From Dulcicalothrix desertica PCC 7102 (GTDB lineage: Bacteria > Cyanobacteriota > Cyanobacteriia > Cyanobacteriales > Nostocaceae): a stretch of 64,000 nt of DNA. A program made the translations under genes and the position numbers. The stretch is from positions 459,234 through 523,233 of the forward strand of contig NZ_RSCL01000003.1 in assembly GCF_003991905.1 (NCBI RefSeq). The letters are read 5' to 3'. The notes under the pieces were generated by a model that was not told the origin of the DNA, ran no database searches, and worked only from the letters and a program-made list of their open reading frames with translations. This document shows, piece by piece, positions 1 through 64,000 of this stretch (the stretch's first letter is position 1; each line of letters starts with the position of its first letter).

Positions 1-116
1 GCAGTAACATGAGTTCAAATGCTTGTACGGGTAGTACTTGGGTTTATAAAAACTTACCTAACGGAAAGTGGTCAATTTCCCTAGATAAACAACCTATCTG
101 GAATTCAAAGTACTAA
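1..116 (+). CDS. C-terminal end of an unidentified protein (starts before the window)
   Basis: The frame beginning at base 3 is open to a TAA at 114-116 and reads as a plausible protein tail of 37 residues, rich in Trp, Asn and Ser and ending in the residues NSKY. It shows no motif I recognise, so no function is offered. The gene must start left of the window. No terminator hairpin follows it; the next 266 bases before ispE hold only short dispersed repeats. The call rests on the open frame and amino-acid composition alone. Confidence 0.45.
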   Translation, partial: SNMSSNACTGSTWVYKNLPNGKWSISLDKQPIWNSKY

Positions 117-252
117 CAGTTTCACCGGAAGAAAAAATTAGCCGAGAGTCTTGATATTTGAGGAGTATCATCAGTCACAATCCAAATACTGTTGGCGCCT
201 TCCATTAGTATCTCCTATTAAAAATACTGTTGATAATTATTACATATATATT

Positions 253-283
253 TACCACAGAGACGCAGAGGACACGGAGAGAA
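253..283. repeat. Dispersed repeat of the 'accacagagacgcagagg' type
   Basis: A nearly identical unit occurs in inverted orientation at 4206-4234 and a diverged copy ends the window at about 63967-64000. All three are intergenic. This is one of several short repeat families in the window; function unknown. Confidence 0.7.
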
Positions 284-300
284 TAGGCACCAGATATTTC

Positions 301-330
301 TGTAGAGACTAACCATGTAACGTCTCTACA
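301..330. repeat. Stem-loop repeat 'tgtagagac ... gtctctaca'
   Basis: Inverted repeat with TGTAGAGAC and GTCTCTACA arms. Other copies lie at 7353-7382, 24487-24516, 55309-55338 and 61842-61870, always between genes. The arms are conserved while the middle varies. It sits 52 bases upstream of ispE, so it may also terminate transcription arriving from the left. Confidence 0.75.
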
Positions 331-382
331 ATATGCGTCATAAACCCAGGTATATTAAAATTGATGAATATACTAAATTAAT

Positions 383-1324
383 ATGCAAGGTTTAAGTTTG
401 ATAGCTCCTGCCAAGATAAACTTATATTTAGAAATCATCGGCGCCCGTGATGATGGATACCATGAGTTAGCAATGGTAATGCAAAGTATAGACTTAGCAG
501 ACCAAATAGATATTAGAGCAAACGGTACAGAACATATTAATGTCCAGTGCGATAACTTAGCAGTACCAGACGATAAAACAAATCTGGCTTACCGTGCAGC
601 AGAGTTAATGAAAAATACGTTCCCCGAAGACTTTACAAAATTTGGGGGAGTTGACATAAAAATTCACAAACATATACCAATAGCAGCAGGGTTAGCAGGA
701 GGTTCTACAAACGCAGCAGCAGTACTAGTAGGGATAGACCTATTATGGAAGTTAGGATTAACTAAAATAGAGATAGAAGAATTAGGCGCCACTTTAGGTT
801 CAGATATACCGTTTTGTGTAGCGGGTGGAACAGCAATAGCAACAGGACGAGGAGAACAGCTTGCAGAAATTTTAGGTTTAGACAATATATATATAGTATT
901 GGGTAAACATCGTAGTCTGAGCGTATCAACACCTTGGGCATATAAAACCTATCGTGCCACATACGGAGACACCTATCCCCAAGATAAACATAGCTTAGAA
1001 GCGCGCGCCTCAGCTGTACACTCGGCGCCGATGATAAAAGCTATAGTCCACAAAAACGCTGTAGAAATATCTCAACAACTACACAACGACCTAGAAAAAG
1101 TGGTTTTACCAGAATTTCCCAAAGTCTTAGAACTACGTCAAGCTTTTGCCCAAGCAGGAGCATTAGGAACAATGATGTCTGGTTCAGGGCCCAGTGTCTT
1201 TGGAATATGCGAATCCTTTGAACACGCAGAAACCGTAAAACAACAAGTTCGCTCCTTAATACCCGACGAAGATTTAGAATTGTTTACAACACAAACTATA
1301 TCCCAAGGAATTCATCTAAAGTAA
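383..1324 (+). CDS. ispE: 4-diphosphocytidyl-2-C-methyl-D-erythritol kinase
   Basis: IspE phosphorylates CDP-methylerythritol with ATP in the non-mevalonate (MEP) route to isoprenoids, which in cyanobacteria feeds carotenoids, phytol and quinones. The 313 residues show the three GHMP-kinase signatures: PAKINLYL near residue 9, the glycine-rich phosphate loop AAGLAGGSTNAAA near residue 100, and MSGSGPSVFG near residue 264. The length is normal for the family. The ATG is preceded by an AT-rich stretch without a strong Shine-Dalgarno sequence, but the first residues match the usual IspE N terminus. A DUF3082 gene follows after 92 bases, an arrangement common in cyanobacteria, so the two may be cotranscribed. 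Identification is firm. Confidence 0.96.
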   Translation: MQGLSLIAPAKINLYLEIIGARDDGYHELAMVMQSIDLADQIDIRANGTEHINVQCDNLAVPDDKTNLAYRAAELMKNTFPEDFTKFGGVDIKIHKHIPIAAGLAGGSTNAAAVLVGIDLLWKLGLTKIEIEELGATLGSDIPFCVAGGTAIATGRGEQLAEILGLDNIYIVLGKHRSLSVSTPWAYKTYRATYGDTYPQDKHSLEARASAVHSAPMIKAIVHKNAVEISQQLHNDLEKVVLPEFPKVLELRQAFAQAGALGTMMSGSGPSVFGICESFEHAETVKQQVRSLIPDEDLELFTTQTISQGIHLK

Positions 1325-1416
1325 AGTGCGTAACACCATATAATCTTCCAACGAAGCGAGTAAACCTGTAACGTAACGCACTACTCAACATAACAAACCC
1401 TATTAAAAGGCAATAT

Positions 1417-1746
1417 ATGAGCGAAGAAAAGATAGAAAAATCATCAGAAACACCAGTTAAAGAAACCTTAACACCAATAAAGTGTTTAATAGGCGCCTTT
1501 TTAGCAGGAGCAATGGCATACGGTTCATATAACTTAACAAGTGCCATAGCAACAACGTTTGCCAATAAACCCATCCACACAACAAACCAAATAGTAGCAA
1601 ACATTTCCTCAGTAGTGCGTTCCCTAGTAGTAGGAGTCGTATCCCTAGGAATATGGGTTTTTGGAATAGTAGCAATAGGACTACTAGCACTGGGAGTACA
1701 GCTACTAATACAAAGCAGTTCCAAAAAACAATCTCCAGACACTTAA
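1417..1746 (+). CDS. DUF3082 domain membrane protein
   Basis: Small protein of 109 residues with two predicted membrane segments, at about residues 22-46 and 68-98, joined by a short polar stretch and ending in a Ser/Lys/Gln-rich tail. The sequence pattern and its place directly behind ispE match the cyanobacterial DUF3082 family, whose function is unknown. The conserved neighbourhood hints at a link with isoprenoid metabolism, but that is only inference. A long open frame on the opposite strand (1296-1742) is a codon-bias shadow. Confidence 0.8.
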   Translation: MSEEKIEKSSETPVKETLTPIKCLIGAFLAGAMAYGSYNLTSAIATTFANKPIHTTNQIVANISSVVRSLVVGVVSLGIWVFGIVAIGLLALGVQLLIQSSSKKQSPDT

Positions 1747-2104
1747 ATTAATTATTCCGTAAGATAGGCGCCTCGCCTGTCCTACAATAATTATTTTTAT
1801 CACAGAGACCTGCTTTCACGCACCGTTCTCTGGTCTACGTCATTAAACTAAATATAGTGTTTATAATGTGCCAGTTCCGAGGTAATGAATTTTTAGATGT
1901 TTAAACATCTAGATGCTTAGATGTTTAGCAATAAATTTATTGCATAAAACTAACGATGTAAGTATATTTAAGGAATATCGTAGCTTCATATACTAGAAAT
2001 ATTAATTAACAGAAGCTACAGTAATATAAAAATTAAAAGTAGTTTTTATACAAAATAAAGGTATTACTTTTATAGTTGAGCTTTAAAATTGATAAATATT
2101 TTAT
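1747..2104. other. Intergenic stretch with repeats, 358 bases
   Basis: Contains a GGCGCC site within a small GC-rich palindrome near 1765-1785, a partial 'atcacagagacc' repeat near 1800, and a run of 'tagatgttta' units at about 1891-1929 that recurs at 7249-7287. The last 150 bases are very AT-rich and presumably hold the promoter of the next gene. No coding potential seen. Confidence 0.6.
1891..1929. repeat. Tandem 'tagatgttta' repeat
   Basis: Several imperfect copies of a 9-10 base unit, including the palindrome TAGATGTTTAAACATCTA. A second array of the same unit lies at 7249-7287. Such low-complexity octamer-like arrays are typical of filamentous cyanobacterial intergenic DNA. Confidence 0.7.
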
Positions 2105-4189
2105 ATGGAAAAATCAAGAAATAATAAATTTAACCAAGAAACAAAAATTGACATTAAGTATTTTTTGATTTGTGGCTTGGGTAGTTTAGGACAGTTTTGT
2201 GTTAAAGTTTTCTCTGAGTTTAATGTGCCGATAATTGGGATTGATATTGAACAAGAGGTTGATTGGGAAATAGATGGGGTTTCAAACTTATTAACTTATT
2301 TTATAGTAGGGGATTGTCGAAAGACTAATATATTACAAAAAGCTAAAATACAAGAGTGTCGTGCGATTTTGTTGGTAACAAATGATGAAAAAGTGAATAT
2401 TGAGACTGCATTTGCTATTAGGCAAATAAATCCTTATGTACGTATAGTTGCTCGTTCTTCTAAGGAAAATTTGAATGAGCTTTTAAGTTCATCTGAATTT
2501 GGTTTAGGTAATTTTATCGCATATAATCAAGCTGAGTTTTCTGCTGAACCGTTTGCAACGCGCGCTTTGGGGTCTGAAAACAGAGGTTTTATTGAATTAG
2601 ATGATTGGTTGTTACGGGTAGTTAAACATCAAGTTCAACAAGGTGATGCTTGGTGTAATCGTAGTTTATATGAATTGAATATCCCAGATAAACGTTGGTT
2701 GCTTACTTATACATCAGCTGTTGAAGCTTTACCAGTTAATTTCTACCAGTGGGAACAAAATATAAAAACTAAAGACAAAGATGAGATTGTTTATATTGAA
2801 GTTATAAAAGAAAGACTCGCTGATGTGTTAGCGAATGAGCGCGGCAAAACTTTATTACAGCAAAAAAGACGTTCTTTAACTGGTTTAAATATTTTTTCAT
2901 CAGCAGATAATACTAAAAACAAGGTTTTAAGCTTTTTACAGTCACCGACTAAAGAACTAAGAATATTTTTATATCTTTTTTATAGTTGGGTCTTTTTATG
3001 GCTGGTTGGTACAATACTATTTATTATAGTACCAATACCAGATCAAAAAGCTAATCTATGGGGTGCCATATATGCCAGCGCTGTGATGTTATTAGGCGCC
3101 TATGATGGAGTTTTCAGCAATTTACAGCCAAGTAATTTCACTAGAACATTTTTATTATTCATCAATTTACTTTACATGGTGTTTGGCATTGTAGTAATTG
3201 CAGCATTAAATTCTAAACTAACTGAATATCTACTATCATCAAAATTAGATTTGAGTGTGAAACGTGAACCAATACCTAAACAAGGTCATGTAATAGTAAT
3301 TGGTTTAGGCAGAGTTGGTCAGAAAATAGCAGAATTTTTAAACATGTGGAAACAACCATTAATTGGATTGACAGATGCCGACTTAAATGAGAATTTATTA
3401 CCATCACAAATTCCTTTATTAGAAGGATATAGTTTAGATAGTCTTACAAAAGCGAATATTGCGACTGCGAGAGGTTTCATTGCAGCAACTAATGATGAAA
3501 TACTCAATTTAGAACTTGGCATGATAGCTCATAGCCAAAATAAAAATATACCCATTGTTATTCGTACCTTTGACCCACGTTTTAGTAACTATATTCAACA
3601 GCACCTACCTTACGCAAAAGTTTTATGTGCATATCAAATCTCTGCTGAAGCGTTTGTTGCAGCATCTTTTGGTGAAAATATTAAAAGTCTTTTAAGATTA
3701 AATGAACAAACAGTTTTAGTAGTAGATTTTACTATTCAGTCAGGAGATACTTTAGCCGAATTATCATTAGCTGAAATAACTTACGGGTATGGAGTGGCGC
3801 CAATTTTTTACAGAAGTAAAAGAAATAACGAGTCTAGACGCTTGCCTAGTTTTAGTAGAACACCACGTCTCCAAAATGGAGATTGTCTAACAGTATTAGT
3901 AAATATCGAAGGTTTAAGAAAAATAGAACAAGGACAAAGATTACTCCCTAGGTATAAATTATATCTAGATTCAATTGAAGTACAAGAAGCAGCCCAAAGA
4001 CAAAATATAATCGAGGATGGAAAAAATTTAATATATAGATTTACCGATTGTAAACTTGAGTTAGCATCAAAAACAATGAAAAATATTCCTTGCGAGTTAG
4101 ATTTTATTTTATATAAGCATCAAGGACAAAGTTTAGTAAGAGAACTGAAAAAGTTAAATATAATAGCTAGATTAATTGCTCTGAATTAA
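2105..4189 (+). CDS. Two-RCK (TrkA-N) membrane protein, potassium-channel-like
   Basis: The 694 residues start with a Rossmann NAD-binding RCK/TrkA-N domain (about 18-135, GLGSLGQF near residue 25). A membrane block follows, with segments near 286-308, 316-333 and 346-370, then a second RCK domain (about 395-520, GLGRVGQK near 400) and a C-terminal regulatory region. This order resembles proteins in which RCK domains gate an ion-conducting membrane module. The loop between the membrane helices, where a K+ channel carries TVGYG, reads GAYDG instead, so selective K+ conduction is doubtful. It stands alone, with amt convergent on the other strand. Domain assignment is confident; ion and direction are not. 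Confidence 0.75.
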   Translation: MEKSRNNKFNQETKIDIKYFLICGLGSLGQFCVKVFSEFNVPIIGIDIEQEVDWEIDGVSNLLTYFIVGDCRKTNILQKAKIQECRAILLVTNDEKVNIETAFAIRQINPYVRIVARSSKENLNELLSSSEFGLGNFIAYNQAEFSAEPFATRALGSENRGFIELDDWLLRVVKHQVQQGDAWCNRSLYELNIPDKRWLLTYTSAVEALPVNFYQWEQNIKTKDKDEIVYIEVIKERLADVLANERGKTLLQQKRRSLTGLNIFSSADNTKNKVLSFLQSPTKELRIFLYLFYSWVFLWLVGTILFIIVPIPDQKANLWGAIYASAVMLLGAYDGVFSNLQPSNFTRTFLLFINLLYMVFGIVVIAALNSKLTEYLLSSKLDLSVKREPIPKQGHVIVIGLGRVGQKIAEFLNMWKQPLIGLTDADLNENLLPSQIPLLEGYSLDSLTKANIATARGFIAATNDEILNLELGMIAHSQNKNIPIVIRTFDPRFSNYIQQHLPYAKVLCAYQISAEAFVAASFGENIKSLLRLNEQTVLVVDFTIQSGDTLAELSLAEITYGYGVAPIFYRSKRNNESRRLPSFSRTPRLQNGDCLTVLVNIEGLRKIEQGQRLLPRYKLYLDSIEVQEAAQRQNIIEDGKNLIYRFTDCKLELASKTMKNIPCELDFILYKHQGQSLVRELKKLNIIARLIALN

Positions 4190-4205
4190 AGACAGCATTT
4201 CAAAA

Positions 4206-4234
4206 CCTCTCTGTGTCCTCTGCGCCTCTGTGGG
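4206..4234. repeat. Inverted copy of the 'cacagagacgcagagg' repeat
   Basis: Reverse complement of the unit at 253-283, lying 17 bases behind the stop of the RCK protein gene. Confidence 0.7.
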
Positions 4235-4353
4235 AAAAATATATATCTTACACATCTGGACTTTAATTATACAATACCCCCTTAATAAAAGCTACTGTGT
4301 ATACACAAGTTTATAAAAACTACTTTTCTTCTCTTTCTTTGTAGAATTTACCT

Positions 4354-4394
4354 AAAAAAAGATTCCCAACTTTATTAAAAAATAGGGAATCTTT
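4354..4394 (-). terminator. Rho-independent terminator of amt
   Basis: On the minus strand a perfect 10 bp stem (arms 4385-4394 and 4358-4367) encloses a 17-base loop and is followed by a run of T (plus-strand A tract 4354-4360). It lies about 50 bases behind the amt stop codon, with the polarity expected for amt. Confidence 0.8.
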
Positions 4395-4446
4395 GATTTA
4401 TGTTGTTAAGGCTTAGTTCCTAGGAATAGGAAAAATTACCACCAGA

Positions 4447-6024
4447 CTATGATTTCTTATCATAGTATGCAGCTTCAGCAAAGGCGCCAGATTCAGCTTC
4501 TTTAACAAATCCATGATAAGCTTCCATCCCATGTTCACTAAGGTCTAGACCTTCAATTTCTTCAGAGGGAGTAACGCGAATACCTAAAGTAGATTTGAGT
4601 GCAACCCAAAATATTGTACTTAAAAGTACTGTCATTCCACCGACAGAGACAATACCTATAAGTTGGGGAATAAGCGATGAAAGTCCACCACCCATGAATA
4701 AACCGTGAGGACCAACGGGTTTACCAGCAAGGTCAACCATCCAAGGATAACCACCAGGTCCAACCGAGAATAGTCCCACTGCTAAAGTACCCCAAATACC
4801 ACATAGTAAGTGTACAGAAGTGGCGCCAACAGGGTCATCAATACCTAAACGGTCGAAGAAGGTGACGGAGAAAACGACAATTACACCAGCAACTAAACCA
4901 ATGATAATCGAACTTGGGATACTAACGTAAGCACAAGCAGCTGTAACTCCTACTAAACCTGCTAGAACACCATTAATAATCATCGATAGGTCAGGTTTTT
5001 TCAGGTATAACCATGCTGTCACGGTTGCTGCAATTCCACCAACTGCACCTGCCATGTTAGTTGTGAGGGCAATGTGAGTAATTGCTTTAGGGTCTGCTGC
5101 CATTACCGAACCTGGGTTAAAACCAAACCAACCTAACCAAAGAATTAAACAACCAAGGGTAGCAATACTCATATTATGACCGGGTATCGCGACCGCTTGC
5201 TTACCTTGATATTTACCAATACGGGGTCCCAAGAAAGCAGCACCCATCAAAGCTGCCCAACCACCAACAGAGTGAACAACTGTAGAACCAGCAAAGTCAA
5301 AAAAGCCTATATCAGCTAACCAACCAGCGCCCCAAATCCAGTGTCCGGTAATTGGGTAAGCTATACCAACAAGTAAAAGGCTAAAAATTAAGAAGTCAAC
5401 AAATTTTATCCTTTCAGCAACGGCGCCAGAAACAATAGTGGCAGCAGTTCCAGCAAAGACTAATTGGAATAAGAATTTGGCTTCAAGGGGTACACCAGTC
5501 CAATTTAGAGAACCAAAAACTCCTTTGTAAGCATCACCTACAGCAGGACTATTATCGGCGCCATTCAAAAAGAATCCACTCAAACCGATAAAATCGTTAC
5601 CATCACCGAACATCAACCCAAAACCAATCGCCCAAAATGCAAGTGTCGCTAATGCAAATACAATCAAATTCTTTGCAAGAACGTTAACAGCATTCTTCTG
5701 ACGGCAGAACCCGGTTTCTAACATACAGAATCCGGCATTCATAAAGAAGACTAGAAACGCTGCAATTGCAACCCACAATGTATCAAGTGCAACCTTTAAA
5801 TCGGCAGTAGTTGGTCCAGCAGGTGTTTGCGCGACTGCGGCATAACCCCATGCCAACACAATTATTGAGGCTAGGGGAATAGTAGCCTGCCAGCTTGGAG
5901 ATAAGCGTTTAATTGTACTTTGGAGACGCCATGTAATCGAATTATACTTAGAATAATTCAGAGGCGAAGTTACATGCGACCGATTTCTTCTTGTCCTTTT
6001 TTTCGTTGGCTTGGGTTTTAACAT
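4447..6024 (-). CDS. amt: Ammonium transporter
   Basis: Amt/Mep/Rh family channel-like transporter that brings ammonium across the cytoplasmic membrane. The 525 residues carry the usual eleven hydrophobic helices. The first pore histidine lies in [10 protein letters not shown], the second in [11 protein letters not shown], and the conserved Asp in DFAGSTVVH. The C tail contains [16 protein letters not shown], the cytoplasmic segment that contacts PII (GlnB) in the family. The N terminus is longer than usual: a Lys/Arg-rich stretch of about 45 residues precedes a signal-like hydrophobic segment ending near AVAQ, so the true start may lie further in. A good terminator follows. A perfect GTA-N8-TAC lies 417 bases upstream, consistent with NtcA control of nitrogen-scavenging genes, though the distance is long. 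Confidence 0.95.
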
Positions 6025-6808
6025 TTCTTCAAAAATACCTGACTACAACAGAACCGTAAAATGAAAATCAAACTCGACAGTCAAATGTATCGAGTTTTCA
6101 AATGCTAGGATTGTAATAAGTTTTATCCCAATGCCAGCATTAAAAAGCGTCAATATTGAAATCCGATCTAGAATTTTCACACAAAGCGAAAATCAAAACC
6201 AGTCTCACCCTGTTTTACAAAGTAAATGTAGAACAGTTTAAGTTTTTCTTAAGACTTTATTATGAGGTTATTTGGCAAACAGTCAAGACTTCTTGATAAA
6301 GTCTTTAAAAATTTAATAAATATTCAGGATATTTAAGACATATTTTTTAATTACAAGAGGGTTTGATTGAGAATTGTTAAATTTAAACAAAATTGAACTA
6401 ATATATGCTTACACGCAATCTCTATTTTCAAATTCATTCTGTAGTTATTATTACTGTGAATAATTTGACACAATAATTTACGTGCATACATTATTTAGTT
6501 ACAAATTGTTAAGAGTTTTACAGAACTCTAACTAGTTAATATATTGTGTCTTTTTAGACCTCAATAATTCTGTAACAGTTAATACTGTTTTTTGTGATTG
6601 CTAGCTTTAGCACAATCTGTCAGCCTTGCATTAATGCTCGTATTTGTTGCTGTGTCAGGGTTTCTTAACTTAGGGAATAGCTAAAAACAAATTTATGAAT
6701 TTTTTTAAATAGCTACATGGGATATAAAAACGTAGGGTATGTGGCGCCATTAAAAAATCTGAATACAGCAATAAAACTGATGTGCCACGCACCGTAGCTT
6801 GTGACTAG
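6025..6808. other. Long AT-rich region upstream of amt
   Basis: Nearly 800 bases without a convincing gene. It should hold the amt promoter and a long 5' leader. Candidate NtcA sites are at 6441-6454 (perfect) and 6113-6126 (one base off). One GGCGCC site lies near 6743. The remnant of a Uma2-type gene begins at its right edge. Confidence 0.6.
6441..6454. promoter_or_regulatory. Candidate NtcA-binding site GTA-N8-TAC
   Basis: A perfect match to the NtcA consensus in the region upstream of amt. A TAN3T-type -10 at the ideal 20-24 base spacing is not clear on either strand, and the distance to the amt start is over 400 bases. The identity is therefore tentative. Confidence 0.4.
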
Positions 6809-7153
6809 TTATACTTCTGACAAGTTGTCAGGGTCGATACCTTGAGATGTTCCTAAAAATAAGCCCATTGAAGCTATTTAATGATATCCATTCTCATCTA
6901 GCATTTGTAGATAGTATACTCCAAGCGGTTAGCTTTTAGCAATAAATTGTCCGTTCAAAGTAGCACAAAGAGAAAAATTAGAGGCTATCAACATAGTAGG
7001 TAAAATATAGCCAGCTATTTCTAAAATTTCACGTAAAGCACTAGGTAATAATGGGTCAACTAGGTCATCCTTCAATCTAAAATCATCGGGCAACGCTTCC
7101 CACGTAACCACTATTTCAGCAAAGCGCTTGGGTGCAACAAGTTGAGTTACCAT
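6809..7153 (-). pseudogene. Decayed Uma2-family (DUF820) endonuclease-like gene
   Basis: The first 74 codons (7153 down to 6929) form an open frame whose start resembles one subgroup of cyanobacterial Uma2 proteins: a WEALPDDF segment, then ALREILEIAGYI and SNFSLCATLNGQ. The frame stops where the catalytic PD-(D/E)XK core should begin. Downstream on the same strand, short pieces in shifting frames look like later parts of the family (LDENGYH near 6890; SMGLFLGTSQG near 6850). I read this as a gene that lost its catalytic middle by deletion. Uma2 proteins are abundant, often decaying genes of unknown role in cyanobacteria. The 74-residue piece could still be expressed. Confidence 0.5.
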
Positions 7154-7248
7154 TTTTCACCCCATATAAGTAAATTATTTTGTCTTTATTTTATCTATGC
7201 TTAAAATATAGTGTCATTTTTAATACATAAGTATTGCATGACAATGCA

Positions 7249-7287
7249 TTTAGATGTTTAGATGTTTAGATGTTTGAATATCTAGGT
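7249..7287. repeat. Tandem 'tagatgttta' repeat
   Basis: Four to five imperfect copies of the unit also present at 1891-1929. Confidence 0.7.
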
Positions 7288-7352
7288 GTATGATAAAGCA
7301 AAGATTTGCAGGCGCCTGCATGATTTTGTAAAATGACAAAAAATATTACTAT

Positions 7353-7382
7353 TGTAGAAACGTTACATGTAACGTCTCTACA
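7353..7382. repeat. Stem-loop repeat 'tgtagaaac ... gtctctaca'
   Basis: Inverted repeat of the family at 301-330, placed just behind the stop codon of the desaturase gene, so it may also act as a transcription end. Confidence 0.75.
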
Positions 7383-7389
7383 ATGGTTT

Positions 7390-8334
7390 CTATGGTAAAT
7401 GTCCTAGCTTGGTTACAATATGTTGATTAACTTTGAAATAACCTGGGTCAATGTGTGTAAAATGAGTGTTTAAATAATCATGCGATTTTGGTAATGCATG
7501 AAAAGGAATAGATGGATATAAATGATGTTCTGCGTGGAATGACATGTTCCACATTAAAAATTGTGTTAGTATAAATGTTCGTGTAGTGCGGGTGTTTGTC
7601 AGAAGGTTGGCGTCGCGCGTGCAACCTGTGTGTTCTGCCAGTAAAATAAAGCGTAAGATTGGTTGACCGAGCATTAAAGGTAGTAACCAGTATATAAAAA
7701 ACCAAGGCTGATTATAAAACAGTGAGATACCAAGAGCCAATATATATATTGTCAATTGTAAGCGAGTGGAGCGAATAACTTCGGCGCCTGCTGACTCTGG
7801 GATAAACGGGTAATCTTCAACTTTGCCCAGTGCGATACGAAAATGTCCCTGTATTTTACCTTTCCACCAAAGAAAACCGCTCAATATCACTAAATATTCC
7901 CTAAAATTACTTGGTGTCAAGTCGGTTAGTTCTGGGTCTTTACCAGGAACTCGTGTATATAGATGATGCCATTTATGGTAGTGACGGAAAAAAGTGCTGT
8001 TATAGAATGAAAGCACTCCAGCGAACCAAGCTACTATTTTATTGAGGTTCGGTGAAGCAAAAGCAGTGCGATGAACAGCTTCATGCATCGGTGCAAACAT
8101 CGAAGCTATACTAAACCCGTAGATGAAAAGTGCTGGTATTGCTACGAATAGATTATGGTTTGTCGTCCATAGATAGCCACTGCACGCCATAATGGTAAGA
8201 TGAAGAGACAATTGTACTAAGCCTGAAATATTAGAACGCGCGTTGAGTTCGTTTAATTGGTATTTAGTTAGAATTCGATGTGGGTTCTGTACTTGGGTTG
8301 CTTCGTTAGGTAGAGTAATCACATTATCGGACAT
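7390..8334 (-). CDS. Membrane fatty acid desaturase family protein
   Basis: Integral membrane di-iron enzyme of 314 residues. All three histidine boxes are present: HEAVH near residue 85, HYHKWHH near 117-123 and HAEHH near 267, the last followed by LYPSIPFHALP as is typical of the superfamily. Hydrophobic stretches near 45-75 and 195-235 form the membrane parts. The family introduces double bonds or hydroxyl/keto groups into lipid-like substrates using O2 and reduced ferredoxin. The sequence does not let me choose between an acyl-lipid desaturase and a relative acting on another substrate. Monocistronic; the upstream 331 bases hold three GGCGCC sites. Confidence 0.85.
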   Translation of the reverse strand: MSDNVITLPNEATQVQNPHRILTKYQLNELNARSNISGLVQLSLHLTIMACSGYLWTTNHNLFVAIPALFIYGFSIASMFAPMHEAVHRTAFASPNLNKIVAWFAGVLSFYNSTFFRHYHKWHHLYTRVPGKDPELTDLTPSNFREYLVILSGFLWWKGKIQGHFRIALGKVEDYPFIPESAGAEVIRSTRLQLTIYILALGISLFYNQPWFFIYWLLPLMLGQPILRFILLAEHTGCTRDANLLTNTRTTRTFILTQFLMWNMSFHAEHHLYPSIPFHALPKSHDYLNTHFTHIDPGYFKVNQHIVTKLGHLP

Positions 8335-8665
8335 AAGTTAATTTGGCGCCTCCATTGAGAAATCCTTTTCCTTATAAGTATTTTAATCGGCGCCGCTCGT
8401 ATATTGTCGCAAAAAGGCGCCAGTAAATTAGTAATCACAGTTAATAATAAAAAAATCATTAGATATAATAACTTATTGTTATATCTAAATTTGTGTCAAA
8501 TAGTGAATTCTTTGTTAAGGTTAATGAGTAAGTAAAACACTGCTGGAATTATCAATCCAAAATTTTTACTCTTCGTGACGAATAAAGTTGATTTATATAT
8601 AGGCTGGCAGTCCAGTTGATTAAGTCGATTGTTAACTGAATTTTAAATTTTTGGAGTAGCAGATT
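8335..8665. other. Divergent promoter region, 331 bases
   Basis: Lies between the minus-strand desaturase and the plus-strand hypothetical gene at 8666. Three GGCGCC sites fall within about 75 bases (near 8345, 8389 and 8416), the densest cluster noticed. The rest is AT-rich. Confidence 0.6.
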
Positions 8666-9094
8666 ATGATTAAGAATGAACAAGAATTGGCGATTGCAAA
8701 ACAGCAAGTAGAAGTTATAGCATCAGAAAATAAGAGTTTGATGCAAAAGCTCCAAGCAGAAATAGCAGAATACGAAGCATTAGTTGCTCATAACCCAGAA
8801 AATCCTATCCTTTTAGAAGTAGAAAGTGCCGAACAAATTTCTGATTTACCAATTAAAGCGAGTATAGCTTTTAAAATTACCTCTCAAGAATTGGCGAAAA
8901 TTTGCTCAGACGAAACAGAACCTCAAAATAATCTCGATTATGCATCTGAGTTGTTGAAAGTTATGAAAATTTTAGGTGTACAGTTGATTGATGATTTATT
9001 TTTTGTTGCTAAAATGAGCAATGAGTTAAAACAAAAGCTGCAATTTTTGCGAATGGGAGAAGGTTTGCACAGCGTTATCCAAGAAGCTGCTTAA
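8666..9094 (+). CDS. Hypothetical protein, helical, 142 aa
   Basis: Not recognised. Residues 1-45 (MIKNEQELAIAKQQ onward) form a strongly charged amphipathic helix, probably coiled coil. The C-terminal half is also mostly helical and leucine-rich. There is no signal peptide or membrane segment. A clear Shine-Dalgarno sequence (ttggag) lies about 10 bases before the ATG, and a good terminator hairpin follows at 9115-9143, so this is a well-formed single-gene transcription unit. The N-terminal pattern loosely recalls antitoxin-like cytoplasmic proteins, but no partner toxin is next to it and I do not press that. Confidence 0.75.
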   Translation: MIKNEQELAIAKQQVEVIASENKSLMQKLQAEIAEYEALVAHNPENPILLEVESAEQISDLPIKASIAFKITSQELAKICSDETEPQNNLDYASELLKVMKILGVQLIDDLFFVAKMSNELKQKLQFLRMGEGLHSVIQEAA

Positions 9095-9114
9095 AAGTGT
9101 GTATATTCAGGAGG

Positions 9115-9143
9115 AGAGGAAATTATCCTTTCCTCTTTGTTTT
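9115..9143 (+). terminator. Rho-independent terminator
   Basis: Stem AGAGGAAA (9115-9122) pairs with TTTCCTCT (9129-9136) around a six-base loop and is followed by a T-rich tail. It ends the transcript of the 8666 gene and isolates it from the kinase gene at 9376. Confidence 0.8.
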
Positions 9144-9375
9144 ATTGAGAGCTTGGTGGTTCATATTAGTTATTATTATAGTTATAAAATTTATCTTTAT
9201 GCGTGTTAGTCGCGCTTTTTACGTTGATTGCCTAAATTTTGGGATTATTATTCTCAAATATGGTTATAAAAAAATATTATATTTAAAAATTTACTATACT
9301 GCTATTAAGTGTTTCTTTATGGGAACACTAACTTCATGAAGCAAAAATTAGCTTTGTAACATGAGGTAAGTACAA

Positions 9376-12300
9376 ATGACCACCGCAATTAACACCCCAA
9401 TTATTCCCGGATATCAAATAAAAGAGCAATTATATGCTGGTTCCAAAACTATAGTATATCGAGCGATTCGAGAAGAAGACTCAAAAGCGGTGGTCATCAA
9501 GTTTCTAGCTTCAGAGTATCCCAGTTTTAATGAATTATTGCAGTTTCGTAACCAATACATAATTAGTAAAAATCTTAGCAGTCCCGGTATTATTCATCCT
9601 TTATCGTTAGAAGTCTATGGTAATAGTTATATTTTAGTTATGGAAGATACTGGGGGAGTGTCTTTACGAGAATACATCAAAGTAACTACCCTGTCACTCA
9701 TCGAATTTTTAGCTCTTGCAATTCAATTAACTGACATTCTCCACAATTTACACCACAACCGTGTTATTCACAAAGACATCAAACCCGCAAACATCCTGAT
9801 TCATCCAGAAACAAAGCAAATTCAACTTATTGACTTTAGTATCGCTTCTCTACTGCCCAGAGAAACCCAAGAGATTAAGAGTCCTAATGTATTGGAAGGA
9901 ACCCTCGCTTATATTTCACCCGAACAAACTGGAAGGATGAACCGAGGGATTGACTACCGCAGCGATTTTTATTCTTTGGGAGTAACATTTTATGAATTAT
10001 TAACAGGAGAGTTACCATTTATATCTAATGACGCAATGGAGTTGGTGCATTGTCATATTGCTCAACTACCTGAAAGTGTATCTGATGTGACAGAGATACC
10101 GCGCGTTATCAGTGAAATTATTAATAAATTAATGGCGAAAAACGCCGAAGATAGATATCAGAGTGCTTTGGGCTTAAAGCACGATTTAGAAAATTGTTTG
10201 TATCAATTAAAAGATACTGGTAAAATTACTGATTTTGAAATCGGTAAGCAGGATTTGTGTGAGCTATTTCTCATTCCTCAAAAACTCTATGGTCGCGAAG
10301 CTGAAGTACAGATGTTACTGGATGCCTTTGAGCGCGTTGGTAAGCGTTCAAATCCTGAGATGATGCTAGTGGCGGGATTTTCGGGGATTGGTAAAACTGC
10401 CGTTGTATCGTCTGTCCACAAGCCAATTACTCGTTCTCATGGGTATTTTATCAAAGGTAAGTTTGACCAATTCAATCGTAATATTCCCTTATCAGCGTTT
10501 GTGCAAGCTCTGCGTGATTTGATGGGGCAATTACTGTCAGAATCTGACGCACAACTTTTTCAGTGGCAAGCGAAGATTTTAGAAGCTGTGGGAAACAATG
10601 GACAAGTTCTAATTGATGTGATTCCAGAACTTGAGCGAGTGATTGGCAAGCAACAAGGCGCCTTAGAGCTATCGGGAATTGCAGCACAGAATCGCTTTAA
10701 CTTGTTGTTTCAAAAGTTTATTGAGGTGTTCACAACAAAAGAGCATCCACTAGTAATGTTTTTGGATGACTTGCAGTGGGCAGATTCGGCATCGCTTCAA
10801 TTGATTAAATTGCTGATGGGGGATAAGGGGAATTTGCTACTGTTGGGTGCTTATCGTGACAATGAAGTTTCTAAGGCGCATCCTTTTATATTGATGAGAG
10901 AGGAACTTGTAAAAATTGGGGTGACAGTTAACACAATTACTCTGGCGCCACTTGCGTTTAGTGATACAAATCAACTAGTTAGCGATACCTTACATTGTTC
11001 AGCTCTATCAGCGCGTCCCCTTACAGAATTAATCGAGCGTAAAACAATCGGCAATCCCTTTTTTATCACGCAGTTTCTCAAATTATTGTACGAAGACGAA
11101 CATATTAAATTTAATCGAGAACAGGGCTACTGGGAATGTGATATTGCTCAAATCAATGCCCTATCTGTCACCGAGGATGTAGTAGATTTTATGGCACAGC
11201 AATTGCAAAAATTGCCCACCGAGACTCAAGAGATTTTGAAACTTGCAGCTTGTATTGGCAACCATTTTGATTTAAAGACGTTGGCAATTGTTTCACAACA
11301 ATCAGAAGCTTTAACTGCGGCAGTTTTGTGGAAAGCCTTGCAGGAAGGAATTATTCTACCACAAAGTGATGTGTATAAATTTTATTTGAGCTTTCAGGAG
11401 GTAAATGCAAATACTAACAACATCGAAAATGCAGGTTATCGGTTTTTACACGACCGGGTACAACAAGCTGCTTATTCTTTAATACCCGACGACCAAAAAC
11501 AAATTACCCATTACCACATCGGACAACTGTTACAGCAAAGGATATCGCCTGAAGGTATAGAAGACTACATTTTTGAAGTCATTAATCAATTAAATTATGG
11601 AACTTCTTTAATTACCGAACAAAACGAACGTGATGAGCTAGCTCAATTAAATCTCATTGCTTGTCGTAAAGCCAAAGCTGCTACAGCTTATCAAGCAGCG
11701 CGTGAATATAATAGTACAGGATTATCATTGCTTGGAGAAAATGCTTGGCAGCGACAATATCAAATGTGTTTAGCATTTCATAACAATTTGGCAGAATTGG
11801 CAACGCTTTGTGGTGACTTTGAGGCAATGGAGAAATTGATTGAGACAGTTATTGAACGGGCACAATGTTTACTTGAAAAGGTTTATGTTTATCGCATTAA
11901 GATTTTAGCCAATGTCTCTCAAAATAAACTGACCGAAGCCATTGCCATTGCCCAACAACTCTTACATCAGTTAGGTGTAACTTTTCCTGAATGCACACCG
12001 AACAATATTCAACAGAGTATTGCAGAAACTGAAGAACTGATTAGGGACTTGGTTATTGAAGACTTGGTTAACCTGCCTCGGATGATGGATGAGGAAAAAA
12101 TCGCCATTATGCAGATAGCCAATAGTATTATGCCAGCCACTTCTATTTCTGGTTCTCCATTGTACCCATTATTGGTTTGCTTATCAGTGAAGCTATCGAT
12201 TCAGTATGGAAATACTTTGGTTTCAGCCTATGCTTATGTCAACTATGGCATCATTGCTTGTAATATGAAGCAAGATGTGGATACAGGGGTAAAGTTTGGT

Positions 12301-14742
12301 CAGTTAGCACTACAAATCGTTTCCGAACTTGATGCTAAAGCTGTAAAACCACAAGTATTAGTAGTGTCAGGATTATTCATCTCGCACCGCAAAGCCCACA
12401 TTAAAACAACGCTACCACTTTTGCAAGAGGGGTATGTGACTGCGTTAGAAGTTGGAAATCAGGAAACTGCTGGATATAACGCGCATACTTTCTGTCTCAA
12501 TTCTTTTTGGTGCGGTCAACCACTTGCTAGTTTAGAACAAGAGACTGGCGCCTATTGTAATGGGTTAATACAATTAAATCAATTGACAACAGCTAATTGG
12601 TGTCGAATCTATTGGCAATCTATCTTAAATTTGCTAGGAGTTGTGGAGCATCCGAGTGTTTTGTCTGGTGAGGTTCTTACTGAAGCAGAATTTTTGCCAC
12701 TACTAATCTCTTCTCATGACTTTTCTGGGTTATGTCTCTTTTACTTGTATAAGCTGATGCTTTGCTACCTGTTTGGGGAAATTGAATCAGCTCAAAACCA
12801 TGCAGTTGAGGTTAGACGGTATTTAATGGCTGCCAGTGGAAGTGTTAGTGAACCAGCGTTTTATTTTTATGATTCTTTGACCACACTAGCTAGTAGTCAA
12901 CAATTAGAGGAGACATCAGAAGTATTAAAGCGGGTGGAACAAAACCAAACGCAGTTATCTCACTGGGCCTACTATGCTCCTATGAATTATCAGCATAAGG
13001 TTGATTTGGTAGAAGCAGAAAAATGTCGAGTTCTAGGGCGAAAAACAGAAGCTATGGAGCTATATGATCAGGCTATTGAAGGCGCCTCATATAACGGCTA
13101 CATTCCTGAAGTTGCTTTAGCGAACGAACTTGGCGCTAAATTTTATCTCGACTGTGGTAAAGAAAAGGTTGCTGCTGGCTACATGCAAGAAGCATATTAC
13201 TGCTATGCGCGATGGGGAGCTAAAGCTAAAACATTGGATTTAGAAAAGCGCTATCCCCAACTTCTCAAACCCATTCTGCAACAGCGACTTAACCTAAATC
13301 CATTAGAGACTATTACGACTGTTACCCGTAGTTCTAATACAGATAGCACCAGTATTTCCAATATTCTAGATTTTACCTCCGTTCTCAAAGCCGCTCAAGC
13401 GATTTCTAGTAGTATCGAAGTAGATGTATTAATTACTACAGTAACTCAAATTATCTTAGAAAACTCTGGCGCCTTAAAAACTGCCTTAATTCTTCCCGAA
13501 GAAAATACTTGGCAAGTACGAGTAATTACTTGTATCAATCACGACAAACCACAAGGAAAAACTCAAAATATTCTAACTACAGAATCAATCGATACTTGTG
13601 AATATATACCGAAAAAAATAATTAATTACGTCAAAAATACTCAAGAAACAATAGTTATAGATAATTGTCAAACAAATATTCCTGGGTTAATTGGCAAATA
13701 TATGCTCAAACACGAACCAAAAAGCGTATTATGCATACCAATCATCAACCAAGGACATCTAGTAGGTATTTTATATCTAGAAAATAAAATCACTTCTTTT
13801 GTATTTACAAAAAATAGCTTGCTTCTTATCAACTTGCTTTCCTCTCAAGCAGCAATATCCTTAGAAAATGCCAGACTTTATCAACAAGCGCAACAAGCAC
13901 TACAAGATTTACAACAAGCGCAGTTAAAAATTATACAAAGCGAGAAAATGTCAGCACTAGGTAATTTAGTTGCAGGGGTAGCTCATGAAATGAACAATCC
14001 TTTAGGCTTTATTTCTGCTACTCTCAAACAAGCTAAACCTACTATTACTGATATTACCGAACACCTAAAATTATATCAAGAAACATCACTCCCCAATCAG
14101 AAAATTATCGAACATGCAGAATCAATAGATTTAGATTATACCTTAGAAGATTTACCCAAGATGGTTGATGCAATGGTAATGGCATGTGACAGATTGAAAA
14201 ATATCAGCACCAGTTTAAGAACTTTTTCGCGTGCGGATAAAGATTACAAAGTACCATTTAACATTCACGAAGGTATCGATAGTACGATTCTAATTCTTAA
14301 ACACCGTCTCAAAGCTAACGAACAGCGTCCAGCGATTGAAGTAATAACAGATTATAAAAATTTCCCACAAATTGAATGCTTCCCTGGACAATTAAATCAG
14401 GTATTTATGAATATTCTTGCAAATGCCATTGATGCTTTAGAAGAATCTAATACGGGGCGAAGTTTTGAAGATATTATTGCAAATCCTAACAAAATTACAA
14501 TTAAAACATTTATTGAAAACAACAATGTAAAAATCAACATAGCTGATAATGGTAAGGGGATGAGCGAAGAAGTTAAGCAGAAAATATTCGACCATTTATT
14601 TACTACCAAAGTAGTGGGTAAAGGTACGGGTTTGGGGTTAGCTATAGCAAAACAAATTATAGAAGAAACCCACGCAGGTAAGTTGTATTGCAATACTGTT
14701 CTCGGTGAGGGTACAGAATTTGTAATTATGCTCCCACTGTAA
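9376..14742 (+). CDS. Ser/Thr kinase - AAA ATPase - GAF - histidine kinase fusion
   Basis: Giant signalling protein of 1,788 residues. It has a Hanks-type kinase (about 10-270; HKDIKPAN with the catalytic Asp at 134; DFS near 153 in place of DFG) and a STAND/AAA_16 ATPase that begins with LYGREAE near 304 and has a P-loop GFSGIGKT near 333. A long helical TPR-like region follows (about 600-1300), then a GAF domain (about 1335-1495). Last come a coiled coil and a histidine kinase with phospho-acceptor His1537 in GVAHEMNNP and an ATPase domain containing DNGKGM and GTGLGLAIA. This trifunctional design is common in filamentous cyanobacteria; ligands are unknown. It heads a three-gene run of kinases on the same strand (gaps 96 and 21 bases), and its final 270 residues closely match those of the third gene. 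Confidence 0.93.
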   Translation: MTTAINTPIIPGYQIKEQLYAGSKTIVYRAIREEDSKAVVIKFLASEYPSFNELLQFRNQYIISKNLSSPGIIHPLSLEVYGNSYILVMEDTGGVSLREYIKVTTLSLIEFLALAIQLTDILHNLHHNRVIHKDIKPANILIHPETKQIQLIDFSIASLLPRETQEIKSPNVLEGTLAYISPEQTGRMNRGIDYRSDFYSLGVTFYELLTGELPFISNDAMELVHCHIAQLPESVSDVTEIPRVISEIINKLMAKNAEDRYQSALGLKHDLENCLYQLKDTGKITDFEIGKQDLCELFLIPQKLYGREAEVQMLLDAFERVGKRSNPEMMLVAGFSGIGKTAVVSSVHKPITRSHGYFIKGKFDQFNRNIPLSAFVQALRDLMGQLLSESDAQLFQWQAKILEAVGNNGQVLIDVIPELERVIGKQQGALELSGIAAQNRFNLLFQKFIEVFTTKEHPLVMFLDDLQWADSASLQLIKLLMGDKGNLLLLGAYRDNEVSKAHPFILMREELVKIGVTVNTITLAPLAFSDTNQLVSDTLHCSALSARPLTELIERKTIGNPFFITQFLKLLYEDEHIKFNREQGYWECDIAQINALSVTEDVVDFMAQQLQKLPTETQEILKLAACIGNHFDLKTLAIVSQQSEALTAAVLWKALQEGIILPQSDVYKFYLSFQEVNANTNNIENAGYRFLHDRVQQAAYSLIPDDQKQITHYHIGQLLQQRISPEGIEDYIFEVINQLNYGTSLITEQNERDELAQLNLIACRKAKAATAYQAAREYNSTGLSLLGENAWQRQYQMCLAFHNNLAELATLCGDFEAMEKLIETVIERAQCLLEKVYVYRIKILANVSQNKLTEAIAIAQQLLHQLGVTFPECTPNNIQQSIAETEELIRDLVIEDLVNLPRMMDEEKIAIMQIANSIMPATSISGSPLYPLLVCLSVKLSIQYGNTLVSAYAYVNYGIIACNMKQDVDTGVKFGQLALQIVSELDAKAVKPQVLVVSGLFISHRKAHIKTTLPLLQEGYVTALEVGNQETAGYNAHTFCLNSFWCGQPLASLEQETGAYCNGLIQLNQLTTANWCRIYWQSILNLLGVVEHPSVLSGEVLTEAEFLPLLISSHDFSGLCLFYLYKLMLCYLFGEIESAQNHAVEVRRYLMAASGSVSEPAFYFYDSLTTLASSQQLEETSEVLKRVEQNQTQLSHWAYYAPMNYQHKVDLVEAEKCRVLGRKTEAMELYDQAIEGASYNGYIPEVALANELGAKFYLDCGKEKVAAGYMQEAYYCYARWGAKAKTLDLEKRYPQLLKPILQQRLNLNPLETITTVTRSSNTDSTSISNILDFTSVLKAAQAISSSIEVDVLITTVTQIILENSGALKTALILPEENTWQVRVITCINHDKPQGKTQNILTTESIDTCEYIPKKIINYVKNTQETIVIDNCQTNIPGLIGKYMLKHEPKSVLCIPIINQGHLVGILYLENKITSFVFTKNSLLLINLLSSQAAISLENARLYQQAQQALQDLQQAQLKIIQSEKMSALGNLVAGVAHEMNNPLGFISATLKQAKPTITDITEHLKLYQETSLPNQKIIEHAESIDLDYTLEDLPKMVDAMVMACDRLKNISTSLRTFSRADKDYKVPFNIHEGIDSTILILKHRLKANEQRPAIEVITDYKNFPQIECFPGQLNQVFMNILANAIDALEESNTGRSFEDIIANPNKITIKTFIENNNVKINIADNGKGMSEEVKQKIFDHLFTTKVVGKGTGLGLAIAKQIIEETHAGKLYCNTVLGEGTEFVIMLPL

Positions 14743-14838
14743 GAGGATGTTTTTATAAGTATAATTTTTTATTGAAAATGTAACTTTATACACATATCTG
14801 GGAATACTAAGCGTAAAAGCCTTAAGGATGAACGCAGT

Positions 14839-17553
14839 ATGGTTAGCACTCAAACTAATCTTTCCAGATATCGTGTCCCGTTGCGCGCGGTTTTGATAGT
14901 GCCATTTGTGCTGCAAATTTTTGCAACTGTTGGGTTAGTGGGTTATTTGTCTTTCAAAAACGGGCAAGGAGCAATAAATCGGTTAGCCAATCAGTTGATG
15001 GGTGAAATTGACGAGCGGGTTAATCAGCATTTAGATTCATACTTGGCAGTACCTCAACAACTCAACCAAATCAATACTGATGCGGCAAGTAGTAAAATCT
15101 TAGATATACAAAACCTTGAAATCACAGGACGTTACTTTTGGCAACAGATGCAGGTTTACAAAAATCTCAGCTACATTTTTAGTGTATTGCCTAACGGAGA
15201 ATATACAGGCGCCGGACGCTGGATGGAAGGAGGCAAGACCACAATTGACGAAATTTCAGCACGGACTAATTATAAAAACTATACTTATGCGACAGACGAG
15301 CAAGGAAACCGAGATAAGGTAGTTTTCAAAGCAGAGTATAAACCCTTAGAAGAATACTGGTATAAAGAAGCCATACAAACAGGCAAACCAATTTGGAGCA
15401 AAATCTATAACTGGCAAGATACACCGGAATTTATTTCCATTAGCGCATCACGTCCTGTGTATAATAACCAGAAAAAATTAATTGGTGTAATGGCATCTGA
15501 TATACTCCTCTCTAATATCAGCACATTTTTACAGCAGTTAAAAGTAAGTAAAACGGGAACAGTTTTCATTCTGGAAAGAGATGGTAATATTGTCGCTAGT
15601 TCTAGCAATGAAAAACCTTTTATATTAGTGAAGGGAACAGCACGGCGCCTAAGTGCTGTTCAAAGTACAAATCCTTTGATTCGAGCAACTGCCATAAATT
15701 TGCAAAAAAAATTTGGTAATTTGCAATCGATTAAAACTAAACAGTCGTTTAATATTCAATTAGAAAAAGCTAAACACTATGCTTTAGTTAATTCTTGGCA
15801 AGATGAGTATGGACTCGATTGGCTAGTAGTGGTTGTTGTTCCTGAATCAGATTTCATGGCGCAAATAAATGCTAATACTCAAATAACTATATTGCTATGT
15901 ATAGCTGCATTGGTAATTGCAACCCTAATAGGATTTTACACTTCACGGTGGATTACTCGCCCTATTTTAAAACTCAGTCGTGCTTCAGAGGCAATGAAGA
16001 GCGGAAATTTAGAACAAACGGCGCCTCAAACGCAAGTCAAAGAACTTAGCGTTTTGTCACAAGCATTCAACCAGATGGCAAAGCAGTTACAAGACTCATT
16101 CACAGTTTTAGAACAAACCAATCAAAATCTTGAACTGCGAGTAGAAGAACGCACTACAGAACTAAAAGAAGCAAAACTTACTGCTGATGTTGCAAACCAA
16201 GCAAAAAGCGAATTTTTGGCTAACATGAGTCACGAGTTACGCACCCCCCTCAATGGTATTCTTGGTTACGCACAAATATTACAACGCCACGAACCACTTA
16301 CCCAAAAAGGACGCAACGGTGTAGATATTATTTACCAATGCGGCGCCCATTTACTAACTTTGATTAACGATGTCCTTGACCTTTCTAAAATTGAAGCTCG
16401 TAAACTAGAACTACATCCCGTTCCCTTCCACCTCCCCTCATTTTTACAAAGTGTCGTAGAAATTAATCGCATTCGCGCGGAGCAAAAAGGAATTACGTTT
16501 GATTTTGAAACAGACCCACAACTACCAGTAGGTATTTCGGCTGACGAAAAACGCTTACGTCAAGTACTAATAAATTTACTAGGTAATGCAATTAAATTTA
16601 CCGACAAGGGTAGTGTTAGCTTTAAAGTTAAATTAAGCAATGAAAAAATTCGCTTTCAAATAGAAGATACAGGTGTTGGGATGGCGCCAGAACAAATTGA
16701 AAAAATATTTTTGCCATTTGAGCAGGTAGGTGATAGTAAAAAGCAAGCAGAAGGAACCGGGCTAGGGCTAGCAATTACTAAAAAAATTATATCATTAATG
16801 CAAAGCCAAATCAATGTCGAAAGCACATTAGGAAAAGGTAGTATTTTTTGGTTTGAGATAGAATTAAAAGAAGCAGAAGATTGGGCTGTTGCATCTAGAG
16901 TAGTGCAACAAGGAACAATAACAGGGTATCAAGGCATAAAACATAAAATTTTATTAATTGATGACCGTTGGGAAAATCGTTCAGTATTGTTTAACTTACT
17001 TGAGCCTATTGGTTTTTTATTAATTGAAGCGAGTAACGGACAGGAAGGGATTGAGCTTTCGTTACAAGAATCACCAGATTTAATTATAACTGATTTAGCT
17101 ATGCCAGTAATGGATGGGTTTGAGTTTTTACAGAAATTACGATTACATCCTAAATTAAAAGATAAAATAGTTATCGTTTCTTCTGCGAGTGTATTTGAAA
17201 TAGACCGTCATAAAAGTATTGATGCAGGAGGCAACGACTTTTTACCCAAACCAGTACAAGCAGAAATACTTTTAGAATTAATTCAAAAATATTTACAAAT
17301 TAATTGGGTATATGATAACGAAGTAAATCAGAATAAAAATTTAATAGTAGAAGAAAAGGGAATAAAACCGCCAGACATAGAAATTTTAACAGAATTAGCA
17401 GAACTAGCTCAAATTAGTGAACTTGACGGTATCACTGAGATTGCCCAACAAATAAAAGAAACTAATAGTGCTTTTGCGAATGAACTTATGCGGCTTGTCG
17501 ATGCTTGTGAGATTAAACAATTACGAGCATTTATTCACAAACATTTAAATTAA
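14839..17553 (+). CDS. Hybrid sensor histidine kinase, Cache-HAMP-HK-receiver
   Basis: Membrane receptor kinase of 904 residues. TM helix 1 (about 15-37) and TM helix 2 (about 348-368) bracket a large extracytoplasmic double-Cache-like sensor domain. HAMP (about 366-420) and a coiled coil lead to a HisKA domain with His465 in [11 protein letters not shown], then an ATPase domain (DTGVGM and GTGLGLAIT). A receiver domain (about 703-825) has acidic residues Asp708/709 and probable phospho-acceptor Asp752 in [11 protein letters not shown] helical C-terminal stretch of about 75 residues follows. Cache sensors usually bind small molecules; the ligand is not evident. It lies 96 bases behind the giant kinase and 21 bases before the next kinase, so a shared transcript is likely. 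Confidence 0.92.
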
Positions 17554-17574
17554 TTAATACAGGAGTATTGTCTC

Positions 17575-18840
17575 ATGTCTGTCTCAAATTATCCATTTAT
17601 TCTTATAGTCGATGATAACCCAACTAATTTATCTGTTCTCTCTCAAGCATTGAAGTCAGCAGGTTATAAAATTCGTATGGCAGTAGATGGTGAAGATGCC
17701 TTAGCACAAGTAGAACGCGCGCATCCCGAACTTATTTTACTCGACATTCAAATGCCTAATATGGATGGTTTTGAAACTTGTCGGCGCCTTCAGGCAAATC
17801 CAGCGACTGAGAGTATACCTATAATTTTTATGACAGCGTTAGCAGATACTGAGAATAAAGTTAAAGGTTTATCGTTAGGCGCCGTTGACTATATTATCAA
17901 ACCATTTGAACAAGAAGAAGTACTAGCACGGGTAAAAATTCATTGGCGTTTAAAACGGTTGACAGATAATTTAGAACAACAAGTAGCAGAACGTACTCAA
18001 GCACTGCAAAAAACTCAAGTTCAACTAGTACAGCATGAAAAGCTCTCTGCTTTAGGAGAATTAGTTGCTGGGGTTGCTCACGAAATAAATAACCCGATTG
18101 GTTGCATTATAGGTAACGTCGATGCAGTACAAGATTATATTAATGACCTATTGATAGTAATCGACCTTTATCATGAGAAATTTCCTGTTCATGGCGCCGA
18201 AATAGAAGAGAAACTACAAGAAATTGACTTGGAGTATCTACGAGAAGATTTGCCCAAATTAATTCGAGCAATGAAAGATGGAGGCAGTCGTATAAACTCT
18301 ATAAGTAATAGTCTTCGTACTTTCTCGCGCGCGGACAATAATGCCAAGCAAAAATTTAACATCCACAACGGTATAGATAGTACACTACTTATTTTGCGTC
18401 ATCGACTCAAAGCTAGCGAAAAACATCCTGAAATTAAAGTTATTACAGAATATGGTGAATTACCAGAAATTGAGTGCTTTCCTGGACAATTAAACCAGGT
18501 ATTTATGAATATTTTAGCAAATGCTATAGATGCTTTAGAAGAATTTAATGTTGGTTTGAGTTTCAAGGAAATTCAAGCAAACCCTAATAAAATTATAATT
18601 AATACCTTATTTGAAAATAATAACGTAAAAATATCAATTATTGATAATGGTAAAGGAATGGAGGAAGAAATAAAAAACAAAATATTTGACCATTTATTCA
18701 CTACCAAAGCAGTTGGTAAAGGTACAGGTTTAGGATTAGCTATAGCAAAACAAATTATTGAAGAAACTCATGGAGGTAAGTTAAGTTGCAACTCATGTTT
18801 TGGTAAAGGTACAGAGTTTTTAATTCAAATTCCAGTGTAA
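17575..18840 (+). CDS. Response regulator receiver - histidine kinase
   Basis: Cytoplasmic protein of 421 residues. A receiver domain comes first (about 8-125; VDDNP with acidic pocket, phospho-acceptor Asp in LLDIQMPNMDG, conserved Lys in IIKPFE). A coiled coil and a histidine kinase follow, with the His in GVAHEINNPIG and an ATPase domain with DNGKGM and GTGLGLAIA. There is no output or membrane domain, so it probably receives phosphate from the preceding hybrid kinase and passes it on. Its kinase half is a close paralogue of the C terminus of the 9376 gene, including an identical GQLNQVFMNILANAIDALEE block. A Shine-Dalgarno sequence (aggag) precedes the ATG by 8 bases. Confidence 0.92.
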   Translation: MSVSNYPFILIVDDNPTNLSVLSQALKSAGYKIRMAVDGEDALAQVERAHPELILLDIQMPNMDGFETCRRLQANPATESIPIIFMTALADTENKVKGLSLGAVDYIIKPFEQEEVLARVKIHWRLKRLTDNLEQQVAERTQALQKTQVQLVQHEKLSALGELVAGVAHEINNPIGCIIGNVDAVQDYINDLLIVIDLYHEKFPVHGAEIEEKLQEIDLEYLREDLPKLIRAMKDGGSRINSISNSLRTFSRADNNAKQKFNIHNGIDSTLLILRHRLKASEKHPEIKVITEYGELPEIECFPGQLNQVFMNILANAIDALEEFNVGLSFKEIQANPNKIIINTLFENNNVKISIIDNGKGMEEEIKNKIFDHLFTTKAVGKGTGLGLAIAKQIIEETHGGKLSCNSCFGKGTEFLIQIPV

Positions 18841-18888
18841 ATATTTTTATTGACCATTTAGTACACTCGCTCAAGATATACAGCAAAC

Positions 18889-19752
18889 TTAACTATTTAG
18901 CCAACATTGTTGGTAGTGTTGAACATAATCACGCATAGTTAATGGAGGACGGTTAAGTAATTGCTCTGTTTCTGGTGTAATTTGACTTGCTAATCCCAAA
19001 CGTGTAGTTGTATATATTGCTGCCATTATCAGAATAAAATTAATTGGTAATTTTCTAGCACGCATTGTAAGAATAAAATTTATTAGCGAAGGATTTGTGT
19101 ATTTAATTGGTTTATTTAAAACTTCGGTAAATATATCGGCTACTTGATAAAATGTTAAAGCTTCGCTACCTGTAAGGGTATATGCTTTATTAATATGTTC
19201 GTTTTCTAACAGTGTACGTATTGCGACTGCGGCAATATCACGTATATCAATAAAGCTTGTTTTACCATTCCCTGCTGGCATAAATAATTCACCACGGGTT
19301 TTGATATCTTCTAAATGTACGGTGTTGAGGTTCTGCATGAAAAAACCTGCACGTAAAAATGTGGCGCCTATTTCTAGTTGATTGATGTAGCGTTCGATTT
19401 TGGAGTGCGGTACAATTCGATTACGCTCGGCGCCGACTACAGAAAGAAATACTATTTGCTCGATACCTGCTTGTTTTGCTGCTTCTAGTGCTGGAGCAAT
19501 TTCGCGAATATTCGCAAGTGCAGGTGGACGTACCAAGAAAAGTTTGTTTATTTGACGAAAAGCATTTATAAACGTGCTTGGGTTTGTAAAGTCAAATTCA
19601 ACGTAACTAATTTTACTCGAATCACCTAATCTTTGTTTAGCTTGTTCAGGATTTCTGACTGCTGCATAAATATGACAGTCTTGGTCAGTTAATAAGCGAA
19701 CTACTTCTTTACCGACATTTCCAGTGGCGCCTGTTACCAGTATATTTAACAT
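18889..19752 (-). CDS. NmrA-like NAD(P)-binding protein
   Basis: Atypical short-chain dehydrogenase of 287 residues. The Rossmann motif TGATGNVGKE is at residues 7-16, followed by an NADP-type region (AAVRNPEQAKQRL). The later motifs FVRPP-like, VVGAERN and the helical C-terminal half agree with NmrA/QorB-type proteins, which act as redox sensors or quinone/sugar-nucleotide reductases. No Tyr-x3-Lys pair stands out, so catalysis is uncertain. It is divergent from the HpxZ-like gene at 19786, with only 33 bases between start codons, so the two promoters overlap and coregulation is plausible. Confidence 0.85.
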   Translation of the reverse strand: MLNILVTGATGNVGKEVVRLLTDQDCHIYAAVRNPEQAKQRLGDSSKISYVEFDFTNPSTFINAFRQINKLFLVRPPALANIREIAPALEAAKQAGIEQIVFLSVVGAERNRIVPHSKIERYINQLEIGATFLRAGFFMQNLNTVHLEDIKTRGELFMPAGNGKTSFIDIRDIAAVAIRTLLENEHINKAYTLTGSEALTFYQVADIFTEVLNKPIKYTNPSLINFILTMRARKLPINFILIMAAIYTTTRLGLASQITPETEQLLNRPPLTMRDYVQHYQQCWLNS

Positions 19753-19785
19753 TGAGACTCACTATGCTGCTATCTGGAGGTTGTA

Positions 19786-20172
19786 ATGACTATTGTAAAT
19801 GATGCTGCAATTGTTGCCGAACTGACTGAGTTATATATGAAATATGAAGATGCCCTGTGTAATAATAACTTAGAAGTGATGGATGAACTGTTTTGGCAGG
19901 CGCCTGAAGTAGTGCGATTTGGGTTAGCAGAGAATTTATATGGGAGTGATGAAATACGCGCATTTCGTGCATCGCGACCCACACACAACATTAAACGAGA
20001 AATTTATAATTTAAAAGTTGTGACCTTTGATAGTAATTCTGCAAGCGTGACGTTAGAATTTCGTCGCGTTATGGATGGAGTAGAACGTCAAGGAAGGCAA
20101 AGTCAAATGTGGTACAAGTTTGACTTTGGTTGGAAGGTAGTTTCGGCACATGTTTCACTTCTACCTATCTAA
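19786..20172 (+). CDS. AtzH/HpxZ-like (DUF3225) protein
   Basis: Protein of 128 residues with the SnoaL/NTF2-like fold pattern. The central block DELFWQAPEVVRFGLAEN, then AFRASR, and the C-terminal SQMWYKF and VSAHVSLLP match the family that includes HpxZ of oxalurate catabolism and AtzH, which aids 1-carboxybiuret/allophanate breakdown. A role in ureide, amidohydrolase-linked nitrogen metabolism is thus possible, but no amidase or allophanate hydrolase lies nearby. A Shine-Dalgarno sequence (ggagg) precedes the ATG. A stem-loop repeat follows the gene at 20196. Confidence 0.82.
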   Translation: MTIVNDAAIVAELTELYMKYEDALCNNNLEVMDELFWQAPEVVRFGLAENLYGSDEIRAFRASRPTHNIKREIYNLKVVTFDSNSASVTLEFRRVMDGVERQGRQSQMWYKFDFGWKVVSAHVSLLPI

Positions 20173-20195
20173 TAAATATAGAGACGAGGAGTATT

Positions 20196-20223
20196 GGAAC
20201 GGGCAAGGATGCCCATTCCACAA
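20196..20223. repeat. Stem-loop repeat 'gggcaaggatgccc'
   Basis: Hairpin with GGGCA and TGCCC arms flanked by 'gaac' and 'attccaca'. Other copies: 26284-26311 and 26332-26359, 39446-39508 (two units), and 59783-59810. It lies behind the HpxZ-like gene and may help end its transcript. Confidence 0.8.
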
Positions 20224-20266
20224 TAGAGTTTTATGTGATTAATGGTATGTTGTTAGGTTAACAGGT

Positions 20267-20659
20267 TTAATTATGAAATTGTGATGTCTTGCGTATGGAG
20301 GTACGTTCGGCGAGATAGGTAAATACAATAATACCGCATACGTCAGCGATAAGGTCTACAATATCTGCGCTGCGATGCGGTGTAAATTTTTGGATGATTT
20401 CGTCTAGTATACAGAATAAGAATACTATAAACGGCGCCAGGGGTAAGGCAGTACCAAGTATATGAAGTTGTCGTTTGTTTAGGGCAAGATGACTCAAGTA
20501 AGCGGCAATTCCTAGTAAAACAAAGTGTAAAACGGTATCGTAGTAAGGAAACCTTGCTATTTCTGTTGGTATCACCCTCAAGTACGCTGATATGGAGATA
20601 GCCAATAAAATACCTAAGTAGAACCAAAAGGCAATAATCCAAAAACGATGTGACTTCAT
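20267..20659 (-). CDS. VanZ-like family membrane protein
   Basis: Integral membrane protein of 130 residues with about four hydrophobic helices (near 8-28, 42-62, 70-92 and 100-120). The signature runs HFVLLGIAAYL, then DEIIQKFTPHRSADIVDLIADVCG, which corresponds to the D-E-x2-Q-x-F/x-P-x-R-x3-D pattern of the VanZ superfamily. VanZ gives low teicoplanin resistance in enterococci, but most bacterial relatives are of unknown function in envelope biology. Monocistronic on the minus strand; an open frame overlapping it in another phase is a shadow. Confidence 0.85.
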   Translation of the reverse strand: MKSHRFWIIAFWFYLGILLAISISAYLRVIPTEIARFPYYDTVLHFVLLGIAAYLSHLALNKRQLHILGTALPLAPFIVFLFCILDEIIQKFTPHRSADIVDLIADVCGIIVFTYLAERTSIRKTSQFHN

Positions 20660-20750
20660 AAGTTTATTTCAAAGTGATTTATTTATTCTTCACTTTTAAT
20701 AAAGATTTTTATGCGAATTTTGGCGCCAATATAGTAAAGATTAGATAAAT

Positions 20751-21896
20751 TTATTTGAAAACTTTTTTACGCGCTTTATCACGTAACTGTTGTGCAAATA
20801 AATACCCAAAGCCAAGTTCCTCCATTATCAAGATAAATTCCTCATCAGTTCGTAATAAAGCTTTGGCTGTCTGGGAAATATTCCAATTATTTTCGTCAAG
20901 TTTGCCCAGATAGTAGACTCGATTTATTTGTTGTTGGGAAAGGCGATATGTATGTAAATATTCTACCTCTCCATTATCACGTAATATAACTTCACCAATA
21001 TGATTTTCATTATTTACATCTAAAGGTGAATTGACATTTGTCATAAATCGTTGTAACTCAAAACGACCTGCTGTGTATACTGTTTTTGATTTTACTGAGC
21101 GTCCAATTAATCCAGTAGACATTACTTCTTGATGAAATGTTGCCCAGTTAGAACGCATTTTAGCAACAGCACTTCTCAAATCGGCTAAGTTATTAACTTT
21201 CTTATCGTCAATAGACAAGCTCATCTCATAAGTTTTATCATATAATGATGCGTATTGATATATTAACTCGCCATAAAAATCTTCAAGCAAGTTGTAGTGT
21301 AAACAAAGGTAGTCTTCAGGTATAGAGACAACAAACGCTGATGCTAATGCGTCAGCAACATATATTAGTACTCCGACTTGGTTTGGATGAATTTCAAAAA
21401 CACGCAGTGCTTCTTCTAACCCAACTATTGCACGTCCTGAATAGGAATATTCGCTACGGCAACCCAACCCATAAGTAAGTGCATACCTCGAATATTCTTC
21501 CCATGCAATTTTAGGGGCATTAAAATATAACGATAGAAAACCTTCCATTGCCAAATGTAATGGTAGAAACCGTAATGAATTTTTGGTTTCACGTTTTGCC
21601 ATACGTTGCATTACTTGCACATTACGTCCACTTTTACCACTTTTACCATCTTTTTTGATGATATTGGCGCCAATATTTGCCACAGCACTACCATCATCAT
21701 TCCAAGACATGACCATTCCATGAGGTATGTAGGACATATACTGCATATCATCTTCGAGTGAGACAATGCTATATTTAGCATCGTAGTTACGACGTTGTAA
21801 TCGTAAATCTCCACGAATTTTACGACGAATAAGGGGCACAATACGAATACTGCCACAAATTTGAGAAGGGGCAACTTCAAGTCCTTTTAATAACAT
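20751..21896 (-). CDS. Unknown protein paired with TROVE-like vWA protein
   Basis: Protein of 381 residues, soluble, second gene of a two-gene unit (6 bases behind 21903). The N-terminal third is beta-rich, with a basic segment (PLIRRKIRGDLRLQRR) and an aromatic stretch (YMSYIPHGMVMSW). The rest is helical. The last 60 residues contain NWNISQTAKALLRTDEEF, which looks like a small helix-turn-helix. I do not know the family with certainty; the N-terminal pattern reminds me of the ARPP-2 type domains described beside RNA-repair genes, but this is recollection only. Tight coupling to the vWA gene argues that the two products work together. Confidence 0.7.
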   Translation of the reverse strand: MLLKGLEVAPSQICGSIRIVPLIRRKIRGDLRLQRRNYDAKYSIVSLEDDMQYMSYIPHGMVMSWNDDGSAVANIGANIIKKDGKSGKSGRNVQVMQRMAKRETKNSLRFLPLHLAMEGFLSLYFNAPKIAWEEYSRYALTYGLGCRSEYSYSGRAIVGLEEALRVFEIHPNQVGVLIYVADALASAFVVSIPEDYLCLHYNLLEDFYGELIYQYASLYDKTYEMSLSIDDKKVNNLADLRSAVAKMRSNWATFHQEVMSTGLIGRSVKSKTVYTAGRFELQRFMTNVNSPLDVNNENHIGEVILRDNGEVEYLHTYRLSQQQINRVYYLGKLDENNWNISQTAKALLRTDEEFILIMEELGFGYLFAQQLRDKARKKVFK

Positions 21897-21902
21897 AATT
21901 AT

Positions 21903-23321
21903 TTATTGATATATAAATTCTTGTGTTCTTAGTGCTAAATACGCTTCTAGGTCAGATAATGTAGTAGAACCTTGAGCAAATTTAGCAAAGCCTAACATTG
22001 TAGGCATATCTTCAGCATCGCGTAACCCAACTGTAGGAATATAAGGACTAAGGGTACGCAATGAGTAATCTTCGGTACTGAATACTGGGTTACAGTGAAT
22101 TATCGAGGTTTTATGACAACGGTCGAGTTTTTGATATACACGCAATACTTCAGCGGCGCCGTTGGGTGGGTCATTATCGCAACCGTCAGATACTATAATA
22201 ATAGTCTCGGCGCCAGAACCAAGTGCTGCGAGTAATGGTGTTGCTAAGTCGGTTTGTCCATATGGATAAACGAATAATGGGTGTTTTGGTGTAACCGTCC
22301 AAAACGCACGATAGGTTTGTGATGCAGCTTTGAGTAAATAATGTGCAGCAAGTACCACACCTAAAGGACGGCGCCTTTTTTCAGATGAACCAGAGCTAGA
22401 ATAACTACAGTCCAAAACAGCAGCAACTCGTCCTAACTGCATTGGTGCTTTTTTCAAAGCGTTACGAGCAGCAGTTTCCATCGCTTGGTTAAATTTATCA
22501 AAATCTTTGGTACGCGCTTCAAGTGGAAGTGACAGAATATATAAAGCTAACTTGGTCAACGGTAAACGCTCCCAATTTACATTTATATCAACTTCACTAC
22601 GCGATGCGGCGCCTTGATAGCGAAGTTTTTCTGCTGCGGTCATTTTTGGTTGAATGCGCTTGAGAAAAACTTCGCGCTTAATGTTATGCTTGGCAGCAAA
22701 CCCTTCGGCAATGGTAAAAGGTAACTCATATACTGCCTCAGTACTATAATGCGCTTTACGGAATTGTTCAAATAATTTTGTACTAAAAGCTTTTTGTTCG
22801 TGAAAATTAAACAAAAACTTAGGAAGCTCACTAGATAGCTTTAAATGAGCATGTGATATAGCAGCTTTAACTTTAGTACGATACTTGATAGCATCAAAAT
22901 TTATATCTCGACGCATAGCTATATAATCGCGTGCAATGGCTCTAGCGCGACGATTATTTACTCGTAGTCGCTGTAACTCTTGTAATACACCCCAACCACG
23001 CTGAGGTGGTAGCTGATTTAGGGCAGATGTAATTAAGGCAGATTCTTCAGTACGATACTGAGGTAGCGTATCACGTCCTGTAGCTAAAAGCTTAATAATA
23101 ATTTGCGCTTGATTAAAGTGGTTAATACCAGCAGCTAAAGTGCGAGCATAAAGTAAACGATAATTACCTAATATATAATCATGTAAAAAATTAATAGATA
23201 CTTTTTGCCCGTAAGCATTATCATAAAATTCACGCTGACCACTACAAGAAAAGCAAGCGTTAATAAACATTACCAAATCTTCCTGCGCTACTTGCTGCGC
23301 GCGAGTTTGTAAATTTATCAT
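21903..23321 (-). CDS. TROVE/Ro60-like protein with C-terminal von Willebrand A domain
   Basis: Protein of 472 residues. Residues 1-290 are helical repeats, with an aromatic/basic block YELPFTIAEGFAAKHNIKRE near 210-230. Residues about 305-450 form a vWA domain with an apparently complete metal site: DCSYS near 310, the Thr in GQTDLATP, and the Asp in VSDGCDN. A helical HEAT-like ring followed by vWA is the architecture of Ro60/Rsr, the ring protein that binds Y RNA and misfolded RNA, but sequence similarity to classical TROVE proteins is weak by eye. It heads an operon with 20751. A structured inverted repeat lies 80-200 bases upstream of the start and could be an associated RNA. RNA binding is inference. 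Confidence 0.7.
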   Translation of the reverse strand: MINLQTRAQQVAQEDLVMFINACFSCSGQREFYDNAYGQKVSINFLHDYILGNYRLLYARTLAAGINHFNQAQIIIKLLATGRDTLPQYRTEESALITSALNQLPPQRGWGVLQELQRLRVNNRRARAIARDYIAMRRDINFDAIKYRTKVKAAISHAHLKLSSELPKFLFNFHEQKAFSTKLFEQFRKAHYSTEAVYELPFTIAEGFAAKHNIKREVFLKRIQPKMTAAEKLRYQGAASRSEVDINVNWERLPLTKLALYILSLPLEARTKDFDKFNQAMETAARNALKKAPMQLGRVAAVLDCSYSSSGSSEKRRRPLGVVLAAHYLLKAASQTYRAFWTVTPKHPLFVYPYGQTDLATPLLAALGSGAETIIIVSDGCDNDPPNGAAEVLRVYQKLDRCHKTSIIHCNPVFSTEDYSLRTLSPYIPTVGLRDAEDMPTMLGFAKFAQGSTTLSDLEAYLALRTQEFIYQ

Positions 23322-23325
23322 ATAT

Positions 23326-23391
23326 GAAACCTGGTTTCTTTGTCGATAAACTGTAATGTAAACAATGATTGGGAGTAGAAACCAGGTTTCT
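23326..23391. repeat. Pair of 'gaaacc(a/t)ggtttct' palindromes
   Basis: Two palindromic units (23326-23339 and 23377-23391) 37 bases apart, upstream of the vWA operon. Relatives with the same arms occur at 29304-29321, 29976-30040, 53997-54062 and 58093-58105. Confidence 0.75.
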
Positions 23392-23401
23392 AGGGAAAGC
23401 A

Positions 23402-23519
23402 GTTCGGGGAATGTCGGTACGACTTTGTATGACAGTTTAACAAACGGGTACGGAAGTCATGCCATAGTCCCGCAAACCACCTTCTTGCATATAGAGTACC
23501 CAAATAGTATTCCCCGAAG
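23402..23519 (-). other. Structured inverted repeat upstream of the vWA operon (ncRNA or gene remnant)
   Basis: TTCGGGGAAT near 23403 pairs perfectly with ATTCCCCGAA near 23509, closing about 100 bases. Inside, further complementary pairs occur: GGGTAC with GTACCC, and GACT...ATGAC with GTCAT...AGTC. Together they would fold into a branched RNA with a possible pseudoknot. Its place upstream of a TROVE-like gene recalls bacterial Y RNAs beside rsr. Against this, the minus strand also has a short protein-like frame that ends in GLRDYGMTSVPVC and a stop at about 23440, so it may instead be a gene or repeat remnant. Confidence 0.4.
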
Positions 23520-23633
23520 CTAATTTGAAGAAAAATGATGAGTTAGCTTGTAAATATTAGGGTTTCAGAGTTGGGGGAAGTTATGTGTCTTAGGGGAGTG
23601 CCCTAGGTTTTGTTGTTATGTGGCGCCTATCGT

Positions 23634-23955
23634 TTACTCTGATGGTTGGGATGCTTGTATTTGTTGGATTTGCTCTACTGTCAAACCAGTGGCTTTTGCT
23701 ACCAAGTCAATAGAAACTCCCTCTTTAAGTAAGTTGACAACAATTTGCCGCGTTTTTTGTTCGGCGCCTTCTTCTAAAATAGACTGGTAAATAACTGACT
23801 CGCGCATAACATCTCTCCTGAGTACATTTTGAACGACTGCTTCATCTAATATTAACCCAGCCAGAATAGCTGCGGATGCTGTAACGTTGTCCTGTATTTT
23901 TTTATTGCTAATGCTGTTTATTTTGGCTGCAACCTCCTGTAATGTGCTGTTTTTA
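23634..23955 (-). pseudogene. C-terminal remnant of an Rpn-family nuclease/transposase gene
   Basis: The minus strand from about 23955 to the TAA at 23634-23636 encodes a typical Rpn (recombination-promoting nuclease, PD-(D/E)XK) tail. It has AAILAGLILDEA, then VLRRDVMRESVIYQ, then a Gln/Lys-rich helix and a final EGVSIDLVAKATGLTVEQIQ segment. There is no start codon and the catalytic N-terminal 200 or so residues are gone; upstream the frame runs into AT-rich DNA and a stop. It is a truncated relic. Confidence 0.75.
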
Positions 23956-24030
23956 TTACTAGTATTGCTTAAAAAAAATATTATTTAATTATTAAGCTGA
24001 TTATTTTGATAAATAAAATCATTATTAGCA

Positions 24031-24126
24031 GCGGATACGAAGGATGTAACGGATAGGTTTTATTAAATAATAAATTTGATTTGAAACCAACAATTCATTC
24101 GTTACATCCGTTTACCATCCGTTGCC
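24031..24126. repeat. Inverted repeat 'ggatgtaacggat ... atccgttgcc'
   Basis: Arms containing ATGTAACGGAT and CGTTACATCCG face each other around an AT-rich centre. Similar units lie at 27954-28030 and 62338-62366. It ends right at the stop codon of the 24130 gene. Confidence 0.7.
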
Positions 24127-24129
24127 AAC

Positions 24130-24393
24130 TTATCCTGCTTCTAAATTAGCTTGTTCAACTAACCAAGGGTCAACAGGTTGTCCGTCTTTGCGCTGGAACT
24201 CAATTTCTACTACCATCACAGACTTAGAACCAGGAGGCGCCGGCTTTTGTTTAAAAGTAATATCATAATCATTTGGTTCATGTCCATGTTCTTTCAACCA
24301 GTCATGCACTTTTGTGGTTGCAAAGAATGATTGCCCTTGCTCGAACATGCGGGTAATCTGTAATTGTAACGAGAATGGATTTAAACGTCCCAT
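24130..24393 (-). CDS. Small conserved-looking hypothetical protein, 87 aa
   Basis: Acidic/basic soluble protein with no signal peptide or membrane helix. The N-terminal half (NPFSLQLQITRMFEQGQSFF) looks helical and the middle holds a beta-hairpin pattern (MVVEIEFQRK). Codon use and length look genuine. I recall no domain for it. It stands alone, with a stem-loop repeat on its 3' side and 166 bases separating it from the HtrA-type gene, so cotranscription with that gene is possible but not shown. Confidence 0.65.
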   Translation of the reverse strand: MGRLNPFSLQLQITRMFEQGQSFFATTKVHDWLKEHGHEPNDYDITFKQKPAPPGSKSVMVVEIEFQRKDGQPVDPWLVEQANLEAG

Positions 24394-24486
24394 GCTTTTC
24401 TACCTAGTGTAAGTTCCAGCTATTATTCTTATGTTATCTCTGAGACTAGATATAAATGGATTATTAATTATTGTTTAGACAATAAA

Positions 24487-24516
24487 TGCAGAGACGTTAT
24501 GTGTAACGTCTCTGCA
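24487..24516. repeat. Stem-loop repeat 'tgcagagacgtta ... taacgtctctgca'
   Basis: Long-armed member of the family at 301-330, placed about 45 bases behind the protease stop codon; a plausible terminator without a T tract. Confidence 0.75.
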
Positions 24517-24559
24517 AGGGAAGCACTAAAGTGCTTATTACGATGGTGTTTTGTGTGTG

Positions 24560-25666
24560 TTAGGTGAGAGTGGGTGATTCTTCGGGGATGATTTCTAGGA
24601 CTAGTTTTTGGTTTTGACGTAAGATGGTGACATATTGTCGGGCGCCTACTCGTTCGTGAGTTAGAAATTTATGTAGTTCGTCAACGCTTGCTATGGGTTG
24701 GCTGTTAAATCCTACTATTACGTCTCCTTCTCTTAGTCCTGCTTTTTGTGCTGGGCTTTTGGTTTCGGTTGATATGATTAATATGCCTCGTTCTTTGTTA
24801 AGTTCATGGTATAAAACGAGGCGCCTTGGTAATTCTACGTTTTGTCCTCCTATACCTATGTAACCACGTCGAACTTTTCCGTCTTTGAGTAGTGATGGAA
24901 TGATTAGTTTTGCTGTGTTTATTGGTACGGCAAAGCATAGTCCTTGGGCAGATAATATTACTGCTGTGTTTATTCCTATTACTTCTCCGTGGGATGTCAC
25001 AAGTGGACCACCTGAGTTGCCTGGGTTCAGTGCTGCGTCGGTTTGTATCATGTTATCTATTAACCGACCTGAACGACTTCTGAATGAACGTCCGGTTGCA
25101 CTAATTACACCACTGGTAACTGTAGCTTGGAAACCGTAGGGATTACCAATTGCGATTGCGAGTTGACCAACTTGGAGTGTTTCGGAGTCACCTAAACGTG
25201 CCGAAATTAAGTTGGGTGCATTAATTCTTATAACTGCTAGGTCTGTGTCTGGGTCATCTCCTATTAATTGGGCGCCTATTCTACGACCATCTGATAGTGT
25301 AACCTCAATTTTGGTGGCGCCGTTAACAACGTGAGAGTTGGTAAGAATATATCCATCAGGTGTGAAGATAAACCCAGAACCGTTACCTTGTACTTCCTGA
25401 GTTTGTAGAGAATTTCGGTTACGTCCTGTTACTTGCCGTTGCACATCAATGTTGACAACTGTGGGACTTACCTTTTGTACAACGCTAATTACAGCCTGCG
25501 AATATGCATCAAGTAGCTGCTCCGAGGCTTTTGACATACTTTGCCCAACTCCACTGTCGCGCGCGAAATAATCATTTGACACTTGTTGCAGATTTCCTCT
25601 CATGTCTGCCTCTCCTATCGTGGCACAGTGATTGATTGAGTTTTTGTTCACTTGACACTTTTTCAA
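24560..25666 (-). CDS. HtrA/Deg-type serine protease with PDZ domain
   Basis: Trypsin-like S1C protease followed by one PDZ domain. The catalytic triad is visible as His112 (TNSHVV), Asp142 (DTDLAVI) and Ser218 (NPGNSGGPL). PDZ covers about 265-360 (GYIGIGGQ to the C terminus) and would bind exposed C termini of substrates. The family degrades or refolds damaged proteins. There is no signal peptide or transmembrane anchor, so this copy should be cytoplasmic, unlike HhoA/HhoB/HtrA. The start may be Met22 at 25603, because a strong Shine-Dalgarno sequence (ggagag) sits 8 bases before it, giving 347 residues. Monocistronic. Confidence 0.9.
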   Translation of the reverse strand: MKKCQVNKNSINHCATIGEADMRGNLQQVSNDYFARDSGVGQSMSKASEQLLDAYSQAVISVVQKVSPTVVNIDVQRQVTGRNRNSLQTQEVQGNGSGFIFTPDGYILTNSHVVNGATKIEVTLSDGRRIGAQLIGDDPDTDLAVIRINAPNLISARLGDSETLQVGQLAIAIGNPYGFQATVTSGVISATGRSFRSRSGRLIDNMIQTDAALNPGNSGGPLVTSHGEVIGINTAVILSAQGLCFAVPINTAKLIIPSLLKDGKVRRGYIGIGGQNVELPRRLVLYHELNKERGILIISTETKSPAQKAGLREGDVIVGFNSQPIASVDELHKFLTHERVGARQYVTILRQNQKLVLEIIPEESPTLT

Positions 25667-25859
25667 TTATCGATAATGTATCAAGAATATCAAAGACGGA
25701 GTGAACATAGATACTATCGCATGTGTTCAATTAATTGAGGGGGGTTATTACGTCAATATATATACAACGAACCGAACCTAAGTTAGATGCGTTTTAACTT
25801 TAAAATTATTTCTAATGGTACAAGACTTTATATGTTTAATAATGGAGTATTAATTTATT

Positions 25860-26255
25860 ATGGATATTACTAAAAAACTAGAAATTCTTAATCGTATCCG
25901 CAAATTCAGCCGTCTGATGGATACTGCTTTTGGCATTCCCGGTACTAAGTTTCGCTTTGGTTTAGACCCTATTATTGGTTTAGTTCCTGGACTGGGTGAT
26001 TTGATAAGTACTATTATTTCTGCTTATATTATATATTTAGCTATGCAGTTTAATCTTCCTCAAGATATGCTGGGTAAGATGATTTTTAATGTTGGTTTAG
26101 AATCTGTCATTGGTAGTGTTCCTTTTTTCGGTGATTTATTTGACGCTTTTTATAAATCTAATATCCGGAATTTAGAAATTTTAGAGCAGCATTTAAATCA
26201 AGTTGACCCACAGTTAGAAAAAGTTGAGTTTAAGGGATTTCAAAGAGTAGTGTAA
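25860..26255 (+). CDS. DUF4112 domain protein
   Basis: Protein of 131 residues with the DUF4112 pattern: LDPIIGLVPGLGDLIS near residues 38-53, a hydrophobic helix, and SVIGSVPFFGDLFDAFYKSN near 80-100. The two G-x-x-P-x-x-G-D loops are the hallmark. Hydrophobic helices between them suggest a membrane-associated protein of unknown function. A Shine-Dalgarno sequence (ggag) is 11 bases before the ATG. It converges on the polyphosphate glucokinase gene across an inverted pair of stem-loop repeats. Confidence 0.9.
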   Translation: MDITKKLEILNRIRKFSRLMDTAFGIPGTKFRFGLDPIIGLVPGLGDLISTIISAYIIYLAMQFNLPQDMLGKMIFNVGLESVIGSVPFFGDLFDAFYKSNIRNLEILEQHLNQVDPQLEKVEFKGFQRVV

Positions 26256-26283
26256 CTATAATTTAACAAATTACTCTCTCTCT

Positions 26284-26359
26284 CTTGTGGAGCGGGCATC
26301 CCTGCCCGCCCCTAATATACAACTAGATGAAGAACGGGCAAGGATGCCCATTCCACAAG
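26284..26359. terminator. Inverted pair of stem-loop repeats, probable bidirectional terminator
   Basis: Two 'gggcatcc.tgccc' hairpins (26284-26311 and 26332-26359) face each other, with outer arms CTTGTGGA and TCCACAAG, between convergent genes. They can fold separately or as one long hairpin. No T tract is present, so the terminator role is inferred from position. Confidence 0.5.
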
Positions 26360-26367
26360 ATAAAGAG

Positions 26368-27075
26368 TTAATATTTCCAAAGGTTTATGCCACCTAGTAA
26401 ACCATTAAGGTTGGAGATGATTTTGATGTTCTCCGCTAGTTTAATTTTGACTAGTTTAGCTTCTCCACCACCTATATATAGATAATCATAGTTAAATAAA
26501 TGTTGTAGTGAGGCTATTGCTTTTTCTAGTCTTTCATTCCATTTTGATTCCCCGACTTTTTCTAGCGCTGCTCTTCCAAGTTGCTCTTCATAGGTTTCTC
26601 GTTTTCGGAAGCGATGGTGTCCCATTTCTAAGTTGGGTACTAATTTACCATCTAAAAATAATGCCGACCCAAATCCGGTTCCTAGGGTAATTACTAATTC
26701 TACTCCTTTACCCGCAATGGCGCCTAATCCCTGCATATCAGCGTCGTTTATAACTCGTGCAGGTTTTTGAAATTGCTTTGATAATGCGGTTCCTAAATCA
26801 TATCCTACCCAGTCAGGATGTAAGTTAACGGCTGTTTCTGTTACTCCAGCACGCACTACACCTGGAAACCCCGCAGAAGTTCTATCGAACTCTCCAACTG
26901 AAGTTACTAGCTGGGCTATTGTATTCATTACTGCTTCGGGTGTTGGAGGTTGCGGAGTGTCTAAACGTACACGTTCGGTTAAAGGGTTGCCAGTTTCATC
27001 TAATACCATTACTTTGATACCACTTCCACCAATATCTATTGATAAAGTGCGAGTAGATGCATTTGTGTCAGTCAT
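26368..27075 (-). CDS. ppgK: Polyphosphate glucokinase (ROK family)
   Basis: Phosphorylates glucose using polyphosphate and/or ATP, feeding glycolysis and the oxidative pentose phosphate route. The 235 residues contain the ROK phosphate motif DIGGSGIKV near residue 14, the sugar-binding region with AGFPGVV and NDADMQGLGA, and the second phosphate motif TLGTGFGSALF. The segment EMGHHRFRKRETYEEQLG resembles the family block that in polyphosphate-using members binds the polyanion. Length agrees with PPGK. A Shine-Dalgarno sequence (aggag) lies upstream of the ATG. The gene is divergent from the creatininase-family gene, with 86 bases between starts. Confidence 0.88.
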   Translation of the reverse strand: MTDTNASTRTLSIDIGGSGIKVMVLDETGNPLTERVRLDTPQPPTPEAVMNTIAQLVTSVGEFDRTSAGFPGVVRAGVTETAVNLHPDWVGYDLGTALSKQFQKPARVINDADMQGLGAIAGKGVELVITLGTGFGSALFLDGKLVPNLEMGHHRFRKRETYEEQLGRAALEKVGESKWNERLEKAIASLQHLFNYDYLYIGGGEAKLVKIKLAENIKIISNLNGLLGGINLWKY

Positions 27076-27161
27076 TTAAATTTGTTCTCCTTCTGTACTA
27101 TGTTATTAAATTTGGCAAACCCAAGTAAAATTTGAGTTAAGGATTACATATATATACCCCT

Positions 27162-27965
27162 ATGCATAGTTTTATCCCTCCTGAGCGTTTTTTTGCGTAT
27201 TTAACCTGGACAGATATTGATTCGATGCCCGATAAAGAAAATGTGGTAATCATTCAACCTGTGGGAGCTATTGAACAACATGGTCCACATCTACCATTAA
27301 TAGTGGATGCTGCAATTGGTATGGGGGTATTAGGAAAAGCGCTGGAAAAACTTGACTCTAGCGTTCCTGCTTATGCAATGCCATCCCTCTACTATGGTAA
27401 ATCGAATGAGCATTGGCATTTCCCTGGAACTATTACTTTAAGTACAGAAACGCTCTCTGCTACACTAATGGAAGTCGGAGATAGCTTATACCGCGCAGGA
27501 TTTAGAAAATTAGTACTCATGAATTCGCATGGTGGACAACCACAAGTGATGCAAATGGTAGCGCGAGATTTACACGTAAAATATAGTGATTTTATAGTAT
27601 TCCCATTATTTACATGGCGTGTGCCACATATTTCTAAAGAACTAGTAACACCCAAAGAAGCGCAGCTAGGAATGCACGCAGGAGATTTAGAGACGAGTAT
27701 AATTTTAGCACTTTTACCCGAACAAGTAAAAATGGAGCGTGCAGTTACCGAATATCCACCCGAACAACCAGAAGGCAGCTTACTTTCACCAGAAGGTAAA
27801 CTACCTTTCGCATGGACAACACGCGACTTAAGTAAAAGTGGTGTAATAGGAGATGCAACGACAGCAACTAAAGAAAAAGGTATAAAAATTCTCGAATCTG
27901 TATCTGATGGTTGGGTGACAGCACTCAAAGATATTTATAGCTTTCGTCAACCTGGCAACGGATGA
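27162..27965 (+). CDS. Creatininase family protein (creatinine amidohydrolase-like)
   Basis: Metal-dependent amidohydrolase fold of 267 residues. Conserved blocks are GAIEQHGPHLPL near residue 36, D-A-A-I-G, YYGKSNEHWHFPGT, NSHGGQP and HAGDLETS, which supply the Glu, His and Asp metal ligands of the family. Members cleave cyclic amides (creatinine) or act in cofactor biosynthesis such as MftE; the substrate here cannot be told. The last codons (Gly-Asn-Gly-stop) lie inside an inverted repeat shared with the convergent hydrolase gene. Confidence 0.88.
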   Translation: MHSFIPPERFFAYLTWTDIDSMPDKENVVIIQPVGAIEQHGPHLPLIVDAAIGMGVLGKALEKLDSSVPAYAMPSLYYGKSNEHWHFPGTITLSTETLSATLMEVGDSLYRAGFRKLVLMNSHGGQPQVMQMVARDLHVKYSDFIVFPLFTWRVPHISKELVTPKEAQLGMHAGDLETSIILALLPEQVKMERAVTEYPPEQPEGSLLSPEGKLPFAWTTRDLSKSGVIGDATTATKEKGIKILESVSDGWVTALKDIYSFRQPGNG

Positions 27966-28030
27966 CTCTAGGATGTAGCGGATAGGTGATTTTAAATAAC
28001 TCATCCGTTACATCCGTTTTATCCGTTGCC
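27954..28030. repeat. Inverted repeat joining two convergent genes
   Basis: Arms GGCAACGGAT and ATCCGTTGCC, with inner ATGTAGCGGAT and GTTACATCCG, enclose the 53 bases between the creatininase and dienelactone hydrolase genes. Both stop codons sit inside the arms, so both proteins end in Gly-Asn-Gly. It may fold as a bidirectional terminator. Confidence 0.75.
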
Positions 28031-28762
28031 AAATATACGCTTTAAAAATGTAATAACTTCAAACCAAGCGAGTGTTGACTGCTCCGAATCATACCTGTAT
28101 CCATCATCACGCATAAACGTATGTTCAGCGTCATACAACAAAACTTTATGCTGTATACCAGCATTAAAAAGCGATTTTATAATTGTTTGACGGTCATTTT
28201 CAGGAATATGTGGGTCTTGTGCCCCAAAAACTACCAACATTTCACCTCTAATTTCATTACACCGCTCAATACTATCTGCTACAGTCGCACCCAACTTTCC
28301 ACTCGGAATGCCCGTAGGATAACAACATACAGTCGCTTTAACTTCACTTTGAAAAGCCGCTCTAAAAGCAAGGTGTCCTCCTATACAAAAACCAAAGGCG
28401 CCTATTTTCTCAAAATTTACAGAAGCATCGCTTTTAATAAATTCCAAAACAGCCTTACAGTCAGCATCATATTCAGAAATAGCAGTGCGACGCGCATCAT
28501 CATTTCCTCGCATTCTGCCAATATCATCGGGTTCAATAACTTGACCAACAGGTTCAACACGATGGAAAATTTCCGGCGCCGCTACAACATACCCAAACCC
28601 TGCTAAATAATTGACAGCCCGTAACATGGCGCCGCCCAATTGATAAATATCACTATAAAAAATAATACCAGGGTATCGACCTGGTGGTTTCGGAGTAGCG
28701 ACATAAACACGCATCAAACTATCGTCAACTCGTAACTCAACATTGCGCTTAGTTATTTGCAT
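28019..28762 (-). CDS. Dienelactone hydrolase family protein
   Basis: Alpha/beta hydrolase of about 247 residues. The nucleophile is the Cys of GFCIGGH, the acid is the Asp in FGAQDPH and the His is in YDAEHTFM, the Cys-Asp-His arrangement of dienelactone hydrolases. These enzymes open lactone rings; in cyanobacteria the natural substrate is generally unknown. The frame is open to 28801, but I place the start at the ATG at 28762, which has a ggag Shine-Dalgarno sequence 7-10 bases upstream. The extra 13 codons are only the repeat 'gtaggttgggt'. Its final codons lie in the inverted repeat shared with the creatininase gene. Confidence 0.88.
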   Translation of the reverse strand: MQITKRNVELRVDDSLMRVYVATPKPPGRYPGIIFYSDIYQLGGAMLRAVNYLAGFGYVVAAPEIFHRVEPVGQVIEPDDIGRMRGNDDARRTAISEYDADCKAVLEFIKSDASVNFEKIGAFGFCIGGHLAFRAAFQSEVKATVCCYPTGIPSGKLGATVADSIERCNEIRGEMLVVFGAQDPHIPENDRQTIIKSLFNAGIQHKVLLYDAEHTFMRDDGYRYDSEQSTLAWFEVITFLKRIFGNG

Positions 28763-28815
28763 TATTTTTCTCCACGTAGGTTGGGTGCTAACCCAACCCA
28801 ATATTCAACTAAATT

Positions 28816-29127
28816 TTATCCCGCATTACCATTACCGTTTGTTCGGATTTGGCTTTCGAGATATAACCATATACGGTCAATATTTTGTTGATTAACGGAT
28901 ATTGCCTGTTGATTAGCCTTTAAAGCTTGCTGATGCAACCGCGCGATATCCAAAAGCTCTGCGACACTACGCTCAACTCTCGCTATAGTCTGAGAATTTG
29001 CGCGCGTTTCTCTGCGGTTAGCATTCTGGATAGTGCGTATTAAATCAATTTCGTCTCCTAATTGCTCTAACCGCTCATCCATTTGTTCCAATCTGACGTT
29101 TATATCTTCTGGTTGCGCGTTAGTCAT
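28816..29127 (-). CDS. Coiled-coil hypothetical protein with structured leader
   Basis: Protein of 103 residues, almost wholly helical. Heptad-like repeats run through EDINVRLEQMDERLEQLGDEI and continue in Gln/Asn-rich helices (NQQAISVNQQNIDR); the tail is NGNGNAG. There is no membrane segment. Such short coiled-coil proteins are common in filamentous cyanobacteria and have no assigned role. The ATG has a Shine-Dalgarno sequence (gagga) 8 bases away. The 5' leader contains a hairpin (29159-29208) whose 17-base loop is shared with the leader of the 30045 gene at almost the same spacing, which suggests common post-transcriptional control. Confidence 0.8.
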   Translation of the reverse strand: MTNAQPEDINVRLEQMDERLEQLGDEIDLIRTIQNANRRETRANSQTIARVERSVAELLDIARLHQQALKANQQAISVNQQNIDRIWLYLESQIRTNGNGNAG

Positions 29128-29158
29128 GATTTTATCCTCATATAACGTGAAAAGTTGT

Positions 29159-29208
29159 TAGTTTACGCTACATTCCTTGGCTGGACACCTTAATGCTGGC
29201 GTTTACTA
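29159..29208 (-). promoter_or_regulatory. Structured leader with conserved 17-base loop, copy 1
   Basis: Stem segments TAGT/ACTA, ACGC/GCGT and CATT/AATG are separated by small internal loops and close a 17-base loop, on the minus strand AAGGTGTCCAGCCAAGG. It begins 31 bases before the start codon of the 28816 gene. Copy 2 at 30318-30372 has different stems but the same loop apart from one base. Confidence 0.6.
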
Positions 29209-29303
29209 CAATTTATATTAAAAGAATATGATTCATTTGTAAAGCATTATTTAATTAAAATTGATTACAATATGATACTTACTTTCAAGATTTGACGGCG
29301 CCT

Positions 29304-29321
29304 CAGAAACCAGGTTTCTAG
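29304..29321. repeat. Palindrome 'agaaaccaggtttct'
   Basis: Single unit of the family at 23326-23391, in the region upstream of the 29407 gene. Confidence 0.65.
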
Positions 29322-29406
29322 ATATTTTTTTGTATTTTTGATATTTTGAAGTCATTGGCTTTTTTTATATTAGCAGCAAAGTAGTAATTTTGAATTATAT
29401 ATAGTT

Positions 29407-29943
29407 ATGTATATTGAAGACATTTTAGAAAAGGCAACTGACCCTTGTACTCATCCAGATGAGCTTTATCAAATTTATGATGAGCATAAGGTTCGCGGTT
29501 ATAAGCGTCAGATATTAGAAGCAATTGGTAGTAATCCGAATACTTCTACTGAATTACTCGAATATTTATTTGCCAAAGAGCCGAATATGGCTGATATTGT
29601 GTTTGATAACCCTGTTATGCCTTTGCTCATACTTGAAGACCCTTTGCTTGTAACTAATTGGTTTATCAAATTTCATAGTTCAATTTTTAGGTATAATAAA
29701 TTACTGTCACTAGAGTTACAAAACATTGCCGTTAGAACAGAGCGTATAGAAATTTTTTTACATCTTGTTGAATCGAAAACTACGGTGCCGTCTATTATCG
29801 AAGATATTGCGAAACGTATAAATATAGAAAAATATATCATTGGAAATTACGAAATTGCGAATTTGATTTTTAAACATCCGAATACACCGGAAAGTATCAA
29901 AAATTTACAGTTAAAAAAACCGCCCTTGGCTACTGTGTTGTAG
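29407..29943 (+). CDS. Hypothetical protein with LRV-like helical repeats
   Basis: Protein of 178 residues, all helical. The recurrent pattern N-P-N-T-S-x-E-L-L-E-Y-L and N-P-V-M-P-L-L-I-L-E-D resembles variant leucine-rich (LRV) or HEAT-like repeats, as does the closing FKHPNTPESIKNL. These form curved scaffolds for protein contacts; partner unknown. There is no signal peptide. It converges on the 30045 gene across an inverted repeat. Confidence 0.75.
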   Translation: MYIEDILEKATDPCTHPDELYQIYDEHKVRGYKRQILEAIGSNPNTSTELLEYLFAKEPNMADIVFDNPVMPLLILEDPLLVTNWFIKFHSSIFRYNKLLSLELQNIAVRTERIEIFLHLVESKTTVPSIIEDIAKRINIEKYIIGNYEIANLIFKHPNTPESIKNLQLKKPPLATVL

Positions 29944-29975
29944 TTAAGGGCGCATGAAGTGATGGGAAACTTTAT

Positions 29976-30040
29976 AGAAACCGGGCTTCTTGCAGAGGAT
30001 TTTGCGTTCTAATTGTAATTTTTATAGAAGCCCGGTTTCT
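29976..30040. terminator. Inverted repeat between convergent genes
   Basis: AGAAACCGGGCTTCT (29976-29990) and AGAAGCCCGGTTTCT (30026-30040) are perfect reverse complements around a 35-base centre. They separate the convergent genes at 29407 and 30045 and probably end both transcripts. Confidence 0.55.
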
Positions 30041-30044
30041 TAGG

Positions 30045-30284
30045 TTAGGCGCCTGCTCCTAGGTAGAAGCCCATTTTTTCGACATAAGCGCTAACTTTAT
30101 TCGCTCCTAGTTGAACAGGACAAGCGAAAGGTGAGGCAACAGCGACTACAGCGTGCGTACTGGCGCCAGCTATTAACTCCTCAGCATGACTTGAGTCGAT
30201 AGCACGACGGATAATATTGCTGTTGCAAATCGTTTGTTTGTCATACTGGTGTGTACAGTTGTAAATCAGTTCAAATTTAGTCAT
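30045..30284 (-). CDS. Small Ala/Gly-rich hypothetical protein with structured leader
   Basis: Protein of 79 residues. The N-terminal 35 are polar with two Cys (YNCTHQYDKQTICNSN). The C-terminal half is small-residue rich (IAGASTHAVVAVASPFACP) and ends GFYLGAGA. It could be a weakly hydrophobic membrane-associated or precursor-like peptide; there is no leader cleavage motif I can name and no modification enzymes nearby. It was chosen as a gene because its 5' region carries the same structured element, at the same distance from the ATG, as the gene at 28816. Confidence 0.6.
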   Translation of the reverse strand: MTKFELIYNCTHQYDKQTICNSNIIRRAIDSSHAEELIAGASTHAVVAVASPFACPVQLGANKVSAYVEKMGFYLGAGA

Positions 30285-30317
30285 GATAGATAGACAACCT
30301 TTTCAAACGTGGAAAGG

Positions 30318-30372
30318 GTAGCCTCGCGGCTGTATTGCTTGGCTGGACACCTTAATACAGTCGTCTGGCTAC
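30318..30372 (-). promoter_or_regulatory. Structured leader with conserved 17-base loop, copy 2
   Basis: Outer stem GTAGCC (30318-30323) pairs with GGCTAC (30367-30372), and inner stem CTGTATT (30330-30336) with AATACAG (30354-30360). The loop on the minus strand is AAGGTGTCCAGCCAAGC. The element begins 33 bases before the ATG of the 30045 gene. A second shared block, CTTT(T/C)CACGTT on the minus strand, follows in both leaders. Confidence 0.65.
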
Positions 30373-30515
30373 ATCTTTTATAATAATCGGAAACGAGTCA
30401 TTAATGAATTTTTAGTGAAATTTATTTGACTCAATATTGATGTAAAAAATATTACTGATTTGACTTTTCGCTTATGAGGTTGAATAGTAACAAAAGTACC
30501 TTAAAATTTACATCG

Positions 30516-30818
30516 ATGAATCAGCGACGGGAAGACCGTTTAGAACGGCTACAAATTCCTGCTTTGGGGGAATATTACGATGATTTACTAGATATTGACG
30601 CTGAACTCAGTAACCGCACCAAGGTTCAGCAAGCGCAAAGTCTAATATCTGAGAGACTTCAGGAGCGGTTACTTGGCATTAAAGACAGGGTTCAATACCT
30701 CGCTGACAAGAGGGGTGTTACGTTTAATCAAATGTGGGGCGAAATTCTTGCAAAGCGAGGTAAAGTAACCGCTTTCACCGAAGGCGCCATTCAGTATAAA
30801 CCTGGAGAAGAAGGATAA
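30516..30818 (+). CDS. Small hypothetical protein, paralogue of 32141
   Basis: About 100 residues from the ATG at 30516; the frame is open from 30474, but the match with the paralogue begins at this MNQRRE. The whole protein is helical and charged (LQIPALGEYYDDLLDIDAEL, then LSNRTKVQQAQSLIS). The C-terminal half LADKRGVTFNQMWGEILAKRGK looks like a small helical binding module. It is clearly homologous to the product of 32141-32413, and the two flank the DAHP synthase gene on the same strand. Function unknown. A tandem duplication on either side of aroF, or insertion of aroF between them, would explain the layout. Confidence 0.75.
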   Translation: MNQRREDRLERLQIPALGEYYDDLLDIDAELSNRTKVQQAQSLISERLQERLLGIKDRVQYLADKRGVTFNQMWGEILAKRGKVTAFTEGAIQYKPGEEG

Positions 30819-30920
30819 ATAGCCTTTTTTAAGCACATCCAAACCATTATTACATAATGTTACGAAAAATTAAATTTTCAATAAAATTGTAACATTCCCC
30901 TTAATATTGATTTGGATTTC

Positions 30921-30946
30921 ATCCCCCCAACGGGCTAGGGGGGATT
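30921..30946. repeat. 'ccccccaac..gggctagggggg' repeat
   Basis: GC-rich hairpin found in enlarged form at 42309-42396. It lies upstream of the DAHP synthase start, which argues that the longer open frame back to 30907 is not used. Confidence 0.6.
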
Positions 30947-31032
30947 ATCTTTTGCTCGACAAATTAATCTATAATTGTAACGCCCCCAACATTTACGCAC
31001 TACCCCAAGCGAGCATGAAAGATATGTCAAAC

Positions 31033-32079
31033 ATGCATGACAATTTAATCAATAATATTAATATTGAAAGCTCTGATGTATTATTAACGCCTGATGAGTT
31101 AAAAGCCAAAGTACCTTTAACAGAATCAGCAGAACAAAATATTTTAAAATTTAGACAAGAAATCAAAAATATCTTAGACTTTCAAGATAGAAGAAAATTT
31201 GTAGTAGTCGGGCCCTGTTCAATTCACGATACAAAAGCTGCTCTTGAATATTCAGAAAAATTAAAGGCTTTGGCAGAAAAAGTACAAGATAAGCTTTTAT
31301 TAATTATGCGAGTTTACTTTGAAAAGCCTCGCACGACAGTTGGATGGAAAGGTTTAATTAATGACCCTGATATGGATGATTCTTTCCATTTGGAAAAAGG
31401 GTTATTAATAGCGCGTAGTTTACTAATTCACATTGCCGAATTAGGATTGCCGTCGGGTACAGAAGCTCTTGACCCGATTGTACCTCAATATATCAGCGAA
31501 CTTGTGGCATGGTCTGCAATTGGCGCCCGCACTACCGAGTCACAAACGCACCGAGAGTTAGCGAGTGGACTTTCGATGCCAGTTGGTTTTAAAAATGGTA
31601 CAGATGGGAATATCATTGTAGCTTTAAATGCAATGCAAGCTGCTAAAAGTCCGCATAATTTCTTAGGAATAAATCAGCAAGGACAAGTCAGCGTATTTAA
31701 AACAAAAGGAAATACCCACGGACATATTATTCTGCGAGGTGGCAACGGTCAACCTAACTACGATGCAGCAAATATTGCGCGTGTCGAAGCAAAGCTAAAA
31801 GAAGCTAAAGTCTCACCCTCTATTGTCATAGACTGTAGTCACGGGAATTCAAACAAAGATTATAAATTACAAGGTGTTGTCTTTGAAAATGTAGTTCAAC
31901 AAATTATAGATGGGAATAACTCAATAGTGGGTATGATGCTAGAGTCACATTTATCTGAGGGTAATCAACCAATACCTAGTAATTTAAAAGACTTGAAATA
32001 CGGTGTTTCTGTGACAGACCAGTGTATAAATTGGCAGGAAACAGAAGAGATTATTTTAGGCGCCTACGAAAAGCTGTAG
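31033..32079 (+). CDS. 3-deoxy-7-phosphoheptulonate (DAHP) synthase, class I
   Basis: First enzyme of the shikimate pathway, joining phosphoenolpyruvate and erythrose 4-phosphate. AroF/AroG/AroH-type motifs are FVVVGPCSIHD, MRVYFEKPRTTVGWKG with the substrate-binding Arg and Lys, GARTTESQ, GNTHGH, DCSHGNSNK and the final WQETE. The frame is open from 30907, but that extension reads through a GC-rich repeat. The family N terminus corresponds to the Met at 31033 (MHDNLINNINIE), with Met at 31015 or 31024 as alternatives, giving about 348 residues. Feedback sensitivity cannot be judged by eye. Confidence 0.93.
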   Translation: MHDNLINNINIESSDVLLTPDELKAKVPLTESAEQNILKFRQEIKNILDFQDRRKFVVVGPCSIHDTKAALEYSEKLKALAEKVQDKLLLIMRVYFEKPRTTVGWKGLINDPDMDDSFHLEKGLLIARSLLIHIAELGLPSGTEALDPIVPQYISELVAWSAIGARTTESQTHRELASGLSMPVGFKNGTDGNIIVALNAMQAAKSPHNFLGINQQGQVSVFKTKGNTHGHIILRGGNGQPNYDAANIARVEAKLKEAKVSPSIVIDCSHGNSNKDYKLQGVVFENVVQQIIDGNNSIVGMMLESHLSEGNQPIPSNLKDLKYGVSVTDQCINWQETEEIILGAYEKL

Positions 32080-32140
32080 TACCGATTCCAATTTGTCACA
32101 TGTTTGATTCAATAGTAAAGGTGTTTAATTTACCTTTACA

Positions 32141-32413
32141 ATGAATCAACGCCGAGAAGAGCGCTTACAAATCCCAGCTTTGGGAGAATTTTTTGATGAC
32201 CTGTTAGATATTGATGCGGAACTAAGCAACCGTACCAGAGTCCAGCAAGCACAAAGCTTACTATCCGAAAAACTCAATGAACGAATACCAGATATTGAAC
32301 AAAGGATAAAATACCTTGCTGAAAAAAGAGGTATCACCCCTGACCAACTGCGAGGGGAAATGCTTGGTAAACGCGGCAAGACAACCGCCTTTACAGCAGG
32401 CGCCGAGGAATAG
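32141..32413 (+). CDS. Small hypothetical protein, paralogue of 30516
   Basis: Protein of 90 residues, closely similar to the product of 30516-30818 over its entire length: MNQRRE start, LQIPALGEFFDDLLDIDAEL, LSNRTRVQQAQSLLS, LAEKRGITPDQLRGEMLGKRGK, TAFT. Differences are mostly conservative, which suggests both copies are maintained. All helical, charged, cytoplasmic. It lies 61 bases behind the DAHP synthase gene and could be cotranscribed. A hairpin at 32424 ends the unit. Function not known. Confidence 0.75.
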   Translation: MNQRREERLQIPALGEFFDDLLDIDAELSNRTRVQQAQSLLSEKLNERIPDIEQRIKYLAEKRGITPDQLRGEMLGKRGKTTAFTAGAEE

Positions 32414-32423
32414 TATGTAGTAC

Positions 32424-32459
32424 GTAGGTTGGGTGGAGGCTTTGCGGAACCCAACCTAC
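32424..32459. terminator. Bidirectional hairpin between 32141 gene and nifJ
   Basis: GTAGGTTGGGT (32424-32434) and ACCCAACCTAC (32449-32459) form a perfect 11 bp stem with a 14-base loop between convergent genes. The nifJ stop codon (32456-32458) is inside the right arm. A short form of the same repeat is at 28776-28800. Confidence 0.6.
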
Positions 32460-34868
32460 AATTGAGCTAAATATTCGTACATTTTCCAACGCGCGTTAAC
32501 TTCGGCTTGAGCTTCATCGAGTAAGCGTTTGGCTAGTTCGGGTTTAGATTTAGTCAACATTTTGAAGCGGTTTTCTTGATACATTGATTGTTCTACAGGT
32601 TGTTTAGGTTTTTGGATGTCTAACAATAGAGGTTTTTTACCTTGTTTGATTAGGTCAGGATTGTAGCGATATAATAACCAGCGTCCACTATCAACGAGGC
32701 TTTTTTGATGGGTCATTGCTGTTGTCATGTTGATACCGTGGGCAATGCAGTGACTATAAGCAATTATTAATGATGGGCCATCATATGCTTCTGCTTCAAT
32801 AAAAGCTTTGAGTGTATGCTCATCACGGGCACCTATTGCAACGCTGGCGACATATATATTACCGTAGGTCATAGCAATTAAACCGAGGTCTTTTTTTGCC
32901 GCAGGTTTACCACTAGCAGCAAATTTAGCAACGGCGCCTTTTGGTGTTGATTTGGATGATTGTCCACCTGTATTAGAATATACTTCTGTATCCATTACTA
33001 GGACATTTACATTGCGACCGCTAGCAAGTACATGGTCAAGTCCACCAAAGTCTATATCATACGCCCATCCATCACCACCTACTATCCAAACGCTTTTACG
33101 AACGAGATAATCAGCAAGGGATTTGAGATGACTGGCATTTTCAAGCTTTTGCTTTAATACTTCTACTCGTTGACGTTGTTCGTATATATCAGCTTCGGTG
33201 TTTTGCGAAGCGTTTAATATTGATTTTACTAACTCTTTGTCTCCTGCTTCCCCCCATTTTTTTAATAGCTCTGCTGCATATTCTGCATGTTTATCTAAAG
33301 CAAGACGAAAACCAAAGCCAAATTCCGCGTTATCTTCAAATAAGTTATTCGACCAAGCTGGGCCTCTACCTTCGGCATTTTTTGTCCAAGGAGTTGTTGG
33401 TAGGTTTCCTCCATATATAGATGAGCATCCTGTGGCGTTGGCTATCATTGCTCTATCGCCAAATAGTTGTGTTAGTAGTTTTAAGTAGGGAGTTTCACCA
33501 CATCCTCCACAGGCGCCAGAAAATTCAAATAATGGTTCTTGGAATTGTTGCTGACGAATTTGGTTTAACTTGAGTTTAGTACGGTCGGGTAGAGATAAGT
33601 TTAAAAAGAAATCCCAATTTTGAGATTCTTGTGTACGCAAAGGTAACTGTGGTTCCATGTTTATGGCTTTGCGTTCGGGTTGCTCTTTGTTCCTAGCTGG
33701 ACATACTTCTACACAAATACCACATCCTGTACAATCTGATGGCGCCACTTGAATGGTAAATTTATCACCAGCAAAGTCTTTATCTTTGGCATTGGTTGAC
33801 TTGAAACTTGCAGGCGCCTTAACTAACTCACTCTCGTTATAAGCTTTACTACGTATTGCTGCATGAGGACAAACTATAACGCATTTACTGCATTGGATGC
33901 ACAAGTTGGTGTCCCATACTGGTATATTTTCTGCTACATCACGTTTTTCCCATTTCGCTGTACCTGTGGGAAAAGTTCCATCTGCGGGTAATGCACTTAC
34001 AGGTAAATTATCGCCTTCCCAAATCATCATTTTACCAAGTACATCGCGGACAAACTCAGGCGCACTCACTAAAGTTTGAATTTGTGGTTTTTGATTTTTG
34101 ATTAAATTGGGAATATCTACTTTTTGAAGATTATTTAGGGTGTTATCAACTGCATCTAAATTTTTACGAACAACATCGGCGCCTTTTTTACCGTATGTTT
34201 TTTCTATAGCTTGTTTAATTTTGGCGATAGCTTCGTCTTGAGGTAACACACCCGCTAAAGCAAAGAAGCAAACCTGCATAATAGTGTTGATACGTCCACC
34301 CATACCGCTATTACGGGCAACTTTATTCGCATCAATAATATACAGTTTGAGTTGCTTATCAATAATTTGCTGTTGAACTGAGAAAGGGATGTGTTCCCAT
34401 ACAGAATTACTATCGTAAGGACTGTTAACTAAAAAAGTGGCGCCTTCTTTAGCGTCTTTAAGAATATTAACCCGCTCCAAAAATACCCATTGATGACACC
34501 CAATAAAATTAGCTTTATCTATAAGATACGTTGAACGAATAGGTGTACTACCAAACCGTAAGTGCGATACTGTCATTGAACCAGATTTTTTAGAGTCATA
34601 GACAAAGTAACCCTGAGCATAATTATCTGTTTCTTCGCCAATAATTTTAATAGAGTTTTTATTGGCGCCGACAGTACCATCCGAACCGAGACCGTAGAAC
34701 ATTGCGCGGACTACTTTATCTGACTCGATAGAAAAGTTTGTATTTAATGGTAGTGAAGTATAACTAACATCATCATTAATACCGACAGTAAAGTGATTTT
34801 TGGGCTTTTCGCTCGCTAAGTTATCAAAAACAGCTTTTACCATTGCGGGTGTGAACTCTTTTGAAGAC
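32456..34868 (-). CDS. nifJ: Pyruvate:ferredoxin/flavodoxin oxidoreductase, C-terminal two thirds (interrupted gene)
   Basis: NifJ oxidises pyruvate to acetyl-CoA and passes electrons to ferredoxin or flavodoxin, a route to nitrogenase. The open frame from the internal Met at 34843 gives 795 residues; coding sense continues upstream to the repeat at 34857-34868 (SSKE-FTPAM before MVKAVF). Visible parts are the gamma-type domain (GLGSDGTVGANKNS), two 4Fe-4S clusters (CIQCSKCVIVCP and CTGCGICVEVCP) and the thiamine diphosphate domain (GACGGCGETPYLK and GDGWAYDIDFGG). The missing N-terminal third is at 41037-42194, beyond a 6.2 kb insertion. Alone this piece has no start site, so a functional enzyme requires excision of the insertion. 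Confidence 0.93.
34857..34868. repeat. Left attachment core (direct repeat)
   Basis: TCTTTTGAAGAC, identical to 41065-41076. Bases on both sides differ between the copies, so the shared core is exactly 12 bp. On the minus strand it encodes Ser-Ser-Lys of the nifJ junction. Confidence 0.88.
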
Positions 34869-34870
34869 TT

Positions 34871-34886
34871 TACAATACAGAGTTAC
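34871..34886. promoter_or_regulatory. Recombinase arm site, left end of element
   Basis: TACAATACAGAGTTAC, two bases inside the left core. Its inverse, matching 12 of the first 13 bases, lies at 41044-41058. In the excised circle the two would flank the core as an inverted repeat, as in attP sites of large serine recombinases. Confidence 0.6.
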
Positions 34887-35346
34887 AGCAAAATATTAAT
34901 TGTTTACTAGTTGTTTATCTATCATTGTTAGATTTTCTACATCGACTGTATCGATATTTTCTATGTAGAATTTTACTTGCTCACGCGGTAGGTGCTTTAT
35001 TTTGGCGTAAAGAATTGCGGTTTCAAGTAATATCGAGCGTGCTGTTTTATTTTTCATGTTTTTGTAATTTTTATGTAGCGCTATTATTCAAAATTAAACT
35101 TTTATTTAAAATTTTCTGTTAGTCTCTAACAATAAGTCGGTTAACGGCTTTTTAACTATATATTGGCGCCGTTTTTGTGCAAACGTTAAAATTCAATTAA
35201 ATTCTGATAATGTGCGTTTATTTCGTATGATGGAAGTACTCAACATACATGTTAATTTTTAAATAAATAGTAAAATTTTTATAGGAATATACGTAAAAGG
35301 ATAGAATCTTGGTGTATATAAAATATACTTCTAAAATTGGGATAAT
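34887..35346. other. AT-rich left part of the nifJ element, no convincing gene
   Basis: About 460 bases. An open frame with a TTG start at 34925-35122 encodes a Phe/Leu/Cys-rich string without family features and is not accepted. One GGCGCC lies near 35165. The final 100 bases probably hold the promoter of the lipoprotein gene. Confidence 0.5.
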
Positions 35347-35550
35347 ATGAGTATTACAAGAAAAGTTTCCTCTTCGATATTACTTTTCGCGGTTGTTATC
35401 TTAGTTCCTGCCCTCTCCTCATGTGGACAAGGAGGTAAGGAGGTTGGAAAGGCAGTAGTTGGTTCAGTTGTAGGATATGCTGTCAAGGAAGGACTCAATT
35501 GTGCAGTTAAAGGCGAGTGTCCGAATGCGGAAGCTGCATCGCTCCTCTGA
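35347..35550 (+). CDS. Lipoprotein, N-terminal part (probably frameshifted)
   Basis: The 67 residues begin with a signal peptide (MSITRKVSSSILLFAVVILV) ending in the lipobox-like LSSC, so Cys26 or so would be lipidated after cleavage. Next come a Gly-rich stretch (KEVGKAVVGSVVGYAVKEG) and CAVKGEC. The frame then ends after NAEAASLL. Immediately behind, in the next phase, a domain beginning SSEPDKAIKDYY continues to 35869. Together they would make a lipoprotein with a DUF4878/NTF2-like domain of about 170 residues. I infer a one-base frameshift near 35525-35550, by mutation or sequencing error. Confidence 0.6.
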   Translation: MSITRKVSSSILLFAVVILVPALSSCGQGGKEVGKAVVGSVVGYAVKEGLNCAVKGECPNAEAASLL

Positions 35551-35869
35551 ACCGGATAAGGCGATTAAAGATTATTATCAACTTATTAATCAGCGGCAGT
35601 ATTCAGATGCTTGGGCAAATTTAAGTAGTAGATTTCAGAATCTAAAACCAGAGAATAATTACAATAATTATGAAGAATGGTGGAATAAGGTTAATTCAGT
35701 AACAATCGATTCTATACAGTTAGTCGAAAAGGATAATCATACGGCTATTGTAGACGCTAAGTTAAGTTATTCAATGAAAGATGGTCGCAAAATAAATGAC
35801 CCATCCAGAATTACACTAATTCTTCATTCAAATGGAAAATGGCTAATTGACGACAAAATCAAAAGCTAA
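35477..35869 (+). CDS. NTF2/DUF4878-like domain, C-terminal part of the frameshifted lipoprotein
   Basis: The meaningful part starts near 35545: DKAIKDYYQLINQRQYSDAW, then LSSRFQ, EEWWNKVNSV and a closing beta-rich segment with SNGKWLIDDKI. That is the pattern of small cone-shaped NTF2-like domains found on cyanobacterial secreted proteins and lipoproteins. The first 20 codons of the open frame (35477-35540) overlap the lipoprotein in another phase and are unlikely to be translated. Without the signal peptide of the 35347 frame the product would stay in the cytoplasm, so the gene is probably inactive unless the shift is a base-call error. Confidence 0.6.
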   Translation: MLSRKDSIVQLKASVRMRKLHRSSEPDKAIKDYYQLINQRQYSDAWANLSSRFQNLKPENNYNNYEEWWNKVNSVTIDSIQLVEKDNHTAIVDAKLSYSMKDGRKINDPSRITLILHSNGKWLIDDKIKS

Positions 35870-35953
35870 GTATTTTTGAGCTAGTTTAAAGTAATTCAGT
35901 GGAGAGAGGCGCCACATAACACGAACTGGCGCCTGCCGCAGCAATTTCTGTTT

Positions 35954-36238
35954 ATGAACGACCAGCCTATCAACTTTAACATGACAGATACTGAGTATGC
36001 TGCATTATTAGAAAAAGGTTATGACCCACTCCTTGAGCAGCGGCTAATTGCGCTTGGTCAAAATCCTGAAGATGCGCGCGACTTTACCCGGTTTCTGGGT
36101 ATGGTAACGAAAAAACCGCCAACTAATGATGTAGAGTGGGAAGAAGTGTGCTGCGCGCATGGATGTGAAGCATTGCAACTTGACCGGGAAGGTTTGATGG
36201 TAGCGTGGAGCGAAGCAGAAAACGAAGATTTATCATAA
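35954..36238 (+). CDS. Hypothetical protein, 94 aa, nifJ element cargo
   Basis: Acidic, helical protein, not recognised. Visible features are MNDQPINFNMTDTEYAALLE at the start, a cluster RLIALGQNPEDARDFTRFLG, and a Cys/His group EEVCCAHGCEALQL near residues 64-78 that could bind metal. No signal or membrane segment. It is preceded by two GGCGCC sites near 35908 and 35929, and lies between the lipoprotein remnant and the ThiE-like gene on the same strand. Confidence 0.6.
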   Translation: MNDQPINFNMTDTEYAALLEKGYDPLLEQRLIALGQNPEDARDFTRFLGMVTKKPPTNDVEWEEVCCAHGCEALQLDREGLMVAWSEAENEDLS

Positions 36239-36347
36239 TCTGTAAATCTTCATCACTGATGAAGTAACAACTTCAACTGGAATAAGTTTGACAAGGCTAA
36301 TAACTTCAGGTTCTACAATCATTACTGCTACAAGAAATAGGGTTTAT

Positions 36348-36950
36348 ATGACACTAACAGTAAAACATTTCAAAAAAATCGCAATATTTGATTCCACATC
36401 AGTAATTGCCGAAGAGCTACTTTCTCTTGACTTGTTAAAGCTTGGTAAAAAAGTTACAGAGTGGGCAAAAATAGCTACCAATAATGGTGCAGATTCTTGC
36501 TATGTGCGTTTATATAATGCGAACAAAGAAACTGTAGATATAATTTTGGAGAATTTGTCTTATAAGGAATTACCAATTATAGTACCATTTTCTCTTAATT
36601 ATAAATCTTCTTTGATTAGTGCTTTTCATTTTCGAGAGAATGACAAAATTAAAACTCATCAGACTCTAGACAGTAATGTGCTGTTTGGGAAGTCATGCCA
36701 CTCGTTGAAATCTATTTTAGAAGCGGAACAGTGCGGAATAGACTATGTATTTTTTTCACCGATTTTTGAGACAAAAACTCATCCTTTATCTAAAGGAATT
36801 GGTCTAAGTATGCTCCGTTCAGCTTGTGAATCAACGCAAATGAGGGTTTTTGCCCTTGGAGGAATCAACGAAAATAATTATAGGCAATGTCTTGATGTAG
36901 GTGCGTCTGGTATTGCGGCAATTAGTATGTTCACAAAGTCCTGTAACTAG
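36348..36950 (+). CDS. Thiamine phosphate synthase / TenI-like protein
   Basis: About 200 residues from the ATG at 36348 (an upstream TTG at 36288 is possible). TIM-barrel pattern of ThiE/TenI: FGKSCHSLKSILEAEQCGIDYVFFSPIFET-like core, then FALGGINENN phosphate loop and GASGIAAISMF. ThiE couples the pyrimidine and thiazole parts of thiamine phosphate; TenI aromatises the thiazole. The N-terminal ATP-like region of ThiE is poorly conserved, so TenI or a diverged copy is as likely. It is cargo of the nifJ element. NifJ itself needs thiamine diphosphate, which makes the placement suggestive, though that link is speculation. Confidence 0.7.
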   Translation: MTLTVKHFKKIAIFDSTSVIAEELLSLDLLKLGKKVTEWAKIATNNGADSCYVRLYNANKETVDIILENLSYKELPIIVPFSLNYKSSLISAFHFRENDKIKTHQTLDSNVLFGKSCHSLKSILEAEQCGIDYVFFSPIFETKTHPLSKGIGLSMLRSACESTQMRVFALGGINENNYRQCLDVGASGIAAISMFTKSCN

Positions 36951-37213
36951 ACCCTGACAAGTAATATAAATTACCAAATCTATAACCATGCTCGTTCATG
37001 TCATAAGTTTTGGATTGAAACTGTCTGCTAGACGTTAAAGCTAGAGTCGATATATATCAAGCTTTTTAACCAAACGGTTTTAATTTTAGCCAAGATTCAT
37101 GCGGCTCAAAAATATTTGCAAACGTGTACTTTGAGGATTTGTCAGGACATGACTTTTAGGCGCCTTGGAATACATGACTCTTAGGCGCCGAAACTATTGA
37201 TTGACAAAAGCTA

Positions 37214-37747
37214 TTAAGCAGCGATTTCGTCTTGATTTTCTTCTGATGAAATTGCTACCAACTTGATATGCTTTCTACCTATATTGAGGGAAAATTCATC
37301 CCCTGGCTTTAAACCCAATTGTTTTGTATAAGCAGAACCTATTAGCAAGGCGCCGTTAGACTGCACTGAAATTCGGTAGCTAGCGCTACGTCCACGACTA
37401 TGCTTGTCCGTAGGGGTATCAAATGATATATCTTCTGCATCAAGTAGAGCGTTGAGAAATTTCATCATATTAACTCGCTCTACGCCATCTTTGGTGACGC
37501 TATAGTAGCCACAGGCTTTAGCTTTTTCTTCTTTACTGCTATTGGGCATTTCTTTAACTTTATCAGTTAATGCCTTACCTTCTAGAGCCTCGATTTGTTT
37601 AGCTTTTTTACCTGATGTCTCCTCAACTTTGGGCTTAATTTGTTTTACTTCCTGGGCTGGCGCCTCACTAACAGAGGGTTCACTTGTGAGTGCTTTTTTA
37701 GCTGATGCCTTGGGTTCTGAGGACTTCGTTATTTTATTTTTCGCCAT
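37214..37747 (-). CDS. cyAbrB family transcriptional regulator with basic N-terminal extension
   Basis: Residues about 55-177 match cyAbrB: GKALTDKVKEM, EEKAKACGYYSVTKDGVERV, NMMKFLNALLDAE, SASYRISVQSNGALLIGSAYTK-type AbrB fold, LGLKPGDEF, LGRKHI-like end. These cyanobacterial regulators bind AT-rich DNA and act on nitrogen, hydrogenase and carbon genes and, in Anabaena, on heterocyst-related promoters. The first 55 residues are a Lys/Ser/Ala/Pro-rich, disordered-looking extension absent from standard cyAbrB, resembling histone-like tails. It is carried by the nifJ element and transcribed in the nifJ direction. Confidence 0.88.
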   Translation of the reverse strand: MAKNKITKSSEPKASAKKALTSEPSVSEAPAQEVKQIKPKVEETSGKKAKQIEALEGKALTDKVKEMPNSSKEEKAKACGYYSVTKDGVERVNMMKFLNALLDAEDISFDTPTDKHSRGRSASYRISVQSNGALLIGSAYTKQLGLKPGDEFSLNIGRKHIKLVAISSEENQDEIAA

Positions 37748-38422
37748 GTTGACACAGTTGAGTTACGAAATTAATTTACATTTTCATGGAATTTCTTTAT
37801 TGTATAGAAATATTTGCTTTATGACAATAATTATTCACTCTGAGAGAATGTTTGAAAAGTGCTATTTTGTGTCATGAGTCGCGAACGTTAACGCAGTTTT
37901 CCCGCTTCTTAGCATCTCAGTATACGTCCCAAAACCTAGATTCTAGCAGTAAGGGCAAATGCTCCGCATTACGTTTTGTGTAGCGGAACTCGCTTGGGAC
38001 AATTTATATCTTGTCTGACTTTTCAAACAACCTCTGAGTGGCACCTGTTTTTTGTTGATGCAATCAGGAATACCAATAATTTCATAGTTGGCAAACTTTT
38101 TATAGTAATTCGGGGCACTACAATCCTATATAGTATAAAATAACTATAATAAATAGCTTTATCCCAAATAGTAGTTCGATTTTCCTTTACTGCACTTAAA
38201 GATTTGTAGGTATTGGCGCTCCCGCAAGCAATGCATCGTTTTACAAAAGCAATTACCAGTTTTCTTGTTATAACCGCTTGTTCAATTCTCAATGCAGTCC
38301 ACCAGCCGTATACAGAGTTTTTAATGCAACGAGCAGGATAAAAAGAAGGAATGCGCGTAGCCGATATTTGGTTGCGGCACAGGGAATGTTTCTTTTATGA
38401 TGGCTTCTATTGTTGGACTTAG
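37748..38422. other. Non-coding interior of the nifJ element
   Basis: About 675 bases between cyAbrB and the HEAT fragment. A minus-strand open frame at 38023-38292 (89 codons) has no convincing family features, no good ribosome site and erratic composition, so I leave it out. I see no repeats or RNA signals. Confidence 0.45.
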
Positions 38423-38689
38423 TGGTTCAGTGATACGCCAGCTATTCGAGATGCTTTATTTGCTCGCGTAATTGCAGAAACAGGAGAAGATGATACTAGT
38501 GCTGAAATTCGTGGAGAAGCATTACTCGGTTTAGCAATTAGGAAAGATGAACGGGTAATTAATCCGTTAATTGTAGAACTTAAAAGCGGGCGCGTCGGTA
38601 TACTTCCTGTTGAAGCAGCAAAAGAAATAGGAGATACAAAACTTTATCCAGCTTTGATTAATTTACAACTACATGTGATTGAAAATTAG
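38423..38689 (+). pseudogene. HEAT-repeat protein, C-terminal remnant
   Basis: Open but start-less frame encoding two to three HEAT-like repeats: AIRDALFARV, then AEIRGEALLGLAIRKDERV with INPLIVELKSG, then VEAAKEIGDTKLYPALI, ending at the TAG at 38687. A TAG lies at 38420 just before it. HEAT/ARM scaffolds of this kind often regulate or modify proteins. The 5' part is missing, so this is a relic inside the element. Its last 32 bases overlap the end of the DJ-1-like fragment on the other strand. Confidence 0.7.
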
Positions 38690-39165
38690 GAGCTTTGGCG
38701 TGTTTAGCTCCACGAGCAATTAATTTTGACTCCAGCAGGAACGGCATTACTTTCGTCAATCCGACTGCTTCTTCTTCTTCATTAGTGAATGCAGCTACAG
38801 TTTTTCCTTTCACCAAATATTCACCATTCGATAACTTTACATTCACAAGCGCTGCTGGACCATGACATACGGCGCCAACCAATGCTCCCCGTTCGTACAT
38901 TGATGCGGTAAGTTGCTGCAATGGTTTGTTATCGGGTAAATCCCACATTACTCCATGTCCACCAGCGAAGAAAATTGCTTGATAGTCGTTGGGTTTAACT
39001 TCTGCAGGTGCGAGGGTGTCTTGGATTTTTGCCATCACTGCTTTATTTTGCAATAATTGCAGATTTTTCGGGTCGCTTTTATCGTTGCTTTTAGGGTCGA
39101 TGGGAGCAGCCTTCCCTGTGGGACTAACAAAATCAACTTCGTAACCAGCCTGGGTAAAGGCAGGC
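38658..39165 (-). pseudogene. DJ-1/PfpI family protein, fragment truncated at its 5' end
   Basis: Reading frame of a type-1 glutamine amidotransferase-like (DJ-1/PfpI, Hsp31-type) protein. AFTQAGYEVDFVSPTGK lies at the upstream edge, then YQAIFFAGGHGVMWDLPDN and the nucleophile elbow GAVCHGPAALVNV with the usual Cys, then FTNEEEEAVGL and LPFLLE-type region, and an end at NFQSHVVVN. Family members are near 230 residues; here the first 40 or so residues are replaced by GC-rich DNA at about 39165, and the tail after HVVV is cut short. An internal TTG at 39053 could start a 131-residue product. Best read as a broken gene. Confidence 0.7.
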
Positions 39166-39399
39166 CTGACCGCGCAGTCAGTAAGCGCCTTCGGGACTAA
39201 GACAACCCGGGCGGCATGGCAGGGCAGACCTTCGACGTATCTCGTCTGCGTCGATGACCGCAGTACATCAGAAGCCCTGCAACGTTTCCATGCCGACCGG
39301 GCGAAGCGCTCTCACGACCTGCATACCGGTCACCACCCGTTCCTGTCACGACCCGACCTCGTCACCGAACAGATCATCAAAATACTCCGCACCGACTGA
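39163..39399 (+). pseudogene. GC-rich C-terminal fragment of an alpha/beta hydrolase
   Basis: The plus frame ending in TGA at 39397-39399 reads FGTKTTRAAW, then RPSTYLVCVDDRS, ALQRFHADRAK, and HTGHHPFLSRPDLV followed by a last helix. That is the end of an alpha/beta hydrolase of the kind whose catalytic His lies in GHxPFLS. GC content is clearly far above that of the surrounding DNA (about 60 percent by eye) and no GGCGCC occurs in it. It abuts the DJ-1-like fragment on the other strand at about 39160-39165. It looks like foreign DNA, from a high-GC bacterium, joined at a recombination point. Confidence 0.65.
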
Positions 39400-39445
39400 A
39401 GGCGCAACGTCTAAGGGACTTCCAAAAAACAATACCCAAAAATTT

Positions 39446-39508
39446 CTTGTGGGGTGGGCAGGAAAGCCCGCCTACAGTTTGAACGGGCAAGGATGCCCAT
39501 TCCACAAC
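39446..39508. repeat. Pair of stem-loop repeats 'gggca..gccc'
   Basis: Two units of the family found at 20196, 26284 and 59783, in facing orientation (outer CTTGTGG and CCACAA), behind the recombinase gene within the nifJ element. This shows that chromosomal repeats have entered the element. Confidence 0.7.
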
Positions 39509-39581
39509 ATGGAGAATTAAATTTTTGGAAGTTCCTTAGTTTACTGAAACTTTTCAATAACTCTGGAGGCGCCTCTACTAG

Positions 39582-41036
39582 CTACACGTTTAGTTCAATC
39601 GAAACAGGCTTCCCGTCGCGAATGAGTATTTTGTTAATTAAAGCCCGGTATATTGGAATTTTTTGTTCATCTGTTAAGAATTGCCAGTATTCAGCGTCGC
39701 CGAAAGTATCACGTAGGATTTGATACTTGTATCGGTCGAGCGTGCTTGAACTCTTGTCCTGAGCAAGTAATACCCGCAATTGGCTATTGAGTTCAGCAAT
39801 GGCGCCTTTAACAGTTGGGTTGTTACTGCCTAGTGCTTCGAGATTACTAATCTCAGAGCGTAAGTCGCGAATGTTTTCGGGTTCAATTAATTCGTCCGTC
39901 TTGTCTAACGAATAGCTGGCAACCTGTTCTGCTCTTTGCGCTAATGCTTCAACTACAGCTTTCTCAGTAAGAGAAGCTGGCGCCATTTTTTGTTGACTAC
40001 AGCTGCGAGTAGCCCAATTCTTGCATTGATAGTATGGTTTTTTTGATGAACCAGAACCTTTGTAACACGTACTGTTACACTCAGCGCAAATCACTAGTCC
40101 TGAGAGTGGGTGTGACTGGCGTGTTGAACCGAAACCGCGCGTGTTTCTATTCCACTCTAATATTTGCTTAATCTCTAAATATTCACTTTCAGTAATAATT
40201 ATTTCTTCAGGGTGGGTGTTGTAAATTATTTGCTCTTCGTACTGCCCCGAAGCTTGTCTGTAGCGAGTGTGCCCACGTAACACGGGTGAGTTGAGCCAAT
40301 AGCGAAGACCAGGTGCCGAAAATCTAAACATATCAAGCGCAATACGTCCAGCCCATTTATTATGATGCGACTTTACCCAAATGCCATATTTTTGATTAAT
40401 CCCTTGTAAACATCGCCTGATACTTCGTTGTTCAAGAAATGTTGATTTAATATCAATTGCTATTTGGTAGCGCGTTAACGAAGTTTGTCCGCAGGACGAT
40501 AATTCAGATTTTTGATGTATCAAACACAAGAACGGGCGCCTATCTCTCTCAAACTTCTCTCCCACTTTTATTAAGCCAAACGGCGCCTTGGTCGCAGCTC
40601 CTTTATTCCGTAAATGTTCCCACCCGTGACGTATCGATTCACTTTTTTGGTCGCTATGATGTTGAGCAAGTATAGCGACAATACCCGCTTGCATTTTACC
40701 TGCTGCTGTTGTTAAGTCGATTGGTTCGTCCAACACCACAAGCTGAACTTCACTTTTGATAAAATCTTCGACCAAAGTAAACCACTGCTTACCACGCCGC
40801 GACAATCGGTCAACCCGCGTTACTACAACTTTAGTTACTCGCCTCGCTCTAACGTCCTCAAGTAAGCGCTCTAGTTCTTCGCGGCGATTACCTTTGTAAC
40901 CTGACTCAATATCTATATATAACTTTTCGGCGCCTGCATGTTTCAGACGCTCGACTTGCTGTTCTAATGCATTTGTATCAGCTTGATGTTTTGAGCTAAC
41001 ACGCGCGTATCCTACAATCATTGTTTTTCGCGACAT
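39582..41036 (-). CDS. Large serine site-specific recombinase (XisF-like excisionase)
   Basis: Protein of 484 residues. The resolvase domain comes first (VGYARVSSKHQ with catalytic Ser14; VVTRVDRLSRRGKQ with the active-site arginines). A Recombinase domain follows (about 180-300), then a zinc ribbon (CAECNSTC and YQCKNWATRSC) and a coiled-coil tail. This is the architecture of phage-type large serine integrases and of XisF, which excises the fdxN element of Anabaena. Its ATG (41036-41034) immediately follows the TAA of the truncated nifJ frame, so it is transcribed from the nifJ promoter and perhaps translationally coupled. Location at the edge of the element, beside the attachment site, fits a dedicated excision role. 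Confidence 0.93.
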   Translation of the reverse strand: MSRKTMIVGYARVSSKHQADTNALEQQVERLKHAGAEKLYIDIESGYKGNRREELERLLEDVRARRVTKVVVTRVDRLSRRGKQWFTLVEDFIKSEVQLVVLDEPIDLTTAAGKMQAGIVAILAQHHSDQKSESIRHGWEHLRNKGAATKAPFGLIKVGEKFERDRRPFLCLIHQKSELSSCGQTSLTRYQIAIDIKSTFLEQRSIRRCLQGINQKYGIWVKSHHNKWAGRIALDMFRFSAPGLRYWLNSPVLRGHTRYRQASGQYEEQIIYNTHPEEIIITESEYLEIKQILEWNRNTRGFGSTRQSHPLSGLVICAECNSTCYKGSGSSKKPYYQCKNWATRSCSQQKMAPASLTEKAVVEALAQRAEQVASYSLDKTDELIEPENIRDLRSEISNLEALGSNNPTVKGAIAELNSQLRVLLAQDKSSSTLDRYKYQILRDTFGDAEYWQFLTDEQKIPIYRALINKILIRDGKPVSIELNV

Positions 41037-42194
41037 TTAGAATGTACTCTGGATTGTACAACATTCTTTTGAAGACAACCCATAACGACCACCAATTATT
41101 TTAGGAGTGCTGAGTGATGAGTGCTGAGTGCTGAGTGACCAAGTTTCGTGAATAGCGGTGACTACATCTAGATAAAGTGGTTCTCCTGCGCTTCCAGGTT
41201 CTTTGGTACGGTCGAGAACAGCTATTGATTTTACGGTACTGGGCAATACGTCTATAAATTTTTGTACGTCGAAGGGACGATATAACCGCACTTTTATAAC
41301 ACCAACTTTTTCACCGTGTGCGTTCAAATAATCTACTGTTTCGTGTACTGTTTCACATCCCGACCCCATAATAACGATGACTGAAGTAGCATCACTGGCG
41401 CCGTAATATTCATATATTTTGTAATATCTACCTGTACGCTTTCCAAAATCATCCATGACTTGCTGAACAATATCTGGACAAGCTTGATAATAAAGATTGC
41501 CGCCTTCTCTAGATTGAAAATATACATCGGGGTTTTGGGCTGTACCACGTAACACAGGACGGTCAGGAGTTAAAGCGCGCGCACGGTGTGCCAAAATTAA
41601 ATCTTCATCTATTACACTTTTTAAATCATCATCTTGTAATAATTCTACTTTCTGCACTTCGTGAGAAGTACGGAAACCATCAAAAAAATGCATAAAACTA
41701 ACTCGTGCTTTGAGGGTAGCAGCTTGAGCTATCAAAGCAAAATCATGTGCTTCTTGTACCGAAGCAGAACATAACATTACAAACCCAGTTGCGCGCGCTG
41801 CCATGACATCACTATGGTCGCCAAATATTGATAGTGCATGGGTAGCAAGTGCGCGTGCCGCAACGTGAACAACAATACTCGTAAGTTCACCAGCAATTTT
41901 ATATAAGTTGGGAATCATTAACAACAACCCTTGTGATGAAGTGAAAGTTGTTGTTAGTGAACCAGCTTGCAAGGCGCCATGTGCAGCAGCAACGGCGCCT
42001 CCTTCACTTTGCATTTCAATAACACTAGGAACGGTACCCCATAAGTTTGTACGGTTATCAGCAGACCAAGCATCTGCCCATTCTCCAATTGCCGAAGAAG
42101 GTGTTATTGGATAAATAGCAATTACTTCGTTCAAACGGTAAGCTACACGAGCAACCGCTTCGTTTCCATCTATAGTGGCAAATTTTTTACCCAT
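41037..42194 (-). CDS. nifJ: Pyruvate:ferredoxin/flavodoxin oxidoreductase, N-terminal third (interrupted gene)
   Basis: The 385 residues start with MGKKFATIDGNEAVARVAYRL and continue with YPITPSSAIGEWADAW (alpha domain), then FTSSQGLLLMIPNLYKIAGE and the FHFFDGFRTSHE-type segment (FMHFFDGFRTSHEVQK). The next domain contains GSGCETVHETVDYL and VGVIKVRLYRPFD. Normal homology stops at IIGGRYGLSSKE; the following CCTIQSTF and stop come from the inserted element. The rest of the protein is at 32456-34868. Truncated as it stands, it cannot bind the Fe-S clusters or thiamine diphosphate. A normal start ATG is at 42194. Confidence 0.95.
   Translation of the reverse strand: MGKKFATIDGNEAVARVAYRLNEVIAIYPITPSSAIGEWADAWSADNRTNLWGTVPSVIEMQSEGGAVAAAHGALQAGSLTTTFTSSQGLLLMIPNLYKIAGELTSIVVHVAARALATHALSIFGDHSDVMAARATGFVMLCSASVQEAHDFALIAQAATLKARVSFMHFFDGFRTSHEVQKVELLQDDDLKSVIDEDLILAHRARALTPDRPVLRGTAQNPDVYFQSREGGNLYYQACPDIVQQVMDDFGKRTGRYYKIYEYYGASDATSVIVIMGSGCETVHETVDYLNAHGEKVGVIKVRLYRPFDVQKFIDVLPSTVKSIAVLDRTKEPGSAGEPLYLDVVTAIHETWSLSTQHSSLSTPKIIGGRYGLSSKECCTIQSTF
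41044..41058. promoter_or_regulatory. Recombinase arm site, right end of element
   Basis: GTACTCTGGATTGTA, six bases inside the right core and inverted relative to 34871-34886. With the 12 bp core and the 2 and 6 base spacers, the circle junction would have 20 bases between arms, centred on a TT within the core. Confidence 0.6.
41065..41076. repeat. Right attachment core (direct repeat)
   Basis: TCTTTTGAAGAC, second copy of the 12 bp repeat at 34857-34868, in the same orientation. Confidence 0.88.
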
Positions 42195-42308
42195 GATATG
42201 CGCTCAAGCAACAGCAAATACTTAACATTGTTAGTTTTTAAGTATTAATTTTCTGTTACTCTCAGACAAACGTTACACCCATAAATGTCTACTAGATGCA
42301 CATTTTGA

Positions 42309-42396
42309 TCCCCCCAACCCCCCTTAATAAGGGGGGCTAAAATTTGTTCTTTTTCCTGTCCCCCCCTTATCAAGGGGGGCTAGGGGGGATTAAAAT
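42309..42396. repeat. Large GC-rich inverted repeat 'cccccc ... gggggg'
   Basis: Two hairpins in a row (CCCCCCTTA.TAAGGGGGG type) with outer arms GATCCCCCC and GGGGGGATTA. It lies 115-200 bases upstream of the nifJ start on the minus strand, so it should shield nifJ from upstream transcription. A short form is at 30921-30946. Confidence 0.7.
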
Positions 42397-42411
42397 CATA
42401 TACAACAACTT

Positions 42412-42708
42412 TTAAAATTGTCTCCAAACTTTAATATATGTATCTTCTCCCCTACATATATTATCTCTAGTAGCATAAACAAGTGTCTGTTGATTCTGGC
42501 TGAGAATAATATCTTCGTTTAAAACACTATCATTACTAATCTTTTGAGTTCTGCCCTCATTGAAAATTTCTCTAATTACAATACCCTCGTTTTTTCTCGA
42601 AAAGTGAGGACTAAAGCTAATAAAAGATTGGCAGCTAGGACTAATTAATATAGAACGATGTTTATATGAATGCCAAACGTACCATTTAAGTCTACATAAA
42701 AAGGAATA
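42412..42708 (-). pseudogene. Start-less coding remnant upstream of nifJ
   Basis: The minus frame from about 42708 to the TAA at 42412-42414 is open for 98 codons and has protein-like composition (YVWHSYKHRSILISPSC, VLNEDIILSQNQQTLVYATR, GEDTYIKVWRQF at the end). There is no ATG or good alternative start, and a TAG precedes it. The family is not recognised; the tail hints at a beta-strand-rich secreted or propeller-like protein. Either a broken gene or one with a frameshift further upstream. Confidence 0.5.
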
Positions 42709-42897
42709 CTACTAGTAGAGTAGATTAATTTTGTCTAAATAGTACTATTGATAGAGATATAATTAGTTATAAGATTATATTATTGTTTGTTAAATTGAGA
42801 ATTATATTTTGGTGCGTGGCGCTTGAGGTCTTATAACTACGTTTGGATTTTTTCATGGCGCCATGCATCCTACGATATTATCAAATTATATTAAATT

Positions 42898-44544
42898 ATG
42901 TTAAATAAATTATTTTTGAAGTCGTCATTATCGTTGTCGGTAGCTTTGATGACTATCGGCGCCAATTTTATACCAACTGTACGTCCTGCGTTTGGCGCCG
43001 AGCGGATAAATATTTCTTATGGGATTTTCCAAAGGTCTATTCCAATTAAGTCTTTGGAGTTGTTCGCTAGAACTGGTGAAATAGATGAAGATTTTTCTGC
43101 TTATGCTCGGTATGTTGATAAAAAGGAGTTAGCGCAGTTAAGACGACTTTTACTTACTCCTATTCCTCTTGGTGCTGTTGAGGTTTCACAATTTTTATAT
43201 ACGGCTATTGGTCAGACTTTGTTAGAACGTTTGGGGGATGTTATTCAGTTGGAGTCGGGGCTAAATGGTTTTTATGCTATTCGCTCTGCTTTGATTGTTT
43301 CGGCGGCACAAAAACAAGGGTTTACGCTACTTGATGTTTTTCGGAATTATTCTTCTAACGCTATTTCGATTAATTTATCTCGTACTCAGGAGATTGCCCA
43401 ATCTGTTCAGATTTTAATTAATCAGACTAAAAATGCGATTGCTTTGATTAATCAAGAGTCGAGGGAAGAGATGGGAAGCACTGAAGTGCTTACGACGGGG
43501 GTTACTACGAGACGTTTTCAAGTGCAGAAGGCAATTTTTAATTTTAATGATGTGTCTCGTAATCGGGTAATTAATACTGATGTTTATGTGCCTGTAGCGT
43601 CTGGTCGGCGCCCTATTGTTGTTATTTCTCATGGTCTTGGGTCTGACCGCACGAGTTTTGCGTATCTGGCTCAATATTTAGCTCGGTCTGGTTTTGTTGT
43701 TGTGGTTCCTGAACATCCTGGTAGTAATGCTGCACAGTTGCAAGCTTTGTTGTCTGGTAGAGCGGATACTGTTACTGACCCTAGAGAGTTTGTTGACCGT
43801 CCTTTGGATATTAAGTTTGTACTTGATGAATTGACACAGTTACAAGATTCTAATGCTACTTTGCGCGGGCGCCTCAATTTACAGCAGGTTGGTGTGGTTG
43901 GACAGTCGTTTGGTGGTTACACTGCTTTGGCTTTGGCTGGCGCCAAAATCAATTTTGAGCAGTTAAATAAAGATTGCCCTCCTTTGAGGAGTTCTTTAAA
44001 TGTTTCACAGTTACTTCAGTGTTTAGCAGTACGTTTACCAAGGACTGAGTATAATTTGTCTGATTCAAGGGTGAAGGCTGTAATTGCTATTAACCCTGTA
44101 GGTAGCAGTATATTAGGACAAACTGGATTGAGCCAAATTAATATACCTGTAATGATTGTTGCTGGTAGTGCCGATACTGTTACTCCTGCGCTTCCTGAAC
44201 AAATTCAACCTTTTACTTGGCTGACTACTCCCAATAAATATTTAGCGTTGATTAATGGTGGAACTCACTTTTCTACTATCGCTGAATCTCCTAATAATGC
44301 TCTCCCTATTCCACAAGAAGCTGTAGGTGCCAGTCCGGAAGTTTCACGTTCCTATATCGAATCTTTAAGTTTTCCCTTCTTTCAAACTTATGTTGCTCAA
44401 CAACCAAGTTATATAAATTACCTAAATGCAGGCTACGCAAAAGTTATTAGTCAAGCACAGTTGCCTCTAAGTTTGGTGCGAAATATCACTCCTAATGAGT
44501 TGCAACAAGCGCTGAATGGTTCTCCTTTATCTTCTAATCAATAA
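42898..44544 (+). CDS. DUF1400 alpha/beta hydrolase, secreted
   Basis: Cyanobacterial lipase-like protein of 548 residues. A signal peptide (about 1-34, ending near FGAERI) is followed by DUF1400 (about 34-160), with the typical GIFQRSIPIKSLELFARTG start. An alpha/beta hydrolase domain then shows PIVVISHGLGSDR, the oxyanion region, the nucleophile in VGVVGQSFGGYTAL and a catalytic Asp/His pair in GSADTVTPAL and NGGTHFS. This architecture occurs in many cyanobacteria as periplasmic hydrolases of unknown substrate, several copies per genome. A Shine-Dalgarno sequence is not evident; the ATG choice follows from the signal peptide. Monocistronic. Confidence 0.9.
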   Translation: MLNKLFLKSSLSLSVALMTIGANFIPTVRPAFGAERINISYGIFQRSIPIKSLELFARTGEIDEDFSAYARYVDKKELAQLRRLLLTPIPLGAVEVSQFLYTAIGQTLLERLGDVIQLESGLNGFYAIRSALIVSAAQKQGFTLLDVFRNYSSNAISINLSRTQEIAQSVQILINQTKNAIALINQESREEMGSTEVLTTGVTTRRFQVQKAIFNFNDVSRNRVINTDVYVPVASGRRPIVVISHGLGSDRTSFAYLAQYLARSGFVVVVPEHPGSNAAQLQALLSGRADTVTDPREFVDRPLDIKFVLDELTQLQDSNATLRGRLNLQQVGVVGQSFGGYTALALAGAKINFEQLNKDCPPLRSSLNVSQLLQCLAVRLPRTEYNLSDSRVKAVIAINPVGSSILGQTGLSQINIPVMIVAGSADTVTPALPEQIQPFTWLTTPNKYLALINGGTHFSTIAESPNNALPIPQEAVGASPEVSRSYIESLSFPFFQTYVAQQPSYINYLNAGYAKVISQAQLPLSLVRNITPNELQQALNGSPLSSNQ

Positions 44545-44785
44545 TAAATTTATATTGTTTATGTGAAGTTTTTGTTAAGCAAATGGATGTACAATTAAAA
44601 GTTATAAAAGTAAGCGTAATAGAGATGTAGCAGTTGTGCTAAATGTAGGTTAGGCTCCTGTGTTTATAGCGAACATAAGTAATATAAGTAAGTAAAAAAA
44701 GATTTGTGCGATTTCTTCCGTGATTTGCTGTAGTTAGTTCGTATAAAGATTCTAGCCCAGTCAATTACGGAGATATTTACCCAGC

Positions 44786-45025
44786 ATGTCTAACTTTCGT
44801 AGCATTATGCTCTTAATTGTTGCATTAACTATCACGCAAATTCTAATGGTATTTTTTGTTCATTCTCTTAAACAAGAAAAAGTAGGTGATGCTCAGAAAC
44901 ATTCACCTGAGTTAATAAGTCAGAGTAAATTTAAACCACCAAGTACTAGTAAACCTAAAGGTTCTTCCGGCGCCGGTTCTCGTCGTATATCTAATAATCA
45001 TAGATATAAGGGTGTGAATAGCTAG
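44786..45025 (+). CDS. Small single-pass membrane protein, 79 aa
   Basis: The N-terminal hydrophobic helix (about residues 6-26, IMLLIVALTITQILMVFFV) would serve as anchor or uncleaved signal. It is followed by a polar Ser/Pro/Lys/Gly-rich tail (PPSTSKPKGSSGAGSRR) that looks disordered. Shine-Dalgarno-like ggag lies about 18 bases before the ATG, somewhat far. No family recognised. It converges on the CHASE2 gene with only seven bases between stop codons. Confidence 0.6.
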   Translation: MSNFRSIMLLIVALTITQILMVFFVHSLKQEKVGDAQKHSPELISQSKFKPPSTSKPKGSSGAGSRRISNNHRYKGVNS

Positions 45026-45032
45026 TGTAAGG

Positions 45033-47768
45033 TTAGTAATTGTTATTTTTCAGAATTTTATCTATCAGTACTTGATTTTCTTGACTTTCAGATTGTTTCA
45101 AATATTCAATTGCAATTTGTCCAGCTACAGGTTGTTCTTGAGTAAATTTAATTAGCTGTTGTACTATTTGACTTAATTGAATTTTATCGGAATGTTTGGT
45201 AATAATTATTATCTGCGTAATTACGCCAGCTAAAAATGCAATTATTGCGGGTATAATTGGAATCCACCATCCTAGTAAAAAGGCAATGTAGGTAACTAAT
45301 GTTAGTATCAATATTAAAAATAAAATTGAAACTAGCAAATATTTCAATGGCTTAAAAAACCAACTAAGAAGTGTTCCCATTCCAGACCACAGTAAAATCC
45401 AAAACCATTCAATTTGATGCAACCATACTTTTAATAGTGGGCGCCCATCGAGTGCTGCACTTAAAATGGAACTTGCAATATTAGCGTGAATAACAACTCC
45501 AGGCATTCGAGCCGGGTTATCGAAACTGCTGTTACTATAAGGAGTATGATACAAATCGTTCACACTCTCTGCTGTCGCACCAATTAAAACAATGCGATGG
45601 CGTATTAAATCAGCAGGTATCTGATTTTTTAGTACATCTTGAATGGAAATAACTTGAAACTGTTTCTGGGTACCGTGAAAGTTAAGCAAAATCTGATATC
45701 CCCCCGCATCTGCTCTCACATATCCCCCATCATTCGAGTGAAAGGGAGTAAGAAGTGCTTTCCCTATTTTGATTTGGTGATTTGGTAAATCTGAAGCGTA
45801 GATATTATGAGTTTCTAAGTAGCGTAATGCTAACTTTAAACCCAAGTTTAAAGTTATTTTATTATCTTCTTCAATCGATAATAAAGCACGACGAATTTTT
45901 CCATCTCCGTCTAGCACTTGGTCGGCAAGACCTACTTGTTTGAGTTCAGCTAAAACTGGTGAAGGGGCAATTTTATTATCAATTGCCTTCTTTACACCAA
46001 TTAAATTTGGTGTTGTTCTGTATATTTGTATTAGTTTATCGGCGCCGGGTTCTACTGGTAAGTCTCGATACAAGTCTAATCCAATAGCTTTTGGGTTGTA
46101 ATTTTTTAATGTTTGCAATACCTGTGCGAGAATGGCATCTGACATTGGATATTGACCATATTGTTGAATGTGCAATTCATCAAGAGCAACAATCACAATT
46201 CTAGGGTCAACTGTTGTAACAGGACGCGCTTGAAATAATTTATCTAAGCTCGTCAACTCTATTTCTTCTAATACGCCACTAAAACGTAAAATAATTACTG
46301 CAATGGCAACAATAAAGGTAATCGAAATAATATGAATTCTAGCTAATCGTAGTTTCTGTATATTCTTTTTGGCAGTTTTGCGTGCATTCGCTAAAATCTG
46401 CTGGGCAAGTCTATGCATTTCAAGGACAAACTGTGATTTTTCTTGTTCAAGATATCTTGCTTGTTTTTCTGCTAATAAATCTTTTTGAATTTCTCGCTTT
46501 GCTGCTTCTTGACTTGCAGTTAAAAAGCGATAGTCTTGGTCACTAAGTCTTTTACTGTATGACCACGTAAGTGCTTGTTCTAAAGTTTCTCCACGCAGCA
46601 AATACTCAGTACCTTTTTGCCCTGAAGCTATCCATGCTTTAAATTTTTGCGCGTAAGGACGCAATTTCTCCATTTGTTTGGAAGTCCATTGTAAATCAAA
46701 AACTGCTTCGTAAATCAAATTTTTAACTTTTAATTTACCTTGTGAGTGAATTACTAATCCTGATAGTAGTAACTCTATTTGCTCTCGACTATCATCAACT
46801 AAAACTTCTTCTCCTAAAAGAATTCGCTGATAAACCTCTAAATGGCGCCCTGCAATATGTTCGTTTCTGATAATTCGGTCTGAGATTGTTCGTAAATGCT
46901 GCGGCTCATCTTGAAATTCCCAGTTGTTGATGATATAATTTATTACGACATCTTTTACTATTGTTTCCACTGATTGAGTAGCATTTATTTTTGGAGTTAA
47001 ATCAAATAGTAATTGACAGAGTTTATGAGTCAAGAAAGGTTGTCCGTTCGTCCATATCAAGATATGACGCATTATTTCAAAAGCATTATGTCCTGGAATA
47101 TTTAGTCCGTCAGCTAATGGCTGAATATTATCTATAGCAAAACCATCTAATTGTATCGACTTACCAATATTGAACGGTGTACGTTGCTTATCTTGAATTA
47201 AGTCTGATGGTTTGGCAACTCCAAAAATAGCAAACGTTAAACGATTATATTCTGGATTGACAGCACGCTGATTATAACAGAACCGAATGAACGCAAAAAA
47301 ATCATCTACCGGGAAGTCAAGTGCCAGAACGTTATCAATTTCGTCTATGAAAATAATAATTTGTTCGTTTTTAAACTCGACTAACAGCACTTCTAAAATA
47401 AATCGGCTTAATTTTTGGAGTAAAGATATTTCTTCTTGTTCTTGCCACCAAGTTTTTAAATTAATTTTATGAAATAAATTAAATCCTGACAATAAATCTG
47501 TAACTAGTCCTTTATACCATTGCAATGGGGTTATATTTTCGCTGCCTATATTCGTCAAGTCCACTACACTACATTTATAATTCTCTTGTTCTAAACGGCA
47601 ACTCGTTTTCACTAAAAGTGATGATTTTCCCATCTGTCTAGAGTTAAGAACATAGCAAAATTCACCCCTCTTTAATGCTTGGTAAAGTTCGCTATCACAC
47701 GCACGCTCTACATAACTAAGAGCATTACTTCTTAAACTGCCTCCAACTTGATATCTGTAACGGGTCAT
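45033..47768 (-). CDS. AAA-like ATPase - CHASE2 membrane protein
   Basis: Signalling-type protein of 911 residues. An AAA-like (AAA_35) module occupies about 1-370, with SRQMGKSSLL as P-loop near 44-53 and FIDEIDNVLAL as Walker B. A helical linker and a first TM helix near 475-495 follow. An extracytoplasmic CHASE2 sensor domain (about 510-765; DPRIVIVALDELHI and KAIGLDLYRD are typical) and about three TM helices (785-860) come next, then a short cytoplasmic tail. CHASE2 senses unknown external signals. Here output would pass to the N-terminal ATPase, a reversed layout common in cyanobacteria. No kinase or cyclase domain is present. Monocistronic. Confidence 0.9.
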   Translation of the reverse strand: MTRYRYQVGGSLRSNALSYVERACDSELYQALKRGEFCYVLNSRQMGKSSLLVKTSCRLEQENYKCSVVDLTNIGSENITPLQWYKGLVTDLLSGFNLFHKINLKTWWQEQEEISLLQKLSRFILEVLLVEFKNEQIIIFIDEIDNVLALDFPVDDFFAFIRFCYNQRAVNPEYNRLTFAIFGVAKPSDLIQDKQRTPFNIGKSIQLDGFAIDNIQPLADGLNIPGHNAFEIMRHILIWTNGQPFLTHKLCQLLFDLTPKINATQSVETIVKDVVINYIINNWEFQDEPQHLRTISDRIIRNEHIAGRHLEVYQRILLGEEVLVDDSREQIELLLSGLVIHSQGKLKVKNLIYEAVFDLQWTSKQMEKLRPYAQKFKAWIASGQKGTEYLLRGETLEQALTWSYSKRLSDQDYRFLTASQEAAKREIQKDLLAEKQARYLEQEKSQFVLEMHRLAQQILANARKTAKKNIQKLRLARIHIISITFIVAIAVIILRFSGVLEEIELTSLDKLFQARPVTTVDPRIVIVALDELHIQQYGQYPMSDAILAQVLQTLKNYNPKAIGLDLYRDLPVEPGADKLIQIYRTTPNLIGVKKAIDNKIAPSPVLAELKQVGLADQVLDGDGKIRRALLSIEEDNKITLNLGLKLALRYLETHNIYASDLPNHQIKIGKALLTPFHSNDGGYVRADAGGYQILLNFHGTQKQFQVISIQDVLKNQIPADLIRHRIVLIGATAESVNDLYHTPYSNSSFDNPARMPGVVIHANIASSILSAALDGRPLLKVWLHQIEWFWILLWSGMGTLLSWFFKPLKYLLVSILFLILILTLVTYIAFLLGWWIPIIPAIIAFLAGVITQIIIITKHSDKIQLSQIVQQLIKFTQEQPVAGQIAIEYLKQSESQENQVLIDKILKNNNY

Positions 47769-48118
47769 ATTTAACGTTTACTTTCCTTAATTAATAGTGG
47801 CTATTCTATATAACTTCAGTTAAATTAACGATAATTACGTCAATTTTACAAACCTTGATTACCTTTTTTAAAAATCTTAACAAATTTAACTTACTTTTAT
47901 AACTAATATAACTTTTTTTTAGTAACTTATTAAAAGTTATGTTTATTTTATTTGTATAGCGCCATCATGTAGTTAGTGGGAAAATTATATATTTTTATTG
48001 AGAGAAAATAATCTTGATAAAGTTTGAATAAAAGTGTAGCCAATCCATATTTATAGATTATAATTATCAGCTAGTATTAAATTGTTTTCGATTTTAATTA
48101 TAGAGACTATTTATTAAG
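47769..48118. other. AT-rich divergent promoter region, 350 bases
   Basis: Separates the CHASE2 gene from the GGDEF gene at 48119. It is strongly AT-rich, with several T runs near 47860-47930 and one GGCGCC-like half site. No repeat family member or gene seen. Confidence 0.5.
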
Positions 48119-48844
48119 ATGAATCAAAACTACGTTAATGTATTTGCCCTGCCTGTCATTGATGCGATGTTAGCATCAAAGCTCAATCATTCTGAAAGCA
48201 ATGAGCTAGCTTTTAAAAAAGTTGATGATATCAACGAAAACCAACATAAACATTTTTATCAATTTTGGCTTCTTATGTATATCAATCAACACTTAGATAT
48301 AAAGCACCTCGAAAATATATGTTATACCGATGATTTAACACAACTTCGTAACAAACGCTACTTTGATTTTTACCTAAAAAATTGCTGGGAAGACTTAGCC
48401 AACGAGAAGGCGCCGCTGTCGGTTATATTTTTAGATATCGATAATCTCAAGGTCTATAATTTAATGCGGGGACAAGAAATGGGTGATAAGTGTGTATATG
48501 AAATTGCGAATGCGATTCCTAAATGCTTAAATAAACATGGCACTTTGGTTGCACGCTATCAAGATGACGCATTTGCAATAGTTCTTCCCAACACTACAGC
48601 GAGTAATGCAGTAGAAATAGCTGAGGTGATTCGCGAAGAAGTAAAAAATTTGAATATTCAACACGCTGTTGCTCAACTTGGTGGACTGCGTTTTCCTATT
48701 GTCACAGTTAGTTTAGGAGTTGCAACCACAATTCCCAATTTAGAACAATCTCCAAATGTTTTGTGTGATGCAGCTTTAAATGCATTACATCGCGCGAAAA
48801 AGTTAGAGGGAAATTGCACTTGTGTTAGCAAAACTCTGAAATAA
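48119..48844 (+). CDS. Degenerate GGDEF domain protein
   Basis: Protein of 241 residues. The N-terminal helical 80 residues are followed by a GGDEF fold: DDLTQLRNKRYFDFYL, SVIFLDIDNLKVYN, and at the active-site loop RYQDDAFAIVLP where RxGGDEF is expected. The loop motif is therefore QDDAF, so diguanylate cyclase activity is improbable; c-di-GMP binding or a structural role is possible. It is homologous to the C-terminal halves of the two AAA-like proteins next to it (48862 and 51119), so the three form a diverging paralogue cluster. Convergent with 48862, 17 bases between stops. Confidence 0.88.
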   Translation: MNQNYVNVFALPVIDAMLASKLNHSESNELAFKKVDDINENQHKHFYQFWLLMYINQHLDIKHLENICYTDDLTQLRNKRYFDFYLKNCWEDLANEKAPLSVIFLDIDNLKVYNLMRGQEMGDKCVYEIANAIPKCLNKHGTLVARYQDDAFAIVLPNTTASNAVEIAEVIREEVKNLNIQHAVAQLGGLRFPIVTVSLGVATTIPNLEQSPNVLCDAALNALHRAKKLEGNCTCVSKTLK

Positions 48845-48861
48845 TCTTATATATATAGAGA

Positions 48862-50718
48862 TTATTTGCTAACTCGATTTCTTCCAAGTTTTTTGGATTG
48901 CATCATTGCTTGTTGAGCAGCAGCAATTAATGTATCTGGATATAACTCCGAATTTGGTTCGATAGTCGCTACCCCTAAACTCATAGTTAAAACTTCTGAC
49001 GGTTCACGAGTTATTGATAAATCTTCAACACACGCACGAATTTGTTCTGCAAGTGAAATTGCTGTGTCAGTAGTTGTTTGAGGTAATACTACAATAAATT
49101 CTTCCCCTTTATGACGCGCTATTAAAGTTGCTTGCTGCTTTACACAGTCACACAAAGCTGTACTAATTTGTTGTAACGCCGCATTACTGGCGCCTAAACC
49201 ATAAGATTGATTGTATGATTTAAAGTAGTCGATATCACACCAAATCATCGATAACGGTAATGCTTCGGAATTCCACTGGCGCCATTCGGTTTCTAAATAA
49301 TGCTTGAAATAACCGTATTGTGTATCAAATTCGAGTAATTCATCTGCACTACTTTGCCTTCGCACGCTAAATATACTTGGATTTAAACCTTCTAACTGTT
49401 GGCGAAAATATAAACGATACAATTCACAACTGATGAAAGCTAAGTTACCATCTAAATGTATCAACCCCATACTCTCTAGCTTATACGCTGCCATTGCATC
49501 AAGAAAAGCACCTTCATTCGTAGTTAAAACTTGCTCTAACGAAAGTGCTAATTCTGGTTGCTGTTGTAGAATTACTAAAAGACCTCGTAAATGGTCACTA
49601 TAAATACCTGCTAGCGTAGGAGCGTTCTGCAACAACTCTTCTAAAATCATCTCTCCTCTATAAAGATGATAAAAAGCTAGGTTAATTAAATAAGGATGTC
49701 CCCCAACCATTGACATTAACTGTTGAATTTGCTGTTCTTGAATCGATTCTAATTTGTAGCGAGCAGCTAATAATTTAACTTGTTCGCTAGAAAACTCAGG
49801 TAACTTAACCGCTAAACCCACATTAAACGGAGATTGATGCAACTTTAAAGGTATATATACTTCGGTTGAATGGGCAATTACTAAGCGTAATTTTTGCCAA
49901 ACCTGTTGCGAACGAGCAATTTCGTGCCAATACCGCAGCATTGGTAAAAATTCTGAGGCAATACTTGAATGCTCAAAAATGCAGTTGACTTCATTTAACA
50001 CCAAAACTAATGGATGTTTAATTTTAGTAAGCAAATATTCTTGAAAATAAACTTTAGAACTCACCTTGCTACCAATATCCTCATCCCAATAATCATCTAG
50101 TTGAGGATTGATCTGCAACTGCCTGCTAATCGTACTACAAAACCAGCGTAAAAATTTATCAATATTCGTAAATATTGCTTTGTCCGGTTCCTGAAAATCT
50201 ATATAAGCTGATGCGTAATCCTCCTCTTTCACACTGCTAATTATTTGATTAATTAAAGAATTTTTGCCCATTTTTTTTGAAGCTCTAATTCTAACTACAC
50301 TACCTGGTTTTCTCACTTCTGCAAAAACAAGCTCTTCAATTGGAGAACGGTGAATGTAAAAAGGAGAATCATATGGTAGAGGACTACTAAGTAGTTCTAT
50401 TTCAAAGTTTGCTGTTATACTTGGTATCGTCTTATTATCACTATTAAATTTATTTGAAACTTTCTCAATATTTGATAAATACTTGGGTAAAATTAAATGT
50501 ATATTTTTCTTTGTTACTCTTTGGCCAAGGACATTGGAAATGTTATTCCACAAATCAAAGCCAATTACTTTTAGGTAATTACTAGAATAATTCGTATTTT
50601 GTGCCATTTCTTCATAACTTTTACCTGCCCACGATTGACGTAATATTAATTGTTCAATCGGGGTCAGTTGTCGAAACAGCACTCTTTCCACTACTTCTAA
50701 AGCATTCTCGCTATCCAT
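48862..50718 (-). CDS. HTH - AAA-like ATPase - GGDEF protein
   Basis: About 618 residues from the Met at 50718 (the frame is open to 50763). An N-terminal helix-turn-helix-like domain (about 1-85; FRQLTPIEQLILRQSWAGKSYEEMA) is of the kind found at the start of cyanobacterial vWA-MoxR-associated proteins. An AAA-like module follows (about 125-430; KKMGKNSLINQ as P-loop with Asn where Thr is usual, VLVLNEVN as Walker B). The C-terminal GGDEF domain (about 455-615) has MIWCDIDYFKSYNQ and the loop RHKGEEFIVVLP. The motif KGEEF keeps Gly-Glu-Glu-Phe, so this is the member of the local trio most likely to make c-di-GMP. Confidence 0.88.
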   Translation of the reverse strand: MDSENALEVVERVLFRQLTPIEQLILRQSWAGKSYEEMAQNTNYSSNYLKVIGFDLWNNISNVLGQRVTKKNIHLILPKYLSNIEKVSNKFNSDNKTIPSITANFEIELLSSPLPYDSPFYIHRSPIEELVFAEVRKPGSVVRIRASKKMGKNSLINQIISSVKEEDYASAYIDFQEPDKAIFTNIDKFLRWFCSTISRQLQINPQLDDYWDEDIGSKVSSKVYFQEYLLTKIKHPLVLVLNEVNCIFEHSSIASEFLPMLRYWHEIARSQQVWQKLRLVIAHSTEVYIPLKLHQSPFNVGLAVKLPEFSSEQVKLLAARYKLESIQEQQIQQLMSMVGGHPYLINLAFYHLYRGEMILEELLQNAPTLAGIYSDHLRGLLVILQQQPELALSLEQVLTTNEGAFLDAMAAYKLESMGLIHLDGNLAFISCELYRLYFRQQLEGLNPSIFSVRRQSSADELLEFDTQYGYFKHYLETEWRQWNSEALPLSMIWCDIDYFKSYNQSYGLGASNAALQQISTALCDCVKQQATLIARHKGEEFIVVLPQTTTDTAISLAEQIRACVEDLSITREPSEVLTMSLGVATIEPNSELYPDTLIAAAQQAMMQSKKLGRNRVSK

Positions 50719-50763
50719 AACGCAAATTGCAAGATTTGTATAAACTTGGACTTTTATCAACAA

Positions 50764-51118
50764 AAGGGAACATCTATTTATTATTTACTACATATGCTAA
50801 TTTTACAACAAAATGCTTTCACAACATCTATTTAATGATAAAGATGATACATTTATTTGTGGGAACGGCAAATTTATAGTTGTTTTCGAGAAATACTACA
50901 CCAGTACTCGGTCGTATGTATCAGGCACTCCGGCTACAGACCCAAGAATCGGAAGACATGACCCCATTGTGGAAAGATTATTTTTTTTAATGATTGTTGA
51001 GAAATGTTGCATACCTATCTATACCTAATTTATAGACAAATGTTACATTAATATGGTACTTTTGCCTGCTGTAGTGCATTTCAGTTAGTCCAAAACAGTT
51101 ACAAACAAGGCTAATATA
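50764..51118. other. Divergent promoter region between two AAA-GGDEF genes
   Basis: About 355 bases between the starts of the 48862 and 51119 genes. A plus-strand frame at 50813-51028 lacks family features and is not accepted. No repeat family member seen. Confidence 0.45.
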
Positions 51119-52744
51119 GTGAGAAGTATAGCTAAAGAGCCTCCAGATGAGGCACTACACCAAAGTTCTATTTTTTACATAGAGCGTCCACCAATCGAAG
51201 CAACAGTTTGCCAAGAAATTACTAAAGAAGGTTGTATTATCCGTATCAAGTCACCTCAAAAAATGGGAAAGACTTCTTTAGTTTTGCGATTAATGAAATA
51301 CGCAAAAAAAGTATTGTATGCTACAGTTTACATCGATTTCCAGCAAGCAGATAAAGATATTCTTTGCAGTGAGGATAAATTTTTTCGTTGGTTGTGCGCT
51401 AATATTAGTAAGCAATTGCAGTTAAATATACTCGTAAATCAATATTGGGATTCGGAAATTGGTAATAAAGTTAACTGTACACTATATTTAAAGAATTATA
51501 TACTCCAGCAGCTAAATGTACCTTTAGTATTAGTTTTAAATAAATTAGATTACATTTTTGAATATCCTATTGCTACTAGCTTTTTGACCCTACTCCGTTC
51601 TTGGCACGATGCTAAATATGATGTCGATTTGAAGCAAATTCGACTAGTACTAGTTCACTCGACTGAAATTTACATTAGTTTAAATATAAATCAATCTCCT
51701 TTTAATGTGGGACTTTTAGTTGAACTACCTGAGTTCACAACCAAACAAATACAAGAGCTAGCTTTACGCTATGGATTAAATTGGTCTAGCACAATTAACA
51801 ATAGATACGCTTTTCAGCTAAAGTCCTTGCTCGGAGGACATCCTTATTTAGTTCGGATGTTCATTCATAACCTAGTAAACAATCCCAATAGTACATTTGA
51901 TGAACTTTTAGAGCAAAGTCATACATATCAAGGTATTTACAATAGTTATCTTAGAGGTATATTAGCAACCGTTATCCAGCATCCAGAATTAGTAACCGCA
52001 CTTAAAGATTTAATGTATCATGGTGAAATATTCTTAAATAATATCGTTGCTTATAAATTAGAGAGTTTAGGATTAATTAAAGTTAATAGTCAGTGTACTT
52101 TTTCGTGTGAATTATATAAAAAGTATTTTGCCACTCAAAATTTTGAAGAGCTTAATGTTTGGCGATACATGAAAAAGTTACAAAAAGATAACAAAACTTT
52201 AAGAAGTTTATCAAATACAGATGAACTGACTCAACTTAATAACCGACGTTATTTTGACACAATGCTCCATCAGTTATGGTTTATGCTTGTCGAGAAAGAG
52301 GCGCCAATGTCAATGATTATACTAGACATTGACCATCTCAAAATTTATAATCAAAGCTATGACCGTATAAAAGGAGACGATTGTATAAAAAAAATTGCTA
52401 ATGTTATCCAAGAAGTTGTGAGTGATTTTTCTAAAGTAGGTTTATATCAAATACAAGCCGTTCGATATAGCGGTGGAGAATTTGCTATACTATTACCTGG
52501 TAAAACTCTTGATATTGCTATACAAGTAGCGGAAATTATTCGTACAAAAGTTAAAGACTTAAATATTCTACAAACACAAAAATATTTTGGTCTTACTGCG
52601 CCTATTGTTACAATTAGTTTAGGTGTTATTTGTGCAGTAACAAACGCAGATAAATCCCCAATCAAATTAATGGAAATGGCTCGTCAAGCCTTATATCAAT
52701 CTAAAAATGATGGACGCGATTGTATTTCAGTTGACATTTATTAA
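51119..52744 (+). CDS. AAA-like ATPase - GGDEF protein
   Basis: Protein of 541 residues starting at GTG (51119), with aagg about 10 bases upstream. The AAA-like module comes first (about 20-330; PQKMGKTSLVLRL as P-loop, LVLVLNKLDYIFE as Walker B), then a short coiled coil and a GGDEF domain (about 375-540). In the latter the signature loop is RYSGGEFAILLP: SGGEF in place of GG(D/E)EF, so the catalytic acidic residue at the third position is lost. It is a paralogue of 48862 lacking that protein's N-terminal HTH. The pair is divergently arranged, pointing to duplication. A 43-codon membrane peptide frame follows. Confidence 0.88.
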   Translation: MRSIAKEPPDEALHQSSIFYIERPPIEATVCQEITKEGCIIRIKSPQKMGKTSLVLRLMKYAKKVLYATVYIDFQQADKDILCSEDKFFRWLCANISKQLQLNILVNQYWDSEIGNKVNCTLYLKNYILQQLNVPLVLVLNKLDYIFEYPIATSFLTLLRSWHDAKYDVDLKQIRLVLVHSTEIYISLNINQSPFNVGLLVELPEFTTKQIQELALRYGLNWSSTINNRYAFQLKSLLGGHPYLVRMFIHNLVNNPNSTFDELLEQSHTYQGIYNSYLRGILATVIQHPELVTALKDLMYHGEIFLNNIVAYKLESLGLIKVNSQCTFSCELYKKYFATQNFEELNVWRYMKKLQKDNKTLRSLSNTDELTQLNNRRYFDTMLHQLWFMLVEKEAPMSMIILDIDHLKIYNQSYDRIKGDDCIKKIANVIQEVVSDFSKVGLYQIQAVRYSGGEFAILLPGKTLDIAIQVAEIIRTKVKDLNILQTQKYFGLTAPIVTISLGVICAVTNADKSPIKLMEMARQALYQSKNDGRDCISVDIY

Positions 52745-52762
52745 ATATTGAAGAATAAAATA

Positions 52763-52894
52763 ATGAATGAAAATAATGAACCATCTGAAGCATTGATTTT
52801 GCTTTGGTTAACTCTATTTATTATTTCTGTAATTCTGATAAAAATTATTTTTTTTGCAACAGATACACCAAAGGAGTTATTATTTATAAATTAA
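52763..52894 (+). CDS. Candidate single-pass membrane microprotein, 43 aa
   Basis: ATG at 52763, TAA at 52892. A short acidic N terminus (MNENNEPSEA) is followed by a strongly hydrophobic helix (about 11-32, ILLWLTLFIISVILIKIIFF) and a polar tail ATDTPKELLF. It lies 18 bases behind the AAA-GGDEF gene on the same strand, so it is likely on the same transcript. The ribosome site is weak. Possible membrane partner for the upstream protein; evidence is limited to the frame, composition and spacing. Confidence 0.4.
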   Translation: MNENNEPSEALILLWLTLFIISVILIKIIFFATDTPKELLFIN

Positions 52895-52896
52895 CT

Positions 52897-53994
52897 TTAA
52901 TTAAATAAATGTAATTGAATAAATTGATAGTTATTTTTATTATCATGAGCATTGATTTTATTATCAAGGTTAGATAGTGAAATACCGAGCAGTCTGATAC
53001 TTTGCTCGTTTAAGTCAACGCTTTCTAATAATTCTACAGCTTTGGCGCCAATTGTTTCTAAGTCGTTAATAGGGACAAGTAAAGTTTTGCTGCGAGTAAT
53101 TTGCCGATAGTTAGAGAATTTGATTTTTAAAGTAATGGTGCGACCAGAAGCTTGGTGTTTGTCTATACGTTGTTTAAGTACTGTTGCAATTTCTTGAAGT
53201 TCTGATATAATAGATTGTTTATCGCTTAAATCTTGAGCAAATGAAGTTTCAGCGCCAATAGATTTACGTATACGGTTAGCTTCAACAGGGCGGTCATCTT
53301 GTGCCCTAGCTATTTTATAATAGTATTCTCCAGCTTTGCCAAAACAATCTGTTAACTCTTTTTGTGAACGCAGCTTTAAATCGGCGCCGTTTTGAATTCC
53401 TAGTGAATGCATCTTAGCGGCAGTGACTTTACCAATACCATGAAACTTCTCAATCGGTAAAGCCTTCACAAAAGCCTCAGCATTTTCTGGTAAAATAACA
53501 GTCATACCATTTGGCTTGTTCATACCCGAAGCCATTTTGGCTAAAAACTTGTTCATCGATACACCCGCAGATGCCGTTAAACCAGTCTGTTTAAAAATAT
53601 CTGCCCGTATTAACTTAGCAATAGTAGAAGCATATTTAATATTTTGCTTATTTTGCGTAACATCTAAATAAGCCTCATCAAGGGCAACAGGTTCAATTAA
53701 GTCAGTGTAACACGCGAAAATATCATGAATTTGTTCTGAGACTTCGCGGTACACATCAAACCGAGGACGCACAAAAATCAAATTTGGACACTTCTTTATA
53801 GCAATACGCGAAGACATCGCAGAATAAATTCCAAACTTACGCGCTTCGTAGCTAGCAGCAGCAACCACTCCCCGTTGAGTTGGAGAACCACCCACAACTA
53901 AAGGTAGCGAACGGTAACTTGGGTTATCCCGCTGTTCCACCGAAGCATAAAAAGCATCCATATCTATATGAATAATTTTTCTAGTCATAATCAA
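52897..53994 (-). CDS. dinB: DNA polymerase IV (Y family)
   Basis: Error-prone translesion polymerase of 365 residues. Catalytic motifs are IIHIDMDAFYASVEQRD at the N terminus and ALDEAYLDVT near residue 105, supplying the metal-binding Asp and Asp-Glu. The fingers segment VVAAASYEARKFGI, the helix-hairpin-helix thumb region (KFHGIGKVTAAKMHSLGI) and the little-finger region after residue 235 are intact. No clear SOS box is visible upstream. Monocistronic; a 66-base inverted repeat lies immediately upstream of the start. Confidence 0.95.
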   Translation of the reverse strand: MIMTRKIIHIDMDAFYASVEQRDNPSYRSLPLVVGGSPTQRGVVAAASYEARKFGIYSAMSSRIAIKKCPNLIFVRPRFDVYREVSEQIHDIFACYTDLIEPVALDEAYLDVTQNKQNIKYASTIAKLIRADIFKQTGLTASAGVSMNKFLAKMASGMNKPNGMTVILPENAEAFVKALPIEKFHGIGKVTAAKMHSLGIQNGADLKLRSQKELTDCFGKAGEYYYKIARAQDDRPVEANRIRKSIGAETSFAQDLSDKQSIISELQEIATVLKQRIDKHQASGRTITLKIKFSNYRQITRSKTLLVPINDLETIGAKAVELLESVDLNEQSIRLLGISLSNLDNKINAHDNKNNYQFIQLHLFN

Positions 53995-53996
53995 TT

Positions 53997-54062
53997 AGAA
54001 ACCGGGTTTCTACGCCAAATTTTCTTTTGATTACAATATTTCGATAAAGAAACCCGGTTTCT
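53997..54062. repeat. Inverted repeat 'agaaaccgggtttct ... agaaacccggtttct'
   Basis: Two palindromic units of the family at 29976-30040, directly upstream of dinB. Each can form its own hairpin, or the two can pair across a 36-base AT-rich centre. Confidence 0.75.
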
Positions 54063-54355
54063 TCATTAACCATGTATTGTAACGAATTGTTAAAAATACT
54101 GTGAAAATTCCGGGTGGATAACATAGAACGGAATAACGGCTAAAGAAAAGAGCCTTTGGTTCATAAATAATCAATACATTTTACAGGGATTGCATCTACT
54201 CAACGTCGCTTCTTGCTTTACATCAATTCTAAAGCAAGGCGCCACTTCCGAGAGCGTTCAGTAATAATATCGCTCATTCAAAAAAATTTGTCTTTTATTC
54301 TTTGGATGTAGAAAAATATACATCAATCCTTCATTATAAACAAGGAATTTTTCAG

Positions 54356-55297
54356 ATGTCTAATCGTTCTTTAATGGCGCCATTTGACCTTCAAGATGGT
54401 TACTCTGTTGCATTTAATGATACGCACGAAATTGAGAATCATGTTCAAAAAAATAATTTTACAGAGGAGAGTAACCTTCGCGAAGCGACTCAGAGATTTT
54501 TGGAAGAAAAACAGCGACTGACTGAAGCTGAAAGAGAAGAAAATTCTCAAAACTGGTTATGGTATCAGATGTCAAAAATAGAAACGAGCATGGGTGACTA
54601 TAATGGTTCTGTATCGGTGGAAGCAATTCAGGAACTTGCTATAATTAAGGCGCCTGTTCTAGAACAGTTGTTATCAGAACGGAGTGAAGCAGTAGAAAAG
54701 GCATCACAATTTGTATTAAAAGTAGCGCTAAAAGCATTAGAGCAAGATGGAAGAGAAGTAATACCAGGTGTGATAACAGTAATAGTCATGGGTTACACAA
54801 TAATTTACAACTCGGTAACACATGACTTATTAATTGACAAAGTAAGTCAAGCTTACATGCGTCATGAGACAGGAAAAATCGAGAGAAGTTACCGTCCAGA
54901 TGGTATTTTGAAAGCACAAGGTCAAAAAATCAGCTTAAACAGGCTATTAACAAAAGATTTGGCAAATTTTGACTATATAGAGTGCAGACAACTAACAAAA
55001 GAATGTTTACCCTTGCTGCGTGACATAGTTGAGAGGTATGCAAAAGAAGATAAAGTCTTGATTGAAATTTGGGCAGGAGGCAAAAGCGAAGAAGCCAAAA
55101 TCGAAAAAACGTTAGGTAAAATCTTTGTTTCCTCCAAAGCGGGTATGCAAATAATCGAATCTGGTAAGCACTTACAGGTTAGAGACTTAGAAGGTAAATT
55201 AATCGTAAAAGCATATGGAGACAAAGTAGAAAAACCAATGACACGAGCAATATGTTCAGACTTTAAAGCACGCTACGCACTAATCCAAAAAAATTAA
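54356..55297 (+). CDS. Hypothetical protein, about 313 aa
   Basis: Start chosen at the ATG at 54356 with aagga upstream; the frame is open from 54302. Residues about 30-75 are charged and helical (TEESNLREATQRFLEEKQRLTE, likely coiled coil). The middle has a short hydrophobic segment (VIPGVITVIVMGYTIIYNS) and the C-terminal half is alpha/beta-like, with RDLEGKLIVKAYGDKVEK near the end. No domain recognised. Codon use resembles its neighbours and four GGCGCC sites lie in or near it, so it is not recently acquired. Monocistronic. Confidence 0.7.
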   Translation: MSNRSLMAPFDLQDGYSVAFNDTHEIENHVQKNNFTEESNLREATQRFLEEKQRLTEAEREENSQNWLWYQMSKIETSMGDYNGSVSVEAIQELAIIKAPVLEQLLSERSEAVEKASQFVLKVALKALEQDGREVIPGVITVIVMGYTIIYNSVTHDLLIDKVSQAYMRHETGKIERSYRPDGILKAQGQKISLNRLLTKDLANFDYIECRQLTKECLPLLRDIVERYAKEDKVLIEIWAGGKSEEAKIEKTLGKIFVSSKAGMQIIESGKHLQVRDLEGKLIVKAYGDKVEKPMTRAICSDFKARYALIQKN

Positions 55298-55624
55298 AAA
55301 CACCCAAATGTAGAGACGTGACATATCGCGTCTCTACAGACGACAGATGTAACAGATGAATCGTTAACGAATCAAATTTGTCAGAAAAGATTAATAAAAT
55401 AAACAAATGAATATAAGAGGAGTTACAAAATATTAAGCAACTTCAACCGTAAGCCACTTCATATCCTAAAATAAGGAAAAATATGGGACAATTGTAGGAA
55501 AAGCTCTATTTTACGCTTCATTTACTCAATCTAGGTATGGTAAGTTTGATTAATTAATCTATATAAGATAGATAATATAAATAAACACTAACTGTAAATG
55601 TAAGCTGATATTAGGAGTTGCGAC
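55298..55624. other. Intergenic stretch with stem-loop repeat, 327 bases
   Basis: A 'tgtagagacgtg ... gcgtctctaca' hairpin at 55309-55338 follows the previous gene and may end its transcript. The remaining AT-rich sequence should contain the promoter of the hybrid kinase; a Shine-Dalgarno sequence (aggag) lies at 55613-55617. Confidence 0.6.
55309..55338. repeat. Stem-loop repeat 'tgtagagacgtg ... gcgtctctaca'
   Basis: Member of the family at 301-330. Confidence 0.75.
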
Positions 55625-57925
55625 ATGAGTATGCCGCTACGTGTTTTAATTGTAGAAGACTCAGACAATGATGAGTTGATGATTGTACGTACATTACAGT
55701 CGAATGGTTATGATGTTACTTATACAAGGGTAGAAACAGCCGTAGAAATGGATGCGGCACTAGACTTAAATATATGGGATTTAGTTCTTTGTGATTATTG
55801 TCTGCCAGATTTTGATGGTTTAGAAGCTTTAAAAATAATGCAAAACAAAGGTATAGACTTACCTTTTATTATAGTTTCCGGCGCCATAAATGAGGAAATA
55901 GCAGTAAGTGCAATGAAAGCGGGAGCTTCTGATTTTGTCACAAAAAGCCGTTTAATGCGACTCGTTCCAGCAATACGACGTGAACTCAAAGAAGCAGAAA
56001 ACCGACGAGCGCGATTAAAGAGCGAACTAGCGTTAAAAAAAACCCAAGAGCAACTGCGATTTGTTTTGGAAACAAACCGAATGGGAACTTGGGAATGGAA
56101 TATTGCCACAAATGAAATTGCCTGTTCAAGCAGTTGCGAATATTTATTTGATATTACTCCGGGGACTGGGAGCAATTTAGATATATTTATAGACCGCATC
56201 CACCCTCAAGACCGTGACGCAATGTTAGAAGCACTTAAAACTGCTCAACAGTCACATCAGACTTATCAACATGAATACCGAGTTATTCAGCAGGATGGTA
56301 GTATTCACTGGATTCAGGCGATAGGCGATTTTTATCAACCAGCCTACGCAAAAGATAATTTATCATCTAAAAATTATAATAGAATGTTGGGGATAGTGAT
56401 AGATGTCACCAAGCAAAAGTTAGCAGAACAAAAAATCTACGAACAAGCTGCATTATTAGACGTTGCCACAAACGCGATTTTATTACAACATTTAAATGGT
56501 ATAGTTACTTATTGGAATAAAGGCGCCGAACGTCTTTATGGTTGGATAGCAGAAGAAGTTATAGGTAAAAATGCTTATGACATTTTGTATGGTGATTATT
56601 TGCCACCAGAAACAGCTTTAGAAAGCGTTATTAAATATGGAGAATGGCAAGGTGAGTTAAATAAAATTACAAAAGATGAGCAAGATATAATTGTAGATAG
56701 TCACTGGACTTTAATACGAGGCGAAGATAATCAACCTAAATATATTTTAACAGTTGATACCGATATAACAGCAAAAAAACAATTAGAATCGAGATTCATG
56801 CGTACCCAGAGACTAGAAAATATAGGTATTTTAGCAGGAGGTATAGCTCACGACTTAAATAATATTTTAACTCCAATTTTAGCAGTAGCTCAACTTTTAC
56901 CTTTAACCCTTCCTAATTTGAACACGCGAAATCAAGACATGCTTCATATTTTAGAAGCAAGTGCAAAAAGAGGTGCAGATTTAGTCAAACAAATTTTATG
57001 TTTTGCGCGTGGAAATAATGACGAAAAACGTTTAATATTACAAGTTAAGCATTTACTATTAGATATTGAGCAAATAATTCAAGGTACATTTCCAAAGTCT
57101 ATCGAAATTAAAAAACATATTCATGATGACTTGTGGACGGTAAGCGCAGATTCTACGCAGTTGCATCAAGTATTTATGAATTTAGCGATTAACGCACGTG
57201 ATGCAATGCCAGAAGGAGGAACTTTAACGATTACAGCAGAAAATCAGATCATCGATACTAATTATACTAAAATGAATATCGATGCACAAGAAGGTAATTA
57301 TATTTTAATAACTTTTAAAGACACAGGTAGTGGTATTCCTAAAAATATTATAGACAAAATATTTGACCCATTTTTCACAACTAAAGATGTAGGAAAGGGC
57401 ACAGGATTAGGTTTATCAACAGTGTTTAATATTATTAAAAACCATAATGGTTTTATTGAAGTTGACAGTACTAGTAAAGGCTCAACTTTTAAAATATTTC
57501 TACCAGCAAGTACACAAACAGACACTACAGTAAAAGAAGATACAAGTATAGTACATGGAAATGGCGAGTTAATATTATTTGTAGATGATGAGATAGCTAT
57601 TTCAGAAGTTAGTAAAACCACGTTAGAAACCCATAAATATCAAGTATTAGTGGCAAATAATGGAATTGAAGCAATCGCAATATTTGTCCAAAATAAGCTA
57701 ACAATCAAAGCAGTAATTATAGATTTAATGATGCCAAGCTTAGATGGTGTCACAACTATTAGAGCATTGCAAAAAATAATGCCCAATATCAAAATTATTG
57801 CAATGAGCGGTTCAAATGATAGTGAAGAAAAAACCAAAGCTGTAGAGTGCGGTGTTCAAGAGTTTGTGCCTAAACCTTTTACCGCAACTTTTTTGCTAAA
57901 TACATTACATCGTGTGCTTAATTGA
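55625..57925 (+). CDS. Hybrid histidine kinase, receiver-PAS-PAS-HK-receiver
   Basis: Soluble protein of 766 residues. The first receiver (about 4-125) has VEDSDNDE and phospho-acceptor Asp in LCDYCLPDFDG. Two PAS domains follow (about 140-265 with a PAC-type EYRVIQQDGSIHWIQ, and about 275-390 with YWNKGAERLYGW). The histidine kinase has His409 in GGIAHDLNNILTPI and an ATPase with DTGSGIP and GTGLGLSTV. A second receiver (about 640-760) has FVDDE and IIDLMMPSLDG. The N-terminal receiver makes it a phosphorelay node fed by another kinase; the PAS domains may bind heme, flavin or another ligand. Monocistronic, good Shine-Dalgarno sequence. Confidence 0.93.
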   Translation: MSMPLRVLIVEDSDNDELMIVRTLQSNGYDVTYTRVETAVEMDAALDLNIWDLVLCDYCLPDFDGLEALKIMQNKGIDLPFIIVSGAINEEIAVSAMKAGASDFVTKSRLMRLVPAIRRELKEAENRRARLKSELALKKTQEQLRFVLETNRMGTWEWNIATNEIACSSSCEYLFDITPGTGSNLDIFIDRIHPQDRDAMLEALKTAQQSHQTYQHEYRVIQQDGSIHWIQAIGDFYQPAYAKDNLSSKNYNRMLGIVIDVTKQKLAEQKIYEQAALLDVATNAILLQHLNGIVTYWNKGAERLYGWIAEEVIGKNAYDILYGDYLPPETALESVIKYGEWQGELNKITKDEQDIIVDSHWTLIRGEDNQPKYILTVDTDITAKKQLESRFMRTQRLENIGILAGGIAHDLNNILTPILAVAQLLPLTLPNLNTRNQDMLHILEASAKRGADLVKQILCFARGNNDEKRLILQVKHLLLDIEQIIQGTFPKSIEIKKHIHDDLWTVSADSTQLHQVFMNLAINARDAMPEGGTLTITAENQIIDTNYTKMNIDAQEGNYILITFKDTGSGIPKNIIDKIFDPFFTTKDVGKGTGLGLSTVFNIIKNHNGFIEVDSTSKGSTFKIFLPASTQTDTTVKEDTSIVHGNGELILFVDDEIAISEVSKTTLETHKYQVLVANNGIEAIAIFVQNKLTIKAVIIDLMMPSLDGVTTIRALQKIMPNIKIIAMSGSNDSEEKTKAVECGVQEFVPKPFTATFLLNTLHRVLN

Positions 57926-58213
57926 GCAAACAAGTTTTGGAGTGTTCTAGGTAGGGCATAGCCCACATACTGCTTGATTTGTAGTTCAAAACACAATTAA
58001 TATGGCGCCTAAATATTATGTAAAAATAATTACGTAAAGTATTTTGCATTACTTACAACTACGGAATAAAAATATATACTCGTTGTAGTTACAAACCCGG
58101 TTTCTGGTTTAATCATTTGCATCAATAATAAGCGCCCAAACAGTGGTGAGTTTGACTAATAAAAAAGTATAAAAAGTGGGTATCTGGGCGCCGCAAATAA
58201 ACTTATACATTCC

Positions 58214-58227
58214 TTAATCATGATTAA
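58214..58227. promoter_or_regulatory. 14 bp palindrome TTAATCATGATTAA, candidate operator
   Basis: Perfect inverted repeat about 140 bases before the CobW-type gene. The shape fits a dimeric regulator such as a Fur/Zur-family protein, but the sequence is not a clear Zur box. Tentative. Confidence 0.3.
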
Positions 58228-58319
58228 AAAAATATTCACACTGCGCTCTCATAGAGGTAGCGGTAGGTTTCGCGTGTAATTTTTTGGATTTCAGGCGCCG
58301 GGAATTGAGCTATGATGTA

Positions 58320-58347
58320 GTGGCACAGGTGGAAACATCTGTGTCAC
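58320..58347 (+). promoter_or_regulatory. Hairpin in the leader of the CobW-type gene
   Basis: GTGGCACAG (58320-58328) pairs with CTGTGTCAC (58339-58347), nine pairs including one G-U, around a 10-base loop. It ends 19 bases before the ATG, close enough to affect ribosome access. No T tract. Confidence 0.4.
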
Positions 58348-58366
58348 AAATATCAAACGAGTATCA

Positions 58367-59410
58367 ATGGCTGCAAAAATACCTGTTACTGTTATTACTG
58401 GATTTCTAGGTAGTGGAAAAACTACTTTAATTCGTCACTTATTGCAAAATAACCAAGGACGTCGTATTGCTGTATTAGTAAACGAGTTTGGCGAGTTGGG
58501 TATCGATGGAGAATTACTCAAATCTTGTCAAGTTTGTCCTGAAGATGAAAATGAAAACATTGGTAATATATATGAGTTAACGAACGGATGTTTATGTTGT
58601 ACGGTTCAAGAAGAGTTTTTGCCGACAATGCAAGAATTGTTAAAACGGCGCTCTGAGATTGATTGCATTTTAATAGAAACTTCTGGTTTAGCGTTACCCA
58701 AACCATTAATAAAAGCCTTTCGTTGGCAAGAAATAAAAGCAGGCGCCACAGTTGACGCGGTTATTACTGTGGTAGATTGTTCAGCAGTGGCTAATGGAAC
58801 TTTTGCTTCTAACCCAGAATTAGTAGAAGCGCAACGTCAAGCTGATGATAGTTTAGAACATGAGACTCCGTTGCAAGAACTATTTGAAGACCAACTCGCT
58901 TGTGCTGACTTAGTGATTTTGAACAAAACTGATTTAATTAATGAGACAGAGAAAGCACAAGTTAAGGAAAAAGTCAAGCAAGAATTATCAAGAAACGTTA
59001 AAATAGTTGACTCTATAAACGGCGCCCTTGACTCTTCTATATTATTAGGGTGGAATGCCGCTGTTGAAGATAATTTAGATGGGCGCCCAAGTCATCACGA
59101 TACAGAAGAAGACCATGACCACGACGAGGAAATTACTTCAACCCACATAATATTTAACCAAAGCTTTGACCCTAAAGTATTGCAATCTCGATTAGAATCT
59201 TTGGTAGAACACTCAGATATATATCGCATCAAAGGTTTTGTATCGGTACCAAACAAAGCGATGCGTTTAGTCATGCAAGGAGTAGGAACAAGATTTGACC
59301 AATTTTATGACCGTCCTTGGTATGCTTCAGAAGAAAGACAAACCAAATTAGTTTTTATCGGTCGTGATTTGGATGCATCTAAAATTAAGTCAGCGATAAG
59401 CGAGAATTAA
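58367..59410 (+). CDS. CobW/COG0523 family GTP-dependent metal chaperone
   Basis: G3E-family GTPase of 347 residues. Motifs are ITGFLGSGKTTL (P-loop near 10-20), NEFGELGIDGELL, the metal-binding ELTNGCLCCTV (CxCC) near residue 73, and NKTDL for guanine binding. A CobW C-terminal domain follows from about 250 (THIIFNQSFDP). A His/Asp-rich run HHDTEEDHDHDEE near 240 is typical of zinc- or cobalt-handling members. These proteins load metals into enzymes or help with cobalamin synthesis; which metal is served cannot be decided here. It forms an operon with the DUF2237 gene 5 bases downstream. Confidence 0.9.
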   Translation: MAAKIPVTVITGFLGSGKTTLIRHLLQNNQGRRIAVLVNEFGELGIDGELLKSCQVCPEDENENIGNIYELTNGCLCCTVQEEFLPTMQELLKRRSEIDCILIETSGLALPKPLIKAFRWQEIKAGATVDAVITVVDCSAVANGTFASNPELVEAQRQADDSLEHETPLQELFEDQLACADLVILNKTDLINETEKAQVKEKVKQELSRNVKIVDSINGALDSSILLGWNAAVEDNLDGRPSHHDTEEDHDHDEEITSTHIIFNQSFDPKVLQSRLESLVEHSDIYRIKGFVSVPNKAMRLVMQGVGTRFDQFYDRPWYASEERQTKLVFIGRDLDASKIKSAISEN

Positions 59411-59415
59411 AGATT

Positions 59416-59781
59416 ATGGATGCGAAAAACGTTTTAGGTGAGAAGCTACAAATCTGTTGCACTTCTCCAATGACAGGTTTTAGAAGAGATGGAATGTGTG
59501 ACACCGATGGAACGGATATGGGTGTACACGTAGTTTGTGCGCGTGTGACAGAGGAGTTTTTGAGTTACACTAAATCGCGCGGTAATGATTTAACGACACC
59601 TGCACCGCACTATAATTTTCCTGGATTAAAACCAGGTGATTGTTGGTGTTTATGTGCCTCACGTTGGAAAGAAGCTCTTAATGCTGGGGTGGCGCCATCG
59701 GTTGTGTTAGCATCAACGCACGAGAAAGCTTTGGAGTATGTAGCGCTAGAAGTATTACAAGAATACTCAGTAGAAAATTAA
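59416..59781 (+). CDS. DUF2237 family protein
   Basis: Protein of 121 residues matching DUF2237 throughout: CCTSPMTGFRRDGMCDTD, then HVVCARVTEEFLSYTKSRGNDL, FPGLKPGDCWCLCASRWKEA, and STHEKALEYVALE. Six Cys residues, several in the family's conserved positions, suggest metal or redox chemistry, but no activity is known to me. It starts five bases behind the CobW-type GTPase, so a metallochaperone-client relation is a reasonable hypothesis. A stem-loop repeat follows immediately. Confidence 0.9.
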   Translation: MDAKNVLGEKLQICCTSPMTGFRRDGMCDTDGTDMGVHVVCARVTEEFLSYTKSRGNDLTTPAPHYNFPGLKPGDCWCLCASRWKEALNAGVAPSVVLASTHEKALEYVALEVLQEYSVEN

Positions 59782-59782
59782 T

Positions 59783-59810
59783 CTTGTGGAGCGGGCATCC
59801 CTGCCCGCCC
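59783..59810. repeat. Stem-loop repeat 'gcgggcatccctgcccgc'
   Basis: Strong GC hairpin of the family at 20196 and 26284, starting one base behind the DUF2237 stop codon; probably ends the operon although a T tract is lacking. Confidence 0.7.
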
Positions 59811-60179
59811 ATCCCCACAAAATCACACAAATTCCATCTTTAGATAGAAGAAGAAGTCATAAAAGTATGGGCTAAACTTTATAATTACTGAGAATAAGAC
59901 GTAAAAATAATTACTGAATACTGAAGATGAAGAGCGAAAAGAATGGTTAATTGGTGATAGATGGATGATTTTGTTTGAACAAAGCAAAAAAATCGTAAAT
60001 AAAAAAGTAAAAAAGATTTTTTGTAAGCAATTACCTGTAATATTTTACTGGTAATTCACCGTGTAAAAAATTCATGAAGCTATCTGGGGGCTGAGTTGTT
60101 TATATTTAGAGCAATCGGCGCCTGTAGATAGAAGAGTGCGTTTTTTGCAATATCACTCAAATTAAAATATCAGAAAACC
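59811..60179. other. Intergenic stretch before the TM-helix protein gene
   Basis: About 370 AT-rich bases with one GGCGCC near 60116. No open frame or repeat of note; presumed promoter of the 60180 gene. Confidence 0.5.
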
Positions 60180-61811
60180 ATGAATGCAACTTGGCAACAT
60201 ATCAACCAAGTAATGGACTTTGGTTTTTGGATAAGCGCGCAGCAACAATTAGCACAAGCGTCGCCGAGTCTAGCAGTAAATGAAACAGCTAATTACTTAC
60301 AGGGGATAGCCCAACAGGTCGTAGCGTTTCTACCGCGATTACTAGGCGCCGTTTTGATACTACTGGTTGGTTGGCTAATAGCTGCTGTCGCTGCTGCCAT
60401 TGTGAAAGGAGTTCTTAACCGCACAAAAATAGACAACCGTATTGCGGCAAGCGTTACTGGTAGAGATGCACCTCAAGTTGAGGGATTTATCTCTAGTCTA
60501 GTTTTTTGGGGCGTTTTATTACTAACAATAGTAGCTGTTCTTGACACGTTAGAGCTACGTGTAGCATCGCAACCTCTCAACAGTTTCCTCCAACAAATTG
60601 GTACTTTTCTACCCAAACTCGTTGGCGCCGGAATACTCTTGGCTATTGCTTGGGCAGTTGCAACTCTCGTCAAGCTAATAACTGTACGTGGGTTAGATGC
60701 AGCACGTATTGACGAACGTATAAATTCGCCAAGTGATGAAAGAACAGGTATAAACCAGTTATCGCTTTCAGAAACGATAGGTAATGCGCTTTACTGGTTT
60801 ATATTTTTAATGTTTTTGGTTCCAGTCCTCGATACGTTGGGACTGCAACAAGCGTTAGTACCAGTACAGTCGCTAATTACTCAAATTATTTCGATTCTGC
60901 CAAACATTCTTGCCGCAACTTTAATTGCAGCAGTTGGTTGGTTTCTTGCCAATGTTGTGCGACGAATCGTTACAAATTTGTTAGCAACAACAGGTATAGA
61001 CCACATGGGCAGTCGCTTCGGTTTGAGTAATGCATCTGGAGCGCAGACACTATCGAGTATTATCGGCACAATTGTTTATGTGTTGATTTTGATACCTGTA
61101 GCAATTTCTGCATTGACTGCGTTACAAATTCAGGCTATTTCAGTACCTGCCATTGCAATGCTGCAACAGGTGCTAGGGGCAGTACCATTAATTTTCACCG
61201 CTGCAACGATTTTGATTGTCGCTTACTTCGTAGGACGCTTTGTATCTGAATTAGTTACAAGTATTCTTACTAGTATTGGATTTAACAACATCTTCAGCAT
61301 TATTGGTTTACCGTCATTAAATCGCCCTGTTGTTACATCTGTAAGCACTACACCAAGGGTGCCTGCGAAAACACCATCGGAAATTGCGGGCATAATAGTG
61401 CTGGTGGGTATAATGTTATTCGCCACCGTTGCAGCAGTAAATGTCCTAAATATTCCAGCATTAACAGTATTAGTGACTGGAATTTTGGTAATTCTAGGAA
61501 GAATTTTAGCAGGGTTGATAATATTTGCGATTGGTTTGTTCTTTGCAAATTTAGCGTTTAGCATTATTGCAAGTACAGGTAATGCTCAAGCGCGAATTCT
61601 CGGACAAGTAGCGCGAATTTCTATTATTACCTTAGTATCGGCAATGGCTTTACAACAAATAGGTGTAGCCCCCGATATCGTCAACCTCGCATTTGGATTA
61701 CTCTTAGGAGCAATAGCTATAGCTATCTCGCTTGCCTTTGGTTTAGGTGGACGCGACATCGCACGTTCTCAAGTACAAGAATGGCTCGACTCGTATAAGA
61801 GTAAAAGTTAA
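60180..61811 (+). CDS. Membrane protein with five TM-helix (mechanosensitive channel-like) repeats
   Basis: Integral membrane protein of 543 residues. A repeated unit, two hydrophobic helices followed by an amphipathic helix, occurs five times. Repeats start with FLPRLLGAVLILLVGW (about 53), FLPKLVGAGILLAIAW (about 142), ILPNILAATLIAAVGW (about 240), PLIFTAATILIVAYFVG (about 338) and VTGILVILGRILAGLI (about 432). This is the conserved TM-helix domain seen in CmpX-like proteins and relatives of small-conductance mechanosensitive channels. The MscS beta domain is absent, so channel activity is unproven. A good terminator follows. Confidence 0.85.
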   Translation: MNATWQHINQVMDFGFWISAQQQLAQASPSLAVNETANYLQGIAQQVVAFLPRLLGAVLILLVGWLIAAVAAAIVKGVLNRTKIDNRIAASVTGRDAPQVEGFISSLVFWGVLLLTIVAVLDTLELRVASQPLNSFLQQIGTFLPKLVGAGILLAIAWAVATLVKLITVRGLDAARIDERINSPSDERTGINQLSLSETIGNALYWFIFLMFLVPVLDTLGLQQALVPVQSLITQIISILPNILAATLIAAVGWFLANVVRRIVTNLLATTGIDHMGSRFGLSNASGAQTLSSIIGTIVYVLILIPVAISALTALQIQAISVPAIAMLQQVLGAVPLIFTAATILIVAYFVGRFVSELVTSILTSIGFNNIFSIIGLPSLNRPVVTSVSTTPRVPAKTPSEIAGIIVLVGIMLFATVAAVNVLNIPALTVLVTGILVILGRILAGLIIFAIGLFFANLAFSIIASTGNAQARILGQVARISIITLVSAMALQQIGVAPDIVNLAFGLLLGAIAIAISLAFGLGGRDIARSQVQEWLDSYKSKS

Positions 61812-61841
61812 ATAATATTAAGTTAGAGTTCAGATATTACA

Positions 61842-61870
61842 TGTAGAGACGTGGTTAACCACGTCTTTAC
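61842..61870 (+). terminator. Hairpin with T-rich tail, also a dispersed repeat
   Basis: AGACGTGGTT (61847-61856) and AACCACGTCT (61857-61866) form a perfect ten-pair palindrome followed by ttactttt. It is a member of the 'tgtagagacg' repeat family and looks like the terminator of the 60180 gene. Confidence 0.65.
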
Positions 61871-61881
61871 TTTTAATTATA

Positions 61882-62301
61882 TTAATTTAAAATTTGCATA
61901 AATATTCCTAATAAATGGTCAATTGGACGAAGTGCTATTTCATAAATATCAATATATAGTTTTTGTTGTTCTAATTTTAGAAACTTCCATAAAATTCCAG
62001 TCGTAATACATCCATAAATAGTATCTAACGTCTGATTATTTTTTTGATTAAATATTTGTGCGGCTATCATTTCGGAAGCGCATTGTCCCAAACCGCTATT
62101 AATATCTTGATTTTTTGCTTCTACTAGCACCATTACAGGCGCCTTGATATAATACTGTTCAGGACTAGTGCTAATTAAAAAATCTGGTGAGCCATTTAGA
62201 CCTTTTGTAATATCAACGTTAAACTCTTTTCCAGAAAATAGGGATATACTATAATCCTTTTTGCGAAATCTAGATTTTAGCCTACGGCAAATGCTTCGCA
62301 T
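61882..62301 (-). pseudogene. 5'-truncated PD-(D/E)XK nuclease-like hypothetical gene
   Basis: The 139 residues match the C-terminal two thirds of a common cyanobacterial hypothetical family. SLFSGKEFNVDITKGLNGSPDF contributes the Asp, MVLVEAKNQDI is the E-x-K strand, GLGQCASEMIAAQIFNQ is the following helix, and IYGCITTGILWKFLKLE comes next. The nuclease-type residues are thus in place. Relatives have about 50 further N-terminal residues; here they are replaced by a Lys/Arg string encoded by the short palindromic repeat at 62280-62314. I judge it a truncated gene, though the ATG at 62301 could still be used. Confidence 0.6.
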
Positions 62302-62337
62302 TACGCTGCGCGACTAATGACATACATATTTATACGC

Positions 62338-62366
62338 TATCCGTTACATCCGTTGTATCCGTTGCC
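62338..62366. repeat. Single arm of the 'atccgttacatccgt' repeat
   Basis: Matches the arms at 24031-24126 and 27954-28030; located at the 3' end of the 62368 gene. Confidence 0.6.
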
Positions 62367-62367
62367 A

Positions 62368-63837
62368 TTACCTTTGTCGTTTGAGTTTAATTTTGGTTTG
62401 TAGTTCTTCTTTGATTCTACTTAAAATTGATTCTTCGTCTAAGTTTTCTAATATCTTACTAATTACAAATTTTGGTCCATCCGAACCCCATGTGGCGCCA
62501 TTTGCGAGATAAGTTTTGGTAACATGTCCAATAGCATACGTAGAAAATCCAGCTACACCTGCCTGCGTAATTGCCACAGTAGCATAGGCACCTAATGATA
62601 AACCACCTGTAGCGGGTGCTGATATTCCAAGCAAGGTTTTTAATGAGCTTAAACCAAAATTAGCTAGTAGTTCACTTGCCGAAATGCCACCCATACTTAG
62701 AGCGATTTTTTGCAGCAACTTGACGGCGCCTGCTTCGCTCATTGGAATACCATATAATTTAGACAAGCCAATAATTAATACTATATCTATAACGGCGCCG
62801 CTTAATATATCTACTACAGTAATAGGGTTAAGGGCAATTGCCACAGCTTTTGTCATTGTCGCACGCCATATAAACGTATTTGCAGCAGCTTCGCGAATTG
62901 CTAGTTTGCGCTGCACTAACTGTTCGTTCACAACGTCAGCATATATCATCGAGTTTAGAGCAACCAGCGCTTTACCCTCACGGTGCAATATCTCTAAAAT
63001 CTTTAACTTTAAATCTTCCACCCGTGCTGTTCCGGTTAGTAACTGTACCCTTCGTGTACCATCAGGATTTTGTATTAGTGCGCGTACTACTGGAGAAGCT
63101 GCTGACATGACTATTTCGTCGGGAGATACCAGTTCCCGTACCCTTTCATCACGAATTTTTTCATAAATTGCCATACGGTCAGCTTCAGGATATTGGTCAA
63201 TTTTATTAAAGACTAATAATATAGGTTTACCTGCATCACGCAACTGCGATAGTGCTTCATGTTCAACCTTCGTCATGTCACCCGATATTAAAAATAAAAT
63301 TAAATCGGCTTGCTTTGCGATATTCTGGGCTAAAGCTGCACGTGTTTCTCCATCAACTTCATCTAACCCAGGTGTGTCAATTAATTCCACCTGCGACTGA
63401 CCACCACTTTTTAACCGCACTCGCAACGCTCTTTCGTTGGCGCCGAATGTTTCTTCTGTTATACTCCAGTTTACACTTTGAGCAGAACGAGTCACACCAT
63501 GTAAAGGACCCGTCTCAAAAACGTTTTGACCAACCAACGCATTTAATAAAGACGACTTGCCACGTCCAACCATCCCAAACGCTGCTATTTGCACCACCAT
63601 ACGGTCAAGCTTTGACAGCATATTCTCTAAATCATTAATTTCGCTCTCTAAACCCTGCTGTTCAGTTGGTGTTAAGTCCAGCTTTGTCACCATGTTACGT
63701 AGAGCAGTTTGTGCTTGACGGTAGTTTAACTCGGTTTGTATCTCATCAAAACTAAATATAGCTTTATCCATCTCTTCTTCCCATACCTGGGAAGTATCAT
63801 TTGTTTGGTTAGAGTCTGGAGGCGTAGTCGAAGTCAT
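62368..63837 (-). CDS. Dynamin/Era-like GTPase with DUF697 domain
   Basis: Membrane-associated GTP-binding protein of 489 residues. A helical N-terminal region (about 20-75) precedes the G domain: FGMVGRGKSSLLNAL (P-loop near 84-97), the switch Thr in GVTRSAQ, ELIDTPGLDEVDG (G3) and LVFNKIDQYPEA (G4). The C-terminal 200 residues contain the hydrophobic DUF697-type segment (INPITVVDILSGAVIDIVLI and a Gly/Ala-rich helix pair near 395-440). Cyanobacteria carry several such proteins, thought to act on membranes or ion homeostasis; role unknown. Three GGCGCC sites lie within the coding region. Confidence 0.88.
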   Translation of the reverse strand: MTSTTPPDSNQTNDTSQVWEEEMDKAIFSFDEIQTELNYRQAQTALRNMVTKLDLTPTEQQGLESEINDLENMLSKLDRMVVQIAAFGMVGRGKSSLLNALVGQNVFETGPLHGVTRSAQSVNWSITEETFGANERALRVRLKSGGQSQVELIDTPGLDEVDGETRAALAQNIAKQADLILFLISGDMTKVEHEALSQLRDAGKPILLVFNKIDQYPEADRMAIYEKIRDERVRELVSPDEIVMSAASPVVRALIQNPDGTRRVQLLTGTARVEDLKLKILEILHREGKALVALNSMIYADVVNEQLVQRKLAIREAAANTFIWRATMTKAVAIALNPITVVDILSGAVIDIVLIIGLSKLYGIPMSEAGAVKLLQKIALSMGGISASELLANFGLSSLKTLLGISAPATGGLSLGAYATVAITQAGVAGFSTYAIGHVTKTYLANGATWGSDGPKFVISKILENLDEESILSRIKEELQTKIKLKRQR

Positions 63838-64000
63838 AACGATTTTATATTTTTATATAACTATTATCTATAATCCTAATAATTTTTAAGGACGCATAAC
63901 TGTAATTTTTCCTTTGTGTGCTTTATGGTTTATTCTTCTTACAGCATATTCAAAAGTATATTTATTTACCACAAAAACACAGAGGTTACAGAGAAAAGAA
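63838..64000. other. Right edge: promoter region and a repeat
   Basis: AT-rich DNA upstream of the GTPase gene. The last 34 bases are a diverged copy of the 'accacagagacgcagagg' repeat (253-283). Confidence 0.5.

Follow-up and report, generated by a model that had tools for sequence, protein, structure and literature searches.

A probable programmed-excision element of 6.2 kb in the only nifJ gene found in a Calothrix genome

Analysis of a 64 kb stretch of DNA (64,000 nucleotides, hereafter the window) revealed that the only nifJ found in the 11.4 Mb Calothrix genome to which it belongs (G000, a draft assembly of 109 contigs) is interrupted by an element of 6,208 bp. Both portions of the gene lie on the minus strand, as do all features described below unless stated otherwise. 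The 5' portion (41037..42194) encodes residues 1-377 of NifJ followed by eight element-encoded residues and a stop codon, and matched positions 1-367 of TIGR02176 with 632 bits, under the cut-off of 911 because the protein is partial. The 3' portion (32456..34868) starts at a direct repeat, has its first internal ATG at 34843, which opens 795 codons, and matched positions 370-1167 of the same model with 1208 bits. Removal of the interval along with one repeat copy (6,208 bp) leaves 3,531 nt, which is divisible by three, and the joined gene is open for 1,176 codons with one terminal stop, reading ...GLSSKEFTPAM... across the join. The same-strand halves, the in-frame join of 3,531 bases and the restored GLSSKEFTPAM of the original prediction were all reproduced, and the alignment to full-length NifJ that it had proposed as a check bore it out, in that the joined frame aligned nearly end to end with the uninterrupted nifJ of three congeners (97, 96 and 89% identity for G061, G065 and G063, respectively). 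SSKEFTP spans the join position in each of these intact genes.

The two halves of nifJ appear to be maintained as coding sequence. Their dN/dS values of 0.04-0.16 indicate purifying selection, and neither half has an internal stop in the four genomes of the genus in which the site is filled (in G064, the 5' half was considered from its second element onward). The EFTPA codons, which lie between the core and the first internal ATG and would be read as NifJ only after excision, show only synonymous third-position differences among the four filled genes, as would be expected if they were translated in the joined frame. No second copy of nifJ was found in G000, each of the six congeners likewise having a single nifJ, so that the situation named beforehand as telling against the element, an intact second nifJ together with decay of both halves, does not hold in this genome.

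The sole exact direct repeat of at least 10 bp between the scanned junction regions was TCTTTTGAAGAC (GTCTTCAAAAGA on the gene strand), which occurs twice in the window, at 41065..41076 (attL) and at 34857..34868 (attR). The 12 bp direct repeats predicted from the window are therefore exact in this genome but peculiar to it: by inspection, the shared stretch in the other three filled genomes was 9, 7 and 5 bp, and AAAGA alone (41065-41069 and 34857-34861 in the window) is common to all four elements inserted at codon 377. On the element side of each core lies one arm of a dyad, TACAATCCAGAGT on the gene strand at 41046..41058 and ACTCTGTATTGTA on the gene strand at 34871..34883, which pair across the circle junction with the AA of the core as their centre. 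Such a dyad centred in the core was found at the circle junctions of all six elements tested (4/4 at codon 377 and 2/2 at a second nifJ site), scoring 16, 15, 17 and 19 of 25 at the four codon-377 junctions as against 6-11 for attB, attL and attR; none of 2,000 shuffles reached the score at that centre in any codon-377 element, and attB was compared in four of the six elements. The attP sites of large serine integrases are dyad-symmetric around a central dinucleotide and distinct from attB, and the nifJ elements share this architecture, with the dyad in the shared core in 6/6 and attB compared in four.

Directly inside attL, and reading inward from that junction, lies a gene for an XisF-type large serine recombinase of 484 aa (xis, 39582..41036; Pfam Resolvase, 7.6e-33), which scored 432.4 bits over residues 7-474 against an equivalog cut-off of 375 for the NCBIfam XisF model NF041201. 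Its reading frame is intact in the window, open in all four codon-377 elements, and constrained (dN/dS 0.10-0.16, six pairs). The xis ATG directly follows the stop of the truncated nifJ frame in G000, G060 and G062; in G064 the ATG at this stop belongs to a different frame from xis, for which the next ATG comes 16 nt later. Recombinases linked to coxA were oriented away from the coxA piece, hence read-through from the host gene is no general rule. A phage origin of xis was considered and set aside, the best phage relatives being only 26% identical. Matches to XisI were absent from within all four codon-377 elements, XisI paralogues being abundant elsewhere in these genomes, and a Pfam scan of the eight ORFs of the window element detected neither XisH (for which the scan covered the window element) nor XisI.

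At the opposite end, beside attR, lies a gene for a 53-aa protein (34896..35057), and it is this gene and xis, one at each terminus, that alone recur in all four codon-377 elements. The small gene occupies the far end in 4/4 of these, and its family was present in five of the six nifJ elements overall; it was absent from the nifJ element of G029, which was rescanned in its entirety. Away from nifJ, 22 of 26 loci of homologues adjoin a serine recombinase as compared to 2 of 45 controls. A member of the family was present at only 6 of the 16 recombinase loci of the genus, with none within 2.5 kb of three plasmid recombinases, two of them annotated xisF. A hypothetical ORF preceding the Trichormus plasmid xisF was considered as a small partner, and by eye looks to be a broken recombinase start. 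Pfam, PHROGs and NCBIfam yielded nothing for the 53-aa protein at E values under 0.01, a fold search with its model (pLDDT 76) returned no match with E below 1, and no description of the 50-70 aa family was found in the literature searched. Its position and its association with serine recombinases make the 53-aa protein a candidate recombination directionality (excision) factor.

An identical motif, TAACAGAAAATT (also written TAACAGAAA), was identified 64 nt before the ATG of both nifJ (42247..42258) and the 53-aa gene (35110..35121). It was located near the start in 15 of 30 loci of the 53-aa family; the sole coxA-linked copy in that survey, L115, was without it. Genome-wide, TAACAGAAAWTT was not over-represented, with 20 sites in two genomes versus 22 for the reversed pattern, and counts of TAACAGAAAATT in G000 were five against zero; it is the placement of the motif, rather than its abundance, that is non-random. 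The 53-aa gene and the nifJ that it interrupts thus appear, from the motif they share, to be under a common control signal.

Candidate regulators were also considered. The window holds 30 NtcA boxes (GTAN8TAC), where 15.8 would be expected, yet NtcA was set aside as the regulator: the 700 nt preceding nifJ contain none, nor do the 300 nt preceding the 53-aa gene. An interpretation of the motif as a CnfR binding site was likewise set aside, the text consulted of PMC8510180 giving no sequence for comparison, and among the 10 literature matches listed (of 93) for the motif letters, none was a cyanobacterial paper. Elsewhere, an NtcA box was observed at -129 of the small gene of NIES-4105 and another at -131 in L122.

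Between these termini, the window element carries an AbrB-like regulator (37214..37747; PF14250, 3.1e-30), a DJ-1/PfpI family fragment (38658..39053; PF01965, 4.1e-10, profile positions 54-116 of 165) and, on the plus strand, an ORF with a C-terminal TMP-TENI domain by Pfam (36288..36950) and small ORFs of 67, 130 and 94 aa without a Pfam match (35347..36238). The AbrB-like gene recurs at 87% identity in the element of PCC 7103 and as a fragment in that of FI2-JRJ7, with none found in the NIES-4105 element, and the TMP-TENI ORF has no homologue in the other three codon-377 elements. Cargo is for the most part unshared among the four.

Orthologous elements of 33.6 kb (in PCC 7103), 79 kb and 127 kb interrupt codon 377 in three of the six congeners, such that the site is filled in four of the seven genomes of the genus, including G000, and empty in the other three (G061, G063 and G065), where nifJ is intact. 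The synonymous divergence of xis disagrees with that of its host gene: between G000 and G062 dS was 0.087 for xis and 0.615 for the 3' part of nifJ (nifJ-C), and between G000 and G064 it was 0.663 and 0.233, respectively, a conflict indicating transfer of elements from one lineage to another, with insertion at the one codon.

A wider survey searched 217 Nostocaceae genomes, of which 211 had a nifJ match and, among the matches listed, at least 138 had a nearly full-length match; 75 genomes outside those 138 were searched again, and the genus was searched separately. Three of the 138, namely G158, G164 and G170, had among the matches listed only one of 71-72%, which may be a paralogue. Outside the genus, the only nifJ element recognised was that of G029, at the second site, about codon 34. 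Breaks of nifJ at contig ends were encountered in G025, G078, G082, G091, G109 and G148, whose regions were read, and by coordinates in G021, G168 and the second copy of G023. In G147 the contig diverges from nifJ beyond approximately residue 372, with 2.6 kb of other sequence and no serine recombinase. As neither these breaks nor G147 can be judged, the counts of interrupted nifJ genes are lower bounds.

The locus has the features of an interruption element, namely a frame restored on removal, a recombinase at the junction and a host gene that is intact in relatives. Strong support for the proposal of a nifJ element and a dedicated recombinase comes from the intact XisF-class gene at the junction, the filled and empty sites, selection and the single nifJ, and we consider it likely, with good confidence, that the only nifJ found in this genome harbours a site-specific interruption element, 6.2 kb long, of the kind excised by programme in heterocysts. 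A HetR_C family protein (hetR) and nifD were found in G000, and its congener Calothrix PCC 7103 has been treated as heterocyst-forming (PMC4874684). Other genes of the host look to be interrupted too: the two parts of nifD lie about 88 kb apart, and one coxA is truncated and adjoins a recombinase.

Excision could proceed as follows. The XisF-class recombinase would join attL and attR at the AA dinucleotide within the 5 bp AAAGA core, releasing the circle and restoring nifJ. Putatively transcribed as the second cistron behind truncated nifJ, xis would be driven by the nifJ promoter, whilst the 53-aa protein would be the directionality factor permitting excision, its gene being induced through the shared upstream motif by the same signal as nifJ. 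Common induction would confine excision to when and where nifJ is on, presumably developing heterocysts, and since excision would remove the recombinase from the nifJ promoter, the outcome would be a one-way switch in a terminal cell. NifJ would then be confined to cells that have undergone excision, as originally predicted, and vegetative cells of this strain are expected to be without intact NifJ. For Nostocaceae at large, we put forward tentatively, at somewhat short of an even chance, that the 50-70 aa family is the directionality factor of XisF-type elements and is wired to the host's control signal, in Calothrix through TAACAGAAAATT at an equal distance before nifJ and the factor gene, the recombinase being read from the interrupted gene. 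If true, the element monitors the expression programme of the gene it disrupts, and the promoter motif may mark genes that trigger DNA excision. The element is a compact 6.2 kb with two conserved parts, one comprising xis and attL and the other the 53-aa gene and attR, so that a two-gene excision test would be small and direct.

Among other explanations, the one that survives best, though we regard it as unlikely, is a selfish integrative element homing to a conserved nifJ site, excised rarely and at random without developmental control, leaving NifJ nearly absent. Movement between lineages into one codon, as the dS conflict indicates, would suit such an element, as would the mostly unshared cargo and its absence from 3/7 genomes of the genus; however, mobility is compatible with developmental excision, purifying selection acts on both nifJ halves, no further copy having been found, and the upstream motif common to nifJ and the 53-aa gene favours control. 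More improbable still is that NifJ is produced as a pair of polypeptides with the element still in place. Multi-subunit POR enzymes exist, and profile matches place the split between the PorA-like and PorC-like parts of NifJ, which keeps separate expression of the halves under consideration: a PorA-like 5' part and a PorC-D-B-like 3' part, the latter read from the internal ATG at 34843 on a transcript starting at the 53-aa gene, which is on the same strand and reads toward that ATG. This reading is opposed by the purely synonymous variation of the EFTPA codons preceding the ATG in four filled genes, and by the empty relatives, which encode one protein. That nifJ is simply dead, broken by insertion with no intact second copy found, is very improbable given halves free of stops, dN/dS of at most 0.16 in both, and an xis open in all four elements. 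An assembly artefact, conceivable in a draft of 109 contigs, is scarcely credible given the same junctions in four separate genomes, one of which (NIES-4105) is titled nearly complete.

An element excised under programme from nifJ remains our preferred reading. Elements in nifJ have precedent, an interrupted nifJ having been published by Hilton, Meeks and Zehr (2016), whose Table 1 gives two elements of one variant in nifJ, the gene interrupted here (PMC4874684). Calothrix PCC 7103 is among their genomes, with 11 elements, and as it also holds an orthologue of the present element, that orthologue is probably one of their two. Where their table has one nifJ variant, two nifJ sites are recognised here, and in the portions of their text consulted there is no mention of the gene for the 53-aa protein, of an att dyad or of a motif shared with nifJ (PMC4874684). 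The present analysis adds the AAAGA core with its circle-junction dyad, the conserved 53-aa gene and the shared TAACAGAAAATT motif. To our knowledge, how excision by serine recombinases is confined to one cell type, and how its direction is set without XisH and XisI, is an open question.

The fdxN element of Anabaena PCC 7120 employs XisF, XisH and XisI (PMC4874684). The nifJ element resembles it in a recombinase that passes the XisF equivalog model, and differs in composition, with no XisI in four elements and neither XisH nor XisI in the window element, where the 53-aa gene is found instead. In the SP-beta prophage, which interrupts spsM of Bacillus subtilis, the recombinase SprA acts with the 58-aa SprB, conserved in SP-beta-like elements, and regulated expression of this small factor times excision and restores the host gene in a terminal cell (PMC4191935). 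The likeness would be that of a large serine recombinase with a small factor, a role for which the 53-aa protein is a candidate, in another host and another cell type and with no sequence relation claimed. The skin element of Clostridioides difficile similarly pairs the serine recombinase CD1231 with a directionality factor, CD1234, made only in the terminal cell (PMC5025042); again host and cell type differ and no sequence relation is claimed, the likeness being that of a recombinase paired with what, in the nifJ element, may be its directionality factor.

The nifJ gene of Dulcicalothrix desertica PCC 7102 was found to be split on the minus strand into a 5' portion at 42194-41065, encoding residues 1-377, and a 3' portion at 34868-32456, and removal of the interval with one repeat copy yielded a frame of 3,531 nt with no internal stops, in agreement with the original prediction. 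The 12 bp direct repeats that it had placed at the element ends are present, GTCTTCAAAAGA (gene strand) being the sole exact match of 10 bp or longer linking the two scanned junction regions, but comparison of four genomes reduced the stretch common to both junctions to AAAGA alone. Searches with the POR domain and the full joined protein retrieved no second nifJ from this genome (11.4 Mb, 109 contigs), in which the HetR and NifD families were both found. Its nifD is also split, near the 3' end, with profile positions 1-435 and 427-466 on the same strand approximately 88 kb apart (contig C5, 351660-441098). Immediately ahead of the junction, the nifJ frame contains 4.7 tandem copies of the 7 bp unit GAGTGCT (41105-41137), which encode part of the linker SLSTQHSSLSTP, where relatives such as G061 and G063 differ; upstream of the gene, at 42310-42387, lies a long C/G-rich inverted repeat of the CCCCCCTTAATAAGGGGGG type, which resembles its counterpart in some congeners and departs from that in others.

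Four of the seven genomes examined for the genus have nifJ split at this same codon, 377, and three (G061, G063 and G065) have it intact. The element is 6,208 bp in PCC 7102, 33,629 bp in Calothrix PCC 7103 (a stretch that includes 100 N), 79,116 bp in the metagenome-assembled Calothrix FI2-JRJ7 and 126,823 bp in Calothrix NIES-4105. A second nifJ site, at about codon 34, is occupied by elements of 36,537 bp in FI2-JRJ7 and 14,699 bp in G029, a genome of another genus. The recombinases of these two elements share 53% identity, and both are approximately 30% identical to that of the window. The FI2-JRJ7 nifJ (C80, ~5.0-124 kb) is hence in three pieces, separated by two different serine-recombinase elements. 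In the poor draft G147, the nifJ frame on a short contig (C783) stops after about residue 372 and gives way to other sequence, with no serine recombinase found on that contig after the break. Interrupted nifJ as such is already published, and PCC 7102 adds another case of that kind; since Table 1 of Hilton 2016 gives two nifJ elements of only one variant (PMC4874684), one of the two sites may be unreported so far.

When the ends of each codon-377 element were joined as a circle, dyad symmetry appeared (ACTCTGTATTGTA ... TACAATCCAGAGT in PCC 7102), and in all four the best dyad centre was the AA opening the AAAGA core, with 16, 15, 17 and 19 matches of 25, against 6-11 for attB, attL and attR at that centre. 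Across the window, 33 of 127,880 centres scored at least 16. Support from single elements is moderate, because 21, 93, 4 and 0 of 2,000 shuffles, allowed the best of 50 centres, equalled the observed score; it is the coincidence of the dyad centre with the core that convinces, the four junctions being related sequences and not independent trials. The second nifJ site gave 18 and 17 matches of 25, peaking within the short common stretch at CA (FI2-JRJ7) and CG (G029). Large serine integrase sites are built in this way.

All that the 6.2 kb element has in common with all three other codon-377 elements is the end bearing xis, an XisF-type large serine recombinase gene (about 1.5 kb), and the last ~200 bp with a gene of 53 codons, a candidate directionality factor; in NIES-4105, extra DNA places this small gene ~560 bp from attR. 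An AbrB-like cargo gene has an 87% copy in the PCC 7103 element and a fragment in FI2-JRJ7, with no copy found in NIES-4105, and the remaining cargo reading frames tested recurred in none of the three other elements. The AbrB-like gene deserves attention because cyAbrB2 is described as a repressor of nifJ in Synechocystis (PMC11368403). XisI-family matches numbered 23, 25, 36 and 22 in PCC 7102, PCC 7103, NIES-4105 and FI2-JRJ7, respectively; being so numerous, with none inside the codon-377 elements, they hint at roles beyond fdxN excision.

Ratios of dN/dS were 0.04-0.10 for the 3' and 0.05-0.16 for the 5' portion of nifJ (21 pairs), 0.10-0.16 for xis (6 pairs) and 0.09-0.24 for the 53-aa gene (6 pairs, just 45-50 codons). 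In the five codons between the core and the first internal ATG, every difference among the four filled genes was a synonymous one at a third position. Between PCC 7102 and NIES-4105, xis dS was 0.087, yet the 3' and 5' portions of nifJ gave 0.615 and 0.359; between PCC 7102 and FI2-JRJ7, xis dS was 0.663, yet the 3' portion gave 0.233. The elements were not simply co-inherited with nifJ; they were swapped between lineages or re-inserted at the same codon.

A family profile was built from five copies of the small gene, namely the four codon-377 copies and one from the far end of the second FI2-JRJ7 element, and matched 42 of 217 genomes at E <= 0.05. Thirty loci were fetched, four being the nifJ loci. 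At 22 of the 26 others, which include near relatives and so are not 22 independent events, a serine recombinase lay tail to tail with the family gene (overlapping in 19, with gaps of 6-9 nt at two loci and of 233 nt at another). Among 45 control loci, taken from the surroundings of nifJ, nifD-family and hetR genes, 2 had such a recombinase. No adjacent recombinase was found at L119, L128, L135 and L137, the latter two being poor family members. Within the genus, recombinases of this kind lie next to coxA pieces starting at profile position 66-68 (L039, L044, L049) or 153 (L042), and at L043 next to the beginning of a nickel hydrogenase large-subunit gene, a possible interruption; in PCC 7102, a coxA on C69 is missing approximately the first 66 profile positions and adjoins the start of a serine recombinase. 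Other observations count against a directionality role for the family. A member was visible, within each stretch examined, at only 6 of the 16 genus recombinase loci L039-L054, of which L046 and L053 are pieces of the second FI2-JRJ7 xis, whose small-gene copy lies at the opposite end. The family was also absent from the G029 nifJ element, read whole, and from the 2.5 kb around each of three plasmid recombinases, of which two carry the annotation xisF.

A repeat search matched 23 bp upstream of nifJ to a stretch upstream of the 53-aa gene. The motif TAACAGAAAATT occurs twice in the window, each time 64 nt before the ATG of one of these genes, and five times in the genome, the other three copies lying within reading frames (two) or without a downstream frame of 45 codons. 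The form TAACAGAAAA precedes nifJ at -64 to -68 in six of the genus genomes (the four filled ones, G061 and G065) and TAACAGAATA lies farther upstream in G063 and G028, with neither found before nifJ in the other relatives compared. TAACAGAAAA also stands at -55 to -64 of the 53-aa gene in every codon-377 element, and is absent before the small-gene copy of the second FI2-JRJ7 element. Of the 30 family loci, 15 had TAACAGAA at -54 to -64, and L115, the sole coxA-linked copy among the 30, lacked it; TAACAGAA also lay within 250 nt of nifJ in 5 of 29 parsed loci (30 fetched), the five closest to the window NifJ. Over two genomes, 7 of 20 TAACAGAAAWTT sites were 37-68 nt upstream of a gene of interest, nifJ in 2 cases and a member of the small family in 5; another, L159, was 69 nt ahead of an unrelated 481-codon frame, and the remainder were mostly within reading frames or without a nearby one. 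Ahead of the motif the small gene often has palindromic sequence, GTTAGNNNCTAAC, a feature less marked at nifJ. No known regulator was matched to the motif.

In the window GTAN8TAC occurs 30 times against 15.8 expected (about twofold; none of 100 shuffles reached 30) and GGCGCC 120 times against 2.6 expected; GCGATCGC, the HIP1 palindrome, is absent (0.26 expected). Among the stretches examined (those of PCC 7103, NIES-4105 and FI2-JRJ7, and L002-L006), GGCGCC was dense in the congeners, with 9 GCGATCGC retained in 133 kb of NIES-4105; L005 and L006, from other genera, had no GGCGCC and 8 and 7 GCGATCGC. One abundant palindrome thus seems to have been replaced by another in this genus.

In PCC 7102, PCC 7103 and NIES-4105 the stop codon closing the truncated nifJ' frame is followed at once by the xis ATG (TAA ATG); in FI2-JRJ7 the ATG at this place is not in the xis frame, and xis opens at the next, 16 nt on. 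This anatomy suggests that nifJ' and xis are co-expressed. We propose that, in a presumed responsive cell type, a nifJ-inducing signal would cause xis to be made from the nifJ transcript by promoter read-through and would switch on the 53-aa gene through a separate putative promoter, which carries the same motif. Together the two proteins would recombine attL with attR, restoring nifJ, and xis would depart with the circle. Of this scheme, the sequences themselves show the sites and genes, their conservation and linkage, and the motif; read-through from the nifJ promoter, the roles of the small protein and of the motif, and the cell type are inferred. In the codon-377 elements and the second FI2-JRJ7 element the small gene lies at the far end, reading out towards the junction, and in the circular form it would precede xis, with attP between the two genes and both reading the same way.

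The literature searched, largely open-access and including the text of Hilton 2016, yielded no description of this family of small proteins, of the motif at its promoters or of the dyad at the element ends. A hypothetical protein noted in five hupL elements in the main text of Hilton 2016 (PMC4874684) could be related to the family. The pairing of xis with the 53-aa gene has a parallel in SP-beta, in which SprA is paired with the 58-aa SprB (PMC4191935).
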